From a virus: a stretch of DNA of 46,243 nucleotides. The stretch spans positions 1 through 46,243 of IMG/VR virus record IMGVR_UViG_3300045999_012529; one strand, written 5' to 3'. Both the position numbers and the translations under genes were made by a program. Of the stretch, positions 1-46,243 are shown in pieces (within the stretch, counting starts at the first letter, position 1; each line of letters starts with the position of its first letter). The notes beneath the pieces were generated by a model. That model was not told where the DNA came from. It worked only from the letters and a program-made list of their open reading frames with translations, and searched no databases.

Positions 1-2
1 AT

Positions 3-1640
3 TTTGTTACCGCCCGCACGGGGCAGCAGATTACCGCCCACGATCAAATCCACAGCAGCCAAGAGCGCGTCCGCGAAGACGGCGCTAGGTACGCCGACCA
101 GGCCGAGCGCGAAAAGCGCGTTTCGATGGGCAACAAGTCGAGCTTTCTCCAGCGCACCGGCGAGGTCCTCGAGAAGATGGGCGCCGACCCCAACTACTCT
201 GGGCAGCAGGCCGCCAAGGACCTGCTCAACGCCCAGGACATCAACCAGATGCGGGAGCGGTACGCCCCCGAGATGACCGCCGGAATCGGCGCCGCGCTCG
301 ACGCGCACCAGGGCGCACGCAATGACGCTGAGCGATCGCGAGCTGAACGAATTCTTACTGGCATGTACGACGGCGCCAACGCCAGCGCCCGAGCCGACGG
401 CGTGACAGCACTGGCCGAGCAAGCCTTCGGTCGCGGCACGGGGCGCAACGCCGATATGCTGCGGCAGTATGTCGCCGGTGAGGGTGGCGTGACCGCTGAG
501 CAGCTTTCCGGCCGCTTGGGCCGTCGCCAGCGCGAGCAAGTTATGGCGCAGGCCGACGCGCTGCGCGCGGCGCGGGCCGCGGACCTGTCAGGCGCGGGCT
601 TCAGCGCCGCCGACGCTATTTCTTCACGCAATCCAGTCGAGGAGGCGGCAGCAGCCGACCAGCTTAACACCGTGGGTGCCGCAGGTGAACCAGCCGCCGC
701 CGTGAATCAGGCCACGGCGTTCAACCGCGCCGACCAGCTCGTCGATCCTGACCAGGCCTCGCTTTTCCAGGCGATGATGGCGGCGCAAGAGACGGGCGAG
801 CCGCAATTAGTCGGTGGAGTTGTCAGCGCAGCTATGACCGGCGTGAGCGCAGCATCTGCAGCTGCGGCAGTCTACGGCAGCGCGAGTGACGGCCTCGCGG
901 CAATGCGCGGAGAAGACATCAATGAAGGACAGGCTGCGGCGAGCGCAGTTCGAACCGCAGTCGAGGCCGCCGATGCGACGTCGTCAGTAGCAAACGGCGC
1001 CTCCCGCGCTGCGCAGATTTTGTCTGGCTCTGCTACAACGGCTGTCGGTCGTGGCGCAAGCTCGGTTAGCAGATTTCTTGCGCCCGTCAGTAAAGTCGCG
1101 CCGTGGCTGTCTCCGTTGCTTGGCGGCGTGGCTGGCGCATTTGACGGCGCGGAAAACGGCCGCGGAGCCGTTGAGGGCGGCGTCCTGGGCGTGCTCACAG
1201 GCGACGCGTCGAGCGGCAGCGTAATGAGCGGCATGCTCGGAGTTGAAGAAGGCTCAGCTGGAGACAAAACACTCGGCATGCTCGGCGCGGCAGGCGGCGG
1301 AGCAATGACTGGCGCGGCGCTTGGAAGCATTATTCCAGGCGTTGGTACGGCCGTTGGCGCCGCGGTTGGCGGCGTGCTTGGATTGGGCGCCGAGGCGTAC
1401 AAGATCTTCACGGAAGAAGACCCGGCGGCAACGGCAGCAACGGCGGCAGTTCAGCAAACAGTCGACGCCACACAGGCCGACCGCCCACCTCCGCAGCAAG
1501 CCGCTTCCGCTGAACGTGGCGGCGAACTCTCGATTAATGGCGTGCTGTCGCTCCGCGGTCTGCAGGAAGCCATGCTTAGCGCAACGGGCAACCGCCCGAT
1601 GGAAACACCGGAGGGCGGCGTCCCGGTGATGGGAACATAA
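3..1640 (+). CDS. virion protein with glycine-zipper C-terminal part (5' end outside window)
   Basis: The reading frame is open from the first bases of the window, so the gene is truncated on its left side; the Met at 126 is internal and probably not the start. The visible 545 residues are Ala/Gly/Gln-rich and mostly helical in character. The C-terminal third (about 1270-1400 nt) holds a long run of GxxxG-like small residues (GAALGSIIPGVGTAVGAAVG), the kind of glycine zipper that can insert in membranes. It is directly followed by baseplate genes. A tape-measure end or an ejected internal protein is possible from position and composition; no family was recognised. Confidence 0.75.
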   Translation, partial: FVTARTGQQITAHDQIHSSQERVREDGARYADQAEREKRVSMGNKSSFLQRTGEVLEKMGADPNYSGQQAAKDLLNAQDINQMRERYAPEMTAGIGAALDAHQGARNDAERSRAERILTGMYDGANASARADGVTALAEQAFGRGTGRNADMLRQYVAGEGGVTAEQLSGRLGRRQREQVMAQADALRAARAADLSGAGFSAADAISSRNPVEEAAAADQLNTVGAAGEPAAAVNQATAFNRADQLVDPDQASLFQAMMAAQETGEPQLVGGVVSAAMTGVSAASAAAAVYGSASDGLAAMRGEDINEGQAAASAVRTAVEAADATSSVANGASRAAQILSGSATTAVGRGASSVSRFLAPVSKVAPWLSPLLGGVAGAFDGAENGRGAVEGGVLGVLTGDASSGSVMSGMLGVEEGSAGDKTLGMLGAAGGGAMTGAALGSIIPGVGTAVGAAVGGVLGLGAEAYKIFTEEDPAATAATAAVQQTVDATQADRPPPQQAASAERGGELSINGVLSLRGLQEAMLSATGNRPMETPEGGVPVMGT

Positions 1641-1642
1641 TT

Positions 1643-2194
1643 ATGTCCAGTCTTTTGTTTAAACAGTGCGACGGTATCGTCACTCGTCTTTCGACGAAGT
1701 GCAACGACGACAGCGTGCTTTTTCGTATCAAACTGGACGGTACGCAGATATGGTTGCCGGTCACCGGTTTTGCGCTGGAGCTGGGCGGTAACTACCAGTT
1801 TCTTCACACGGTAAGCGACTTCATTTATTTCTACGCGTTTGGTGATCGTGTGGGCGAATTGAATGTCACGGGTATGGCGTTCATTAAACGCTCCTGCCGT
1901 TCTGACGATTTTGCAGTTGATGTTGGCGTGTGGAACGGCGGTATCTGGGACGACAACTCGTCGGGCTGGTCAACCAACAGTGTGGGCTTTGGGCAGTCCG
2001 TTGACGATATTCAAAACCTATACGACTTGTATGAGCGCTTTCAGATTTCTAAAAAACCAAAAGCAATTGAGGTTGGGTTTGGGAACGTGCAGGCGTTTTA
2101 TGGATTTCTTACCGGCATGCGCGTTGAGATTTCCCGCCCGGATATTCCCGTAGCGCAGTACGTGCTCCGCATTCACGTTATTCCGAAGAACTGA
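1643..2194 (+). CDS. hypothetical tail-region protein, 183 aa
   Basis: This 183-residue protein starts two bases after the preceding stop and ends six bases before the next start, so it is part of the tail operon. It is rich in aromatic and beta-branched residues (for example YQFLHTVSDFIYFYAFGD), as expected for a beta-structured virion subunit. I do not recognise a family. The Shine-Dalgarno is weak (GGGAA about nine bases upstream), which fits translational coupling to the upstream gene. Position between a possible tape-measure gene and a hub-like gene suggests a small tail or baseplate part, which is an inference. Confidence 0.8.
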   Translation: MSSLLFKQCDGIVTRLSTKCNDDSVLFRIKLDGTQIWLPVTGFALELGGNYQFLHTVSDFIYFYAFGDRVGELNVTGMAFIKRSCRSDDFAVDVGVWNGGIWDDNSSGWSTNSVGFGQSVDDIQNLYDLYERFQISKKPKAIEVGFGNVQAFYGFLTGMRVEISRPDIPVAQYVLRIHVIPKN

Positions 2195-2200
2195 TCTGTC

Positions 2201-3025
2201 ATGATTAACCACGCCCGCACACTCCTGATGAATGTTTCCAGCGCTAGCAACCAGCGCCAGGAAATCGGCGAGGAGTACATTCCGGCAAACTACGCACCAC
2301 TGACGCTGCCCTCGTATCTGCAGAGCGCGCGGCGAATTCTTTTTGGCACGGCCCCTGATCGCTACTTCCTGAACTTTCGGGTCCGGGAACTGATGGCGCA
2401 CCTGCATCAAACCGAGCTGGCAGAATTTGTTTACGCGCTTGATCCCCGCGTGACTTATTGGCCCGAAGTCGACCGACCGTTTTACGACACAGAAAAAAGA
2501 CTGGTCGCTACGCAGTATTTCGGCCTGGACGCGCAACCGCCCTATTTCCGGGGCGACCTGTTTGCTGACAACACCAGAGGCCGGAGCGTGCGCGAGTTCA
2601 CGCTGCGAGTTACGGAAGCCGAAGGGGACTGGGAAGCGATCCTTGCGCCGCTGGGTCGCACCGGCGGTGTTGTCACTACGCCGCTGACGTTTACAGACGG
2701 GCTTTCGCAGCTGGTGCCGCTAGAAAACACCGGCGTGTCGGTGCAGATTCCCCTGCCCACGATGACGACAGATTGGACGATTTACACCCGCGTGCGCCCA
2801 GGCCCTGTGCTCACCACGGCTATGCCAATTCTGGAAGTGCTCGGCGAGCCGCTGTTCTTGGAGCTGTTTGGCGTCGGCATTGGCAGCGAGCCGTTTGCCA
2901 CATTCAAAGCGCTCTGGTTCGATCACCCAAACCCTATTTACCGGCTGGGCGGGCTGACTTTAGCTACGATTTACCGCACCAATGAAATCTTAAAGACCGG
3001 CGCAAAGACAGAGGTCGCGGCATAA
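2201..3025 (+). CDS. hypothetical baseplate-region protein, 274 aa
   Basis: A 274-residue protein with no family that I recognise. The N-terminal third is helical with charged residues, the middle is beta-rich (SVQIPLPTMTTDWTIYTRVR), and the end is short and Lys-rich. It starts six bases after the preceding stop and stops one base before the next gene, so all three neighbours are probably translated from one message. No good Shine-Dalgarno precedes the start, again suggesting coupling. Its place just before the hub-like gene suggests it belongs to the tail tip or baseplate. Confidence 0.8.
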   Translation: MINHARTLLMNVSSASNQRQEIGEEYIPANYAPLTLPSYLQSARRILFGTAPDRYFLNFRVRELMAHLHQTELAEFVYALDPRVTYWPEVDRPFYDTEKRLVATQYFGLDAQPPYFRGDLFADNTRGRSVREFTLRVTEAEGDWEAILAPLGRTGGVVTTPLTFTDGLSQLVPLENTGVSVQIPLPTMTTDWTIYTRVRPGPVLTTAMPILEVLGEPLFLELFGVGIGSEPFATFKALWFDHPNPIYRLGGLTLATIYRTNEILKTGAKTEVAA

Positions 3026-3026
3026 C

Positions 3027-4739
3027 ATGGCGTTCAGCACACCCTACGTCTATTCAAAGTTCAAGCTCAGCGCCAAGATCGGCGACGTCGAGTTTCCAGA
3101 CATCATTTCTTTTTCGGCGACATTTGGGCTGAACTCGATCCCTGCCGCGTCGATGGTGGTGGCCACCGGAAAACGTGTGGACACAAATGAAGAAGCCACG
3201 ATTCACCGCGTCAAGAATCAGCTACGCCCACGGGACCGCGCCACGGTAACGCTGACTATTGAAACCACTGACGGGCAAAGAGACAAAATGCCCGCCGGAA
3301 CGTTCGTAATCTTTGAGGGGTTTTACGTCGGCATCGGTTATCAGCGCTCGTTCAACTCGTCAAACTACACACTCAATTTGATTCACTGGCTCGACGATCT
3401 AAACAACTCGTCGATGCTCAACGGCAATTGGCAACCCGGCGCACCGTACGACCTGGCGCAGAATGCCGCGTACTACATCGCCGACCCGGACGCAGGTGCT
3501 GGCGGCGGTCGTTGGTCAACCGTCCCGGGAATCGACCCAGACGGCAGGCTTATTACGCCGACCAACATTCGCGAGGACATGTGGAAAAAGGTTTTGCGTC
3601 CTGCCTTTGAGGCCATCGCGCGTTTCCCGTCGCCGCGGTATCAGACCGAAGCAGGCGGCGAGATCAACGACGCGGCCCTGGCGGCGCTGGCCCGCATGCC
3701 CGGCAATATTGGAGAGCAGTACTACCGGCCACTCGCGCTCGACATTGAGGGCCTTGATTCCAACAACATCCAGTATGCGGTCCAGATGGCGATCAGCAAG
3801 GAGGCGCTCGAGTCGTTTGCCTACACGACGTACTGGAGCAAGCTGATTGGCGAGTACGCCTCGCAGTTCTTTTTTGCCATCGCGCCAAGCGTCGAGTTCG
3901 CGCTGCCGGTGCCGTTCTTTGCGGGGCTGAAACAGGAATACATTACGATCTACGCCGACGAGTACGGCTATGCGAACTTCAACGCAAATATGTCGCAGCT
4001 GCTTGAGTCAGTAGATATCTTTTACTCCCAGCAGCCGTCCTTCACGAACTACCAGCTTGGCGGTCCGACCTCCCCGCCGCCCAGTCTCCAGGCGCCGTTG
4101 GGCTACTACCCGCTGCAGGCGAACCAAGACCGCCGCGGGCTGAAGCTCCTGAAAGAAGCGCCGGGCTGGATGGCGAACTTCGTGCCCGACGCCGTATTCA
4201 CCGGGCGGACCACGGGCACCACGGCGCGGCAAGTCGGCGACACGATGGCGCCGCAAGAGGGCGAGTCAGCCCCGCCGCCTGATTGGCTGGTGCCGCATGA
4301 CGCTCTCCGCGAGCAGCAGGAGAGCCGCGCGCTAACTCGCTACGCCGAGCATTGGTACAAGACCGAGCTGCTCAGCCAGCGGTACGGCGAGATGTCCGGC
4401 AAGCTGCGGTTCGACATCGCTCCAGGCAGCATCGTCCGAATCGAGGTTCCGCCGCGCGATCAGCGGCCCGGCGGCTGGTTCGTCGGTCCGCCAGACGACT
4501 CGATGTACGCGACAGTGACTCAAGTGTCGTTCGTTATCAATTCCGAGAAAGCCACGGCAGGGACAAGCTTCGCCCTGGCGCACATTCGCACGCACGAAGA
4601 AAACGAGACGCGCACCATTACGAACTGCGAGACGTGCGGCAGCCCCGACCGGCCGCCGATGTACGAACAGCCCTGGCGCGGCGCGCCGCTGGCAGTGCAG
4701 CAAGGCGGCGGCGGTATTCTTGGTTTCTTTGGATTCTGA
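3027..4739 (+). CDS. probable baseplate hub or tail-tip protein, 570 aa
   Basis: The 570-residue protein opens with a beta-rich region containing FPDIISFSATFGLN and a later FNSSNYTLNLIHWLDDL stretch, reminiscent of hub-type domains (gp27/gpD-like) that bind ligand through beta barrels. Near the end, IAPGSIVRIEVPP is typical of an OB-like barrel, and a CETCG pair may bind metal or form a disulphide. It sits four genes before the gp25/gpJ pair, as hub genes often do. The assignment rests on order and fold-like features, not on a clear family match. The palindrome AGATATCT (4013-4020) lies within it, encoding Asp-Ile. Confidence 0.8.
   Translation: MAFSTPYVYSKFKLSAKIGDVEFPDIISFSATFGLNSIPAASMVVATGKRVDTNEEATIHRVKNQLRPRDRATVTLTIETTDGQRDKMPAGTFVIFEGFYVGIGYQRSFNSSNYTLNLIHWLDDLNNSSMLNGNWQPGAPYDLAQNAAYYIADPDAGAGGGRWSTVPGIDPDGRLITPTNIREDMWKKVLRPAFEAIARFPSPRYQTEAGGEINDAALAALARMPGNIGEQYYRPLALDIEGLDSNNIQYAVQMAISKEALESFAYTTYWSKLIGEYASQFFFAIAPSVEFALPVPFFAGLKQEYITIYADEYGYANFNANMSQLLESVDIFYSQQPSFTNYQLGGPTSPPPSLQAPLGYYPLQANQDRRGLKLLKEAPGWMANFVPDAVFTGRTTGTTARQVGDTMAPQEGESAPPPDWLVPHDALREQQESRALTRYAEHWYKTELLSQRYGEMSGKLRFDIAPGSIVRIEVPPRDQRPGGWFVGPPDDSMYATVTQVSFVINSEKATAGTSFALAHIRTHEENETRTITNCETCGSPDRPPMYEQPWRGAPLAVQQGGGGILGFFGF
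4013..4020. repeat. dispersed palindrome AGATATCT, site 1
   Basis: Copy inside the hub-like gene, context GTAGATATCTTT; eight bases are symmetric. The codons read here are GTA GAT ATC TTT. Confidence 0.7.
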
Positions 4740-4748
4740 GGTTGAATC

Positions 4749-5561
4749 ATGCCCAAAGACAAACTTAACGGTATGCCCTCTATCCTGGGCGACATCGACC
4801 CGCCGTTCTCTAAGCCGAAAAACCCGACCGGCGTGGGCGAAGAGTTCAACTCGGTCTACCAACAGTGGCAGACGACTCGCACGCCGGAGGTGAACACGCG
4901 CCTGCTCTCAACCGTGCAGCCGGTCATCGACACGGCTGTGTCTAGCTACGCCGCGAACAATCCCAGTCCGACGATCAAAACCCGCGCCAGGTTAATGGCT
5001 CTGAAGGCCATGGAGTCGTACGACCCCAAGAAGGGAAACGTGCGGACGCACCTGCTCAGCCAGCTCCAGAGCCTGCGCCGCCTGTCGGCCCAGGAACAAA
5101 ACATTATCTCGGTGCCTGAACAAGTGGGCCTTGATTTCCAGCGATTGTCGGAAAGCGAGAACGAGCTGCGCGACCGCCTGGGCCGCGACCCAACAGACGA
5201 CGAGCTGTCTGATCACACAAATCTCTCGACTCGACGAATCAAGAAGATCCGCGCGTTCCACCAGCCCATCCCCGAGAGCGCCACAATCCTCGAGAACGAC
5301 GATGAGAGCCAGGACGGCGGCGTGGCAAGCACGATCCCCGGCGCCAACCGCGGCGCTGACGCCTGGATGAACTTTGTTTACGACGATCTCGGCCCGACCG
5401 ACAAGCTCATCATGGACATGACCCTGGGCCGCAACGGCCGCCGGACGGCCAGCACTCAGGAGATTGCCAAGAAACTGAACATTACGCCGGGCGCCGTCAG
5501 CCAGCGCGCCGCCAAAATTCAGGTCATGCTCGACAAGCGCTACAGCCAGGGAGGCTTCTAA
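4749..5561 (+). CDS. sigma-70-like factor within the tail operon
   Basis: This 270-residue protein has the layout of a sigma-70 family factor. Residues 80-120 resemble region 2 (KAMESYDPKKGNVRTHL followed by an RR pair), residues 130-170 resemble region 3 (ELRDRLGRDPTDDEL then a second helix), and residues 210-262 resemble region 4, with a helix-turn-helix at about 234-258 (STQEIAKKLNITPGAVSQR). Such a protein could direct host RNA polymerase to phage late promoters. It has a good Shine-Dalgarno (GAGGT, six bases before ATG). The conserved region 2 aromatic melting residues look poorly kept, so a virion role or an anti-sigma-like role is possible. Confidence 0.85.
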   Translation: MPKDKLNGMPSILGDIDPPFSKPKNPTGVGEEFNSVYQQWQTTRTPEVNTRLLSTVQPVIDTAVSSYAANNPSPTIKTRARLMALKAMESYDPKKGNVRTHLLSQLQSLRRLSAQEQNIISVPEQVGLDFQRLSESENELRDRLGRDPTDDELSDHTNLSTRRIKKIRAFHQPIPESATILENDDESQDGGVASTIPGANRGADAWMNFVYDDLGPTDKLIMDMTLGRNGRRTASTQEIAKKLNITPGAVSQRAAKIQVMLDKRYSQGGF

Positions 5562-5563
5562 AC

Positions 5564-6031
5564 ATGGGACACGGTACCAGCCGCGGGCAAATCGACCCGA
5601 ACTACGAGAAGCGCATTGACGGCCTGGAACAGGCAGCGCAAAAGATGTCAGAGCAGTTCAAGACGCAGCAAGAGCCCCGGCCGTGGCACACGCCCGAGGA
5701 GATCAAGGATCGCGACCTGCTCGACGTGCCCAGCCTCCATAACCCGTGCTGGGATCGTAACAACATCAATCAGCTGTACTCTGAGACTATCCTTGGCGGC
5801 CCGGGACAGCAGGGCGGCAATTCAGGCGACCTGATCGCCATGAAGTGGCAGGCGGATTTTATGGCCGCTGAAGAGCGCGCTTTTCGGATGCGCCACGCTT
5901 CTCTGGTGCGCTGCGCCGCGTTAATGCACGGGCGTATTAAAGGCCACGGCGTACAGGGCAAGAGCGTGTTTTCGTTTTTCAAGCAGGCCGTAGAAAATAC
6001 GATCAGCGTCGGCCGCGCCCACGGAGCGTAA
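5564..6031 (+). CDS. hypothetical tail-operon protein, 155 aa
   Basis: A 155-residue protein placed two bases after the sigma-like gene, with a strong GGGAGG eight bases before the start. The N-terminal part is Gln/Glu-rich and may form a coiled coil (RIDGLEQAAQKMSEQF). The remainder is helical with scattered aromatic residues. No family was recognised. It stands right before the gp25-like gene, so it may be a baseplate or completion component, but the sequence offers no direct proof. Confidence 0.8.
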   Translation: MGHGTSRGQIDPNYEKRIDGLEQAAQKMSEQFKTQQEPRPWHTPEEIKDRDLLDVPSLHNPCWDRNNINQLYSETILGGPGQQGGNSGDLIAMKWQADFMAAEERAFRMRHASLVRCAALMHGRIKGHGVQGKSVFSFFKQAVENTISVGRAHGA

Positions 6032-6034
6032 CAC

Positions 6035-6511
6035 ATGGCTCTCAAAGACTTCGTTAACCGCAAGTACGATTACCTCGCTTTCCAGCCGGTCGCTGACCGG
6101 CGGGACGGGTTGAAAGACTTGGCGCTCTACGACGATCGCAGCAGCGGCAAGATCTGCACCGGTGCCCAGAAACTGGCGCAGCGCTGGGCGCTAGAGTTCC
6201 TTACTGAGCGCGGCTCGATGCCGTACCTGCCCGAGCGGGGCTGCGATTTCATGACGCAGATTCGCCAAGGGCGCGTACGCACGCAAAACGACATCATTGC
6301 CAACTTCACGTCGGCCAGCCTGGCAATTACCAGCAACCTTCGTCAGGAAGAGTACGAAGGCATGCCAGACGAAGAGCGCTTTGAGCGGGCTTTATTGGCA
6401 AATGTAATTCTGCACCCCGGTTATGCCGACCTGCGTGTTATCATCGTGAGTCGCGCGGGCATAAGCCGAACCGTCATTTTCCCAATTGAAACATTGCCGC
6501 AGGTGTCCTGA
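6035..6511 (+). CDS. gp25/GPW-like baseplate wedge protein
   Basis: The 158-residue protein is the size of the gp25 lysozyme-like wedge family. The segment GSMPYLPERGCDFM resembles the family's conserved 'PG.R...PDFGC' loop, and a hydrophobic C-terminal strand follows (DLRVIIVSRAGISRTVIF). Its place immediately before the gpJ-like gene, with the stop TGA overlapping the next ATG by one base, is the classical arrangement in contractile-tail phages, where gp25 and gp6/gpJ join in the baseplate wedge. Similarity is partial; order makes the call fairly safe. Confidence 0.75.
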   Translation: MALKDFVNRKYDYLAFQPVADRRDGLKDLALYDDRSSGKICTGAQKLAQRWALEFLTERGSMPYLPERGCDFMTQIRQGRVRTQNDIIANFTSASLAITSNLRQEEYEGMPDEERFERALLANVILHPGYADLRVIIVSRAGISRTVIFPIETLPQVS

Positions 6512-8154
6512 TGCCGCTGGAAATTGCCAAGCTCGATGAACTCGACTCCGCGACTGTCGACCGGATGTTCAGCCTGTTCACGCAGTACATGCAGGAGAAG
6601 CACCCGGACGTCGAGCTGACCCGCGGCGTGTTTCACGATCTGGTCCTGTACTTCAACGCCGCCCTGAACGCGGCGGTACGAGAAAACGTCGAGCGGGTGC
6701 TGCAGAGCAACAGCCTGCTCCAAATCACCGCCAATCCCGAACTGGCCGAGCCGGAGTTGGTCGACCAGGTCCTCTCGAACTTCAACCTGGCGCGGGACGG
6801 CGGCAAGCGGGCCGTGGGCGAGGCGACGATCGTGCTCAACTTGCCGGTCACCACCTCGATTTCCCAGAACATCACCTTCGCGGCGGACGGCGTCGAGTTC
6901 CGGCCGACCCAGACCTTTATCGCCGTGCCGCCCGGGGCGGCAGCGGGCAACGACGACGAGCGAGAGATGATCCCCGTGGGCGACGGTACTTACGCCGTGA
7001 ACATCCTGCTCCAGGCCGTCGAGATCGGCGTCTCGGGAAACATTCGCCGCGGCACGACGCTGATCCCCGACTTCGTTCCCAACAATATGCGCGAGGCCTT
7101 TGCCTCGGTGGATTTCGTCTCCGGTGCAGAGGCGGCCACCAATGAAGACTACATCGCCCGCCTGCCCCAGGGACTGGCGGCCAAGACGACCGGCGGACGG
7201 GCGAGCTACGCAGCCACAGTCCGTAGCCAGGCTGCGTTCGCCAACATCCCCCACATTTCAGTGCTGGGCTGCGGCGACGCGGAGCAGCAGCGAGACCAGC
7301 ACGGGCTGTTTCCAATTTCAGGCGGTGGTCGGATAGATATCTATTGCCAGACTCACTACGCCGCCCAGGAAAAAGAGCACCTGCTGGAGGCTGTGTACAT
7401 CGGCGAGGGCACGATTGGCACACGCTGGCAGGTCGTGCTGACTCGCAACACGGCGCCGGGATTCTACGAGGTCGGTCGGATCGTCAAGCCGCTAGACAAA
7501 ACGTCCACGGGCTATGAAGTAGTAAACGATATCCGCGGCTGGGACCTGTCTGAGATTGAGCACGTCCCAGACATTGTGAACACTGCCGAGAGCGCCTACA
7601 CGCGCTACCAAACGGCTGTAATTCAGTTCGAGGACACTGACACCGTCTCGACAGGCTTGGTAGTAAACCAGAGCCGCGCCTATTACACGGTAACCACGGT
7701 AAGCCTGCCCCTGATCGACGATGTGCAGGATTTTCTGAGCGGCAGAGACGTGCGCAATCGAGCGACCGACGTGCTCGTCAAAGCAGCCGTTCCGTGCTTC
7801 ACAAAGATTAACTTCACGGTTCGGAAAGAAGCCACGACGCTGGCGATTGACGTTGCCGCTATCAAAGCCGCGCTGGTCGAAGAGATCCAGAAGATCGGCT
7901 TCTCCGGCCAGCTCCACAGCTCGATCATCAACGGCGTGGCCCATAGATATCTATCGGGCCGCCAGGCGGTCAGCGCGATCGACATGTTCGGCCGCATCCG
8001 CCGCCCAGATGGTGGAGTCCAGTACATCCGCGACAACACGGTGCTTCGAATTCCAGACGACCCGGGCCGGATGGTCACCGGGCGTACGACCGTGTTCCTC
8101 GTTGGCCCGGACGATATTTCGATTTCCGTCGAGGCCGCAGGCTTTGCCGACTAG
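6511..8154 (+). CDS. baseplate J-like (gp6-type) wedge protein
   Basis: The 547-residue protein matches baseplate J-like proteins. Typical marks are the N-terminal helix that starts with LTRGVFHDLVLYF, the beta domain with AVGEATIVLNL and ITFAADGVEFRP, and the central EDYIARLPQGLAAKTTGGRAS segment that corresponds to the usual 'ESD...R' motif. In contractile phages this protein forms the wedge that surrounds the hub and changes state on infection. It overlaps the gp25-like gene by one base. Two copies of the AGATATCT palindrome lie within it (7335 and 7945), in different reading frames. Confidence 0.9.
   Translation: MPLEIAKLDELDSATVDRMFSLFTQYMQEKHPDVELTRGVFHDLVLYFNAALNAAVRENVERVLQSNSLLQITANPELAEPELVDQVLSNFNLARDGGKRAVGEATIVLNLPVTTSISQNITFAADGVEFRPTQTFIAVPPGAAAGNDDEREMIPVGDGTYAVNILLQAVEIGVSGNIRRGTTLIPDFVPNNMREAFASVDFVSGAEAATNEDYIARLPQGLAAKTTGGRASYAATVRSQAAFANIPHISVLGCGDAEQQRDQHGLFPISGGGRIDIYCQTHYAAQEKEHLLEAVYIGEGTIGTRWQVVLTRNTAPGFYEVGRIVKPLDKTSTGYEVVNDIRGWDLSEIEHVPDIVNTAESAYTRYQTAVIQFEDTDTVSTGLVVNQSRAYYTVTTVSLPLIDDVQDFLSGRDVRNRATDVLVKAAVPCFTKINFTVRKEATTLAIDVAAIKAALVEEIQKIGFSGQLHSSIINGVAHRYLSGRQAVSAIDMFGRIRRPDGGVQYIRDNTVLRIPDDPGRMVTGRTTVFLVGPDDISISVEAAGFAD
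7333..7344. repeat. dispersed palindrome ATAGATATCTAT, site 2
   Basis: Perfect 12-base palindrome inside the gpJ-like gene. The reading frame is ATA GAT ATC TAT (Ile-Asp-Ile-Tyr), which uses the rare ATA codon. Confidence 0.75.
7943..7954. repeat. dispersed palindrome ATAGATATCTAT, site 3
   Basis: Perfect 12-base palindrome 610 bases after site 2. Here the frame is cat AGA TAT CTA, giving Arg-Tyr-Leu, so the same DNA is kept in a different frame. Confidence 0.75.
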
Positions 8155-8161
8155 GTGACGC

Positions 8162-9745
8162 ATGGAAAAGCAGACGTTTGTCTATCCCAGCTCGGACCTT
8201 GACCGCGGCCGCAACATGCTGGCGCTGTTAGGGAGCTTCTGGTCGCGCACCTACAGCCGGTCGGACCAGGTCAACTCGTACGCCGAGGGGACCGCCCTGC
8301 TGGCGGCGCAGAATCACCGGAACCTGCTCGAGGTTGTAGCGGCGATGAGCCGCCTCGACGTGCCGCTCTACCACGCCGAGATGTGGACGCCCGTCGTGCT
8401 GCGCCGGAGTCAGCGCAACGGCGTGCTCACGAACATCGCCCGTTTTGACCGGACGACCGAGACTTTCGACGGCAGGCTCGTTTTCGACACAGCCGCCGGG
8501 CAGCCGTTCTTCGCGTTCCCCAAGCCAGAAAAGCTGGTCGCGTCGGCGCAGATCCTGGACCGCCTGACGCAGCCGACGCTCGCCCTCTCTGAGAACGTCG
8601 ACTACACGGTCGACCAGGAGCGCGGCGCCATCATCTTTGTCGAAGATCCTTTCGATAAGCCGAACCTTATCAAGAAAGGCATTTACGACAACGGCGCGCT
8701 AGTTGACGAGGAGATCACGCTCTGGGCTTTCATGGGGCAGTTCGACTACCAGTATGTCTACAGCCAGTTCGCCTATGCCTTGGGCATCAAGCTTCAGACC
8801 AGCCAGGGCTACAAAGATTTCATGAACGCCGTGTTCAGCGGCCTGGTTAACGGCGGCGCCACGGCAGGCGACCTCGACCTGGCGTTTGCGGCGATCACGG
8901 GCGTGCCGGTTTCTCTCGAGCCGTTAGAGGTTGTCGAAGTTCTTCAGCGAGACGCCCACGGCACGCTGATCATTACAGACAAGCACGTCTATCGCTTTCC
9001 TGAAGACGCCACGCCGATTGTTGCGGTAGGCGACCAGATCCGCGCCGGGACGCAGCTTGTCGACTCGGTTGAGATCGTGGAGCTGACGACCGGCGCCGTT
9101 CCCGAAACGATCAGCGCGTTGGCCCTGGACGAGGGGTTCCTTTCGGCCTGCTTCTACGGCGACCTGGTTTTCGAGAACAAGGACGTGCCGCTCGTCGTCA
9201 ACACGGCGCACCCGTCGGGCTACACCTATTTGCGTTTTGCCCTGGGCGGCTTCCCAGCCGACGTAGAGCGGTTCTTCGACGAGCTGCACATGCGGGGCGT
9301 TGCCGAGGCGGTCCAAATTCCCGATCCGTGCGAGCGGCGCCGTCAACGGCGGGGCACGCTGGCGCATGTTATTGACCGGCGCACAAACCCTGACGGCGAG
9401 CCGACGGTCGATAATCTCCCGACAACCATCAATCCGCTGGCGTTTATCGCGGAAAACATCCTGCGAAACAACGTGTTCCTCGTGCGCATTAAGAGCGCTA
9501 CATTGGGGCAAAATCGGCTAGGTCTGTACAATATGAGGCACCTGCGCCAACTCCTGCCGCCCCAGGCTGCCATGATCGTTATTTACGAGATTGGCGGCAT
9601 CCGGGACGTGCTGGACGGCGAGGAAAACGTGACCGACGCCGCAACCTCGTTTACCGGGATGGAGCCGCAGTTTGACAGCGTGCCCGAAGAGCTGGTCCAG
9701 GACCGCGGGGCGACGCTGAGAGTCATTTCTGGGACGTGCCAATAA
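8162..9745 (+). CDS. large baseplate/tail protein, 527 aa
   Basis: A 527-residue protein seven bases after the gpJ-like gene, with AGGTGA just before the start. The early part (RGRNMLALLGSFWSRTYS) is helical; beta-rich regions follow (YTVDQERGAIIFVEDPFDKP), and the end is a second alpha/beta portion. It occupies the position of a gpI-like or wedge gp7/gp8-like protein, downstream of gpJ, but is longer than gpI. No specific family is recognisable, so baseplate or tail-fibre attachment is inferred from position only. Confidence 0.85.
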   Translation: MEKQTFVYPSSDLDRGRNMLALLGSFWSRTYSRSDQVNSYAEGTALLAAQNHRNLLEVVAAMSRLDVPLYHAEMWTPVVLRRSQRNGVLTNIARFDRTTETFDGRLVFDTAAGQPFFAFPKPEKLVASAQILDRLTQPTLALSENVDYTVDQERGAIIFVEDPFDKPNLIKKGIYDNGALVDEEITLWAFMGQFDYQYVYSQFAYALGIKLQTSQGYKDFMNAVFSGLVNGGATAGDLDLAFAAITGVPVSLEPLEVVEVLQRDAHGTLIITDKHVYRFPEDATPIVAVGDQIRAGTQLVDSVEIVELTTGAVPETISALALDEGFLSACFYGDLVFENKDVPLVVNTAHPSGYTYLRFALGGFPADVERFFDELHMRGVAEAVQIPDPCERRRQRRGTLAHVIDRRTNPDGEPTVDNLPTTINPLAFIAENILRNNVFLVRIKSATLGQNRLGLYNMRHLRQLLPPQAAMIVIYEIGGIRDVLDGEENVTDAATSFTGMEPQFDSVPEELVQDRGATLRVISGTCQ

Positions 9746-9754
9746 GGAAGCATC

Positions 9755-10381
9755 ATGGCCAGCGATAAGATCGGCATTAACGGTTCGGGCGTGCGCGGCC
9801 GGGTCACTATTTGGCGCGTCGAGCCGTCCGGGCTCATGACTCCGCTCCACACCCAGCGCAACCAGATCCAGTTCTCCTGGGGCCACATTGCCGCCCGGCA
9901 AATCGGCTACCGTTACCAGGCTGGCCGCCCCAGCTACCACGTCTCGGGGATGTACATCGAGTACGAGAATGTCCCCAATCCAGAAGACCCGATCAGCGTC
10001 TCCGCCTTCGACCGGGAACTCGGCGTCGACTATTACAACGGCCTGGCCCTGAGCGCCACGCAGGACTTCCTGCGGGTCGAGCAGCGCGTCGAGCCGAACC
10101 TGAGCATCTCGACAGGCTACGAGGATTACTTCGTGGCGAACGAGAGCGGCAACCAGCTCACGTTCTTCGCGCAGACCGCAGGCGTCGAGGGCGTTCATGG
10201 CAAGGACTTCAGCAGCGGAGTGAACAGCAAGGTTTACGCCGCGGCACTGGTGGCCACGCCGGAGTTCAGCGACCGCACAAAGGACGTCATCTTTGCGCGC
10301 ACAACGTTCGCCGTCGAAAACCAGGTCACCAAGGAAGCCTCGTCGCAAATCGGCATCACTTGGGACATCGCATTTGAATAA
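9755..10381 (+). CDS. hypothetical virion protein, 208 aa
   Basis: The 208-residue protein has a reasonable Shine-Dalgarno (AAGGAAG). It is beta-rich with aromatic-aliphatic strands (VRGRVTIWRVEPSGLM, QLTFFAQTAGVEG). It may be a tail-tip or fibre-attachment protein given its position between the wedge genes and the fibre gene that follows. I do not recognise a family. It ends 42 bases upstream of the next start, in front of the CsrA-site hairpins. Confidence 0.8.
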   Translation: MASDKIGINGSGVRGRVTIWRVEPSGLMTPLHTQRNQIQFSWGHIAARQIGYRYQAGRPSYHVSGMYIEYENVPNPEDPISVSAFDRELGVDYYNGLALSATQDFLRVEQRVEPNLSISTGYEDYFVANESGNQLTFFAQTAGVEGVHGKDFSSGVNSKVYAAALVATPEFSDRTKDVIFARTTFAVENQVTKEASSQIGITWDIAFE

Positions 10382-10389
10382 CGGCTAAC

Positions 10390-10429
10390 TCACACGGATG
10401 TGTGAAAGCCTTGGAGGACACGGATGTCC
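10390..10429 (+). promoter_or_regulatory. candidate CsrA binding sites over the fibre-gene start
   Basis: Two hairpins with GGA in the loop lie in tandem. Hairpin 1 (10390-10405) is TCACAC-GGAT-GTGTGA, six perfect base pairs. Hairpin 2 (10416-10429) is GGACA-CGGA-TGTCC, five perfect pairs, and the ATG of the fibre gene (10424-10426) lies in its loop and 3' arm. Both contain ACACGGATGT, differing in one base from the core of the CsrA consensus ACARGGAUGU. The Shine-Dalgarno GGAGG is at 10413-10417 and partly in hairpin 2. A csrA gene occurs at 27634. CsrA binding would be expected to block translation; this is inference. Confidence 0.65.
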
Positions 10430-12322
10430 AATAACTGGCTGAACAATATCAAGCACGTTACCCCCGGCGAGCCCGTGCAGGCGGGTGTCGTGAGCCGTCC
10501 CGACCGGGCGCTCGTGGACCGGACTGAATATCTCAAGCAGCGGCTCGACGCCGCGGCGCTGGGACAGGCCATCTTCGATATCGACGCTACGATCGCTCCG
10601 GACGTGCTCCCCGGACAGCCGGTCTACTGGAACGCCACGGCGCAGCGCTACGAGCGCGCCCTCGCCGCCGTCGATACCGACCAGACGACCCAGACCCTCG
10701 TCACGCTGCCCTCGAGCGACGTCCTGGGCCTGTGCTACAAGAAGAAGAACGCCACGCTCGCTGACGTCGTTCTTCATGGCGTCGTGCGGCTGCCCGAGAT
10801 CACCAACGCCGTAACGGCGCCGGTCGCGGCGGGTCGGTACTATCTCTCCGCTGTAGAGCCCGGCAAGCTCGTCCGGCAGCGTCCGCCTGTCTCGGTGAGC
10901 GTGTGCTACGTCCAGGGCGTCAAGGACAACTGCGCCGACGAGCCGTGGGTCGTCGTGATGCCGCAGCTGCGCAGCTTTCTGGATGACCACATTCACTACC
11001 GTTTTGAACTGACCGCGCTGCCTGCGGGCGACCACGACCCGGAAGCCGCCGCCCTGGCGGGCGTGCACACGGTTGACAACGCCGACGCCACGCAAGAAGG
11101 CTGGCTCCCGGCCGATCACACGGTGTTCGACGGTCGAGCACCGGTGGGCGCGAAGTTCGGTTACAACTTCTCGCAGCACGAGGCGATCTCGCTCGTCTGG
11201 CCGCCCATGCCGCTCCAGGCTGTGGCCGTGCTGTGGGACAAAGGTATCAACAACGTCGGCGCCACGGAGATCCCGCTGGGCTCCGACGGCCTGTGCATCT
11301 GCGACGCCAACGGCATCTGGTGGATGAGCGACTGCTACGGCGACGTTCCGTGGCCCGCTGATCTCGACACTTCCAGTAGCGAATCGCTCAGCTCGCTCGC
11401 CGCCTGCCCGCGCGAAGAGCGGATGCGCGTGATCGTTGTCTACCTGCGTATGCTCTTCGGCAACGACCGCTCAGTGGTCACCAGCCTCAAGCCCGCGGTG
11501 GACAGCCCGATCACGATCGCTAACTGCGACGGGACGCTGGCAACCCAAGAGCAGCCGCTGACGGGCGACCTGGAGCTGGGACTAAACCTGGCGCTGGTCG
11601 ACGACCCGACTGAGGTTGTGGGAAGCCGAGTCTACAAGCAGATCACCACGGACTTTAAGTTTCGCAAAGGCTGGATTGCCGAAGGCGTCCGTGTCGGCGC
11701 GGGTCCGCTTGTAATCACGGGCACACGCAGCCGCACGCTTACGACTGCAGAAAAGACGGCGCTGGACCTGCCCTCGGACGACGCGACGCTGCTGCATCAG
11801 GGTCTAGTCACGATCTCCTACGATGACCAGCTCGTGGAGCGTGAGATTTCGCCGCAGATTATTCGGCTCTCCGACACGGTTGAGCGACTGTACCTCGACA
11901 TTCCCTACCTGGGTTTTCCGCAGGGCCAGGACTCTCTGGTGCGTGTCCGGCTCAACGTGCCCGGCGCCAACCTCGGCAGCAGCCTGGAGATGCGCGTCCG
12001 CGTGCAGCTCTTCGGTCGCACGTCCGCCGTGCTGCCCGAGATGACCATGTCGTACCGGCAGCTCCCGCGGCCTGCAGGTACGGTCACTGTCGGCATGCCC
12101 ACGCTGCCGGGCCTGGGCGACGAGATCAGCCTGGCCTTCGATCTGCCGACTGCGTCCCTCGCTCTCGATACGCCGATCGAGGTTTCCAGCGAAGCGTTTG
12201 CCGTGACCGAGGGCGACACGATTCTTGTGACGCTCGCCCGCGCCGGAAGCGCTGATAGCTACGCGGGCGAGATTGGACTGCTGCGCTTGTCGGGCGTCAT
12301 TACCGTTCCGGGTGCTGAATAA
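10424..12322 (+). CDS. probable tail fibre/spike protein, 632 aa
   Basis: The 632-residue protein begins MSNNWLNNIKHVTPGEPV. The N-terminal part has a fibre-base character with many Asp-Thr-Gln turns, followed by a DDHIHYRFEL segment and long beta-rich regions to the end. It carries several cysteines, as do its downstream neighbours. It is the first gene of the fibre block and lies behind two CsrA-type hairpins that include its start codon and Shine-Dalgarno. The fold cannot be named from sequence; a receptor-binding fibre is the most likely role. The ATG at 10424 is set by a good GGAGG six bases upstream. Confidence 0.85.
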   Translation: MSNNWLNNIKHVTPGEPVQAGVVSRPDRALVDRTEYLKQRLDAAALGQAIFDIDATIAPDVLPGQPVYWNATAQRYERALAAVDTDQTTQTLVTLPSSDVLGLCYKKKNATLADVVLHGVVRLPEITNAVTAPVAAGRYYLSAVEPGKLVRQRPPVSVSVCYVQGVKDNCADEPWVVVMPQLRSFLDDHIHYRFELTALPAGDHDPEAAALAGVHTVDNADATQEGWLPADHTVFDGRAPVGAKFGYNFSQHEAISLVWPPMPLQAVAVLWDKGINNVGATEIPLGSDGLCICDANGIWWMSDCYGDVPWPADLDTSSSESLSSLAACPREERMRVIVVYLRMLFGNDRSVVTSLKPAVDSPITIANCDGTLATQEQPLTGDLELGLNLALVDDPTEVVGSRVYKQITTDFKFRKGWIAEGVRVGAGPLVITGTRSRTLTTAEKTALDLPSDDATLLHQGLVTISYDDQLVEREISPQIIRLSDTVERLYLDIPYLGFPQGQDSLVRVRLNVPGANLGSSLEMRVRVQLFGRTSAVLPEMTMSYRQLPRPAGTVTVGMPTLPGLGDEISLAFDLPTASLALDTPIEVSSEAFAVTEGDTILVTLARAGSADSYAGEIGLLRLSGVITVPGAE

Positions 12323-12325
12323 GCC

Positions 12326-13285
12326 ATGCCAGTTGGAAATTGGAATCTACAGTGGCTTAACCATAACTCGCAGCGCTCCTATCCGCTGACCGAGCGCGCT
12401 ACCAAAACAGACACAACTGGCACGATCCGCCTGCCCGATAGCTTCATTGTCGCGCTCTACTTGCCGGTGCACGTCGACCTGCTCATCGAGCCCGCCAAGT
12501 TCTACCTTAAGAGCCTGTTGATCTCGGCGACCGGCTACAACATCACCATCGGCTACGACGACGGCGAGACGAGCACGCTCGCCAACCCGGACGTCGCCGC
12601 GGCCAACATCGCCAAAACTGCTTATCAGCCCAACCGTTCTTTTGCGCTGGCGGGCGTCGACAACTTTTCTGACTCAATCGGCGAAGTCGTCATCGGGCGC
12701 CTAGACGAGATCGACGCCCTACCGCCAGGGTTGTATTACTTCACGCCCGCTGGCGGCCTGCTCGAAACAGACCCCGTGCGCCCGATGATTCGCGGCGTCA
12801 CCCGGTTGCGTGTGTCAAACAACAACGAGCTGAGCGACTTTGTCTACGGCGACGTGACGTTGGTCGCCGGAACAAATATGCGGATTGCCGTCGAAACCGG
12901 CTTAGACAACGACCCGCGCATCACGTTCAGCGCCATCTCCGGACTAAACCTAAACACGGACTGCGTCTGCGAGACGCCAGAAACAGGCGAGTGCATTCGC
13001 TGCATCAACGGTGTTTGCTCTGGTGACGGCGAGTATGTCTTTAGCGGCGGCGAGTGCATTTCAATCAGCCCCACGACGGGCGGCCTGGTGTTCAGCGACT
13101 TCTGCGCCCAGCCCTGCTGCGGCTGCGAAGAGCTAGACGCGCTGACGCAGCAGGTCGACCGTTTTGGAGATGGCGTAAACACCCTGCAGAATTTCGTCAC
13201 GCGGCTTGGATCCGAAGTGACGCAAATGTCGCTCGTCGTCCTGGGAAGCCGTCTTGGCGATTCCGGCTGCAACACCTGTGGCTAG
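12326..13285 (+). CDS. fibre-family protein with R-x-YP N-terminal module (paralogue 1)
   Basis: A 319-residue protein whose start holds NHNSQRSYPLTER, a motif shared with the proteins at 14823, 16466 and 17250. After a beta-rich module comes a Cys-rich stretch (CVCETPETGECIRCINGVC, then PCCGC), then a heptad-like helix (LTQQVDRFGDGVNTLQNFV) and a GCNTCG terminus. The 'INGVCSGDGEYVFSG' segment matches the fibre motif 'NG...G.(V/L).L.G' used in tail fibres. A trimeric fibre or decoration protein, possibly disulphide-linked, is the likely role. The start follows the previous stop by three bases with weak Shine-Dalgarno. Confidence 0.8.
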   Translation: MPVGNWNLQWLNHNSQRSYPLTERATKTDTTGTIRLPDSFIVALYLPVHVDLLIEPAKFYLKSLLISATGYNITIGYDDGETSTLANPDVAAANIAKTAYQPNRSFALAGVDNFSDSIGEVVIGRLDEIDALPPGLYYFTPAGGLLETDPVRPMIRGVTRLRVSNNNELSDFVYGDVTLVAGTNMRIAVETGLDNDPRITFSAISGLNLNTDCVCETPETGECIRCINGVCSGDGEYVFSGGECISISPTTGGLVFSDFCAQPCCGCEELDALTQQVDRFGDGVNTLQNFVTRLGSEVTQMSLVVLGSRLGDSGCNTCG

Positions 13286-13293
13286 GAGCTGCC

Positions 13294-14820
13294 ATGAGCT
13301 GCGAAGAACCTGTCATCACGCCAGGCGGCCGAGGCGGTATTGGCGTCGTTCAGCCGCAGAGCGGGCTAGACTACCCACTCGTCGCGCCGTCGGACGACGT
13401 TAGATATCTATTGGCCGACTTCTACCTGGCCTACGACGATCCCGGATTTTACAGCGCAGACGAGACGGTCCGCACGCACCCGCTGCGAATCAAGTGGCTC
13501 TACGGCGTCGGCTGCGAGGCGGGGTTGGCCCCTGTCTGGGCGCCTACGCCTGTCCACGAAGCCGACATTCTGATTGTTGACGCCGACGACAACACGGTCT
13601 TCGACTCGACGCAGCTCGTGCCCGCTGACGGAGATCCTGAGTTCCGCCGGTTTCTGAAACGCAGTTGGAGCGAAGACTACGACGTCTACGAATGGATTGG
13701 TTTAAACGGTGTCTGCCGATTGGTTGTCCACAAAACTTGGCCGCCCTCTTTTGAGATCGCGCCGAAGGACTGGCCGGTGCACCTGACGCCGGAGAATGCC
13801 GTCCTGGACGCGCGCGCCGTCTACAAGATTCCCAAGCGGCTCAGGTCTCTCGCGGTCGTCTCTGAAAATGCGGAGGTCGGTACGGTGCAGCAGACTGGCG
13901 TGATCTTCGCCGCGGGAAACAACATGATCATCGCGAACGCGGCGACGACGACCAGCGGACTGCGACAGAACACAAACATCACTTTTACCGCAGAGCCGGG
14001 CGCGGGCGCAGGAAAGTATGACGACTGCCCCGAGGAACCATCGCAACCGATTTACCGGTTGAACGGCGGCACGCCGAACGAGTACGGAGATCTTGTTCTC
14101 TCCGGCCCAGATTGCATTTGGATTCGTCAGCCGACGACGCTCAACGTTATGGGTCGCGCAGTGCCGGTGCGCCCAAACGGAAAATCAGCGCTAGCCATCG
14201 GCAGCAATTGCCCGCCATGCTGCGACTGCCCCGACTACGCTAATACGGCGCTGTACATGAACCGAATTGCGAGCCGATATACAACAATCGGCAAGCGCTC
14301 GCACGAGGTTAAGCTGCTGCACGAAAGCAATATTGACCGGTGGACGGAGCAGCGCGATTGCCGCCTGCAGAAACCTCTTAAGGTTATTCTTACGCCGCAG
14401 AATTGTCCGCTCATGGACGTGGTCATCATGTACTGCAATCAGTGTCAGCAGTGCGCCGAAAACGGGTCGCTGACAGTTGATTTTTCTACGTTTCCAACAG
14501 GCGCTACCGCGATATTAGAGTGCGGATACACTTTCTTGCACGCGCCAAACTATCCAGGTGTTGAGTTTAATCTCCAGGGCGCGTATCCGACATTCACAGC
14601 GCAGCTGCCGCCAGTTGACGTGGGTAATTCGGCTTACGTTAAATTTCGCCTGCGCTTTAGCCCAAAAACCTATCCATACCAGGTCACAGCGCAACTTTCC
14701 GGCGAAGTGAACGGCAGTCCTGTAAAAGCCGGATGTGAAGATGACGCGCCAATTGCCAGCGCAACAGATTCAGCGGCGCTCAACTGTAACTTGTCCGGCG
14801 GCACAATCCGAAACTGCTGA
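13294..14820 (+). CDS. fibre-family protein with Cys-rich and helical region, 508 aa
   Basis: The start at 13294 follows AGGAG by five bases; a longer frame reaching back to 13054 would overlap the preceding gene and is not used. The 508-residue protein lacks the full R-x-YP N-terminus but has a similar LDYPL. It contains RLNGGTPNEYGDLVLSG, the same fibre motif as its neighbours, and then NCPPCCDC followed by a helical, Arg-rich stretch, like the PCCGC-helix unit of the previous gene. Several further CxxC pairs follow (CNQCQQC). Its end is a beta-sandwich-like domain. Palindrome copy at 13400. The role is inferred to be a fibre or decoration protein. Confidence 0.8.
   Translation: MSCEEPVITPGGRGGIGVVQPQSGLDYPLVAPSDDVRYLLADFYLAYDDPGFYSADETVRTHPLRIKWLYGVGCEAGLAPVWAPTPVHEADILIVDADDNTVFDSTQLVPADGDPEFRRFLKRSWSEDYDVYEWIGLNGVCRLVVHKTWPPSFEIAPKDWPVHLTPENAVLDARAVYKIPKRLRSLAVVSENAEVGTVQQTGVIFAAGNNMIIANAATTTSGLRQNTNITFTAEPGAGAGKYDDCPEEPSQPIYRLNGGTPNEYGDLVLSGPDCIWIRQPTTLNVMGRAVPVRPNGKSALAIGSNCPPCCDCPDYANTALYMNRIASRYTTIGKRSHEVKLLHESNIDRWTEQRDCRLQKPLKVILTPQNCPLMDVVIMYCNQCQQCAENGSLTVDFSTFPTGATAILECGYTFLHAPNYPGVEFNLQGAYPTFTAQLPPVDVGNSAYVKFRLRFSPKTYPYQVTAQLSGEVNGSPVKAGCEDDAPIASATDSAALNCNLSGGTIRNC
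13400..13411. repeat. dispersed palindrome TTAGATATCTAT, site 4
   Basis: Ten bases TAGATATCTA are symmetric. The frame is AGA TAT CTA, giving the uncommon AGA and CTA codons. Confidence 0.75.
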
Positions 14821-14822
14821 CA

Positions 14823-16463
14823 ATGGCTATTCGCAATCAAAACTGGTACGACCTGCAGGCCAACCGCCGCTATCCGCTTGACGAGCGCAGCACCGGCGTT
14901 GACGACGCAGGCGCGCCGATCCACGACGACATTCTCGCGGACTGCCACATCCGCTTTCCATCAAACCTAGGCCAGTACTTGTTTGTGCAGGGCGTTACCG
15001 TCGCGCCCAGTCTAGTCACAGTAGTCTTTGGAATTGCCGCCGACCTGAATGACACAGAGCCAGTCACTGTGGCCGCTGTCTCGCTGCCGCGCACAGCCGC
15101 ACAAAATGTAAATCATGCAATCACGCCGCTGGCCGACGGCGTGGCTGGCTGGGTTGTTCTCGGGCCGGGGCTCGACGAGGAATTTGCCGGTCGCTACAGC
15201 ACGCCCATCCAGACTTTGGTTTCGCCGCGCTGTGCCAGACCATACCGTCCGCTGCCGATCCCGTCGCTTGGCAAGTTGAATTTAGCGACCAGTCTGCAGG
15301 GCATCATTACGTTGTCGGCGCAGGCGCCCGTGACCGCCACGTACATTCCTGCCACTGATGCGCAGGCGCTTACAGTCGACGGCGCGCCGATCAACGCAAT
15401 TCTCTTCAAGCTCGAGGGCGAGCTACAGGGCTTCAATCCGCTCCGTGAGTTTCTGGGCCCTTGTGGTCAGCGCCCTGAAAGCGGCACCTGCCCCAAGCCG
15501 CCGATTGCGACTATCAACGGCATCTCGCCTGACTGTGACGGCAACATCAACCTGGTGTTTGATGGCTTTGACACTGCCGTTTTTGAAAACTGCGGCGGCG
15601 TGGATGTTATCTCCAACACTGGCCTGTCGGAGGCGTGCGCTGCCAACAACGACCGTCGCCGCCGGACACCGCAAGACAAGTGCACGCCCGGCACAGAGAG
15701 CATTGACGACGGCACATGGTACGACCCGACAACACAATTGCCCGACCCGCCGACGCCTCCCGATGTCGTTGAGTCGGAAAGCCTCTTCGACGATAGCGTA
15801 ATTGACTACTGCATTCTGCCGCCAATCTGCACTGATTTTGAAGCCGCAGACGCGTCTGCATTTACAGTACGCGAGGGCCTGTTTGTTTTTGAATCAGTAA
15901 GCGCGCCAGAGACCTGCAATCCAGCGTCATCGCTTGCAGCAACGCCAGAAAACAACTTTGTAGATCATTACGTTTATTCGGCTGCAAATATCGTGGGGCG
16001 CAATCTGGCGTTGTTTAAAAACTGCGCGAGCGACTGGGCGCTCGGTAAGACAATCGGGGCTGAGCTTCAAATAACAGCGGACGGGCTGCAGCGCAACGGC
16101 GGCATCGTTCTCAATTACCTGCCCGGTAGCTCGGCGCTGGGCACGCCAACGCGCTACTTGGCCGCGCTTGTCGACGCCGCCGCCGGGCAACTCAAGCTGA
16201 TCAGGTTCAACGGCACAAGCTTTGTGACTGAGTACAGCGCCGCCATGGAAACAATTGTGGGCACGTGGTACCGCGTGTCAGCGACGCCGGTACTTTCGGG
16301 TAGCACGGTTGTGGTCACGGTTGCCGTCGAGGCAGTCGACGACAGCGTGACCCCGGTGTCTTTTGCCGTTCCAATTTCCAACTACGGCGACCCAATCGGG
16401 CAGGCCGGGTTGCTGAGCCTGTCCGCCTACACCCGCTTCAACAAGTTCACAATTGAGGATTAG
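14823..16463 (+). CDS. fibre-family protein with R-x-YP module (paralogue 2), 546 aa
   Basis: The 546-residue protein begins with NQNWYDLQANRRYPLDERS, the clearest copy of the R-x-YP motif, followed by an Ile/Val-rich beta module similar in layout to paralogue 1. Midway it has TINGISPDCDGNINLVFDG, a textbook tail-fibre motif. A Cys/Asp-rich linker follows, then a lectin-like beta-sandwich in the last 200 residues (for example GRNLALFKNCASDWALGK, with a long strand series). That last part may bind host sugars, by appearance only. The start is two bases after the previous stop. Confidence 0.85.
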   Translation: MAIRNQNWYDLQANRRYPLDERSTGVDDAGAPIHDDILADCHIRFPSNLGQYLFVQGVTVAPSLVTVVFGIAADLNDTEPVTVAAVSLPRTAAQNVNHAITPLADGVAGWVVLGPGLDEEFAGRYSTPIQTLVSPRCARPYRPLPIPSLGKLNLATSLQGIITLSAQAPVTATYIPATDAQALTVDGAPINAILFKLEGELQGFNPLREFLGPCGQRPESGTCPKPPIATINGISPDCDGNINLVFDGFDTAVFENCGGVDVISNTGLSEACAANNDRRRRTPQDKCTPGTESIDDGTWYDPTTQLPDPPTPPDVVESESLFDDSVIDYCILPPICTDFEAADASAFTVREGLFVFESVSAPETCNPASSLAATPENNFVDHYVYSAANIVGRNLALFKNCASDWALGKTIGAELQITADGLQRNGGIVLNYLPGSSALGTPTRYLAALVDAAAGQLKLIRFNGTSFVTEYSAAMETIVGTWYRVSATPVLSGSTVVVTVAVEAVDDSVTPVSFAVPISNYGDPIGQAGLLSLSAYTRFNKFTIED

Positions 16464-16465
16464 TT

Positions 16466-17248
16466 ATGGCTGGCGCGCGCATTCTTTATCCGCAATTCCG
16501 AGACGAGCAGGCTGATTCGCGCTATCCGTTTGCAGACAGCGCCAGCCTTGTGTCGACAGAGCAGAAGTTGGACATCGGTCGCGACACATTTTTTGACGCG
16601 ACGATTTACACGATTGGCGGCAGCCGACAGGCCTACATCTCGTCAATTTTTGTTAGCCAGCAGCAAGTCGATATTCGCGTTGGCGACGTAGCGAACAAAG
16701 ACAGGGCGACGGCGAGCTTTAATCCGCGGTCTCCGCCTGAAAGCGGCGTGCTCGATTTGTTCGATGAATTTGGTCGCCCGGCAGGGCGGCTTTTGTCCGT
16801 GCCGCTTGCGCTCGCGCGATTTTCGGGCTGGCCCGCCGCGACTCACACGTTCTCGGTCGCCGCGGCCGAGTTCGTTTCTACCGTCGTGATTCCAGCGCGC
16901 GAACCCGGCGTCCGCGCGCTGAAGACGCTCGATGGGCCAATCATGACGGGCGACGTGTGGCTGGTGGGCGGCCGCGGTGTGGTCGTTCGAAAAGAAGACG
17001 ACACCACCATCCGGATAGATATCATTGGCGAGCCGCTGTTCAGCCGCTACATCTGCGACGAATTCAATCGGTTTGAGCCCAAAACATTCTTGCAAACGCT
17101 CACAATTGACGGCGTTACTTGCGGCCCCGACGAATACGGCAATTTTATTGTCACCGCCACCGGACACGGCGCTAATGACACCGTTTTGCGCGTCTACCCG
17201 CAAGACGGAAACATTAAAATAGACACCGTCGGTCGAAAGGTAGTGTGA
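16466..17248 (+). CDS. fibre-family protein with R-x-YP module (paralogue 3), 260 aa
   Basis: A 260-residue protein starting RILYPQFRDEQADSRYPFAD, the shared N-terminal motif. A beta-rich module follows, with FVSTVVIPAREPGVRALKTL. Its C-terminal TIDGVTCGPDEYGNFIV repeats the fibre motif of the other paralogues. It is shorter than paralogue 2 because it lacks the C-terminal sandwich. A near copy of the palindrome (ATAGATATCATT at 17025-17036) lies in it. Likely an adaptor or short fibre; function is inferred from the family pattern. The start is two bases after the previous stop, with little Shine-Dalgarno. Confidence 0.8.
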   Translation: MAGARILYPQFRDEQADSRYPFADSASLVSTEQKLDIGRDTFFDATIYTIGGSRQAYISSIFVSQQQVDIRVGDVANKDRATASFNPRSPPESGVLDLFDEFGRPAGRLLSVPLALARFSGWPAATHTFSVAAAEFVSTVVIPAREPGVRALKTLDGPIMTGDVWLVGGRGVVVRKEDDTTIRIDIIGEPLFSRYICDEFNRFEPKTFLQTLTIDGVTCGPDEYGNFIVTATGHGANDTVLRVYPQDGNIKIDTVGRKVV

Positions 17249-17249
17249 T

Positions 17250-18194
17250 ATGCCGCGTCCAGGGTTTTACAACGATAACGAATACCGCGCGTATCCGTTC
17301 GTCTACAAAATCGACTATTTTGGCGCGACGCTGCCCGACTCCGCAGTAGTCGACTGCGGCATCATTATGGGCCTGTCCAGCGGGTTTTCGCAGAACGAGC
17401 ACGAGATCTGGTTGGCTGCAATCACCCGGAGCAGCGGCCTCGTACGGTTTGAGTTCGCAACGGACGCGCCGGGGGCTGCGGCTGTGCCTTTAGTGTTTGA
17501 GTGCGCCGAGAACGGCGATGAGTGGACAAGCGTTTTCAACGAATCGGGTGCGGCGGCGGACATCGATCCTGCCTGCGTTTTTGAACCGGCGTGGGAAGGG
17601 TTTCTGGTGCCTGGCCCCCTCACTGAGCTGATCGCACTGCTGGACGAAAACGGCGGCGCTCTTTCTTTTCCGGCGCGCGAGCGAACGCTTGAGCCAGGCC
17701 GCGTTCAGAGTTTAGTGAAAAGCTATGTGCGCTCAGTCAACCTGGGAAATCTTCCCCGTGTGCGCGCCTTGCCACCCAGCGACTGCCAGACGTCCAGCGA
17801 TAGCCTGGCAAGCGCCGACATTGTAGTAAACGCCGTCTGCATGCAGGGCGATCTTCGCATTAAAGAAGGCTACAATTGCCGAATTAAACAAACCGATCGG
17901 CTCAACGACATCCGCATCGGCGCCGAGCAGGGCGCCGGAGATGCAGCGCGGTCTGAGCTGTGCGATCACGGCAGCGAGTTGCCGCTGTATGACGGGGAGC
18001 CGTTTGACGAAGAAACTGGTTTCTACAGCGGCGGGCCTGCGTGCGACCAAACGATTTCTACAATCAACGGAATTGGCGGAACTAACGTCAACATCGTAGG
18101 CGGCACTGGCGTCACTGTGACCGCAAACTCGGCGACAAATACCGTGACCGTGGCCTTGGCGCAAAACAACCTGGTTGGAAATTGCGGGACGTAA
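17250..18194 (+). CDS. fibre-family protein with R-x-YP module (paralogue 4), 314 aa
   Basis: The 314-residue protein starts with [20 protein letters not shown], again the R-x-YP motif. A beta-rich N-terminal half is followed by a segment with repeated turn motifs. It ends in a repetitive beta region, [20 protein letters not shown], that resembles the triple-beta trunks of fibres. The start is close after the previous stop and GTGTGA is upstream. It is the last of the fibre series before the collagen gene. Function inferred. Confidence 0.8.
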
Positions 18195-18195
18195 T

Positions 18196-20895
18196 ATGAC
18201 TGCGCCACTTTTCGATCCGAACAAGTGCAACGTCGACTCGATTCCGAGTCTTGACTTTGACTTTGTTTCGGAGTGCTCGATCAAAGAACCGCCGCCGCCG
18301 ATCTTCGATTGTCAGCCGCCACTCGTTCCCCGAGAGCCCCCTCCGCCGCCGTGCCCACAGTTCGAGACGCGCGTTGTTGTGAACGTGCAGCAGCAAAACA
18401 ATTGTTCAATTCAATCTCAATCTAGCGAACCCAGCGTAGCAACAGTCACGCAAGTCGATGCTGATCCGTGCCGTTTTTTCATCGACTTGGACATCAATGT
18501 TCCGATCCCGCCCGTGCCGTGTCCCGACATTACGGGCGGCTCAATCAAAATTACCACCGGCTACGAGGACTGCGTTGACGGCCCGACCGGCGCGATTACG
18601 GTCACCAAACTCGAAACCTCTTGCGGCGAAAACGGAAGCAACGAACAGGCAAACTGTCGTTTCGCCATCGACCTTGATCTGACCATTCCGATTCCCCGCC
18701 CACCGTGCCCGGTCATCGAAGGCGGCGAGGTCACGATCACGACTGGTTATGAAGATTGCGTTGGCGAGCCAACTGGCGCAATCACTGTTACTCCAGTTGA
18801 GAATCCGCCGGATTGCGCGAGTGATAATGCTACTCAGTGTGAATTTAAGATTGACCTAGACCTGACCATTCCAGTCCCGCGACCGCCGTGCCCCGTCATT
18901 GCAAGCGGTCCGGTAACAATAACCACCGGTTACGAAGAGTGCGTCGGTAGTCCGACCGGCGAAATAACAATCACAAAGGTCGATCCGCCGCCAGACTGTG
19001 ACGGCGGCGAGCCTGCGCCCTGCGAGTTTGAGATCGCGCTAGATATTGTTGTTCCGACGCCGAAACCGGTCTGTCCAACCATCACGGCAACAGGCGCTAT
19101 TTCAATTGTTCAGGGCGCCCCGACCATCAGTGTTGGTGTCAACGACAACAGCACAGAAGGCGACTGCAGCAACCCGCCCAATTGCGAATTTGATATCAAC
19201 ATTGATATCGGGGTGCCGGTACCGTGCCCCGAAATCTCTGGTGACATATCGGTTTATGGTGCGCCGCAGCCAACCGGGGCGATGACTATTACTCCGACCA
19301 GCGGTCCTAGCGGCGAGTGCATCTTCGATATCCAGATCGATATTGGTGTACCAACAGCGCTATGCCCTGAAATCTCTGGTGACATATCGGTTTATGGTGC
19401 GCCGCAGCCAACCGGCGCACTGACGATCACACCAACAACCGGACCTAGCGGCGAGTGCATCTTTGATATTCAGATTGATATCGGGGTGCCGGTTCCAACC
19501 TGTCCAGAAATTTCCGGTGACATATCGGTTTATGGTGCGCCGCAGCCAACCGGTGCGCTAACCATTACGCCGACGACTGGGCCTAGCGGCGAGTGCATCT
19601 TCGACATCCAAATTGATATCGGGGTGCCGACAGCGCTATGCCCCGAAATCTCTGGTGATATCTCGGTCTATGGCGCACCACAGCCAACCGGCGCACTGAC
19701 GATCACACCAACAACCGGACCGAGCGGCGAGTGCATTTTTGATATTCAGATCGATATCGGGGTGCCTACGGCTCTGTGCCCCGAAATCTCTGGTGATATC
19801 TCGGTCTATGGCGCACCACAGCCAACCGGTGCGCTAACCATTACGCCGACGACTGGACCGAGCGGCGAGTGCATTTTTGATATTCAGATCGATATCGGGG
19901 TGCCGACAGCAATTTGTCCAGAGATTTCTGGCGATATTCAGGTTTATTACGCGCCGGGCCCTACCGGCGCACTGACGATCACGCCGACAACTGGACCGAG
20001 CGGCGAGTGCATTTTTGATATTCAGATTGAAGTGGGAGTACCATCAGGACCGACTGGCCCGTCAGGTCCAACTGGTCCGTCAGGTCCGACTGGACCAACA
20101 GGGCCCACTGGTCCGACTGGACCAACAGGGCCCACTGGTCCGACTGGACCAACAGGACCGACTGGACCAACAGGACCGACTGGTCCAACTGGCCCAACAG
20201 GCCCCACTGGCCCGACAGGCCCAACCGGACCTACTGGACCAACAGGACCTACCGGCCCGAGCGGACCTACAGGGCCCACTGGTCCAACTGGACCAACAGG
20301 ACCGACTGGGCCGACGGGTCCTACTGGCCCGACAGGCCCAACCGGACCAACCGGACCTACAGGACCAAGCGGACCTACAGGACCAACAGGCCCTACTGGC
20401 CCGACAGGCCCAACCGGACCTACAGGGCCAACCGGACCTACAGGGCCCACTGGTCCTACTGGACCAAGCGGACCTACAGGGCCGAGCGGACCTACCGGCC
20501 CTAGCGGACCGTATGGACCTAGCGGCCCCGTCGGACCGACCGGCCCCACTGGACCATATGGACCTACAGGCCCCACTGGACCATATGGACCTACAGGCCC
20601 TAGCGGACCGTATGGACCTAGCGGCCCCAGCGGACCAGCGGGCCCCACTGGACCTGCAGGACCCACTGGACCATATGGACCGTCTGGACCAGCAGGCCCT
20701 AGCGGACCGTATGGACCTAGCGGCCCCAGCGGCCCAGCGGGACCCACTGGCCCTGCAGGCCCCACTGGACCGGAAGGCCCATCTGGACCGCCGGGCCCAC
20801 CACCGCCTACAACAACAGCAACCGTAGTCACCAGCGTGTCGTGCGTTAATGGCGCTATTGAAGTTACATACGCAACAATTACAGTGCTTGCTTAA
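18196..20895 (+). CDS. repeat-rich collagen-like fibre protein, 899 aa
   Basis: I chose the ATG at 18196, which follows the previous stop TAA by one base, over an in-frame ATG at 18175. The N-terminal 45 residues are Pro-rich and Cys-containing. Residues 50-340 hold about five diverged beta units, each with C-F-I-D-L-D and C-P-V-I blocks. Residues 346-615 hold six near-identical 46-residue units. Residues 618-869 are 84 uninterrupted Gly-X-Y triplets, mostly GPT with [15 protein letters not shown] and GPP. A short tail ([20 protein letters not shown]) ends it. Collagen triplets suggest a trimeric fibre. The neighbouring glycosyltransferase may modify it (inference). Confidence 0.9.
19231..20040 (+). 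repeat. 138-base tandem repeats, six units
   Basis: Units start at 19231, 19369, 19507, 19645, 19783 and 19921, each exactly 138 bases (46 codons). Identity between units is high but codons differ. Each encodes [12 protein letters not shown], a [10 protein letters not shown] part, GECIFDIQI and a DIGVP turn. The last unit diverges (Ile-Gln-Val-Tyr-Tyr) and runs into the collagen region. Confidence 0.9.
20047..20802 (+). repeat. collagen triplet region, 84 Gly-X-Y units
   Basis: A nine-base low-complexity repeat, GGN-CCN-ACN in most units, is read as Gly-Pro-Thr. Synonymous third bases vary between units, which would reduce slippage. The final 40 percent has more GPS, GPA and GPY. Apparent reading frames on both other frames and on the minus strand are by-products of the repeat. 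Confidence 0.9.
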
Positions 20896-21300
20896 ATGAG
20901 CTGGACAGTCAATATAGGACCCTGCGCTTGCTGCGGCGGCGTTTGTCAAAACAACGGCGACTGCGGATGCGTTGAGCCTGGTTACACCTATTACCCCGCA
21001 CTTGACGCCCTCATGCCCGGTCAAGGCTGCTGCCCACCGGGGACCATTTATTATCCCGGTCTTGGTTGTTCTTCGGACGGCACGGCGGGTGGCGTAGCAG
21101 CCTCTGGCGAGAGCGAGCGATGCTGCGGCGGCGAGTGCGTGCCAGTTGTTCAATACCCAGCTGGTAACTGCCTGGACGGCGGGCGCGAGTGCCCTGCGGG
21201 ATGTTGCCCCGAGCCGACCTATGTCTGCTGCCCCGACGGCGTCAACTGCGCAGCGTGCCCAGAAGACTGTCCGGGATTTGAGGAAAACCCCCTGCCATGA
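20896..21300 (+). CDS. small Cys-rich protein with 21 cysteines
   Basis: The 134-residue protein has 21 cysteines with several CC pairs (GCCPPG, RCCGGEC, GCCPEP, VCCPDG) and a GxYYP repeat. It starts directly after the stop of the collagen-like gene (TAA then ATG). Such density suggests a disulphide-knotted or metal-bound domain; in the reducing cytoplasm it may oxidise only after release or bind zinc. The CC-x(n)-CC pattern is reminiscent of granulin/EGF-like folds. No phage family was recognised. A link to fibre assembly or capping is inferred from position. Confidence 0.75.
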   Translation: MSWTVNIGPCACCGGVCQNNGDCGCVEPGYTYYPALDALMPGQGCCPPGTIYYPGLGCSSDGTAGGVAASGESERCCGGECVPVVQYPAGNCLDGGRECPAGCCPEPTYVCCPDGVNCAACPEDCPGFEENPLP

Positions 21301-21758
21301 TTACTTGCACCATCTCTAACCTGTTGGCTCGCTGCAAAGAACGTGGCTACACGCTTGACGAGGTTCGGCCGTGCATAGTTAGCGAGGATGGCGACATAAT
21401 CACGGTCGATGAAACGCACACGGCATACCCGCGGCGCAAAATCCAGGTCAAAGATAAAGGCACTGGTACAGAACTCAAAAAACTTCTTTCAAAAATCGGC
21501 ATCAAGGCATCGCCCACTTGCTCTTGTAACACGCGCGCCAAGATCATGGACGAGAACGGGATTGATTGGTGCGCGCAGAACATTGAAACAATTGTCGGCT
21601 GGTTGCAAGAGGAAGCTGAGAAACGACAGTTGCCGTTTATCGCAATCGGCGCTAAGTTGCTCGTAAAGCGCGCTATCGCCGCTGCGCGCAAAGCGGAGAA
21701 AAAAGCGCTGCATGACACAACGCCGTCTCCTTCTAATACACAAGCGCGCTCCGGGTGA
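21297..21758 (+). CDS. hypothetical protein with Cys-x-Cys motif, 153 aa
   Basis: The 153-residue protein overlaps its predecessor by four bases (ATGA). A central block, GTELKKLLSKIGI, is followed by SPTCSCNTRAKIMDENG, WCAQNIETIVGWLQEEA. This block is, to my recollection, common in proteins of unknown function near glycosyltransferases. The C-terminal end is basic and helical and overlaps the glycosyltransferase start by 47 bases. It could bind a metal through the CSC and WC cysteines. The role is unknown; I place it in the same module as the glycosyltransferase. Confidence 0.75.
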   Translation: MITCTISNLLARCKERGYTLDEVRPCIVSEDGDIITVDETHTAYPRRKIQVKDKGTGTELKKLLSKIGIKASPTCSCNTRAKIMDENGIDWCAQNIETIVGWLQEEAEKRQLPFIAIGAKLLVKRAIAAARKAEKKALHDTTPSPSNTQARSG

Positions 21759-23625
21759 CACGGTCGTCTTGACGGCGCTGATTCGCGACATCGCCCTGAC
21801 CCGGCCGGGCGAGTTCGCGATCGCCGTCGACACACACGCCGCGGCTCTCTGGGAGAACAACCCGTACATCGTCAGTGCGCGAGAGCTGCGCGGCCAGAAG
21901 GGGGTCGAGCATATCAAGCTCACCTACGGCAAAGGCCTGCGCGACCAGAACCACGAGACGGTTCACTTCCTGAACTACTTCCATCGCGACTTCGAGGTTC
22001 AGGCCAGGGTCCGCATTCCGCTGACGCTGCCCTATCCCGATCTCCACCTATCTGAGGCGGAGAAAGCCAGCCCGCTCGTTCAGGGGCGGTACTGGGTTTT
22101 TCTATCAGGCGGCAAGAGCGACTTCACGGCCAAGGTCTGGGACCAGTCGGCCTGGCAGTCGACAATCAACCAGCTCGGCGCGCTGGGCATCTCCTGCGTG
22201 CAGCTCGGCGACGCGGCGCGCGGGCACTGGCACCCCGAGATTAAGGGCGCCTTGAACCTGGTCGGGCGCACCGGGCTGCGCGACTGGCTGCGGCTGATCT
22301 ACCACGCCGACGGGGTTATCTGCGGGGTCACCGGTGCTATGCACATCGCGGCCGCGTTACAGCGCCCCTGCGTCGTCTTGGCGGGCGGCAGGGAGGCCTG
22401 GTGGTGGGAGGCCTATGTCAGGGAGAACGCCGGTCTAGGCGGCTTGCAGACGGCCCAGAAGCTGGTTGCGCCCCACCGGTTCCTACACACGATCGGGCTC
22501 CTGGACTGCTGCCAGACCCACGGCTGCTGGAAGAACAAGGTGCTGCCGCTAAACGGCGACCAATCTATCTGTAAATACCCCATTGTGAAACCCGGCCAGG
22601 CTGTGCCGAAATGCCTGGATATGATCACCCCGGAACACGTCGTAGAGGCCGTTATGAGCTATTACGAGGACCGCACGCTGCCGCCCATCAAATCCTTGGA
22701 GGACGTCGTACGTTACCGACAGGCGCCGTCGGAGCAGCCGGTTTCACAGGGTCCGGCTGTCGCGCCCGCTCTAGTCGAGACGGCGCAGTTTGAGCGCACA
22801 GTGGCGGCGGCGCCTAACACGGCCGTACCCACCGCCGCCACCGACAAAGATATCTATGCAGACCCGGTCATTGGTGGAAAGTTCACTGTCTGCGTTTTGT
22901 TCTATGGCGCGAAGCAGTACCACCAGATGCACATGCGCTGCCTGAACTCAATTATCTCAACCTGCCCGCCCAACCGAATTGACCTGCGCGTGGGATCCAA
23001 CGAACTGTGCCCCGAGACAACAGCCGTGCTGGACCGGCTGGTCGACCACAAAATCATCACAAAGCATTATCGGCACACAGAGAACGCCCTTAAGTATCCG
23101 GTAATGCGCGAGATGTTTCATGACCCCGACTGCCCGATCACCACAAACTATCTGCTCTGGTTTGACGACGACTCGATCGCTGACCGCAATCAGCAGTGGC
23201 TCACGCTCTTGGCTCAGGCGATTCTGGCCAATCCACAAGCCGGGCTGTTTGGCTCCGATATGACAATTCGGCTGGCGCCTAGTCAGCAGGCGCTCTACCG
23301 CGCGCGGCCCTGGTACAAAGGTCGCCCATTTCGGCTAAAGAACAAAACGCCCGCGCCAAATGGCGATCATACGGCTTTCGTGGCGGGTGGTTTCTTTTGC
23401 ATAAAAACAGAAGCGCTGCGCGCGGCCGATATCCCCGACGCCACGCTTACGCACAACGGCGGGGATTACACGATCGGCGAGCAGCTCTACCAGGCCGGTT
23501 ACGATATTGTCGGCTGGAACCGGCAAAAGCAGTTTATTCACACCTCGAGTGTTGCGCGCCGCGGCGCGAGCCAGCCGCACTTCGGCACGGCGGCCTGGCA
23601 GGCGACCACGGGAGGGGCCAGATGA
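21712..23625 (+). CDS. two-domain glycosyltransferase: GT9-like plus GT-A (GT2-like)
   Basis: The 637-residue protein carries an N-terminal GT9/heptosyltransferase-like half (LLLIHKRAPGDTVVLTALIRDI at residues 6-26, and the LVGRTGLRDWLRLIYHADGVI and GVTGAMHIAAAL motifs). The second half, from residue about 390, is a GT-A domain with a DDD triad at about 485 (WFDDDS) that would bind a metal and nucleotide sugar, and a GGDYTIGEQL loop later. Between them lies a flexible Ala/Pro/Glu linker. Two transferase domains in one chain suggest sequential sugar addition. Substrate is unknown; the neighbouring GPT-rich collagen gene is a candidate acceptor. Confidence 0.85.
   Translation: MTQRRLLLIHKRAPGDTVVLTALIRDIALTRPGEFAIAVDTHAAALWENNPYIVSARELRGQKGVEHIKLTYGKGLRDQNHETVHFLNYFHRDFEVQARVRIPLTLPYPDLHLSEAEKASPLVQGRYWVFLSGGKSDFTAKVWDQSAWQSTINQLGALGISCVQLGDAARGHWHPEIKGALNLVGRTGLRDWLRLIYHADGVICGVTGAMHIAAALQRPCVVLAGGREAWWWEAYVRENAGLGGLQTAQKLVAPHRFLHTIGLLDCCQTHGCWKNKVLPLNGDQSICKYPIVKPGQAVPKCLDMITPEHVVEAVMSYYEDRTLPPIKSLEDVVRYRQAPSEQPVSQGPAVAPALVETAQFERTVAAAPNTAVPTAATDKDIYADPVIGGKFTVCVLFYGAKQYHQMHMRCLNSIISTCPPNRIDLRVGSNELCPETTAVLDRLVDHKIITKHYRHTENALKYPVMREMFHDPDCPITTNYLLWFDDDSIADRNQQWLTLLAQAILANPQAGLFGSDMTIRLAPSQQALYRARPWYKGRPFRLKNKTPAPNGDHTAFVAGGFFCIKTEALRAADIPDATLTHNGGDYTIGEQLYQAGYDIVGWNRQKQFIHTSSVARRGASQPHFGTAAWQATTGGAR
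22846..22857. repeat. dispersed palindrome AAAGATATCTAT, site 5
   Basis: Core AGATATCT at 22848-22855 inside the glycosyltransferase linker region; frame AAA GAT ATC TAT. Confidence 0.7.
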
Positions 23626-23978
23626 GCGTAGTGATTCTGACCCGTGACGACCTGGCCAAGATGCTCTTCAGCAACGATTTCTTTCGGCTCAATCCGGCCT
23701 TTGCGCCGGTCGAGGCGCAGATCACAGCGTGCAAAGCCGCCTACCTAGAAAGCGCGGCCAAGAGCACATGCCGCTGCGGGGGCTCAGCTGCGCTGCTGTT
23801 TGATTGCCTTGACGCCACGCTCGCCCTGATGGAGACGATGCGCAGCGAAAATCCGGCGGCGCTGCAAACCCTGATCGAATACCTGCGCCAGAAGCGAAAC
23901 GACCCGAGAATCAAGTCAATTACGCTATACTACCGAAAGACGGCAACGATTCCGCTGTTAAAGGTCAAGTTTCCATGA
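23622..23978 (+). CDS. hypothetical protein, 118 aa
   Basis: The start at 23622 overlaps the preceding stop (ATGA) and has GGGAGGGG upstream, so a longer upstream frame is not used. The 118-residue protein has a CRCGGSAALLFDCLDATLAL helix. Its C-terminal half is basic with RKTATIPLLKVKFP, perhaps DNA or protein binding. No family was recognised. It belongs to the same run as the glycosyltransferase and the Ig-like gene (four-base overlaps). Confidence 0.75.
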   Translation: MSVVILTRDDLAKMLFSNDFFRLNPAFAPVEAQITACKAAYLESAAKSTCRCGGSAALLFDCLDATLALMETMRSENPAALQTLIEYLRQKRNDPRIKSITLYYRKTATIPLLKVKFP

Positions 23979-24274
23979 GCACGCCCGACCCGGCGCAATC
24001 CAAGTTGCTGTTCGGCAACGACCACCAGGCGGTAGCCGATGGCGTGGCCGCGGTCGTCGTCAAGGTTCGGTTGCGCGACTCGCTGGGCCGCCCGGTGTCC
24101 GGCAGGCTCGTGGAACTTATGGCTGACCGCAACGGAGTGGAAATCACGCAGCCAGATCTGACCGACGCCAAGGGACTGGCGCTGGGATACGTCCGGGCAA
24201 CGACGCCTGGCGCGGTCAACATCAGCGGCGCTGTGTTGCCTTTGGACGAGGCCGGGTCGTCCGAGCCGCTTTAA
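23975..24274 (+). CDS. single Big_1-like Ig-fold protein, 99 aa
   Basis: This 99-residue protein is almost wholly one bacterial Ig-like domain of the Big_1 type: ADGVAAVVVKVRLRDSLGRP, then GRLVELMADRNGVEI, and a TDAKGLALGYVRATTPG strand-turn-strand. Ig-like domains decorate phage capsids and tails and aid attachment to surface sugars. It overlaps its upstream neighbour by four bases (ATGA), so it is co-translated. Because it follows the fibre and glycosyltransferase genes, a decoration role on the virion is likely but inferred. There is no signal peptide. Confidence 0.8.
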   Translation: MSTPDPAQSKLLFGNDHQAVADGVAAVVVKVRLRDSLGRPVSGRLVELMADRNGVEITQPDLTDAKGLALGYVRATTPGAVNISGAVLPLDEAGSSEPL

Positions 24275-24278
24275 TTTT

Positions 24279-24306
24279 ACACGGATGACTGATATTGCCA
24301 GGAGGG
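24279..24306 (+). promoter_or_regulatory. third ACACGGATG site, before the gene at 24311
   Basis: ACACGGATGA at 24279-24288 repeats nine bases of the two sites at 10390-10429. A second GGA follows in the Shine-Dalgarno (CCAGGAGGG), about 19 bases later, a distance that suits a CsrA dimer bridging two GGA motifs. Here the arms do not form a perfect hairpin. Weaker than the 10.4 kb pair. Confidence 0.45.
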
Positions 24307-24310
24307 CAGC

Positions 24311-24853
24311 ATGAGCGACTGTAACGTGTCGTCTTCGTTCGGCGGCATCATCGACCTGAACGAGACGCTGGGCATCAACTTCTACGCCCCCGAAACGCCG
24401 GAGTCGCCGCCCACAAGTTCCGGCCGTCGCGTGCAGCTCACGTGGTCGGTCAGCCCTTTCAACTACAACAGCACTGACGGCGTGCGGGTACGCATCGAGG
24501 CGACAGACGCCGAGCTAATGCCCGAGAAAATCTTCGCCTATCTGATGCTCCCGATGCGCCCAGGCGCAGGAGAACGCGAGGGCGCCTTCAGCCACGTCTG
24601 CTCGCCGACTGACCTGGCCGAGTACCCCGAGGACGAGCCGATCGTCGGGCACCGACCAGAGTGGTTTCGGCTGAACTACGTCGACGTGCACCTGCGTAGC
24701 CGGTCTGAGGCTAAGCGGTTCATCCAGGACGTGACCGACGACGTGAACAGCCTCAAGGCCACGCTCGACACGATGGACACGCTCCTGCCGGGCGGCTCAG
24801 TGTGGATCGGTGGCGAACCGGCGCCTGACGTTTCCTCTTCGGAGACCTTGTGA
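24311..24853 (+). CDS. hypothetical protein, 180 aa
   Basis: The 180-residue protein is preceded by GGAGGG and starts with a short Asp/Asn-rich stretch. The centre is beta-rich (RRVQLTWSVSPFNYN, VRVRIEATDAEL, FAYLMLP), consistent with a sandwich-like virion protein; the C-terminal part is helical (LKATLDTMDTLLPG). No family was recognised. Its stop TGA overlaps the next ATG. A third CsrA-like site precedes it. Position after the Ig-like gene suggests a last virion component before accessory genes. Confidence 0.8.
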   Translation: MSDCNVSSSFGGIIDLNETLGINFYAPETPESPPTSSGRRVQLTWSVSPFNYNSTDGVRVRIEATDAELMPEKIFAYLMLPMRPGAGEREGAFSHVCSPTDLAEYPEDEPIVGHRPEWFRLNYVDVHLRSRSEAKRFIQDVTDDVNSLKATLDTMDTLLPGGSVWIGGEPAPDVSSSETL

Positions 24854-25155
24854 TGACGCCCCTCGTGACAATCGAAGACAGCACAATCCTGACCATGATC
24901 GCTGACCCGCGGTTTGCCGATACGATTCCCTGCCTGATGAACAAGGCCGAGTTGTTCAAGAAACAGGCGACTGGCTGCGGCGCCTGCGCGCGCAAGCGCC
25001 AGCAGAAGCAACGCGAGGAGATGGCGCGCATCAAGAGCTGCCTGGGCGCACTCAGCTCTGACAAGAAGATCGAGCTGAAACAACTGCTCGGCGCGCAGAA
25101 GATCCGCATCACGTTCGCGAGGCCCGGCGGCGAGGTCGTTCAGCTGACTTTTTGA
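24853..25155 (+). CDS. hypothetical protein with CGAC motif, 100 aa
   Basis: The start is the ATG at 24853, sharing a base with the preceding stop, instead of an upstream GTG. The 100-residue protein has a GCGACARKRQQKQREEM stretch, a possible two-Cys turn next to a basic helix, and ends in a short beta hairpin (KIRITFARPGGEVVQLTF). No family was recognised. It may be a small metal- or nucleic-acid-binding protein. It ends the run of genes before an 84-base gap holding an inverted repeat. Confidence 0.7.
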   Translation: MTPLVTIEDSTILTMIADPRFADTIPCLMNKAELFKKQATGCGACARKRQQKQREEMARIKSCLGALSSDKKIELKQLLGAQKIRITFARPGGEVVQLTF

Positions 25156-25190
25156 CTGCTAAATTTTGGCAAAAATCGTGGCATATAAGG

Positions 25191-25220
25191 TGTACCACCT
25201 ATGTTGTTATGTGTGGTACA
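25191..25220 (+). promoter_or_regulatory. inverted repeat in the leader of the gene at 25240
   Basis: TGTACCAC at 25191-25198 and GTGGTACA at 25213-25220 are perfect complementary arms around a 14-base loop. The AT-rich stretch just upstream (AAATTTTGGCAAAAATCG and TATAAG) could hold a promoter, so the repeat may be an operator near a transcription start or an RNA hairpin in the leader. The following Shine-Dalgarno is CACGGAGGTT. Confidence 0.5.
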
Positions 25221-25239
25221 TCACCACGGAGGTTTTGCC

Positions 25240-25611
25240 ATGGCGACAGCCATCAGCTGGTCGGGTCTGGAAACGATTGAAGGCATCATCAACGGAATGG
25301 TCGTGCCTGAGTGCTTGCCGTTCGCGTCTTTGGACGTGGACACGCAGGCCGCTATCATCGACGAGATCGACGACGCCTGCTCCGACATTGCAGGCGATGT
25401 CACCACGCAGTATCCGGACCTCGACGATCCCGCTCAGCGCAACGACAGGCTGAGGCTGTATCGGGCTGAGGTGCTGAACCGCAAGGACCCGAATCAGCGT
25501 CCGGCCTTCGGCGAGTACTTCGACGCCATCATGGGCGTCTGCCTCCGCAATGCTGGCGAGGCTCGCAGCTACACGATCGATAGCTGCGGGTGCGCGTCAC
25601 CGGCGGCTTGA
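25240..25611 (+). CDS. hypothetical acidic protein, 123 aa
   Basis: The ATG at 25240 follows GGAGG with seven bases spacing; an in-frame upstream start at 25201 lies within the inverted repeat and is not used. The 123-residue protein is acidic, helical and Asp-rich in the centre (IIDEIDDACSDIAGD). Near the end an ARSYTIDSCGC motif is seen. No family was recognised. It is probably expressed from its own leader, given the gap, AT-rich region and inverted repeat. Confidence 0.75.
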   Translation: MATAISWSGLETIEGIINGMVVPECLPFASLDVDTQAAIIDEIDDACSDIAGDVTTQYPDLDDPAQRNDRLRLYRAEVLNRKDPNQRPAFGEYFDAIMGVCLRNAGEARSYTIDSCGCASPAA

Positions 25612-25634
25612 CCCCGGCAGTTCTCTGCTCTTGT

Positions 25635-25697
25635 CGCGGCTGTGTAGCCGGACACCACCAATTCACCCATGGTGCGTGATCCGGTTACACAGCCGCG
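25635..25697. terminator. long hairpin after the gene at 25240 (possible terminator)
   Basis: Arms 25635-25652 and 25680-25697 pair over 18 bases with a single G-T, around a 27-base loop with its own CACCA/TGGTG pair. No U-run directly follows, although a T-rich stretch lies 20 bases later (CCTTTTTCC). A factor-independent terminator is possible; a processed or structured RNA is an alternative. The 131-base gap contains no other feature. Confidence 0.55.
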
Positions 25698-25742
25698 CTC
25701 GTAGCTACTGGCGCTTCCTTTTTCCTTTGCTATCAGGGACCC

Positions 25743-26252
25743 ATGAAAAAACACACGCTCCCCAAAGGGCCACCTGTCAAACGACTGCCCTTCAAGATGC
25801 GGGAACCTAACGACAACCTCGAGGCGTACGGATGGTCGCTGCAGTGGTTGCGCCACCAGTCGGCTGACGACCCGCAGATCGCCGGTCGCCCGGTGTTTCA
25901 GCTGGCCACAGATCTCAAGATGATCAAACGTTACGGTGTCGACCTGTCTTTCATCGACCCGCGGTACGTTCAGTACATGCTCGACCAGCGCCCCGAGATC
26001 AGTAAGGGCCTAGAAAAAGTCAGGGCCGCGGGTTACACACCCGAGGCCCTGGAGAAGTTTAATAGTCTGATCGTGAAGGTATTTGAAGAACATGTGCTGG
26101 TCGATATCATCCAGCGGTTCTTCAAAGTCGCTCCACTCGTCACCCAGTTCTACGCTGCCAAGCTCGCCTATGAGAGCGTGCACGGCGTAGAGAAAGACGA
26201 AGAAGACGACGAGCCTCAGATCGAGGCCAAGACCACAAAGTCACGACGATAG
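25743..26252 (+). CDS. hypothetical protein, 169 aa
   Basis: A 169-residue, helix-rich, basic-N-terminal protein (MKKHTLPKGPPVKRLPFKMR) with an acidic tail (KDEEDDEPQIE, then a KSRR end). No family was recognised. The start is preceded by CAGGGACCC, a poor Shine-Dalgarno. Its 3' end overlaps the convergent minus-strand gene at 26216-26494 by 37 bases. Lack of membrane segments suggests a cytoplasmic or virion-internal role. Confidence 0.75.
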   Translation: MKKHTLPKGPPVKRLPFKMREPNDNLEAYGWSLQWLRHQSADDPQIAGRPVFQLATDLKMIKRYGVDLSFIDPRYVQYMLDQRPEISKGLEKVRAAGYTPEALEKFNSLIVKVFEEHVLVDIIQRFFKVAPLVTQFYAAKLAYESVHGVEKDEEDDEPQIEAKTTKSRR

Positions 26253-26494
26253 CCAACGACAGGCCCGCGCTTACCGAGAAGCAGCTCGTCGTCGGTCTTA
26301 CCTTCGGCGTCGACAGGGTACGGCCCGCTGGCGTTCGAGACGCCCGGGCGATTCAGCCCAGCCTCAGCCGCCTTCTGCAGTACCATGTTCGAGGTGCTGG
26401 CCGCGAGCAATTCTTCAATGCGACTGCTCGTGACCGTAAAGTCGGCCCGACCGTTCGTGACCTTCGACAACTCGTCCAGAATGGAAACACTCAT
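26216..26494 (-). CDS. hypothetical protein, 92 aa, minus strand
   Basis: The minus-strand start is an ATG at 26494 with a strong GGAGG six bases upstream (GGAGGTTTCC then ATG). The 92-residue protein, MSVSILDELSKVTNGRADF onward, is balanced in composition with helices and a Gly/Asp-rich C-terminal part (GKTDDELLLGKRGPVVG). Codon use looks like real coding. It explains 240 bases that have no plus-strand gene. It is divergent from the plus-strand gene at 26493; the two start codons overlap within CATG. No family was recognised. Confidence 0.7.
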   Translation of the reverse strand: MSVSILDELSKVTNGRADFTVTSSRIEELLAASTSNMVLQKAAEAGLNRPGVSNASGPYPVDAEGKTDDELLLGKRGPVVGYRRDFVVLASI

Positions 26495-26984
26495 GGAAAC
26501 CTCCGAAAACCAGGAATTGACCGTAACTCTGGCCAGTCTAGCGCCAATCTTAAAGCTCGACAAGCTGCAGCTCAAGGCGCACTCCCGCTTCTACAACTAC
26601 GCCAATGAGAAGGCCAATCCCGAGGTCGACCCGCTACCCCGGTACGTAGTTTTGCGGCTGCTCCTGGCCGATCTACTTGAGCGGCTGGCCTTTCTCACGC
26701 CGAGCAAACGGCAGACGATTCTGGAGCATTACAACGAGGACATCGATACCAACCAAGATCAATGGGAAACACTGGCCTTTGCCGATGGAAACTGGTGCAC
26801 CTGGACGGGACATCACGGTTGGTTGGACCTGACCAGCGGAGACGTCGTGGAGACGCTGCCCGCCGCTCCGGTGGAGACCATTGGGTACAATTTGGTGACG
26901 CTCCACCACCGGGCGATCGCGAAGATCAGGAAAAGGAACGCCAATGTCGAAGAACATCCTCCAGGAAGCGTGGACGAGCCGTGA
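26493..26984 (+). CDS. hypothetical protein, 163 aa
   Basis: Starts with METSENQELTV at 26493; an in-frame ATG at 26481 is an alternative, and neither has a clear Shine-Dalgarno. The protein is helical and charged in its first half (LADLLERLAFLTPSKRQTIL) with a tryptophan-rich stretch in the second (GNWCTWTGHHGWLDL). It overlaps the following gene by 41 bases. Start overlap with the minus-strand neighbour makes this a divergent pair without a promoter space. No family was recognised. Confidence 0.7.
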   Translation: METSENQELTVTLASLAPILKLDKLQLKAHSRFYNYANEKANPEVDPLPRYVVLRLLLADLLERLAFLTPSKRQTILEHYNEDIDTNQDQWETLAFADGNWCTWTGHHGWLDLTSGDVVETLPAAPVETIGYNLVTLHHRAIAKIRKRNANVEEHPPGSVDEP

Positions 26985-27618
26985 AACCTTTGCGTCGGTG
27001 CTTCTGACGCTGTTCCTAGACCGGTTTGAAATGGAGGCCCTGGAGTGGGACGCCTCCACAATCGCCTTGGAGATCGAGGAAGAGTTTGACGTCGATTTGC
27101 CCCAACTGTCGCTCGACAAACTCTTGGTGGCCATTCAAATCTTGACGACAGACAGATTTCACAAGTCGCTCCCCGACTTTGTGGAGTTCTGCAATGTCCT
27201 GAACGGCGACACCTACAATCCGCAGACGTTCGACCCGGCCGACGCCGAAGACGTCGCTTGGGGTATCACCGAGTCAATGCTAATCGCGCCGCCAGAGGAC
27301 GACGACAAAGAGCCCTTCAGCAGCGAGATCAGGGCCTACATCGGCGCAGTCCTCGATCAGGAAGGCATCATCAACGCACCTGACGTCCTGCGGATCGCGC
27401 TACGCAAAGCCCGTATCTCGCCGTCGATTGGCGACTTCTCGGACGACCCTGAGATGTTCTCCGCTGTTTACGACCTGGAGCAGGGAAAAACGGCCGAGAT
27501 CAACGAGACGATCCGGACCAAAACGCAGATTCTGGCGGCGCAACTGGCCGCGCTGCAGCTTACAAATGGAAACACACAGTCCGTGGCCCAGCTGCTGAAC
27601 GACTCTGTGCAGCGCTAG
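26944..27618 (+). CDS. hypothetical acidic protein, 224 aa
   Basis: The start has AAAAGGAA a few bases upstream. The 224-residue protein is acidic and helical, with ALEIEEEFDVDLPQLSLD and an Asp/Glu-rich centre (PPEDDDKEP). The last third is a helical stretch ending in a Leu/Ala-rich part (ILAAQLAALQL), possibly coiled coil. No family was recognised. It is followed within 16 bases by csrA, so the two are likely co-transcribed. Confidence 0.75.
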   Translation: MSKNILQEAWTSRETFASVLLTLFLDRFEMEALEWDASTIALEIEEEFDVDLPQLSLDKLLVAIQILTTDRFHKSLPDFVEFCNVLNGDTYNPQTFDPADAEDVAWGITESMLIAPPEDDDKEPFSSEIRAYIGAVLDQEGIINAPDVLRIALRKARISPSIGDFSDDPEMFSAVYDLEQGKTAEINETIRTKTQILAAQLAALQLTNGNTQSVAQLLNDSVQR

Positions 27619-27633
27619 GCGGAAAGGGACAAC

Positions 27634-27840
27634 ATGCTCGTTCTGTCGCGAAAGCGGAACGAAAAAATTCTGGTCGGCCACGATATCAAGATCACCGTCG
27701 TAGAAATCATTGGAGACCGCGTGCGGTTAGGCATCGAGGCGCCCGATATGGTGCCTGTGGTGCGGGCCGAGTTAGCCGCGACCTGGCGGCAACGGAGGGA
27801 AAAAGAAAACAGCAATGGGCTGGAACGACCGGCTGATTGA
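27634..27840 (+). CDS. csrA: CsrA/RsmA-like RNA-binding regulator
   Basis: The 68-residue protein begins MLVLSRKRNEKILVGHDIKI and continues DRVRLGIEAP, which fits the CsrA family in every block. Arg6 and Arg44, which contact RNA in E. coli CsrA, are present (PVVRAEL); the residue before Arg44 is Val instead of His. CsrA binds GGA in hairpin loops, usually at ribosome binding sites, and represses translation. Two GGA motifs occur just before its own start (27621 and 27627), so autoregulation is possible. Candidate targets are the hairpins at 10390-10429 and the site at 24279. The C-terminal tail is longer and charged. Confidence 0.95.
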   Translation: MLVLSRKRNEKILVGHDIKITVVEIIGDRVRLGIEAPDMVPVVRAELAATWRQRREKENSNGLERPAD

Positions 27841-28138
27841 CGACCCATACGGACCGACTGACGAAGAACGCCAGTCATTCTTCGACTGGCAAGAATATCA
27901 GCACTATTGCGCAATGCTCGACGCAGAAATCGAGCAGCAGTCTGCGCCGCCCGCTCCAGAACGGATGGGCATCTCTTCGCAGATGATTGATCCGGACAGC
28001 TTCGGGGGCCTGTCTAAAGATATCTTTTCCGCCCGCCCCCTTACACCGAAGGAGTCCGCGCATGCCCGCGACCAAGACGAAGACCAAGCCAAAGACAAAG
28101 GCCAAGACCAACACCAAGATCAAGGCCAAAGAGGATAG
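27815..28138 (+). CDS. hypothetical protein with Gln/Asp-rich C-terminus, 107 aa
   Basis: The 107-residue protein starts within the last 26 bases of csrA (MGWNDRLIDDPYGPTDEERQS) and so may be translationally coupled to it. Its second half is low complexity (DQDEDQAKDKGQDQHQDQG), an overlap in another frame with the Lys-rich N-terminus of the next gene. The palindrome AAAGATATCTTT lies inside it (28016-28027). No family was recognised. Confidence 0.6.
   Translation: MGWNDRLIDDPYGPTDEERQSFFDWQEYQHYCAMLDAEIEQQSAPPAPERMGISSQMIDPDSFGGLSKDIFSARPLTPKESAHARDQDEDQAKDKGQDQHQDQGQRG
28016..28027. repeat. dispersed palindrome AAAGATATCTTT, site 6
   Basis: Perfect 12-base palindrome 34 bases before the Shine-Dalgarno of the next gene; frame AAA GAT ATC TTT. 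Confidence 0.75.
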
Positions 28139-28427
28139 GATCGTCGCCCAGATCACGCCGGAGACGCTGCTCAAGGACGGCGGTTTGTTCGACGCCGTGG
28201 CCCTCCTGTGCGCCATCTTCAACCGCAAGCAGCGGCGTCCCTGCGTGCGGCAGGCTACGATCTACGGCATCAAGCAGATCGCGACCATGCTGCTCGCGCA
28301 GGACAAGGACGTGCCGCAGCTCATGCAGATGCTGGACAAGGACGCGCTGAAGGAAGGTACCGGGCGATCAACCGCCAGCGAGTTCGTAAAGTCGTTCGAG
28401 CGGAAGAAGGCTGTCAGCCGCCGCTGA
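28062..28427 (+). CDS. hypothetical basic protein with Lys/Thr repeats, 121 aa
   Basis: I chose ATG at 28062, eight bases after AAGGAG; an upstream start at 27987 would overlap most of the preceding gene. The N-terminus is a Lys/Thr repeat (TKTKTKPKTKAKTNTK) typical of histone-like or nucleic-acid-binding tails. A helical domain follows with RRPCVRQATIYGIKQIATML. It overlaps the preceding frame by 77 bases and the convergent minus-strand gene by 60 bases. The role is unknown; nucleic acid binding is a guess from charge. Confidence 0.7.
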   Translation: MPATKTKTKPKTKAKTNTKIKAKEDRIVAQITPETLLKDGGLFDAVALLCAIFNRKQRRPCVRQATIYGIKQIATMLLAQDKDVPQLMQMLDKDALKEGTGRSTASEFVKSFERKKAVSRR

Positions 28428-29540
28428 CTTCACAGCGGGCGACAGGCCCTTCTCGGCCGCCAGGCGGTCGAGCGTCGAGGCCATGCCCCGGTCCAGGGTG
28501 GGCACGATCGCCGCGAGCTTGTCCCGGTCGAGGTACACGCCTCCGGCCGTGACGGCGTCCGCGAACTCGTCGCCCATCCAGGACCGGACATCGTCTTCGG
28601 CGAGCTTCTCGAGATCCTCGAGGTTGTAGACGTTGCCCGTGGTCGTCTCGACGTGGGCCTTCATGAAGTCGCTGGCCACCTTCTCGGTGATCGCGAACAG
28701 GATTTCCTCGGGCCGCTCGAGGCCGCCCTCGTCATAGAACCGGTGCAGGCCGGTCGCCCGGTCGTATTCATCGACCGCGGCGGCCAGCTTGAGTCGCAGC
28801 GCCTCGCCCCTGGCTTCCTCGGGGTTGGCCTCGACCACGGCGGCCAGCTTCGTCATCTCCGCGGCCAGTTCCTTCTGGCTGTGGGCGACGAGGCTGGCCC
28901 GGCCGCGCAGCATCTGCGCCGCAACCTTCGCCGCGCACGCCCCTCGGCCAGCGGCCAGGTGCAGCGCGTCGTTGGCTTCGCTGACGTCAGCGTCGTAGGC
29001 GGCCGCCTTCTCGAGGATCTTGGTGGCGATCGTGTGCCGGTCGGCGAAAGTGAACTGATCGCGGTGCGTCCGGAAATGGGCGGCCGCGAACTTCACCTCG
29101 GTGGCGTTGCGCAGGGGCCAGTGGCGATCTTTGTTCCCGACCTCATCAGCCCAGACAATGGCGAAGTCGCTGTCCGGCAGACTGTTCAGATCAGCCCCGG
29201 CCACGGCCGCGGCCTTGTTACGCAGTTCTTTCACAAGGCCCGCAATGCCAAAATAGCTGGCAGCGGCGTCGAGCCGCTCTTCGATCTTCTGGGCCCGGCC
29301 CGCATCAAACGACGCGCGCTTGTCCTCGAAGAAGAGGGCAGACACCCACGTTGCGGGCGCGGTATGACACGGATAAAGTTTGGCAAGCGGATCGGCGTAC
29401 ATGTGGCGCTGGAGGTCATTACCCCCGGCAACGCGATCCTGGCTGGCAGCCTTAACGAAATCCGGCGGCGGGAAAAGCGCGGTCAGCCGATGGGTCTCGC
29501 GGCCACTGATGTCCTGAGTCTGATCGAGCGGGTTTGACAT
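28368..29540 (-). CDS. hypothetical protein, 390 aa, minus strand
   Basis: The minus-strand frame from the ATG at 29540 (MSNPLDQTQDISGRETHRLT) gives 390 residues; a longer upstream start is not used because it would enter the primase-like gene. It is alanine-rich and helical, with DRVAGGNDLQRHMYADPLAK and LYPCHTAPATWVSALFF near the start. The opposite plus-strand frame (28653-29537) has the skewed composition of a shadow. The start overlaps the plus-strand start at 29539 in CATG. No family was recognised; its size and helical nature could fit a scaffold or core protein, which is a guess. Confidence 0.75.
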   Translation of the reverse strand: MSNPLDQTQDISGRETHRLTALFPPPDFVKAASQDRVAGGNDLQRHMYADPLAKLYPCHTAPATWVSALFFEDKRASFDAGRAQKIEERLDAAASYFGIAGLVKELRNKAAAVAGADLNSLPDSDFAIVWADEVGNKDRHWPLRNATEVKFAAAHFRTHRDQFTFADRHTIATKILEKAAAYDADVSEANDALHLAAGRGACAAKVAAQMLRGRASLVAHSQKELAAEMTKLAAVVEANPEEARGEALRLKLAAAVDEYDRATGLHRFYDEGGLERPEEILFAITEKVASDFMKAHVETTTGNVYNLEDLEKLAEDDVRSWMGDEFADAVTAGGVYLDRDKLAAIVPTLDRGMASTLDRLAAEKGLSPAVKSAAADSLLPLERLYELAGG

Positions 29541-32178
29541 GGCTTCGTTACCTACTTCCCTGGTCCGCCGACACAACCATCTCAACGCCCTGTCGGCACT
29601 GGGCATACTGCCGGAAAAGCCCGCTTTCCCGGCCGTTATCGATTGTCCGTTTTGCCAGCAGCCCAGCCTTTATTTGTTTGACGACGTGGTCTGCGATGGC
29701 GTTTGGGCGCACTGCGAAGGCTGCCGTGCGCATGGAGATATCATAACCTTTGGCGCGCGGATCTGGAACATAAGCCTTGCCGAGGCATTAACACGTTTTG
29801 CCGACCAGGGTATGGCCTCCCGCGGCGAAGTTGACCGCATTTCAGGCGAGTATCTCCGCGCGGTCAACCGGCTGGCTGAGGCCGAGGCGTTTTGGGCCGT
29901 AGCTGCCAGCCAGGCCTGGAATCACCACGACGACGTCATTGCGTGCCGCCAGCGCGAGCTTGGGCTCGACAGCGCCGTGCCAGCCTGTGATGACCTGCTT
30001 GGCGTGGCCCACCCCGACCAGGTCGCCGAGTTCTGCCGGGCGGTAGGCAAAGCGACGCCGCCCCGAATGCGCGAGCACGGGCCGAGTCTCGTGCTGCCGT
30101 ACTACGACTTGCCAGGCCGCCTGACCGGGATGCTGCTCGTTCAGTACAACGACGAGTTCATGTCCCGCCGTACGTTTGTACCGATTACCTCGCACATCAA
30201 ACGCAAGGCGGAGGCGGGATATTATCTCCTGCAGACAGTGCTCCTGCCGAGTCCGGTTGCGCTGCGCAACTCGTACTTTGTAACGGACGACCCATTCTGG
30301 ATGCTCAAAGTTCAGACGGCGCAGCTCAAAGCCGGACTGAACATGCTTCCCATGGCCGCCAGCTACGGCGGACCAGAGGCGACGAGCACCGGCCGGAACT
30401 GGCAGTCATTCAGTTCCACTCCGCGAATGTTTCACGCCGCGAGCTATACGCCGGAGGTTATCTCTCAGGCCAACGCAGCGAAAGGATACGTGTGTGTTGC
30501 GCCGCCCGAAGCCGTCGAGCGAACGGCCACCCCGTCTCGGACCCTGACGCGGCTGGCCCAGATCCGGCAGCGCGCCCAGACCTGGCAGCAGGCACTGGAG
30601 CACGTCCTCGCCAACACCAACGAGACTGCGGCGTCGGCGTTTGTGACAAAACTCACCGTCGACATCGACAAGCTCCAGCACTTCTTCCGCACCAGAAAGC
30701 ACAACTTGTCGCCGGACTTCTGCGGGCGGCTGCTGACGCAGGTCGAGACCGGGCTGAACATTCCCACCAAAGTTACGCAAAAGCGGTCGGTTGTTATCGA
30801 GCGAATTGGTTGTTGGTGGACGCACACTAATCATCAGATCGTCAATGCTCAAATCCAAATCGACAAGATTGTTCACGCGGAAAACGGCGAGCGGCTATAC
30901 GTCGGCACAATACGAACTGGCGAAAAGACACTGGAGTTTGCCGACACCGCGGATCGCATCGAGCGGATGGGACTTTTAGCCTATGCCGCGCAACACGCCG
31001 CAGCTGAGGACATCCTGATCCTTTACGATCGGACCTGGAACGCGCGGAGCTGCATGCTGGCCTTACGCCTGCACGAGCCCGAGATCGCGCATGTTTCTGG
31101 GCGTAGCGGCTGGAACGAGCGGACGCATCAGTTCTGCTTTAAAAGCTATGCAATTGAGAACGACGGCAGCGTCACGCGCTTTCCTTATCCGCAGATCAAT
31201 CGCGACGTGCCTGACTTTCCGGAACCGTTGCCGGTCGCGCCGCTCCCGATCCGGCACTTGCTGACGCCGAGCTACGAGAACGCTTACCTTTGGACGGTGT
31301 TTGCCGCCTTCACCGCTGACCTGCTGGCGCCGGTTGTCGGCAGGCCAGCGACCATGACCGCGCTGTCTGGCGAGGGGTACGCTGCCGCCGTTGCCCTGGG
31401 CGCCAGCCTGAGCTGCCCAGAAATTCGCTCGGCGGGTGTGAGTAAGCACAACGCCTCTACCGCTATTCGGAAGGCAGCGGAAGAGGCGCACTGGCCGTTG
31501 TTTGCCGCGCACGCGTTTAGCGACGTCACGCTGTGCCGAAGCGTGCTGCGCGTTCCTGCCGGACCTGGGTTTGTCAGACTAGACGACCATACGGCTGGCC
31601 TGGCGCCAGGCTACGGGTGGCAGTGGATTCGGGGAACAGCGCCCGCCGATTTGCCAGATTTTTCGGCGCTGCGGCATGTCCTGCCCAGTTATATCCAGCG
31701 CACTCTCCAGCGCCGGGTGCAGTTGGTCACGCAGAAAGAAAGCCTTACGGTCGCCGTGCTCGAGGACCTGGCGGAGTGGCTCAAAGATATCTATGGCGCG
31801 ACGTTCAACCTGGCCTGCGCCAGCAACCGATTGGTCACCTCCGACCGGGCCCACGAGGCCCTGATGGAAGTGGTCAACTTCGGCATAATCGCGGGAAAAC
31901 TCGATATCCTTCCCCGGCCGCGGCGCAAAGACCAGGCGGGCAATTACCTCTTGCGCAACAAGCAGCACTGGTGGTTGAATCAGCGCGCCCTGGAAAGGTA
32001 TTGTGTTTCTGCCGGTGGAATTGTCCCGAACTGGCAAGCAGTTAAAGAGTTATTTAGTCGCAACGGTTTGTTGTATGGCGACCAAAACGTTCACAATATG
32101 CCTGGGCTATTAATTAACAAAGACTGGTGCGATCGTTTCTGGAGCGACTACACAACCGATGCGCGCGAATTTGGATGA
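29539..32178 (+). CDS. primase-like protein with zinc ribbon, 879 aa
   Basis: The first 90 residues form a CHC2-like zinc finger: C36PFC39, then C59EGC62, followed by GDIITFGARIWNISLAEAL, the standard end of the primase zinc domain. A later middle region may act as a helicase-like or priming domain; a DUF927-like layout is suggested by a hydrophobic block near residue 600. There TALSGEGYAAAVALG stands where a Walker A would be, without the GKT. So it could be a catalytically altered primase-helicase. It is the divergent partner of the minus-strand gene at 28368-29540 (shared CATG). Palindrome copy at 31783. Confidence 0.8.
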   Translation: MASLPTSLVRRHNHLNALSALGILPEKPAFPAVIDCPFCQQPSLYLFDDVVCDGVWAHCEGCRAHGDIITFGARIWNISLAEALTRFADQGMASRGEVDRISGEYLRAVNRLAEAEAFWAVAASQAWNHHDDVIACRQRELGLDSAVPACDDLLGVAHPDQVAEFCRAVGKATPPRMREHGPSLVLPYYDLPGRLTGMLLVQYNDEFMSRRTFVPITSHIKRKAEAGYYLLQTVLLPSPVALRNSYFVTDDPFWMLKVQTAQLKAGLNMLPMAASYGGPEATSTGRNWQSFSSTPRMFHAASYTPEVISQANAAKGYVCVAPPEAVERTATPSRTLTRLAQIRQRAQTWQQALEHVLANTNETAASAFVTKLTVDIDKLQHFFRTRKHNLSPDFCGRLLTQVETGLNIPTKVTQKRSVVIERIGCWWTHTNHQIVNAQIQIDKIVHAENGERLYVGTIRTGEKTLEFADTADRIERMGLLAYAAQHAAAEDILILYDRTWNARSCMLALRLHEPEIAHVSGRSGWNERTHQFCFKSYAIENDGSVTRFPYPQINRDVPDFPEPLPVAPLPIRHLLTPSYENAYLWTVFAAFTADLLAPVVGRPATMTALSGEGYAAAVALGASLSCPEIRSAGVSKHNASTAIRKAAEEAHWPLFAAHAFSDVTLCRSVLRVPAGPGFVRLDDHTAGLAPGYGWQWIRGTAPADLPDFSALRHVLPSYIQRTLQRRVQLVTQKESLTVAVLEDLAEWLKDIYGATFNLACASNRLVTSDRAHEALMEVVNFGIIAGKLDILPRPRRKDQAGNYLLRNKQHWWLNQRALERYCVSAGGIVPNWQAVKELFSRNGLLYGDQNVHNMPGLLINKDWCDRFWSDYTTDAREFG
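31783..31794. repeat. dispersed palindrome AAAGATATCTAT, site 7
   Basis: Same 12 bases as site 5, inside the primase-like gene; frame AAA GAT ATC TAT. Confidence 0.7.
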
Positions 32179-32515
32179 CGACGTGGTTTCGTTCGAGCAG
32201 TACAACGAACTGGCGAAGTTTTACGCTCGTTACGACGACGGTTTAGACGACGACTTTCTCGAGGAGGAGTGGCAATTTGTCCATGAATCCGATGACGAGG
32301 ACGAAGACGAGGACGAAGATTACTCGCCCCCAGCCGCGCCGGACTGGTACCTCGACGACGATGAAGACGAGGACGAGGACGAAGACGAGGAAGAAGAGGA
32401 CGAGGAAGACGACGAGGACGATGACGACCAGGACTGGGACGCCGGAACCGACGATTACGAAGACGAAGAAGACGATGACGACGACTGGTATGAGGACAAA
32501 CACAGCGAGGAGTAG
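32159..32515 (+). CDS. extremely acidic protein, 118 aa
   Basis: A 118-residue protein whose second half is nearly all Asp and Glu with interspersed Trp and Tyr. Runs such as DDDEDEDEDEDEEEE make a very low isoelectric point. It overlaps the primase-like gene by 20 bases and its stop overlaps a GTG start. Highly acidic phage proteins include DNA mimics that block restriction or nucleases (Ocr and ArdA are known examples); here the evidence is charge alone. The DNA is a GAN-rich, purine-biased tract (about 32295-32515), so the strand bias is extreme. Confidence 0.75.
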   Translation: MRANLDDDVVSFEQYNELAKFYARYDDGLDDDFLEEEWQFVHESDDEDEDEDEDYSPPAAPDWYLDDDEDEDEDEDEEEEDEEDDEDDDDQDWDAGTDDYEDEEDDDDDWYEDKHSEE

Positions 32516-32967
32516 TGCAAACTTTTCTGCCCTTTGCGCGCTTTAACAAGTGCGCATATGTGCTCGACAACAAAAGGCTTTTTAAACAAGCCGTCGAATG
32601 CAAGCAGATTCTTCTGGCGCTCGGCGTATCAGTCGGCGCCCATAAGCCAACGGGCAGCAAGGCCTGGCAGAATCACCCGGCGGTCCGCATGTGGCGCGGA
32701 CACGAGCTGGCCCTGGCGATCTATTCAGTCCACATGGCGTTCGAATGCCGACGCCGCGGCTATAAGGACAAACTGCTCGAGGAGTTTCTCGAGGTTGTTC
32801 GGCAGCTGCGTAATCCCGACGAGCCCGCGCGGTATCCGCCGTGGATGCGCGACTGGGGTATCATGACCAGCCACCGGTCCAACCTCCTGCGCAAGGACAA
32901 GGACTACTACACCCGGTTCGGCTGGCTCGTGAAGCCGGACCTTCCCTACAAGTGGCCCGTACCGTAA
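32515..32967 (+). CDS. MSMEG_6728/pyrimidine-dimer glycosylase-like protein
   Basis: The 150-residue protein starts at a GTG (the last base of the preceding stop TAG) with GCGAGGAG in front. QTFLPFARFNKCAYVLDNKR, the 'QTF(L/M)P....' start, and WQNHPAVRMWRGHELAL match proteins that are often annotated as pyrimidine-dimer DNA glycosylase (Pyr_excise-like) or as MSMEG_6728 family. Such enzymes are thought to work in UV-damage repair; that is unproven for this branch. A late RSNLLRKDKDYY segment completes the family layout. Confidence 0.8.
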   Translation: MQTFLPFARFNKCAYVLDNKRLFKQAVECKQILLALGVSVGAHKPTGSKAWQNHPAVRMWRGHELALAIYSVHMAFECRRRGYKDKLLEEFLEVVRQLRNPDEPARYPPWMRDWGIMTSHRSNLLRKDKDYYTRFGWLVKPDLPYKWPVP

Positions 32968-32975
32968 ACAAAACC

Positions 32976-33197
32976 ATGACACACGACATCATCATCGGCC
33001 AACTTTACATGTATCGCCCGCTGTTCGGCTCATCGGCGCCGTCTGTATTTCAGCAAGGCGAAACAGTGCGCGTCGTTCGGGAAGCGCGGCTGAACGCCGA
33101 GACAGAGAAGACGGGCTACTATTTCGTCACAACCGAAGACGGCGTGCTCGGCAGCCTTGTTAGTGCAGGGAGCTTGCATGAGCTGGATCGTAGTTGA
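32976..33197 (+). CDS. hypothetical protein, 73 aa
   Basis: The 73-residue protein, MTHDIIIGQLYMYRPLFG onward, has beta-rich segments with GETVRVVREARL and ETEKTGYYFVTTEDGVLG, like a small SH3-like barrel. It starts 9 bases after the preceding stop and overlaps the exonuclease start by 20 bases. No family was recognised. The Shine-Dalgarno is weak, so it may be coupled to the repair-like gene. Confidence 0.65.
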   Translation: MTHDIIIGQLYMYRPLFGSSAPSVFQQGETVRVVREARLNAETEKTGYYFVTTEDGVLGSLVSAGSLHELDRS

Positions 33198-33696
33198 CGT
33201 AGAGGCCGACGGGCCGATTCCGCCGGAGTTTTCGATGATCTGCTTTGGCGCAGTCGTCGTGAACGAGAGCCTGGACAAGACGTTCTACGGCGAAACGGCG
33301 CCGATCTCGGAGCGCACGAACCTGGCCGCAGCGGCTATTAGCGGAATCTGCCGGGCGCAGCACGAGACGTTCGAGGATCCGGCGACTGTTATGGCTCGGT
33401 TTGCCGAATGGATTCGCGCCAGCTCTAAGGGTCGCCCGATTTTCGTGTCGGACAATCCGGCCTTTGATTGGCAGTGGATCAACTATTACTTCCACAAGTA
33501 CCTGGGCGAGAACCCGTTCGGCTATTCGGCCCGGCGGATCGGCGACCTGTACTGCGGCTTAGTGAAAGACCCGTACGCGCGGTGGAAACATCTACGCAAG
33601 ACTAAGCACGATCACAACCCGGTGCACGACGCTAGAGGCAACGCGGAAGCGCTGCTGGCGATGCGCGGCCTGGGCTTACCACTGAGGCTTGAATGA
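33178..33696 (+). CDS. DEDDh 3'-5' exonuclease
   Basis: I chose the ATG at 33178, six bases after AGGGAG. The 172-residue protein has all DEDDh exonuclease marks: D7 and E9 in VVDVEADG, D97 in the FDWQWINYYF motif, and H146-x4-D151 (HNPVHDARGNAEALL). It is close to the minimal size of the DnaQ/RNase T superfamily. Its work could be proofreading, repair or RNA processing, with nearby repair-like and primase-like genes. It overlaps the previous gene by 20 bases and the next by four. Confidence 0.9.
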   Translation: MSWIVVDVEADGPIPPEFSMICFGAVVVNESLDKTFYGETAPISERTNLAAAAISGICRAQHETFEDPATVMARFAEWIRASSKGRPIFVSDNPAFDWQWINYYFHKYLGENPFGYSARRIGDLYCGLVKDPYARWKHLRKTKHDHNPVHDARGNAEALLAMRGLGLPLRLE

Positions 33697-34001
33697 GCTT
33701 GACACTGACCGTTCAAACACTGAAACACGTACCCTTGTTGGACGTGTGCGCCGGGTTGCCAGAAACGCTTTACGATTTTGTCGTAACACGCCTCGCGGAC
33801 AGCGATTTGTCTTGGGGCAACAACGCCAACACGTTTGCGTATAAGGGTCACGTGCGCCACGTTATTGAAGCCGCGTGGGTGGACTGGCGGCAAGACGATG
33901 ACGAGGACCCTGAGCTGCTCAGCGCCCACAACGCTTTTCGAGAAGCGCTGGCTGCCCTCGACGCGCTCCCCAACGACGTGTTCATTTCCCTGGGAGACTG
34001 A
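33693..34001 (+). CDS. hypothetical protein, 102 aa
   Basis: The 102-residue protein overlaps the exonuclease by four bases (ATGA), so it is likely co-translated. Its centre has the repeated hydrophobic helix VCAGLPETLYDFVVTRLAD, a WGNNANTFAYKG loop and an acidic stretch (DDDEDPE). No family was recognised. It carries no Cys clusters or membrane segments. Confidence 0.7.
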   Translation: MSLTLTVQTLKHVPLLDVCAGLPETLYDFVVTRLADSDLSWGNNANTFAYKGHVRHVIEAAWVDWRQDDDEDPELLSAHNAFREALAALDALPNDVFISLGD

Positions 34002-34002
34002 C

Positions 34003-34329
34003 ATGCAAACCGTCGAGCACGACGAGTATCAGGTCTCCGAGCGCGTCGTGCTCAGCAAGGGCGACGTGTTCCGGGCCAGCGGCGGGCCGTACTACGTCAT
34101 GCGTGACGAGACCGGCAAAAAGGTAAAATCGTCTATGGCGGCCAAAGGACCGTTCCGGTTCCAGCGGTACTGCGCCCGCGGCCGCAAGAAATGGATCGAG
34201 GCGATCAGTATCAAGGAGGGCGGGTTTGTCGTGCTGCCGCTGACCAAGTGGCGCACGCTCGACCTGCCGAACTTCGTCAACAGGCCGTACAAGATTCTCG
34301 GTAAGAAACGCCCACCCAAGAAAAGGTGA
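34003..34329 (+). CDS. hypothetical basic protein, 108 aa
   Basis: ATG at 34003 follows GGGAG; an upstream frame from 33835 is not used because it overlaps the preceding gene. The protein has an SGGPYYVMRDETGKKVKSSM segment, a Trp-containing helix, and ends in a Lys/Arg-rich tail (GKKRPPKKR) suitable for nucleic acid binding. The beta hairpin pattern resembles small Kyprides- or KOW-like folds, only by appearance. No family was recognised. Confidence 0.65.
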   Translation: MQTVEHDEYQVSERVVLSKGDVFRASGGPYYVMRDETGKKVKSSMAAKGPFRFQRYCARGRKKWIEAISIKEGGFVVLPLTKWRTLDLPNFVNRPYKILGKKRPPKKR

Positions 34330-34332
34330 CGC

Positions 34333-34497
34333 ATGTCCCGCACACGCAAACGCCCTTACACGGGCTCGAAACGATTCGACACAAGCTGCCGCTGCCACGG
34401 TAGCTGTGGCTATTGCCGCGACAATCGCCTGCACGGCGAGCAGCGGAGGCGCAGCGCAGCCCAAGAACAGCTGCGCGAATACCGCCAAGCAGGCTGA
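34333..34497 (+). CDS. small conserved phage zinc-binding-type protein, 54 aa
   Basis: A 54-residue gene three bases after the previous stop. It starts MSRTRKRPYTGSKRFDTSC and contains CRCHGSCGYCRDN, four cysteines in a compact set. Proteins with 'PYT.SK.FD.SCR.HGSC.YCR.NR' are, from my recollection, a common small phage family of unknown function, and the four cysteines suggest zinc. A basic, helical tail follows. GGTGACGC precedes the start, a weak Shine-Dalgarno. I am fairly sure it is real because family residues are kept. Confidence 0.75.
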   Translation: MSRTRKRPYTGSKRFDTSCRCHGSCGYCRDNRLHGEQRRRSAAQEQLREYRQAG

Positions 34498-34506
34498 AGT
34501 TAACGC

Positions 34507-34532
34507 TTGCCCGTGCGATAAAATAATTATCG
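34507..34532 (+). promoter_or_regulatory. AT-rich promoter-like region with inverted repeat
   Basis: CGATAA (34516-34521) and TTATCG (34527-34532) form a perfect six-base inverted repeat around AATAA, just before the GNAT-like gene. A TTGCCC hexamer lies at 34507-34512 and TAATTAT nearby. It could be an operator around a promoter; spacing is not canonical. Confidence 0.4.
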
Positions 34533-34546
34533 TATGGAGACGCGTT

Positions 34547-35002
34547 ATGAATTTCGAAATCCGAATCAAAGATATCAATCAACTGGCGCTTACGGACGTG
34601 ACGGCCATCATGAGCCGCTTGTCCTGGCCGGACTCTGGTAGCGACAGTTCGATTCAAAAAGAGCTGATTAAGCGCTACGTCAAGCCGGAACCGGGCGATC
34701 ACCCGCCCATGTGGCTGGCGATGGTCTGGCAGAACGGCATGTTCGTCAGCTGGGTCGGCACCCGGATGTGGCCCGAAAAATTCAAGGGCAACCCCGTGAT
34801 GGCGCAGACAATCGAGTGCTTTACTGATTCGGAATGCCGCCGCCACGGGCTTGCCCGGCTAGGGCTCCAGGCGCTGATCTCCGCGGGTTTGCTCGACCGA
34901 AACAAGATTGTCTCGGTCTACGCCGTAGAAGTCGTCAAGATGGCCCAGCAGTGCGGCTGCAAGACGGTCGTTCTCTGCCACACTGAGGAGGAGGAGACAT
35001 GA
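34547..35002 (+). CDS. GNAT-like protein, 151 aa
   Basis: ATG at 34547 follows GGAGA by seven bases; the longer frame from 34406 is not used. The 151-residue protein has the layout of an N-acetyltransferase fold: beta strands (MWLAMVWQNGMFVSWVG), then the motif A-like ECFTDSECRRHGLARLGLQAL, where RRHGLA replaces the usual R/Q-x-x-G-x-G/A loop, and a final strand-helix. Substrate is unknown. The call is tentative because motif A is only partial. It overlaps the next gene by four bases. Confidence 0.7.
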   Translation: MNFEIRIKDINQLALTDVTAIMSRLSWPDSGSDSSIQKELIKRYVKPEPGDHPPMWLAMVWQNGMFVSWVGTRMWPEKFKGNPVMAQTIECFTDSECRRHGLARLGLQALISAGLLDRNKIVSVYAVEVVKMAQQCGCKTVVLCHTEEEET

Positions 35003-35217
35003 AACGGTACCACGAAGAACAACACATCGTCGCGCGTCGGGAGCGGCAGTATGTCTCCGCTTACGAAGACTCCCCGCGCACCCCAGGCCGGTTTCGCAAG
35101 ACGCACATCGGTTGCAACCGGGCGTCGTGCCAGCTGTGCCACCCTGAGAAGTTTCCCAAGAGAATTCCTACACGCCGGGAGCAGCAATCCCTGCGCGATC
35201 TTAACCAGGAGGACTGA
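34999..35217 (+). CDS. small zinc-ribbon-type phage protein, 72 aa
   Basis: The 72-residue protein has GAGGAGGAG before its start and overlaps the previous stop. It contains the pattern PGRFRKTHIGCNRASCQLCH followed by PEKFPKRIPTRREQQS, which I recall as a frequent small phage family. The CxxxxCxxCH unit would suit zinc. The tail is charged. Function is unknown. Confidence 0.75.
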   Translation: MKRYHEEQHIVARRERQYVSAYEDSPRTPGRFRKTHIGCNRASCQLCHPEKFPKRIPTRREQQSLRDLNQED

Positions 35218-35930
35218 TGGGCGCGTGCTTTTCAAACACCACGTTTGACGGCAACATCACCACTAAAGAATTGCGTCTGCAGTACGACGCTTATATCAAC
35301 GATCTTTTGCACGAGCACGGCGCCGACGCTTACAACGGCACATTGACCACTACCAGCGGCCTGATCATCGAGGACAGATTCTTCGACACGGAGAAGGCGG
35401 CCTACGATCACGTCATCAATAACACCCAAAAGTGGCAAGAAGCGCGGGCCGTAAAGTTCCGCGACGTCCGCACTGAAGACGACAAGCAGCCGACCTACAA
35501 CGGCAAGCCGCTGCGTTTTGGCGTCGGGCTGCTCGCGGGCAAGGTGACTTTGCGCAGCGTCACCACCGTGTTTGAAAACGGTAACACGCGCGTGATCGCG
35601 GCGGACCAGCTTACCGAGGCGCACAAGGCTAAAGCGATCGCGCTGTACACGGAATATTCAAACAAATCGCAGTCGTATGTCGGGCTGCGCCGACAGATCG
35701 ACCTGTTCGTCACTGAAAAGCTTCAGGACGTCAAGGCTGAACTGCCGACCGCAGCCGACTACACCGAGCTAAAGCGCCTGCTGAAGCTGCGCAAGCGCGG
35801 CTACGATGCCCTGGAAAAAGCCTGCACAAAGATGCAGGAGTTTGACATCAAGCAGGCGGCCAAGATCTACAGCACCAAGCAGGTCGACTACGGAATCAAG
35901 TGGTTCGTAGGCGGCTGGGCTGCCGAGTGA
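35217..35930 (+). CDS. conserved phage hypothetical protein, 237 aa
   Basis: The 237-residue protein, MGACFSNTTFDGNITTKELR onward, and the ending WFVGGWAAE match my memory of a common phage protein family (MGACF.....GN.T..EL...W.VGGW). A strong AGGAGG precedes the start, and ATG shares a base with the preceding stop. It contains a helical, charged central region with KRLLKLRKRGYDAL. The role is unknown. It may be a structural or early protein, but evidence is missing. Confidence 0.75.
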   Translation: MGACFSNTTFDGNITTKELRLQYDAYINDLLHEHGADAYNGTLTTTSGLIIEDRFFDTEKAAYDHVINNTQKWQEARAVKFRDVRTEDDKQPTYNGKPLRFGVGLLAGKVTLRSVTTVFENGNTRVIAADQLTEAHKAKAIALYTEYSNKSQSYVGLRRQIDLFVTEKLQDVKAELPTAADYTELKRLLKLRKRGYDALEKACTKMQEFDIKQAAKIYSTKQVDYGIKWFVGGWAAE

Positions 35931-35958
35931 CCCTAACCACACCAAGAAGGAGAACCTC

Positions 35959-36270
35959 ATGGACTACGTGAAGCAGATTCAGGACTGCGGCCTCGCCCTG
36001 GCGGACGCCGTGAAGCGCGAGATGGACCTCGAGAACCGGCGCCACAGTGTCAAGCTGGGCGCGATCGACCGGATCATGAAGTCGGGCGACAACCCGCTCA
36101 CCAATAAGCCGCACAGCTACAGCTCGGCCGAAGCACTGGTCACGACTGATCAGCAGTACGCCGATTACCTGGACGAGATTTCCAACGCCGTGCGCGTGAA
36201 GATTATCGCCAAGGCCCAGTACGACGCGGCCCTCGCCGCCGCGCGGCTGACGGCCGAGGTGGCGGCATGA
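35959..36270 (+). CDS. hypothetical helical protein, 103 aa
   Basis: The 103-residue protein is helical throughout, with KREMDLENRRHSVKLGAIDR and IAKAQYDAALAAARLTAEVA at the end, the latter like a coiled coil. AGAAGGAG occurs before the start. Its stop overlaps the following start (ATGA). No family was recognised. Confidence 0.75.
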   Translation: MDYVKQIQDCGLALADAVKREMDLENRRHSVKLGAIDRIMKSGDNPLTNKPHSYSSAEALVTTDQQYADYLDEISNAVRVKIIAKAQYDAALAAARLTAEVAA

Positions 36271-36536
36271 AAAATAAGCCACAGTACAGCGCCGTCGGCG
36301 CCATTATCCCCGATGCGCTTTATCGTCTTGATGAAGCAAAGGCCCGCATGGGTTGGCGCGACGCCTCATTTCGAGAGGCCCGCCGCGCTGGTTTGAAGAC
36401 TTATCGCGCCGGAAAGCGGCTGTATCTTTTGGGGTCTGACATCATCGATTTCGTGACCAGTCGAAAGGGAGAGAAAATGCACGCAGAGACGCGGCATACC
36501 TACATCCCGCAACCCGAGAAAGAGCAAACCTCGTGA
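36267..36536 (+). CDS. MerR/excisionase-like DNA-binding protein, 89 aa
   Basis: The 89-residue protein has a winged-helix/HTH pattern: ALYRLDEAKARMGWRDASFR as recognition helix region, ARRAGLKTYRAGKRLYL as the wing, and GSDIIDFV at the end. Small proteins of this type, with 'GW...FR.ARR.GL....GKR.Y..G.D.I', are, in my experience, common in planctomycetes. It may be a transcriptional regulator or an excision-like factor. The Pro/Gln-rich tail is not part of the fold. No recombinase is nearby, which favours regulation. Confidence 0.8.
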   Translation: MKNKPQYSAVGAIIPDALYRLDEAKARMGWRDASFREARRAGLKTYRAGKRLYLLGSDIIDFVTSRKGEKMHAETRHTYIPQPEKEQTS

Positions 36537-36874
36537 CAGAAACCAAACCCGCAGTTGGGTTTGAGGCCGTCAGGGCCGCCGTCAAGCATTTCGAATCTAT
36601 TCAAGTGATGTATCGCGAGTATGGCGCTCTCGACACGGAACCGGACGGCGTTTTCCAGAGAATTCTCTGGGACGTGATCAACGACAAGGACACCAGCATC
36701 CCGATGTCTGGCGACGGCTGGGAGCTGTACGCCAGCAGCATGGACTGCACCAAGGCGGCCGACGCGCTGCACCTGGCCGCGGTGGGTGCCGTGCAGGCGA
36801 TTTTTGCCTGTCGTATTTCCGATCGGCGCACGGTGCGCGAGTATCTCAAGGACTACTGCTGGAGGTGCAACTAG
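36533..36874 (+). CDS. hypothetical protein, 113 aa
   Basis: The start is a GTG at 36533 overlapping the preceding stop by four bases; GAAAGAGC lies upstream. The 113-residue protein has a helical middle and a C-terminal CRISDRRTVREYLKDYCWRC. No family was recognised. Confidence 0.65.
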   Translation: MTETKPAVGFEAVRAAVKHFESIQVMYREYGALDTEPDGVFQRILWDVINDKDTSIPMSGDGWELYASSMDCTKAADALHLAAVGAVQAIFACRISDRRTVREYLKDYCWRCN

Positions 36875-36876
36875 CC

Positions 36877-37257
36877 ATGGATGCCGCCATTGCCGAACGC
36901 TGGACTGCGGCTCTGCGCTCGGGGCAATACACGCAAGGCACACACCTGCTCAAACAAAAATACGAGTCTGGTCAGGACGCGCACTGCTGCCTGGGCGTGC
37001 TCTGCGAGTTGTACCTGCAAGAAAAGAACCACGACAGCCAGCTCGAGTCCAAATTCATACCAGGGCACCCGTTCAAAGGCGACAGCAAAGGCGAGCTGTA
37101 CATGTTCGGCACTGATCACGAGATCCCGCCGGTGACAATTCAGAAGTGGGCGGGTATCTCCAAGTCTGGTTGTGAAGAGCTGGCCGAACTTAACGACAGC
37201 GGCGAAAGCTTTGACGAGCTGGCCGCCCGAATTAGCGAATACGCCGAGCGCCTCTAA
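36877..37257 (+). CDS. conserved phage hypothetical protein, 126 aa
   Basis: ATG at 36877 follows GGAGG by 11 bases; a GTG at 36865 is an alternative. The 126-residue protein has RWTAALRSGQYTQGTHLLK, HCCLGVLCELYL and, near the end, ELNDSGESFDELAARI. This series 'AL.SG.Y.QG...L.....CCLGVLC.L' followed by 'LND.G.SF..IA..I' is a widely found phage family of unknown function, from memory. The gene is convergent with the terminase; the palindrome at 37316 lies between them. Confidence 0.8.
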   Translation: MDAAIAERWTAALRSGQYTQGTHLLKQKYESGQDAHCCLGVLCELYLQEKNHDSQLESKFIPGHPFKGDSKGELYMFGTDHEIPPVTIQKWAGISKSGCEELAELNDSGESFDELAARISEYAERL

Positions 37258-37315
37258 TGCCCAATGCCGGGGTTGACTGGCGCGCAATCAACAGGTGGCA
37301 GACTATGCCGGTCTG

Positions 37316-37327
37316 ATAGATATCTAT
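37316..37327. repeat. dispersed palindrome ATAGATATCTAT, site 8 (intergenic)
   Basis: Perfect 12-base palindrome in the 70-base gap between two convergent genes, touching the terminase stop codon (37328-37330). A short GTTGA/TCAAC pair lies upstream. Confidence 0.75.
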
Positions 37328-39253
37328 TCAGTACCCGCTGAAGAACTTATCGCCCAGGTCGTCATCGGCCCAATCGCCTGCAGCTTCTTGGGCCGCCAGC
37401 TGCGCGCTGATGCGCCCGAGCCCGGCGATCTCGGCGAAGTTTGGAAGCGCCTGGTTAATGTGCCACAGCGCGTTCACGCCAAAGTTAACGCTCTGCGCAA
37501 AGTCGTCTGAGAGCAGCACGTTGCGCGTGATCGTGTAGATGTCGCCGGAGCTGCGGCTTTCAGCTTTGTTTTCAACCAACGCCAGGAAATCGGCGATCAG
37601 GCCGGGATTGTCTTGCGACACCCAGTCGTACTGGAAAAAACGAACCTGCTGCAGTTTAATTGCCTGGCAGGTGTACAAGAGCGACCTAGTTTTATCCAGG
37701 CTGTAATGCGCCCGGTGATTAAACGGAGTCGGCTCCTTGTACACCATCAAGTCCTGCGCCGCCGAGCGACAGAGGCGCAGCGCCATGACCCGGTCCAGGT
37801 TGAATCCGGCCTGCACCATCACGGTCTCGCGCACAGTTCCGGCGCCGGTGTAGTCGTGCGCCACAAAGTCGCACTTGAACAGCTGTGAGTACTTCATGCA
37901 CTCAACAGCTTCAGCCAGATGCTCGCCGCCCATCATCAGGCGCTTACCCCACAAGACGTCAATTACGCCGTCGTGGCGGAAGCCGAGAACAGAGACCACC
38001 GTAAACGATATACCCGCTTCGCCACCGCCACCCCAGTCGATGGCCAGGATGCGGTGTTTGTAGTAGTCAATGTTCTCGAGGCAGGCTGGCTCTGGCTCGC
38101 GTTTGTTCTCCCACGGAAGCAGGCAGGCGTTTCTCAGGTCCGTCTCGGTCACAAGTTTCTGGCCCGCGTCAATGCTTTCGCCAAGCACCTCGTTGTAGAA
38201 CTGCGCAGGCGTGTAATTGAAGCCTTCCCGTTTCATGAGCAGCGTCGCCCATTTATCCGGGTCGGCGTAGTGGAGCGGGAGCAAGATCTGCGGCACGTGA
38301 TATCCCGCGAAGACCCATCGACGATCCGGATGTCGATGGACCCAGCGGCCGTGCCTTGGATTAATCGGCTTCTGACATTTAGCGCAGACCGTAGCGGGCG
38401 CCTTCTCGCTGATGTCGTCTCGATACGGGCCGATCATTGCGTCAAGGTCGTGTTCTCGCGATGGAATGTTCCAGTGTCGACAGTGCGCGCACGGGATAAA
38501 CCACTCCGCAGCCGAGCTGCGCTGATATAACCCCTCTAGGGGGTTGTCTAGGGTCTTTGGGGTGCCCGTGAAATGACTCATCGCAAACCGGGAATACGAC
38601 ATGGTCTCTTGGATAATCGGAATATGATCGGGGTCCATGTCCTGGACTTCGTCAATACACATCCGGTCGCTGGAGACACCACGAACCCGGTCGGCGTCAA
38701 GCATTGCATAACTGAACAACATCATGCTCTTGTTGCGGAACGACCGCTGAAGCACGTTGTTGTCTGTCTCAGTGCCGCACCACTGCGCCTTAATCGGCGA
38801 CTGGTCAATAAAGCTTCGCACGTAGTTGTTGCTGAACCGACGAATCTGTTCAAACAACGGCGTTACATACAGCGTTTTAAAGAACGGAATGCTGTTGGCT
38901 ACCACAACACCGTGCGCCGCCAACGAGGTGGATTTTGAAAGCTGTCGGCCGGTTTTCCAGACCTGCGACTTCGGCATGAGCACCCTGAACAAGGGCGCAA
39001 ATGGAAAATGATCGTGAATAGAGTACGGTTTACCGTTTAGGTTTAACACCAACGGCAAGATCGGCTCGAGCGACGGAAAAGCACGCTGCTCGGCTAACGC
39101 CTTGAGTACGTGCATCCGTTCCTGTGCGGACGCCTGGTCCGTCACGTCAATCGACGTTAGTTCTGTGAGCAGCGAACGAACACCCGTGTGGGTGACCTCG
39201 CAAGCTGCTGATTCCAGCGGACTCACCACCCGCTCTTTTATCTCTGGTGCCAT
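37328..39253 (-). CDS. terL: terminase large subunit (GpA-like architecture)
   Basis: From the ATG at 39253 the protein has 641 residues, the size of lambda gpA; upstream sequence up to 39577 is open but lacks coding character. Walker A is T101GRQLSKST109, a deviant but recognised terminase type; Walker B is MCIDEVQD with D201 E202; a motif III-like TGTPKT follows. A zinc ribbon lies between domains (CAHC at 255-258, CAKC at 290-293). Nuclease residues D406 (AIDWGGG) and D467 (HDYTG) and a late DDF are present. It drives DNA packaging. It is alone on the minus strand; no small terminase is next to it. Confidence 0.95.
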   Translation of the reverse strand: MAPEIKERVVSPLESAACEVTHTGVRSLLTELTSIDVTDQASAQERMHVLKALAEQRAFPSLEPILPLVLNLNGKPYSIHDHFPFAPLFRVLMPKSQVWKTGRQLSKSTSLAAHGVVVANSIPFFKTLYVTPLFEQIRRFSNNYVRSFIDQSPIKAQWCGTETDNNVLQRSFRNKSMMLFSYAMLDADRVRGVSSDRMCIDEVQDMDPDHIPIIQETMSYSRFAMSHFTGTPKTLDNPLEGLYQRSSAAEWFIPCAHCRHWNIPSREHDLDAMIGPYRDDISEKAPATVCAKCQKPINPRHGRWVHRHPDRRWVFAGYHVPQILLPLHYADPDKWATLLMKREGFNYTPAQFYNEVLGESIDAGQKLVTETDLRNACLLPWENKREPEPACLENIDYYKHRILAIDWGGGGEAGISFTVVSVLGFRHDGVIDVLWGKRLMMGGEHLAEAVECMKYSQLFKCDFVAHDYTGAGTVRETVMVQAGFNLDRVMALRLCRSAAQDLMVYKEPTPFNHRAHYSLDKTRSLLYTCQAIKLQQVRFFQYDWVSQDNPGLIADFLALVENKAESRSSGDIYTITRNVLLSDDFAQSVNFGVNALWHINQALPNFAEIAGLGRISAQLAAQEAAGDWADDDLGDKFFSGY

Positions 39254-39424
39254 ATGTCCCAGTATCAAACCCGTGACAGTGTGCGGGAGTCCGACGATGT
39301 AGTCGCTGAGCTGCAGTGGCTGGAAGACGGCGTGAACATTATCGCCGCCGAAGGCCTGCGCTGCGCAACGACGATTGTCTGCGGGCTCTTTCAACTTCTC
39401 TCTGGCAACGCCGAGAAAAGCTGA
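39254..39424 (+). CDS. small hypothetical protein, 56 aa
   Basis: A plus-strand frame from ATG at 39254, directly abutting the terminase start in CATATG, codes MSQYQTRDSVRESDDVVAEL onward. Acidic N-terminal helix, then a hydrophobic CATTIVCGLFQLLSG that may be a short membrane or amphipathic helix. Codon use looks coding, but no Shine-Dalgarno is visible and no family was recognised. It would be a divergent partner of terL. If real, it could be leaderless. Confidence 0.5.
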   Translation: MSQYQTRDSVRESDDVVAELQWLEDGVNIIAAEGLRCATTIVCGLFQLLSGNAEKS

Positions 39425-39434
39425 ACCGTAACAC

Positions 39435-39477
39435 GCAACCTGGCAGAGTATACTAGACCGTGGCTCTGCCAGGTTGC
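39435..39477 (+). terminator. 14-bp perfect inverted repeat, leader or terminator
   Basis: GCAACCTGGCAGAG (39435-39448) and CTCTGCCAGGTTGC (39464-39477) are perfect arms around a 15-base loop that holds TATACT. No U-run follows. It lies between a tiny plus-strand gene and the Shine-Dalgarno of the gene at 39493, so it may be a terminator of the first, a leader hairpin for the second, or an operator. Confidence 0.5.
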
Positions 39478-39492
39478 CTACGGGAGAATACG

Positions 39493-39726
39493 ATGGCATC
39501 AGTTGGACACAGCGCGAAGCTCTACCAAGAACGACGCCAACCCGATATTCGGAGCACGTTGCGCGGCCCGGGCCCACAGGTATCGCTGTGGCAAAATATG
39601 GCGCACCACCTCAGCCTCGAAGCACCGTTGCCACTGCCTGATTACCAACAGGTCGAGAACGGTTGTCCACCCACGGACACCGGTAAGACCCAGGTGTGGC
39701 CACACGGAGATACCTACGCACCATGA
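39493..39726 (+). CDS. hypothetical protein, 77 aa
   Basis: ATG at 39493 follows GGGAGA by six bases. The 77-residue protein is Pro/Gln/His-rich with little regular structure; MASVGHSAKLYQERRQ at its start. The 3' end overlaps the next start (ATGA). No family was recognised. A leader hairpin precedes it. Confidence 0.65.
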   Translation: MASVGHSAKLYQERRQPDIRSTLRGPGPQVSLWQNMAHHLSLEAPLPLPDYQQVENGCPPTDTGKTQVWPHGDTYAP

Positions 39727-39908
39727 ACGAAACTGATTTTGGAGGGTTGTTTTTGGCAACTGGCGGCGTCCTTGTCGTCGGTGCCCTGATCTGCCTAGTC
39801 GCGGGAACTGTGGGCTTGGGCGGCTTGATCGCCGCACTAATGGCGGCCTACGCTATGCTGGCAATTTGCAACAGCATGGACCGAGGCGCTCAGCGCGCCC
39901 GGCGATAA
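39723..39908 (+). CDS. small membrane protein with two hydrophobic segments, 61 aa
   Basis: The 61-residue protein has two adjacent hydrophobic stretches (FLATGGVLVVGALICLVAG and GGLIAALMAAYAMLAIC) with a short charged C-terminus (RGAQRARR), matching a small inner-membrane protein. A holin is a possibility from size and topology. Start overlaps the previous stop by four bases. No lysin gene is seen next to it, so lysis is not supported by context. Confidence 0.7.
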   Translation: MNETDFGGLFLATGGVLVVGALICLVAGTVGLGGLIAALMAAYAMLAICNSMDRGAQRARR

Positions 39909-39921
39909 CGCAGAGGACATT

Positions 39922-40326
39922 ATGCTCCTGGATTTTCTCGCGGTTGTCCTGGCCACCGGCGCAATTATTGAGGTGTGGCACAGGGGGTCGATTTTTGCCA
40001 ACCTTCGCGCGTTGGCTGAAGCACATCAGGATGTAACGGAACCCGAGTCTTTTAAGGGCCGGGTTTTGGAGCTGCTGATGTGCCCCTTCTGCAAGAGCTA
40101 CCACGTGCCGTTCTGGCTGCTGGTTGCGCTCTTGGCAGGTGACACGATCGGCGTTACGATCGGCACTGGCGTCCGTCTGGTGGTCTACGGGCTCGCGGCA
40201 ACGCGGCTCTCAAACCTCGTCGACGGACTTCTGCCGCCCCGTATGCGTTACGTGCCGCCTCTCGAAGGAGTCGATTATGAGCGAGGATCAGAAACCGGAG
40301 ATTCAGTCCGACCGTCTTCCCTTTGA
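39922..40326 (+). CDS. membrane protein with CxxC motif, 134 aa
   Basis: The 134-residue protein begins with a hydrophobic helix (LLDFLAVVLATGAIIEVW), followed by MCPFCKSYHVPFWLLVALLAG, a CxxC motif leading into a second helix, and a third hydrophobic region (VRLVVYGLAATRL). It resembles small DUF1360-like membrane proteins whose 'CPFC.SYH..FW' motif is common in phages. The role is unknown. Good GAGGAC before the start. Confidence 0.75.
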   Translation: MLLDFLAVVLATGAIIEVWHRGSIFANLRALAEAHQDVTEPESFKGRVLELLMCPFCKSYHVPFWLLVALLAGDTIGVTIGTGVRLVVYGLAATRLSNLVDGLLPPRMRYVPPLEGVDYERGSETGDSVRPSSL

Positions 40327-40666
40327 CGTCGAACTGTTCAAGCGCGCAGACGACTTCTGCAATTCTATTTTGGCTGCTGTGCCCGAACTGCACGGCGTTG
40401 CGATTATTCCGCTTTGGAATACGCAGCCAGAAAATATTCCGTCCGGCCTGCTGCGTCTGCGTAACCCGCAGCCTCCGTATGCAGGCAGTCTACTGACCTT
40501 GCTGAAGAGACTCGCCGCTTTCAATTTCGACGTACACCGTGATCTGGTCAACCAACTCCAGATGTACGACAACTACGCCGCCGAACTGGCACGCCAAATC
40601 AAAGCAAGGCAAGAGGAGATTAACAAATCAACCCAAGCACAACCAGACAACAGCGACAATGGCTGA
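40277..40666 (+). CDS. hypothetical protein, 129 aa
   Basis: I chose ATG at 40277, with AAGGAG six bases before. The 129-residue protein is helical, with FKRADDFCNSILAAVPE and, at the end, AELARQIKARQEEINKSTQ. The last part would form a coiled coil. No family was recognised. It overlaps the upstream gene by 50 bases and the next by eight. Confidence 0.7.
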   Translation: MSEDQKPEIQSDRLPFDVELFKRADDFCNSILAAVPELHGVAIIPLWNTQPENIPSGLLRLRNPQPPYAGSLLTLLKRLAAFNFDVHRDLVNQLQMYDNYAAELARQIKARQEEINKSTQAQPDNSDNG

Positions 40667-40964
40667 CAATTCAAAAAGCGATACCACCGAGATCTCTATC
40701 GCCGCCGACAACGACACGCTGCAACAGCTGCTCGACAATCAGTACGGGCACCTCGAGGCTGGAGAAGCGCGCGCGGCGTTAGAAGAAACCTACCCCAGTG
40801 TCTGGAATGAAGACGAGTTTAATGCTACGTTCAATCTCGTCGAGAACGCCCCGCCTTATGTCACTGCAGTGCACAAAGAAACCGGGCAGCTCGGTACGCT
40901 GATTTACGTGGACAGTCCGCGGTTCTATTTCCTGTTCAACCCCGAGATCAAAAATGGCGAATGA
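40659..40964 (+). CDS. hypothetical protein, 101 aa
   Basis: ATG at 40659; the upstream frame is not used. The 101-residue acidic protein has YPSVWNEDEFNATFNLVEN and a beta hairpin toward the end (LGTLIYVDSPRFYFLFNP). No family was recognised. It overlaps the diphosphohydrolase-like gene by 11 bases. Confidence 0.7.
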   Translation: MADNSKSDTTEISIAADNDTLQQLLDNQYGHLEAGEARAALEETYPSVWNEDEFNATFNLVENAPPYVTAVHKETGQLGTLIYVDSPRFYFLFNPEIKNGE

Positions 40965-41415
40965 AGCCAGGCACCACTTCGACACCGGCGCGGTTCGCTC
41001 CGCAGACCGCGACGAGGAGCGCTGGGACTTGATCAGCCCGATTGCGATGCGGGCGCTGGCCCGAACGTACGCTGAGGGCGCGCGCAAGTTTGGCGCCGCG
41101 AATTGGGAAAACGGAATGCCGGTCACGGATCTACTCAATCACGGCATCGCGCACGTCTACGCGTTCTTGAGCGGCGACCGATCAGAAGATCACCTGCCGC
41201 ACGCAATCTGGAACTTGATGGCCGCGGTTCACAGTCTCGAGCTGTGGCCGGAGTTGAACGACGGTTTGCTGCGGGGACCTGGTTGCACATGCCCACCGGC
41301 GGCAACCAAACCCAAAGCCGAAGATCAAAAGATATCTAAGGGCCCGCTCGAAGTGCGCGAGCGGCTAGACGCCATGCGGATGAAGGCGCAGACCGCCAGC
41401 ATCAGCTCGACGTAA
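40954..41415 (+). CDS. dATP/dGTP diphosphohydrolase-like N-terminal domain protein
   Basis: The 153-residue protein contains FDTGAVRSADRDEERWDLIS, then AMRALARTYAEGARKFGAAN, WENGMPVTDLLNHGIAHVYA, DRSEDHLPHAIWNLMAAVH. This is the pattern of the phage family known as dATP/dGTP diphosphohydrolase N-terminal (DUF5664), an all-helical fold that in some phages is linked to nucleotide-pool changes. The C-terminal 40 residues are a charged tail that carries a palindrome copy at 41328. No purZ-like gene is in the window. Confidence 0.8.
   Translation: MANEARHHFDTGAVRSADRDEERWDLISPIAMRALARTYAEGARKFGAANWENGMPVTDLLNHGIAHVYAFLSGDRSEDHLPHAIWNLMAAVHSLELWPELNDGLLRGPGCTCPPAATKPKAEDQKISKGPLEVRERLDAMRMKAQTASISST
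41328..41339. repeat. dispersed palindrome AAAGATATCTAA, site 9
   Basis: Core AGATATCT at 41330-41337; frame AAG ATA TCT (Lys-Ile-Ser), a third frame for the same DNA word. Confidence 0.7.
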
Positions 41416-41518
41416 GCCCAGCCAGTGTCGCGCCGTTACCTCTCTTGTGCGTTTCGTGCACAAAGGCAGGTGGTCAAACGGCAAGCGAGCGGTAATTTGC
41501 GCTAAATTTTTTGGCGCG

Positions 41519-41555
41519 TTGCATTCTGAATTTCCCGCAGTATGGTGGAATTCAG
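41519..41555 (+). promoter_or_regulatory. promoter-like region with inverted repeat before the winged-helix gene
   Basis: TTGCAT (41519-41524) and TATGGT (41541-41546) are 16 bases apart and fit a sigma-70 promoter moderately. CTGAATT (41526-41532) and AATTCAG (41549-41555) form an inverted repeat over spacer and -10, as an operator would. A further TTGTGC/GCACAA pair lies at 41445-41463. The 207-base gap 41416-41622 contains no gene. A winged-helix protein follows and could autoregulate. Confidence 0.5.
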
Positions 41556-41622
41556 TCTCGCGCTACGTATGTGCGTGGCGCGATTAGTCCAAAACCACAA
41601 AAGTTGTCAGCAGGAGCAGACC

Positions 41623-41988
41623 ATGGCGTTCAAGACGTATAAGCCAACCAAAGCCGATCTCATGCGGGCGTTCATCGCTCAGCGCCGCGCCGAAGGCAAG
41701 ATCGTGCGACCCAAGGAAATCATCGACGAGATGGCGCGGAACGGAATCACGATTTCTAGCGGCCAGGCGTCCGTTGTGCTGCGCAAGTTCAACAAGCGTC
41801 GCCGGACCGTTTGCGCGACGGCCAAAGTTTCTTCCAACGGGACCGGCGCGTGCGCGATCAAAAAGACCAAGGAGCACGACGGCCTGATGCTGGCCTCCCA
41901 GTTCGCCCGAAACTGCGGCAGTATTTCGCAGGCCAAGAAAATGCTTGCGGCTCTGGAACAAATCGTTGACCCGTTCGTCCGGTCGTGA
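41623..41988 (+). CDS. winged-helix-like regulator (paralogue A), 121 aa
   Basis: ATG at 41623 follows AGGAG by seven bases. The N-terminal 60 residues form a helix-turn-helix (KADLMRAFIAQRRAEGK, RPKEIIDEMARNGITISSG, QASVVLRKFNKRR). The C-terminal tag LASQFARNCGSISQAKKMLAALEQIV is similar in layout to the gene at 42032. Such HTH-plus-helical-tag proteins are, from memory, typical of planctomycetes. A regulator is likely. It has an upstream promoter and inverted repeat. Confidence 0.8.
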   Translation: MAFKTYKPTKADLMRAFIAQRRAEGKIVRPKEIIDEMARNGITISSGQASVVLRKFNKRRRTVCATAKVSSNGTGACAIKKTKEHDGLMLASQFARNCGSISQAKKMLAALEQIVDPFVRS

Positions 41989-42031
41989 GATAAATCACGC
42001 AGGCGTGCGAATCTCATAAAGAGGACCACGT

Positions 42032-42754
42032 ATGAGCAATATTGAAGATAGTGCGCTTTGGGACGCCACTGAGCCGTTTGAAAACCAAGAACGGCCGGAA
42101 CCCAACGCGAAGAAAACACGGACGAAAAAGAACGGCACGGACGCCGAAATCGTTCTCCCCGAAACTGACGAAACGTTTGACCCCGTGCCACAAGAGCCGG
42201 GCGAACTGATCGACGGATCGGAAGACGATATTTCCGCGCTTGAAGAGCAGGATCCGACTGCTCCCGTTGAGGTCGCTGTTGACCTTGACGATCGTGCCCG
42301 GGCGGTTGCGGCTGTGTCCGCTGCCGCCCAAAAGAGGAGTGAAGAACCCATGTCCGAAGATAAGAAGACCAAGGCGGAGCTGATCCGCGACGAGATTGCC
42401 GCGCGCAAGGCAAAGAGCGATGACCCGATTCGTCCACGAGACGTGATCGCGGCGCTGGCTGATCGGGGTATCAAGGTCGCGGCGCCGCAGGTGTCTGTGG
42501 CACTGCGCGACTTTGGAAAGCCGTCGGCCGCCAAGGCAGCGGCCAAGGGCGAGAAGAAGAAGACGGCGGCAGAACCAAAGCGCGTCGCTGCCAAGGTCCG
42601 GTCCGCTGTTTCGGCAAAGAGCACGCCCGCGGCCAACGAGCCGTCTTACGCGGCGCTCGAAAGCGTGGCGGCGTTTGTGAAGGGCAGCGGCGGTGTCGAA
42701 ACCGCGCGGCAGCTTCTTGACGCCTACTCGCGGTTGTTCAACCAAGCAGGTTGA
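42032..42754 (+). CDS. winged-helix-like regulator (paralogue B) with long N-terminal part, 240 aa
   Basis: The first 105 residues are acidic and low complexity, then MSEDKKTKAELIRDEIAARK starts the HTH, followed by RPRDVIAALADRGIKVAAPQ. A Lys/Ala-rich linker comes next (AKAAAKGEKKKTAAEPK). The C-terminal LESVAAFVKGSGGVETARQL repeats the tag of paralogue A. An in-frame ATG at 42350 with GGAGT upstream could yield a shorter form. The Shine-Dalgarno AGAGGA precedes 42032. A DNA-binding role is inferred. Confidence 0.8.
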   Translation: MSNIEDSALWDATEPFENQERPEPNAKKTRTKKNGTDAEIVLPETDETFDPVPQEPGELIDGSEDDISALEEQDPTAPVEVAVDLDDRARAVAAVSAAAQKRSEEPMSEDKKTKAELIRDEIAARKAKSDDPIRPRDVIAALADRGIKVAAPQVSVALRDFGKPSAAKAAAKGEKKKTAAEPKRVAAKVRSAVSAKSTPAANEPSYAALESVAAFVKGSGGVETARQLLDAYSRLFNQAG

Positions 42755-42772
42755 TGTAGGTTTTCTGTCGAC

Positions 42773-42886
42773 TGCGCGCCGGGTGTCCCAGTATGTAGCG
42801 TCACGTGATTGCTACGTGCTGGGCCCCGGCGCAGCATGTCCTTGATTCGGGCACGCTGCCCACCCGCGCGACTTATCTGGTCGCGC
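42773..42886 (+). ncRNA. structured leader with three hairpins
   Basis: A long hairpin (42773-42833) has TGCG, a CG bulge, CCGGG, then CCCAGTATGTAGC (42787-42799) pairing with GCTACGTGCTGGG (42811-42823) through two G-T pairs, and a loop with CACGTG. It is followed by GGGCA-cgc-TGCCC (42849-42861) and GCGCGAC-ttatctg-GTCGCGC (42866-42886). The Shine-Dalgarno CACGGAGGTT of the gene at 42903 follows at once. The G-T pairs suggest RNA rather than DNA function. A leader or regulatory RNA is inferred. Confidence 0.5.
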
Positions 42887-42902
42887 TGCTCACGGAGGTT
42901 CT

Positions 42903-43184
42903 ATGCCCACAGCATGCCCTCTGCAATCTCGTCGGGGTTACCAGCCCATGACGATGCCAGCAGGGACCATCAAACGCATTCATGTAAACCAGCACATTAT
43001 CAAGGCGAATGTCGCCGCAGACGCGGATGACCACGCGGTCACCGTGCAGTGGAAAGGCAAAAGCTACGTAGCTCGCGACGTCCAGATCAAAGGCCCCAGC
43101 ACAGCTATGCAGCGAATGCGCAAGCCCCTAAGCTGCGGCGCCCGAATTTGGATTGAGACTCGAGCCGAAGTGGAGATTTTATGA
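42903..43184 (+). CDS. conserved phage hypothetical protein, 93 aa
   Basis: The 93-residue protein contains IKRIHVNQHIIKAN, a KSYVARDVQIKGPST strand region and KPLSCGARIWIETRAEVEI. From memory this 'HVNQH.IKAN...PLSCGARVW.ET' pattern is a common phage family of unknown function; the cysteine and terminal strands are conserved. GGAGG stands five bases before ATG 42903, behind the structured leader. An in-frame ATG at 42948 (MTMPAGTIKR) could be an alternative start. Confidence 0.8.
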   Translation: MPTACPLQSRRGYQPMTMPAGTIKRIHVNQHIIKANVAADADDHAVTVQWKGKSYVARDVQIKGPSTAMQRMRKPLSCGARIWIETRAEVEIL

Positions 43185-43492
43185 ACCGCTATCACGAGAC
43201 CCAGCGCGACGAGGACTTCGGCAGCCTGACCAACGCGCTGCAATACCTCGATCAAATTCGCGATACTTTTGGCGATGTGCTCGCCATTCCTGAAGTGGTT
43301 ACCATCCAGGACGTCATGGCCATCGCCCTGGACACCACTAAAGGACCCCAGCTCATTGGCGACGTCTGCAGCCGCGACGAGATCGTCCATATCCTCCAAG
43401 CCTTCGCCGACAATCCTTGCGGCGACCCGGCTCTAATTGCGCAGTACGCGCTCAATGACTATCGCGAAACCCAACTCACCAGTAAGGAGTGA
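43181..43492 (+). CDS. hypothetical protein, 103 aa
   Basis: The 103-residue protein overlaps the previous gene by four bases (ATGA). It is helical and acidic, with LQYLDQIRDTFGDVLAIPE and DEIVHILQAFADNPCGDPA. No family was recognised. It directly precedes the DUF1257 gene. Confidence 0.7.
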   Translation: MNRYHETQRDEDFGSLTNALQYLDQIRDTFGDVLAIPEVVTIQDVMAIALDTTKGPQLIGDVCSRDEIVHILQAFADNPCGDPALIAQYALNDYRETQLTSKE

Positions 43493-43494
43493 TC

Positions 43495-43857
43495 ATGTCG
43501 CACATCGTGCAGATCAAGACGGAAGTGAAGGACGAGATGGCGGTTCGTGCCGCCTGCCTGCGCCTGAAGTGGGAGCAGCCCACCTTCGGCAAGTTCCGCG
43601 TGTTCGGTGTCGACCGCGAGGGCCTTGGGGTGGAAATCCCCAGCTGGCATTACCCGGTCGTCGTCAACCTGTCGACCGGCGCCGTGGACTTCGACAACTA
43701 CAACGGCCACTGGGGCGAGCAGAAGCTGCTTGACCAGTTTCTCCAGGCCTACACGATTGAAAAGGCCAAGCTCGAGGCGCAGAAGATGGGCCACTCGGTG
43801 TATGAAGAGCCGATGGCCGATGGTTCGATCAAGCTCACTGTCACCGTGGAGGCCTGA
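43495..43857 (+). CDS. DUF1257 (Ycf35-like) protein, 120 aa
   Basis: ATG at 43495 follows AAGGAG. The 120-residue protein begins MSHIVQIKTEVKDEMAVRAA and has YPVVVNLSTGAVDFDNYNG, HWGEQKLLDQFLQAY and a C-terminal ADGSIKLTVTV, all marks of DUF1257. This family includes plastid and cyanobacterial Ycf35, of unknown biochemical function. The next two genes, DUF2997-like and an AAA+ ATPase, complete a trio known in several bacteria. Confidence 0.9.
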   Translation: MSHIVQIKTEVKDEMAVRAACLRLKWEQPTFGKFRVFGVDREGLGVEIPSWHYPVVVNLSTGAVDFDNYNGHWGEQKLLDQFLQAYTIEKAKLEAQKMGHSVYEEPMADGSIKLTVTVEA

Positions 43858-43862
43858 CCAAC

Positions 43863-44054
43863 ATGACCAAGATCATCGAAATCGTTGTTTCCCCCAAGGG
43901 CGAAGCCAAGCTCGAGACCAAGGGTTTCGCGGGCAGCGGATGCCAGGAAGCCACGCGGGCCCTCGAAGCTGCGCTGGGCGCCAAGACCGACGAATCCCTG
44001 ACCGGTGAGTATTACACCGAGGTCAACACCAACCAGCTCGACGTCCAGAACTAA
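43863..44054 (+). CDS. DUF2997-like small protein, 63 aa
   Basis: The 63-residue protein has IIEIVVSPKGEAKLETKGF, then GCQEATRALEAALG, and LTGEYYT. This matches DUF2997, a small family regularly found next to DUF1257 genes. Five bases separate it from its upstream neighbour and nine from the AAA+ gene. The role is unknown. A ubiquitin-like or small adaptor function has been suspected for the family by its size; this is not shown here. Confidence 0.85.
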   Translation: MTKIIEIVVSPKGEAKLETKGFAGSGCQEATRALEAALGAKTDESLTGEYYTEVNTNQLDVQN

Positions 44055-44063
44055 GGAGCACAG

Positions 44064-45557
44064 ATGAATCTTTCCCAGCAGATCAAAGAACTTGTGTGCG
44101 CGGGCTTCTCGGGCATCTGGGTCGACACTCAGGAGTCCGACGACGCCGTGGCCACCGTGAAGAAGCTCTGCGAGGAGCGGGACTGGGGGTTTGAGGTCTG
44201 GGACCTTGACCGCCAGCTCTGCGTCCACAACGCCACGCCCGCGCCCGGCCCTGTCCAGGCGCTGCGCTGGCTCGACACGCAGGACGCCCGGGCCAAGAGC
44301 ACGCAGCTTCTGCTGCTCAAGAACTTCCACAAGTATCTGCCCAACCCCGAGGTGATGCAGGTTCTCCAAAACCGCGTCATCACCGGCAAGGCGATCGGCC
44401 AGCACATCGTCGTGATGAGCCCCGTGCTCCAGCTGCAGCCGGAGATCGAGAAGCTCTTCACGATCGTTCACCACGAGCTGCCGGACCGCGTGCAGTTGAC
44501 CACCATTGCCAACGAGCTGTTCACCGGCGAAGGCAACACGTTTGAGAAGCCCAGCGACGAGGTGATCTCGAGCGTGATCGACGCCGCCAGCGGTATGACC
44601 CGCCTGGAGGCCGAGAACGCGTTTGCGCTCTCGCTGGTCCGGCACAACACCCTGAGCCCGGACGTGATCTGGAATCTCAAGGCGCAGACCCTGGAGAAGG
44701 CTGGCACCCTGGCCCTCTACCGGGGCGACGCCAGCTTCGACGGCCTGGGCGGCCTCGATAACCTGAAGCAGTTCTGCCTGCGCGCCATGAAGCGCCAGGG
44801 CGAAGCTGACCCCGAGCGCCGTCCCCGCGGCGTGCTCCTGCTCTCGCCTCCGGGCTGCGGCAAGTCGCAGTTCGCCAAGGCGCTGGGCAACGAAGTGGGC
44901 CGCCCGACCGTGGTGCTCGACTTCGGCGCGCTGATGGGCAAGTTCGTCGGCGAGTCGGAGGGCAACATCCGCCGGGCTCTCGCCCTGGTGGACGCGATGG
45001 CGCCCTGCATCCTGTTCGCCGACGAGATCGAGAAGGCGCTCTCTGGTGTGGGCTCGAGCGGCCAGACCGACTCGGGCGTCACGGCGCGCCTCTTCGGCAC
45101 GTTCCTCACGTGGCTCAACGACCACAAGTCGGACGTGTTCTTCATCGGCACCTGCAACGACGCCAGCAAGCTTCCGCCCGAGTTCACTCGTGCGGAGCGC
45201 TTCGACGGCGTGTTCTTCGTGGACCTGCCGACGGCCGACGCCCGGAACTACATCTGGGAGCTGTACCTCAACAAGTTTGGTCTGGACAAGAACCAGTCCA
45301 AGCCGGACGACTCGAACTGGACCGGCGCCGAGATCAAGAGCTGCTGCCGTCTGGCGGCCCTGCTTGGCGTCTCGCTCGTCGAGGCCGCGTTCAACGTGGT
45401 GCCAGTGGCCGTGACCAACGCCGAGTCGATCGCCAATCTGCGCTCGTGGGCCGATGGTCGGTGCCTGAGTGCCGACAACAAGGGTTACTTTAAGAAGGCC
45501 GCTGTTAAGGCCAACGAGCCGGGCACCCGCCGCCGCGTTGCGCCCAGCTCCAACTGA
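44064..45557 (+). CDS. AAA+ ATPase of the Ycf46 type, 497 aa
   Basis: The 497-residue protein has an N-terminal non-AAA domain (GIWVDTQESDDAVATVKKL), as Ycf46 proteins have, then the ATPase: Walker A S261PPGCGKS268, Walker B CILFADE with D320 and E321, sensor-1 GTCND (N365), and R376/R379 in TRAERFDG as arginine finger candidates. Length and layout match Ycf46. Such AAA+ proteins remodel protein partners. The stop overlaps the palindrome at 45557. Start is preceded by AAGGAGCA. Confidence 0.9.
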   Translation: MNLSQQIKELVCAGFSGIWVDTQESDDAVATVKKLCEERDWGFEVWDLDRQLCVHNATPAPGPVQALRWLDTQDARAKSTQLLLLKNFHKYLPNPEVMQVLQNRVITGKAIGQHIVVMSPVLQLQPEIEKLFTIVHHELPDRVQLTTIANELFTGEGNTFEKPSDEVISSVIDAASGMTRLEAENAFALSLVRHNTLSPDVIWNLKAQTLEKAGTLALYRGDASFDGLGGLDNLKQFCLRAMKRQGEADPERRPRGVLLLSPPGCGKSQFAKALGNEVGRPTVVLDFGALMGKFVGESEGNIRRALALVDAMAPCILFADEIEKALSGVGSSGQTDSGVTARLFGTFLTWLNDHKSDVFFIGTCNDASKLPPEFTRAERFDGVFFVDLPTADARNYIWELYLNKFGLDKNQSKPDDSNWTGAEIKSCCRLAALLGVSLVEAAFNVVPVAVTNAESIANLRSWADGRCLSADNKGYFKKAAVKANEPGTRRRVAPSSN

Positions 45558-45568
45558 TAGATATCTAT
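45557..45568. repeat. dispersed palindrome ATAGATATCTAT, site 10 (intergenic)
   Basis: Perfect 12-base palindrome starting on the last base of the AAA+ stop codon; the same word is present at 37316, also at a gene end. Confidence 0.75.
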
Positions 45569-45581
45569 TAAGTTCACTCTG

Positions 45582-45608
45582 GGCGCGACTGTGTAGTCTC
45601 GCCTTTTT
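45582..45608 (+). terminator. factor-independent terminator candidate
   Basis: GGCGCGAC (45582-45589) pairs with GTCTCGCC (45596-45603), one mismatch, around TGTGTA; five T follow. It ends the AAA+ trio, though the Shine-Dalgarno of the next gene follows directly. Confidence 0.55.
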
Positions 45609-45619
45609 CAGGAGACCCT

Positions 45620-46243
45620 ATGAGCACAACTCTCGACGAGGCCCCGCCAGGCGTTCCCGCAGGCGACGGCGCCCCGGTATCTGAAGCCGCGCAGGAAATG
45701 CGCGCTTCGATGGGCGCGGTGGAACTGAGCTTCACCTGGCTCGGCACCCAGCGCAAGCTGGCCGACAGCCAGACCCGCCAGGCGGCCGACACCTTCCACG
45801 CCGATGCCAAGAGCGTCCGCGCCAGCAAGGTTCTTATTGACGCCAAGCATCCGGCGTATCGTGCGGCCACAGTCATTCGCAGTCAGGCCCGTGGTTTTCT
45901 CCGCGGTATCAGTCTGCCCTATCCCCAGGAAGGCGTGCGCCTCATCAAGTACGACGACATCTCGCGCTTCGAAGCGCAGATGCTGGAGTTCCGCGAGCGG
46001 CTCGACAATGCCGTGGCGACGCTCCAGGAGCACTACGACGCGATCAAGGCAGATGCCCGTGAGCGGCTGGGCGACCTCTACAACGCAGCCGATTACCCGG
46101 CTAGCCTGGAGGGCGTCTTCAGTCTCACATGGGATTACCCCAGCATTGAACCGCCGGAGTATCTGCTCAACTACAACCCAGGGCTCTACCGGCAGCAGCA
46201 GGCCCGAGTCCAGGAGCGCTTTGAGCAGGCCGTAGTCCTGCTT
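45620..46243 (+). CDS. hypothetical protein, 3' end outside window (208 codons seen)
   Basis: The frame is open to the last base of the window, so only 208 residues are visible. ATG at 45620 follows AGGAG by five bases. The N-terminus is Ala/Pro-rich; then FTWLGTQRKLADSQTRQAAD, LPYPQEGVRLIKYDDISRFE, and MLEFRERLDNAVATLQEHYD, a helical stretch with the pattern of DUF3150-like phage proteins, from memory. The following LGDLYNAADYPASLEG is consistent. The role is unknown. It may start a new operon after the terminator. Confidence 0.8.
   Translation, partial: MSTTLDEAPPGVPAGDGAPVSEAAQEMRASMGAVELSFTWLGTQRKLADSQTRQAADTFHADAKSVRASKVLIDAKHPAYRAATVIRSQARGFLRGISLPYPQEGVRLIKYDDISRFEAQMLEFRERLDNAVATLQEHYDAIKADARERLGDLYNAADYPASLEGVFSLTWDYPSIEPPEYLLNYNPGLYRQQQARVQERFEQAVVLL

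Follow-up and report, generated by a model that had tools for sequence, protein, structure and literature searches.

Phage-encoded translational repression of many genes is exemplified by T4 RegA, a small protein that covers the start regions of many phage mRNAs, acts on early genes and is unrelated to CsrA. For CsrA itself, the parts of the cited papers that were available to us describe high-affinity targets as stems capped directly by an ANGGAX hexaloop, and in the solved hcnA-RsmE complex the hcnA loop reads ACGGAU (PMC4005645). A CsrA dimer bridges two sites that are separated by 10 to 63 nt, and glgC is repressed by CsrA from one hairpin site and one Shine-Dalgarno (SD) site (PMC7652899). 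Genes for csrA/rsmA have been found in 30 of 2517 phages, with many examples in GenBank and IMG/VR (PMC7366521, PMC8450108), and phage CsrA has been proposed to serve host manipulation and to have anti-CRISPR activity (PMC8450108). Knockdown of csrA in PTXU04 leads to smaller plaques, and the role of phage CsrA in the phage life cycle is called untested in the same source (PMC11879866). The CsrA of JC1 may be in the virion, on the evidence of one peptide (PMC9144972), and loss-of-function tests of phage CsrA have been called for (PMC7366521).

We analyzed a 46,243-nt stretch of viral DNA (the window), which is IMG/VR record IMGVR_UViG_3300045999_012529 and is named G000 among the genomes compared. 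It has a csrA gene and, at the start of a gene at position 10424, two GGA-loop hairpins. From the start of one GGA to the start of the other is 26 nt, inside the range that CsrA dimers bridge, and one of the two sites lies over the SD and AUG. We think it probable that CsrA, chiefly the phage's own, represses translation of virion genes through such hairpins, in the manner of glgC. This model builds on observed features, namely the protein, the hairpins, their register, the covariation of their stems, the shared targets and the linkage to csrA.

Two hairpins and a CsrA gene in the window

Table 1. Features of the window and, in the last row, of related genomes.
Feature	Position	Strand	Details
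Upstream CsrA-type hairpin	10390..10405	+	tcacacggatgtgtga in the window letters; UCACAC-GGAU-GUGUGA; GGA 10396-10398; ACANGGANGU at 10392-10401
Shine-Dalgarno GGAGG	10413..10417	+	Read directly; overlaps 5' arm of second hairpin
Start-codon CsrA-type hairpin	10416..10429	+	ggacacggatgtcc in the window letters; GGAC-ACGGAU-GUCC; GGA 10422-10424
Target gene, 632 aa	10424..12322	+	Virion-module protein, adhesin-like (earlier "fibre"); fibre identity unproven
Phage csrA, 68 aa	27634..27840	+	PF02599
181-194-aa gene before capsid gene	G001 49244, G004 54295, G006 43165, G010 85545

The original prediction of two GGA-loop hairpins before and over the start at 10424 is confirmed by the letters, in which ACACGGATGT is present twice (10392-10401 and 10418-10427), and by RNAfold. 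In both the MFE and the centroid structures, 10390-10395 pair with 10400-10405, and 10416-10420 with 10425-10429. The z-scores of the two hairpins are -1.86 and -2.29, and 8 and 4 of 200 shuffles, respectively, fold as stably. The pattern ACANGGANGT is seen 4 times versus 0.96 expected per shuffled window (1 of 100 shuffles gave 4), and two of the four matches are the adjacent hairpin sites at this gene. The matches at 9177 and 28303, which are inside coding sequence and away from gene starts, were treated as chance.

The second hairpin holds the start codon and overlaps the SD, as had been claimed: the ATG (10424-10426) spans the loop into the 3' arm. The loop GGA is distinct from the SD, which is partly inside the stem. 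Two perfect hairpins had also been claimed, and this holds in full only for the second, which has the complete CsrA operator motif (an ANGGAX hexaloop on a stem, near RUACARGGAUGU). Read as a strict ANGGAN hexaloop, the first keeps only 3 stacked pairs, and when it forms 6 bp the loop is the tetraloop GGAU.

The gene at 10424 had been called a fibre gene. It belongs to the virion module, and part of its product resembles carbohydrate-binding modules, but PHROG matches are weak and do not prove a fibre. The 632-aa protein itself has no Pfam or PHROG match at E 0.001. Weak PHROG matches at E 0.01 were obtained with 24 orthologs, and those to tail fibre, collar and baseplate proteins each occur in single orthologs only. 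A structure model of medium confidence (pLDDT 71, pTM 0.33) aligns in part with carbohydrate-binding modules (TM 0.70 for a 130-residue CBM6 target). The top-ranked matches in the PDB comparison cover the whole model poorly, and its viral structure matches are mostly unnamed, with some tail proteins. An adhesin or fibre is plausible for this product and is not shown.

The claim that the window encodes a good CsrA with Arg6 and Arg44 kept was borne out. The product of 27634-27840 scores 76 bits with the PF02599 profile (cut-off 27) and is the sole match to it in the window. Across 13 aligned CsrAs, including that of E. coli, L4, R6 and R44 are invariant; we take these to be RNA-contact residues of CsrA. 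Eleven solved sequences, of CsrA/RsmE/RsmN type, match the phage protein (best E 4.6e-10). Judged by its sequence this is a true CsrA, for which dimerization and binding of GGA hairpins are inferred. CsrA similarity proved uninformative as to the host: identity to the 35 bacterial loci listed is 44-60%, and these loci come from MAGs of mixed groups, e.g. Krumholzibacteriota and Planctomycetota, so that no host can be assigned in this way. We also rejected autoregulation of csrA, since its own leader has no conserved CsrA hairpin across the near relatives compared. The 224-aa gene just upstream of csrA has a hairpin in G004, G005 and G006, and none in G000 and G001.

Other genes of the window include 18196-20895, whose long product matches many tail-fibre and collagen-like PHROGs, and 21712-23625, which encodes a phage protein with a Glycosyltransferase family 9 domain.

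Conservation, register and targets of the hairpins

The exact double hairpin is present in three IMG/VR records, two of which are the same phage. G001, G004, G006 and G010 all carry the 527-aa gene located two genes before 10424, together with the 10424-type gene and its hairpin. (G002 matches the start of G001 letter for letter once reverse-complemented and was left out of the counts.) The upstream GGA-loop hairpin is also found in these four genomes, with altered stem letters in G004 and G006, and is not recognizable in the more distant leaders of the gene that were inspected. The neighbouring 208-aa protein has no cultured relatives in the phage collection searched.

A search with the 10424 protein covered 49 records, i.e. 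46 of the 50 records recovered with the capsid protein (see below) plus G003, Arash and D69. The protein was found in 32, and the leaders of the 30 best were read. A GGA-loop hairpin stands at the AUG in all but one of these 30 (G044). In the leaders of two divergent records, L258 (ATGCCC) and L269 (ATGGCA), the stem of the start hairpin is rebuilt and the second codon changed, with proline or alanine replacing serine as the second residue; in L252 the loop has five bases. Beyond the best 30, G045 has no hairpin, and G048 has one with the loop TAGGAG and keeps GGA hairpins at several starts.

The original prediction concerned a single target. The 10424 site stands, but not as the only one: it belongs to a set of sites found on virion genes across the genome. 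We scanned the region between 25 nt upstream and 8 nt downstream of gene starts for hexaloop hairpins with at least 4 Watson-Crick pairs. For 719 plus-strand genes of the window, G001, G004, G006 and G010, called with a home-made gene caller, GGA was at hexaloop offsets 0, 1, 2 and 3 in 2, 2, 51 and 7 hairpins, and all 51 at offset 2, the CsrA register, read ANGGAN. When the 3' flanks were permuted 1000 times among 718 GGA sites, the mean count was 5.3 and the highest 13, versus the 51 observed, and the same register peak was obtained with an earlier, cruder gene caller. Counted on both strands, offset-2 hairpins number 13, 11, 14 and 13 in G001, G004, G006 and G010, with 0 to 3 at other offsets. 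The window alone has one, and the 10424 gene is its only confident target. The more distant G034 and G017 have 12 and 15 at offset 2; the counts at offsets 0-3 are 0, 0, 9 and 2 in G026, and 2, 3, 7 and 3 in G048. In a trinucleotide control with G001, G004, G006, G010, G034, G017 and G026, GGA was in-loop at 87 of 1220 sites, versus 4/1137 for GAG, 5/1036 for AGG, 7/1016 for GAA, 9/828 for AAG, 2/924 for GCA and 2/483 for GTA. Neither the register nor the trinucleotide counts are independent events, because the genomes are related; the register contrast is internal to each genome.

Eight ortholog families have an ANGGAN hairpin (at least 3 pairs) in every near-relative genome that holds them. 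These are the 10424 gene, in 5 of 5 near relatives, and, in 4 of 4 each, an M10 metalloprotease gene, 341-aa, 242-244-aa, 791-aa and 181-194-aa genes, the 308-aa capsid gene and the 939-944-aa tail sheath gene. Two hairpins straddle the start of the metalloprotease gene. Six further families, each from two genomes, have the hairpin in both. The protease and sheath are named by Pfam/PHROGs, and the capsid by tblastn to the annotated capsid protein of Arash (28.5% identity over 96%); a capsid structure model from four sequences was not used (pLDDT 30). Some near-group targets are lost in more distant members: in G034, G017 and G026, the hairpin persists in the leaders of the 791-aa, 181-aa, capsid and 10424-type genes, and the 341-aa and 242-244-aa genes have no start hairpin. 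This comparison leaves out the protease and sheath leaders; G034 has a hairpin before a 1069-aa gene that was taken as the sheath without check.

Might these hairpins have nothing to do with CsrA, and instead present the SD or the start codon to ribosomes within a loop, or stabilize the mRNA? Such a role would suit most targets other than the 10424 gene (capsid, sheath and similar), where the loop GGA is the SD itself. However, only one GGA register is enriched, the loop GGA at the 10424 gene is not the SD, and scanned phages without csrA show no such pattern. Arash, a distant relative in which csrA was not detected, has 1, 2, 3 and 1 hairpins at offsets 0-3, i.e. no register excess, and in its trinucleotide control GCA is high (5/95, with GGA at 3/231). 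There is likewise no register excess in the csrA-less phages CcrColossus (first 220 kb) and PB1. A role independent of CsrA is hence quite improbable in our judgement, and we retain operators for a CsrA-family protein as the preferred reading.

Nine other csrA-bearing phages (PhiXhv-12, F116, phi297, Vibrio D65, Vibrio 1.232, PTXU04, G007, G008 and G009; JC1 was not included) are flat at a threshold of at least 4 pairs, with 0 to 2 hairpins at offset 2. At 3 or more pairs, Vibrio 1.232 has 4 at offset 2, which is its permutation maximum. We therefore reject the rule that a phage csrA implies phage operators; a csrA gene does not generally indicate self-regulation.

Covariation was assessed in two leaders. 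The capsid protein search gave 51 loci from 50 records, and all 51 have an A-N-GGAG motif no more than 30 nt before the capsid ATG. Across 32 distinct leaders, the five-pair stem is paired in 94.4% of cells, versus 72.5% or 48.8% with the partner slid by one, and there are two-sided changes at four of the five pairs, in 26 cells. The values for paired cells, two-sided cells and covariation score were reached by none of 500 shuffles; two weak measures, two-sided pairs and pair types, were reached by 30 and 45. For the leader of the 181-aa gene that precedes the capsid gene, with 50 of the 51 loci usable, 96.9% of cells are paired versus at most 53.9% when slid, with 11 two-sided cells; here the same two weak measures were reached by 236 and 242 of 500 shuffles. 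Because the loop motif served to select both sets of leaders, conservation of the loop is not an independent finding, although no capsid locus failed. Judged by folding energy, three capsid leaders do no better than shuffled sequences. Arash and Vibrio D69, in neither of which csrA was detected, have plain SD capsid leaders, that of Arash without a hairpin.

The covarying stems bear on whether phage CsrA mainly manipulates the host, e.g. by repressing CRISPR-Cas, with the hairpins on phage mRNAs as a sponge or side effect. Host manipulation is the published proposal for phage RsmA/CsrA generally (PMC8450108, PMC11879866, as far as their available text goes), and it is not mutually exclusive with self-regulation. 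Nevertheless, the sites lie exactly on phage ribosome binding sites, their stems covary, and no CsrB-like array is evident in the site lists, for which there was no dedicated search. As an account of the hairpins we give host manipulation very little credence, and continue with regulation of the phage's own mRNAs.

Two observations concern the neighbourhood of these targets. The 181-194-aa leader has a second, upstream hairpin, TTCACANGGATCTGTGA, with loop GGA in G001, G004 and G010 and GGT in G006; it is another dual-site leader. Beside the operator genes, L041:2243-4120 (42243-44123 of G004) encodes a 626-aa protein that matches RNA polymerase Rpb1 domain 5. Arash particles are reported to have beta and beta' RNA polymerase subunits (PMC10585845, seen in part), and the ~200-kb phage family may therefore also package RNA polymerase.

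Co-occurrence of csrA and the hairpins

The original prediction proposed searching related phages for co-occurrence of csrA and the sites. We found csrA in 22 of the 50 capsid records and in all 12 contigs of at least 190 kb; the match in G051 is weak (19.8 bits, 32.7 with its neighbours). Among the 30 scored leaders, the GGA hairpin is present at the 10424-type gene in 21 of 21 csrA-positive records. Of the mismatches that the original prediction had named as counting against it, there is one case each way: G045, the 22nd csrA-positive record, has no hairpin at this gene, and the lineage of G025 and G026 has hairpins without detectable csrA. In 20 of the 21 records csrA lies 13.4-28.9 kb downstream of the 10424-type gene on the same strand, while in G011 the two are at opposite contig ends. 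G045 has two csrA-like genes, 50261-50434 (+) and 92645-92842 (-), one of them weak; only the weaker is downstream on the same strand, the stronger being on the other strand. Seven of nine csrA-less records (G010, G014, G015, G019, G027, G038 and G044) stop within 13.4 kb downstream of the gene, short of the usual place of csrA, which may therefore be missing merely from the contig. G048 was dismissed as a csrA-less exception, since its contig ends 0.4 kb past the 10424-type gene.

G025 and G026 (L147, L148; L273-L281, L284-L286) keep the operators, and csrA has apparently been cleanly deleted between conserved neighbours. From the last codon of the 224-aa gene, which usually precedes csrA, it is 19 nt to the start of the next homologous ORF. 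Searched with filters off, neither G026 nor the 60 kb fetched of G025 yielded a CsrA-like frame. If the G026 genome totals ~205 kb, ~37 kb of it is unseen. The csrA profile search was positive in G017 and G034 and negative in G026; the search of 14 csrA-less records included no positive-control genome. Either csrA was recently lost in this lineage, or it is in the unseen part, or a host CsrA reads the sites.

More generally, host CsrA could be the main reader, such that host physiology gates virion synthesis and phage csrA is a supplement or later addition. Hairpins that persist where csrA is absent between its usual flanking genes are what one would expect of this arrangement. In the text available from each source, one RNA motif is common to CsrA-family proteins (PMC4005645), csrA-bearing phages tend to have csrA-bearing hosts (PMC8450108), and overexpression of host CsrA alters Salmonella prophage behaviour (PMC12371270). 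On the other hand, none of the long contigs has lost csrA, the aligned CsrAs keep R6 and R44, and F116 (P. aeruginosa) and PTXU04 (E. coli) have no such site excess. We consider host CsrA unlikely as the main reader. The choice between phage and host CsrA, both of which had been allowed for, is nonetheless partly unresolved, because G025 and G026 keep hairpins without detectable csrA, and both remain partly possible.

A CsrA-type trans circuit over the 10424 start, as first envisaged, is strongly supported by the comparison of relatives, namely by the hairpins of the csrA-positive records and the rebuilt stems; binding and the effect on expression are inferred. In the mechanism we favour, a CsrA-family protein, mainly that of the phage, would use the hairpins as operators. 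A single dimer would grip both loops, that of the upstream hairpin and that of the start-codon hairpin, and would thereby cover the SD and AUG and block 30S loading, as on glgC. CsrA could be a common translational brake on virion production, because the same operator is on other virion genes (capsid, sheath and others outside the window). The brake would probably be released late, once virion mRNAs outnumber CsrA. Binding, repression rather than activation, timing and release are all inferred. On balance, we favour the broader view that a ~200-kb phage family captured CsrA and rewired it to govern virion assembly as a dedicated master switch at the level of translation. The capsid, sheath, protease and adhesin-like genes with their operators would then make up a viral Csr regulon directed at the phage itself.

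Relation to described Csr systems and phage repressors

Both phage csrA genes and CsrA operators are already known. Among the matches listed, and in the open-access PubMed Central literature as far as its text was available, no phage CsrA is described as having phage mRNAs for targets, and we have not found a phage-wide operator set on virion genes reported previously within that literature. The family described here offers named phage targets, covarying operators, csrA-less controls and an apparent natural loss of csrA; the role of phage CsrA is therefore directly testable.

A close likeness is to glgC of E. coli, where an upstream GGA hairpin is likewise combined with a second site over the ribosome binding site (PMC7652899, in the part available). 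In the phage, unlike glgC, each of the two sites is a hairpin, the AUG lies within the second, and a phage genome encodes regulator as well as target. RsmE-hcnA shares the identical ACGGAU hexaloop on a stem at the ribosome binding site (PMC4005645, likewise in part), but the phage sites are on phage mRNA and on a set of virion genes. Other phage csrA genes also place a CsrA homologue on a phage genome, but the nine scanned are without the operator set, and their role, in the portions of the literature at hand, is either untested or proposed to lie in manipulating the host or countering CRISPR, and not in action on phage mRNAs. Finally, unlike T4 with RegA, the phage family here has a borrowed bacterial regulator together with structured operators on virion genes.

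Follow-up and report, generated by a model that had tools for sequence, protein, structure and literature searches.

Whether a phage-borne set of genes built around a Ycf46-like AAA+ ATPase is cargo for phage-host conflict or part of the standing machinery of the phage is the question raised by the locus described here. It lies near one end of IMG/VR virus record IMGVR_UViG_3300045999_012529, a record of class linear whose 46,243 bases are referred to below as the window.

Composition of the module

Three intact genes on the plus strand were confirmed as open reading frames, encoding a DUF1257-like protein of 120 aa (43495..43857), a DUF2997 protein of 63 aa (43863..44054) and a Ycf46-like AAA+ ATPase of 497 aa (44064..45557). 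They run in one direction with spacers of 5 and 9 bp. The presence of tail-fibre genes and of a terminase large subunit gene in the same window (37328..39577, minus strand; phrog_675, E 9e-51) bears out the claim of an earlier sequence-only reading that the trio is carried by a phage. The gene unit extends past 45557. A further gene, X, begins 62 bp past the AAA gene on the plus strand (45620..46243) and continues past the window end, so that the window holds the first 208 of ~320 aa. In complete relatives, from which the remaining members are known, a hexapeptide-repeat gene (c9) comes next after X, and then a gene of ~85 aa (c8).

On the terminase side, three phage genes on the plus strand (42032-42754, 42903-43184 and 43181-43492) flank the module across the stretch 42032..43492. 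A dATP/dGTP diphosphohydrolase-like gene (40954-41415; PF18909, E 1.8e-15) is located between the terminase gene and the module, and cross-matches in relatives suggest that the genes at 41542-41988 and 42032-42754 are paralogues of each other.

The AAA+ motor protein

The AAA domain matched PF00004 (E 4e-26), and phrog_8638 aligned across residues 5-471 (E 1.6e-77). The conserved Walker A motif (SPPGCGKS, residues 261-268) is encoded at 44844..44867 and the Walker B acidic pair, D320-E321, at 45021..45026, both on the plus strand. We counted ungapped sequences in an alignment with 68 phage and 106 other relatives and found that G264, G266, K267, S268, D320, E321, N365, R376 and R379 were kept in essentially all of them, the sole exception among the catalytic positions being the first Walker A residue, which is S instead of G in many AAA relatives. 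This near-universal conservation upholds the previous assertion that the Walker and sensor residues are intact and suggests that the protein is very likely active.

Furthermore, the protein combines the hallmarks of a Ycf46-like classic AAA protein, namely one active-type domain with Walker A and B, sensor 1 and two arginine fingers, preceded by an N-domain of ~220 aa. It shares ~30% full-length identity with cyanobacterial AAA proteins adjoining DUF1257; the libraries scanned gave no Ycf46 model. Residues 1-217 (44064..44714, plus strand) lack a Walker A motif, and an AlphaFold2 model of this region (pLDDT 88) adopts an AAA+ fold, for which the best Foldseek matches were RFC (E 3e-7) and FtsH (E 2e-6; TM 0.54-0.61). 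The simplest reading of the model is that a degenerate first AAA+ domain precedes one active classic-AAA domain, and membership of the family suggests that the protein would assemble into a ring.

PADLOC and NCBIfam related the AAA domain alone to IetAS (IetA, E 4e-16). This assignment was rejected, given that no subtilisin-like protease was present and that the partners are DUF1257, DUF2997 and X. In gp103 of Tunturiibacter phage Tunturi_3 (L005, 3689-5284), the Walker B segment precedes Walker A, with their order swapped inside the AAA domain; no relative of this protein was found in IMG/VR.

Partner proteins

The DUF2997 protein matched the whole PF11211 profile (57.2 bits against a cut-off of 24.1; E 1.5e-15). 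In contrast to this clear match, the DUF1257-like protein, which starts at ATG 43495 with an alternative in-frame GTG at 43489, scored below the curated threshold of PF06868 (16.2 bits against 22.2; E 0.012), although it matched phrog_20456 (E 8e-5) and an iterated profile linked it with DUF1257 proteins of dozens of phage and bacterial loci. Since DUF1257 homologues adjoining the AAA gene in other phages (L004, L005 and L007) exceed the Pfam cut-off, these intermediates place the window protein in the DUF1257 family.

X is 314-322 aa long in complete relatives, with full-length copies 56-98% identical. Within the lineage of the window, X proteins stayed below the curated cut-off of PF11348 (DUF3150; best E 0.007), whereas relatives reached this profile with E values of 5e-11 to 5e-26, those of the X proteins of other module-bearing phages being 8.5e-15 to 5e-26. 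The predicted X fold (pLDDT 89) aligned with that of a viral DUF3150 protein (TM 0.73/0.79), and its matches were confined to viral DUF3150 models, nothing among solved structures having an E value below 0.28. Together, the intermediates and the predicted fold identify X as a probable divergent, helical DUF3150-type protein. Dylan gp94, a candidate homologue at most, gave a weak fold match (E 6e-3) and no profile match; at the single locus checked in mycobacteriophage Dylan, DUF1257 and DUF2997 were not found.

The c8 protein carries a conserved RASHVEP...W.ADL motif. It is found with the trio in Verrucomicrobiota and in three isolate phages (SM1, L338C and Tunturi_3), which argues that it is a general partner of the trio.

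Distribution and conservation in phages

A search with an AAA profile retrieved 78 viral loci, several of them on contigs of 197-205 kb, and the module was situated ~4 kb from the terminase gene in most. The order DUF1257-DUF2997-AAA-X-(hexapeptide gene)-c8 recurred in dozens of phage contigs. All four genes, from DUF1257 to X, are under purifying selection (dN/dS 0.03-0.36), with values of 0.10-0.29 for DUF1257, 0.11-0.36 for DUF2997 and 0.09-0.21 for the AAA gene. Moreover, in several relatives (L203, at 8939-9721, and L204, L205, L206, L208 and L233) the AAA gene is split by an intron of group I (RF00028, 67-73 bits) that separates the Asp codon of Walker B from the Glu codon and contains an HNH-type open reading frame, the splice junction and the HNH assignment being read off the sequence. 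Group I introns usually occupy conserved, expressed genes.

JAB was absent from the eight phage contigs of 197-205 kb searched, and no E1 (ThiF) exceeded the cut-off in four phage records of the window's family. A ubiquitin-like conjugation operon of the Bub or 6D-like kind, both components of which occur in several Planctomycetota loci, was thus rejected for this family.

Some viral contigs are arranged differently. The core is followed by Ubl and E1 in L201 and, as in Planctomycetota, by a PD-(D/E)XK gene in L207 and L215. Three distant phages (L232, L234 and L235; viral contigs of 89-181 kb) have genes for AAA, a RecA-like protein, DUF2997, an NrdG-like protein and DUF1257; ~4 kb upstream of the AAA gene lies a ThiF-like E1 gene, joined in L234 by a JAB-like one. 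These three loci form an independent link between the AAA family and ubiquitin-like conjugation.

Isolate phages SM1, L338C, RcTiptonus and Tunturi_3 and Corndog-like mycobacteriophages also encode AAA proteins of this type, 24-30% identical overall to the window protein. DUF1257 and DUF2997 are present in the first four. A tblastn search for DUF2997 in isolate phages was uninformative owing to the shortness of the query. These modules differ from that of the window in placing AAA first, lie far from it in the tree and have separate histories; the low identity and long branches ruled out the isolate-phage proteins as close relatives.

Relatives in Planctomycetota and their defence setting

The nearest bacterial relatives of the AAA protein belong to Planctomycetota (48-58% identity, compared with 29-38% for other bacteria). 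In a tree of 108 AAA sequences, nine phage sequences formed one clade (support 100) within a Planctomycetota clade (98), with L018, L021 and L022 as tree neighbours. The gene order points in the same direction: Planctomycetota loci such as that of Blastopirellula marina DSM 3645 (L028) share both the genes and the order DUF1257–DUF2997–AAA–X–c8 with the phages, unlike the Myxococcota and isolate phages examined, which have AAA first. We had started from the proposal that the phylogeny might reveal a host-to-phage transfer, and the nested phage clade fits such a transfer; the phage family apparently took the module from Planctomycetota, and the phage host is likely to be found in this phylum.

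The trio had been described beforehand as consecutive in many cyanobacteria and some planctomycetes. The latter part was correct, the full trio being consecutive in Planctomycetota as well as in Myxococcota and Verrucomicrobiota, but the former applied only in part to the cyanobacteria sampled. Their Ycf46 (AAA) genes adjoin Ycf35 (DUF1257) and encode proteins with ~30% full-length similarity to the phage AAA protein, but DUF2997 was not found within 6 kb, neither it nor X stands beside AAA, and the proteins fall far outside the phage and Planctomycetota clade.

In the cell-borne form, where the phages have a hexapeptide-repeat gene and neither JAB nor E1, the core is followed by one of two cassettes: Ubl–c30–JAB–E1 (L019, L020, L036, L122 and L126) or c18–GLSKK–PD-(D/E)XK (L029, L123, L124 and others). 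Pfam matches supported both (ThiF, 8e-25; Prok-JAB, 9e-6; ThiS-like Ubl, 1e-4; PDDEXK_1, 4e-31). X occurs patchily, in 7 of the 149 Planctomycetota genomes sampled and in up to five copies per genome. Among hand-picked proteins near these modules we recognised type I methyltransferases of type I R-M (L117 and L125), BREX PglW (L118), Gabija GajA and GajB (L122), DISARM DrmD (L124), PDC-S68 (L115) and a Lamassu LmuA-like gene (L029). As a control, we took 106 proteins from ten arbitrarily chosen regions of these genomes; among the best 25 of 42 families, the sole matches were of the kinase type and concerned two proteins. The defence-island setting of the Planctomycetota copies is therefore well indicated, with the enrichment being indicative rather than a measured value.

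In L019 and L020, the module directly adjoins transposon genes of the TniA/TniB/TniQ type, which suggests that these copies ride on a Tn7/Tn5053-like element. A further copy, that of Desulfamplus magnetovallimortis (L052), includes a true DUF3150 gene; its surroundings look phage-like and contain genes of the ERF and single-strand-binding types.

In-place exchange with MoxR–VWA genes

We sampled the locus via the terminase gene, so that the presence of the module was not selected for, and retained the 52 contigs whose flank measured 5.5 kb or more; these contigs, from IMG/VR, are partly redundant and represent fewer independent phages. The module was present in 38 of the 52, and the remaining 14 carried genes for a MoxR-type AAA protein and a VWA protein; no contig had both, and none had neither. 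The terminase-side genes hold their position in both locus types (that at 42032 in all contigs checked, that at 43181 in most), and the far-side gene order is kept as well where comparable (L140 versus L190). A terminase tree implied at least two switches between the states in 99% of bootstrap trees, a count that recombination between the terminase gene and the locus, 4 kb apart, could affect. In L166 (10254-12023), the terminase gene is in several pieces, possibly reflecting introns or sequencing errors.

The exclusion extended to whole records: no copy of the MoxR protein was found in eight whole module contigs of 197-205 kb, no AAA module in whole MoxR-type records, and no match to CobT_C, which represents the VWA partner, in three module records (G002, G003 and G168). 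The two machines are unrelated. The replacing MoxR protein matched PF07728 (E 1e-23), and its closest solved relatives are NorQ/CbbQ and midasin (PDB). The large VWA gene beside it is CobT-like (CobT_C, 40-47 bits summed over the frame) and encodes the MIDAS motif DQSGS. The window protein, in contrast, is a classic AAA protein (PF00004) outside the MoxR/AAA_5 group, scoring 13 bits with AAA_5 against a cut-off of 22. MoxR–VWA pairs (phage CobS/CobT, NorQ/NorD, CbbQ/CbbO and RavA/ViaA) thus resemble the module in coupling an AAA+ motor to a partner and in occupying the same locus in sister phages, and differ from it in clade, in having a VWA partner with MIDAS, and in that no DUF1257, DUF2997 or DUF3150 partners were seen at the sister-phage locus. 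NorQ/CbbQ-type pairs act on metalloenzymes, a point in favour of the metabolic role considered below.

Mutual exclusion, in-place exchange and the lack of an empty site are as functional substitution predicts. A MoxR–VWA pair at the same locus in sister phages probably has the same role as the module, and the fixed place of the module, where nothing but such a pair replaces it, speaks for remodelling as a standing function of the phage.

Interpretation

ATP-driven remodelling of other proteins is an established activity of the classic AAA family and of MoxR–VWA pairs. On balance, we lean towards the view that the locus is an ATP-driven remodelling module for phage growth that is functionally interchangeable with MoxR–VWA. 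We infer that its products act as one complex, in which the AAA+ protein would be the motor ring, its first AAA+ domain being Walker-less and its second an active classic-AAA domain, and DUF1257, DUF2997, the DUF3150-type X and c8 would act as adaptors or recognise the substrate. The module may have passed from Planctomycetota, where it would power conflict-type loci with a ubiquitin-like or nuclease cassette, to a family of ~200-kb phages that retained the motor part only, for their own growth cycle. The most likely task of the module would be to assemble, mature or dismantle a large protein complex of phage or host, and at this locus it would be interchangeable in function with a CobS/CobT-like MoxR–VWA remodeller.

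The most serious alternative, which we consider unlikely, is that the locus is an anti-phage hotspot at which the AAA module and MoxR–VWA both act as immune systems against competing phages, in inter-phage defence or superinfection exclusion. The defence neighbours of the Planctomycetota copies, their patchiness and their swappable cassettes agree with this idea; MoxR–vWA pairs also operate in conflict systems (PMC7159879), and a locus with one of two unrelated cassettes could equally be a hotspot. Nevertheless, the phage locus is never empty and has two states only, which lowers the probability of defence cargo, and the strong purifying selection, the intron within the AAA gene, the lack of JAB and of E1 over the cut-off in the phage genomes tested, and the lack of a recognisable effector in the phage cassette all argue against it. 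The initial suggestion of a mobile unit in phage-host conflict stands in part: a conflict background is plausible because cell-borne copies often adjoin known defence systems, but the phage copy is fixed in place and does not behave as variable cargo.

Counter-defence appears less likely still. Here, the phage would use its version of a defence ATPase of the host to remove, outcompete or misdirect host defence assemblies, for instance by acting on phage proteins modified with ubiquitin-like proteins, and the derivation of this version from a Planctomycetota module tied to Ubl-JAB-E1 cassettes and defence islands, with the motor retained and the conjugation genes gone, is compatible with this role. 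MoxR–VWA would then need to do the same job in sister phages, however, while no target-bearing host is linked to these phages and an intact module is not what a stripped-down decoy would look like.

Least probable is a metabolic helper role, in which the module would aid the insertion of a cofactor or metal, cobalamin or similar, in support of nucleotide metabolism. Some authors assign phage CobS/CobT to cobalamin (PMC8651126), in Synechocystis the DUF2997 and DUF1257 genes cluster with that of a ferredoxin (PMC4284462), and the diphosphohydrolase-like gene is close by. Against this, the module has no similarity to chelatases, no VWA/MIDAS protein or cofactor-enzyme gene was found in it, and a cobalamin role leaves the Ycf46-type stand-in unexplained.

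Returning to the remodelling module, the exchange bears on a dispute over the purpose of the MoxR–VWA (CobS/CobT) genes found in phages of numerous groups: in archaeal tailed viruses they have been assigned to cobalamin synthesis (PMC8651126), and for jumbo phages a part in virion assembly has been suggested, on the model of Acidianus two-tailed virus (PMC7824862). Replacement by a Ycf46-type module fits remodelling and misfits a chelatase-specific role, and an ATP-driven remodeller is hence favoured. The gene families are known, and AAA genes of this type have already been annotated in phages. In a literature search that left most subscription journals outside its scope, we found no report of the five-gene unit, of its Ubl or nuclease cassettes, or of the MoxR–VWA exchange; in the full texts searched, neither DUF2997 nor Ycf46 is treated as a phage module, and DUF3150 goes unmentioned.

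A bolder reading, which we put forward tentatively and hold to be possible rather than probable, is that the Ycf46-like AAA protein, DUF1257, DUF2997, the DUF3150-type protein and c8 constitute an undescribed AAA+ chaperone, whose cell form drives ubiquitin-like conjugation or nuclease immunity in Planctomycetota and which has become standing growth machinery in phages as a true substitute for CobS/CobT. DUF1257, DUF2997 and DUF3150, all of them widespread and of unknown function, are in any case tied to one AAA+ motor, which in Planctomycetota is linked to ubiquitin-like conjugation and defence islands. An unrelated AAA+ module at the same place is a natural experiment that limits the question to jobs within reach of both machines and opens it to testing; if the module is a true substitute, the phage CobS/CobT pair would be a remodeller of protein complexes rather than a cobalamin enzyme.
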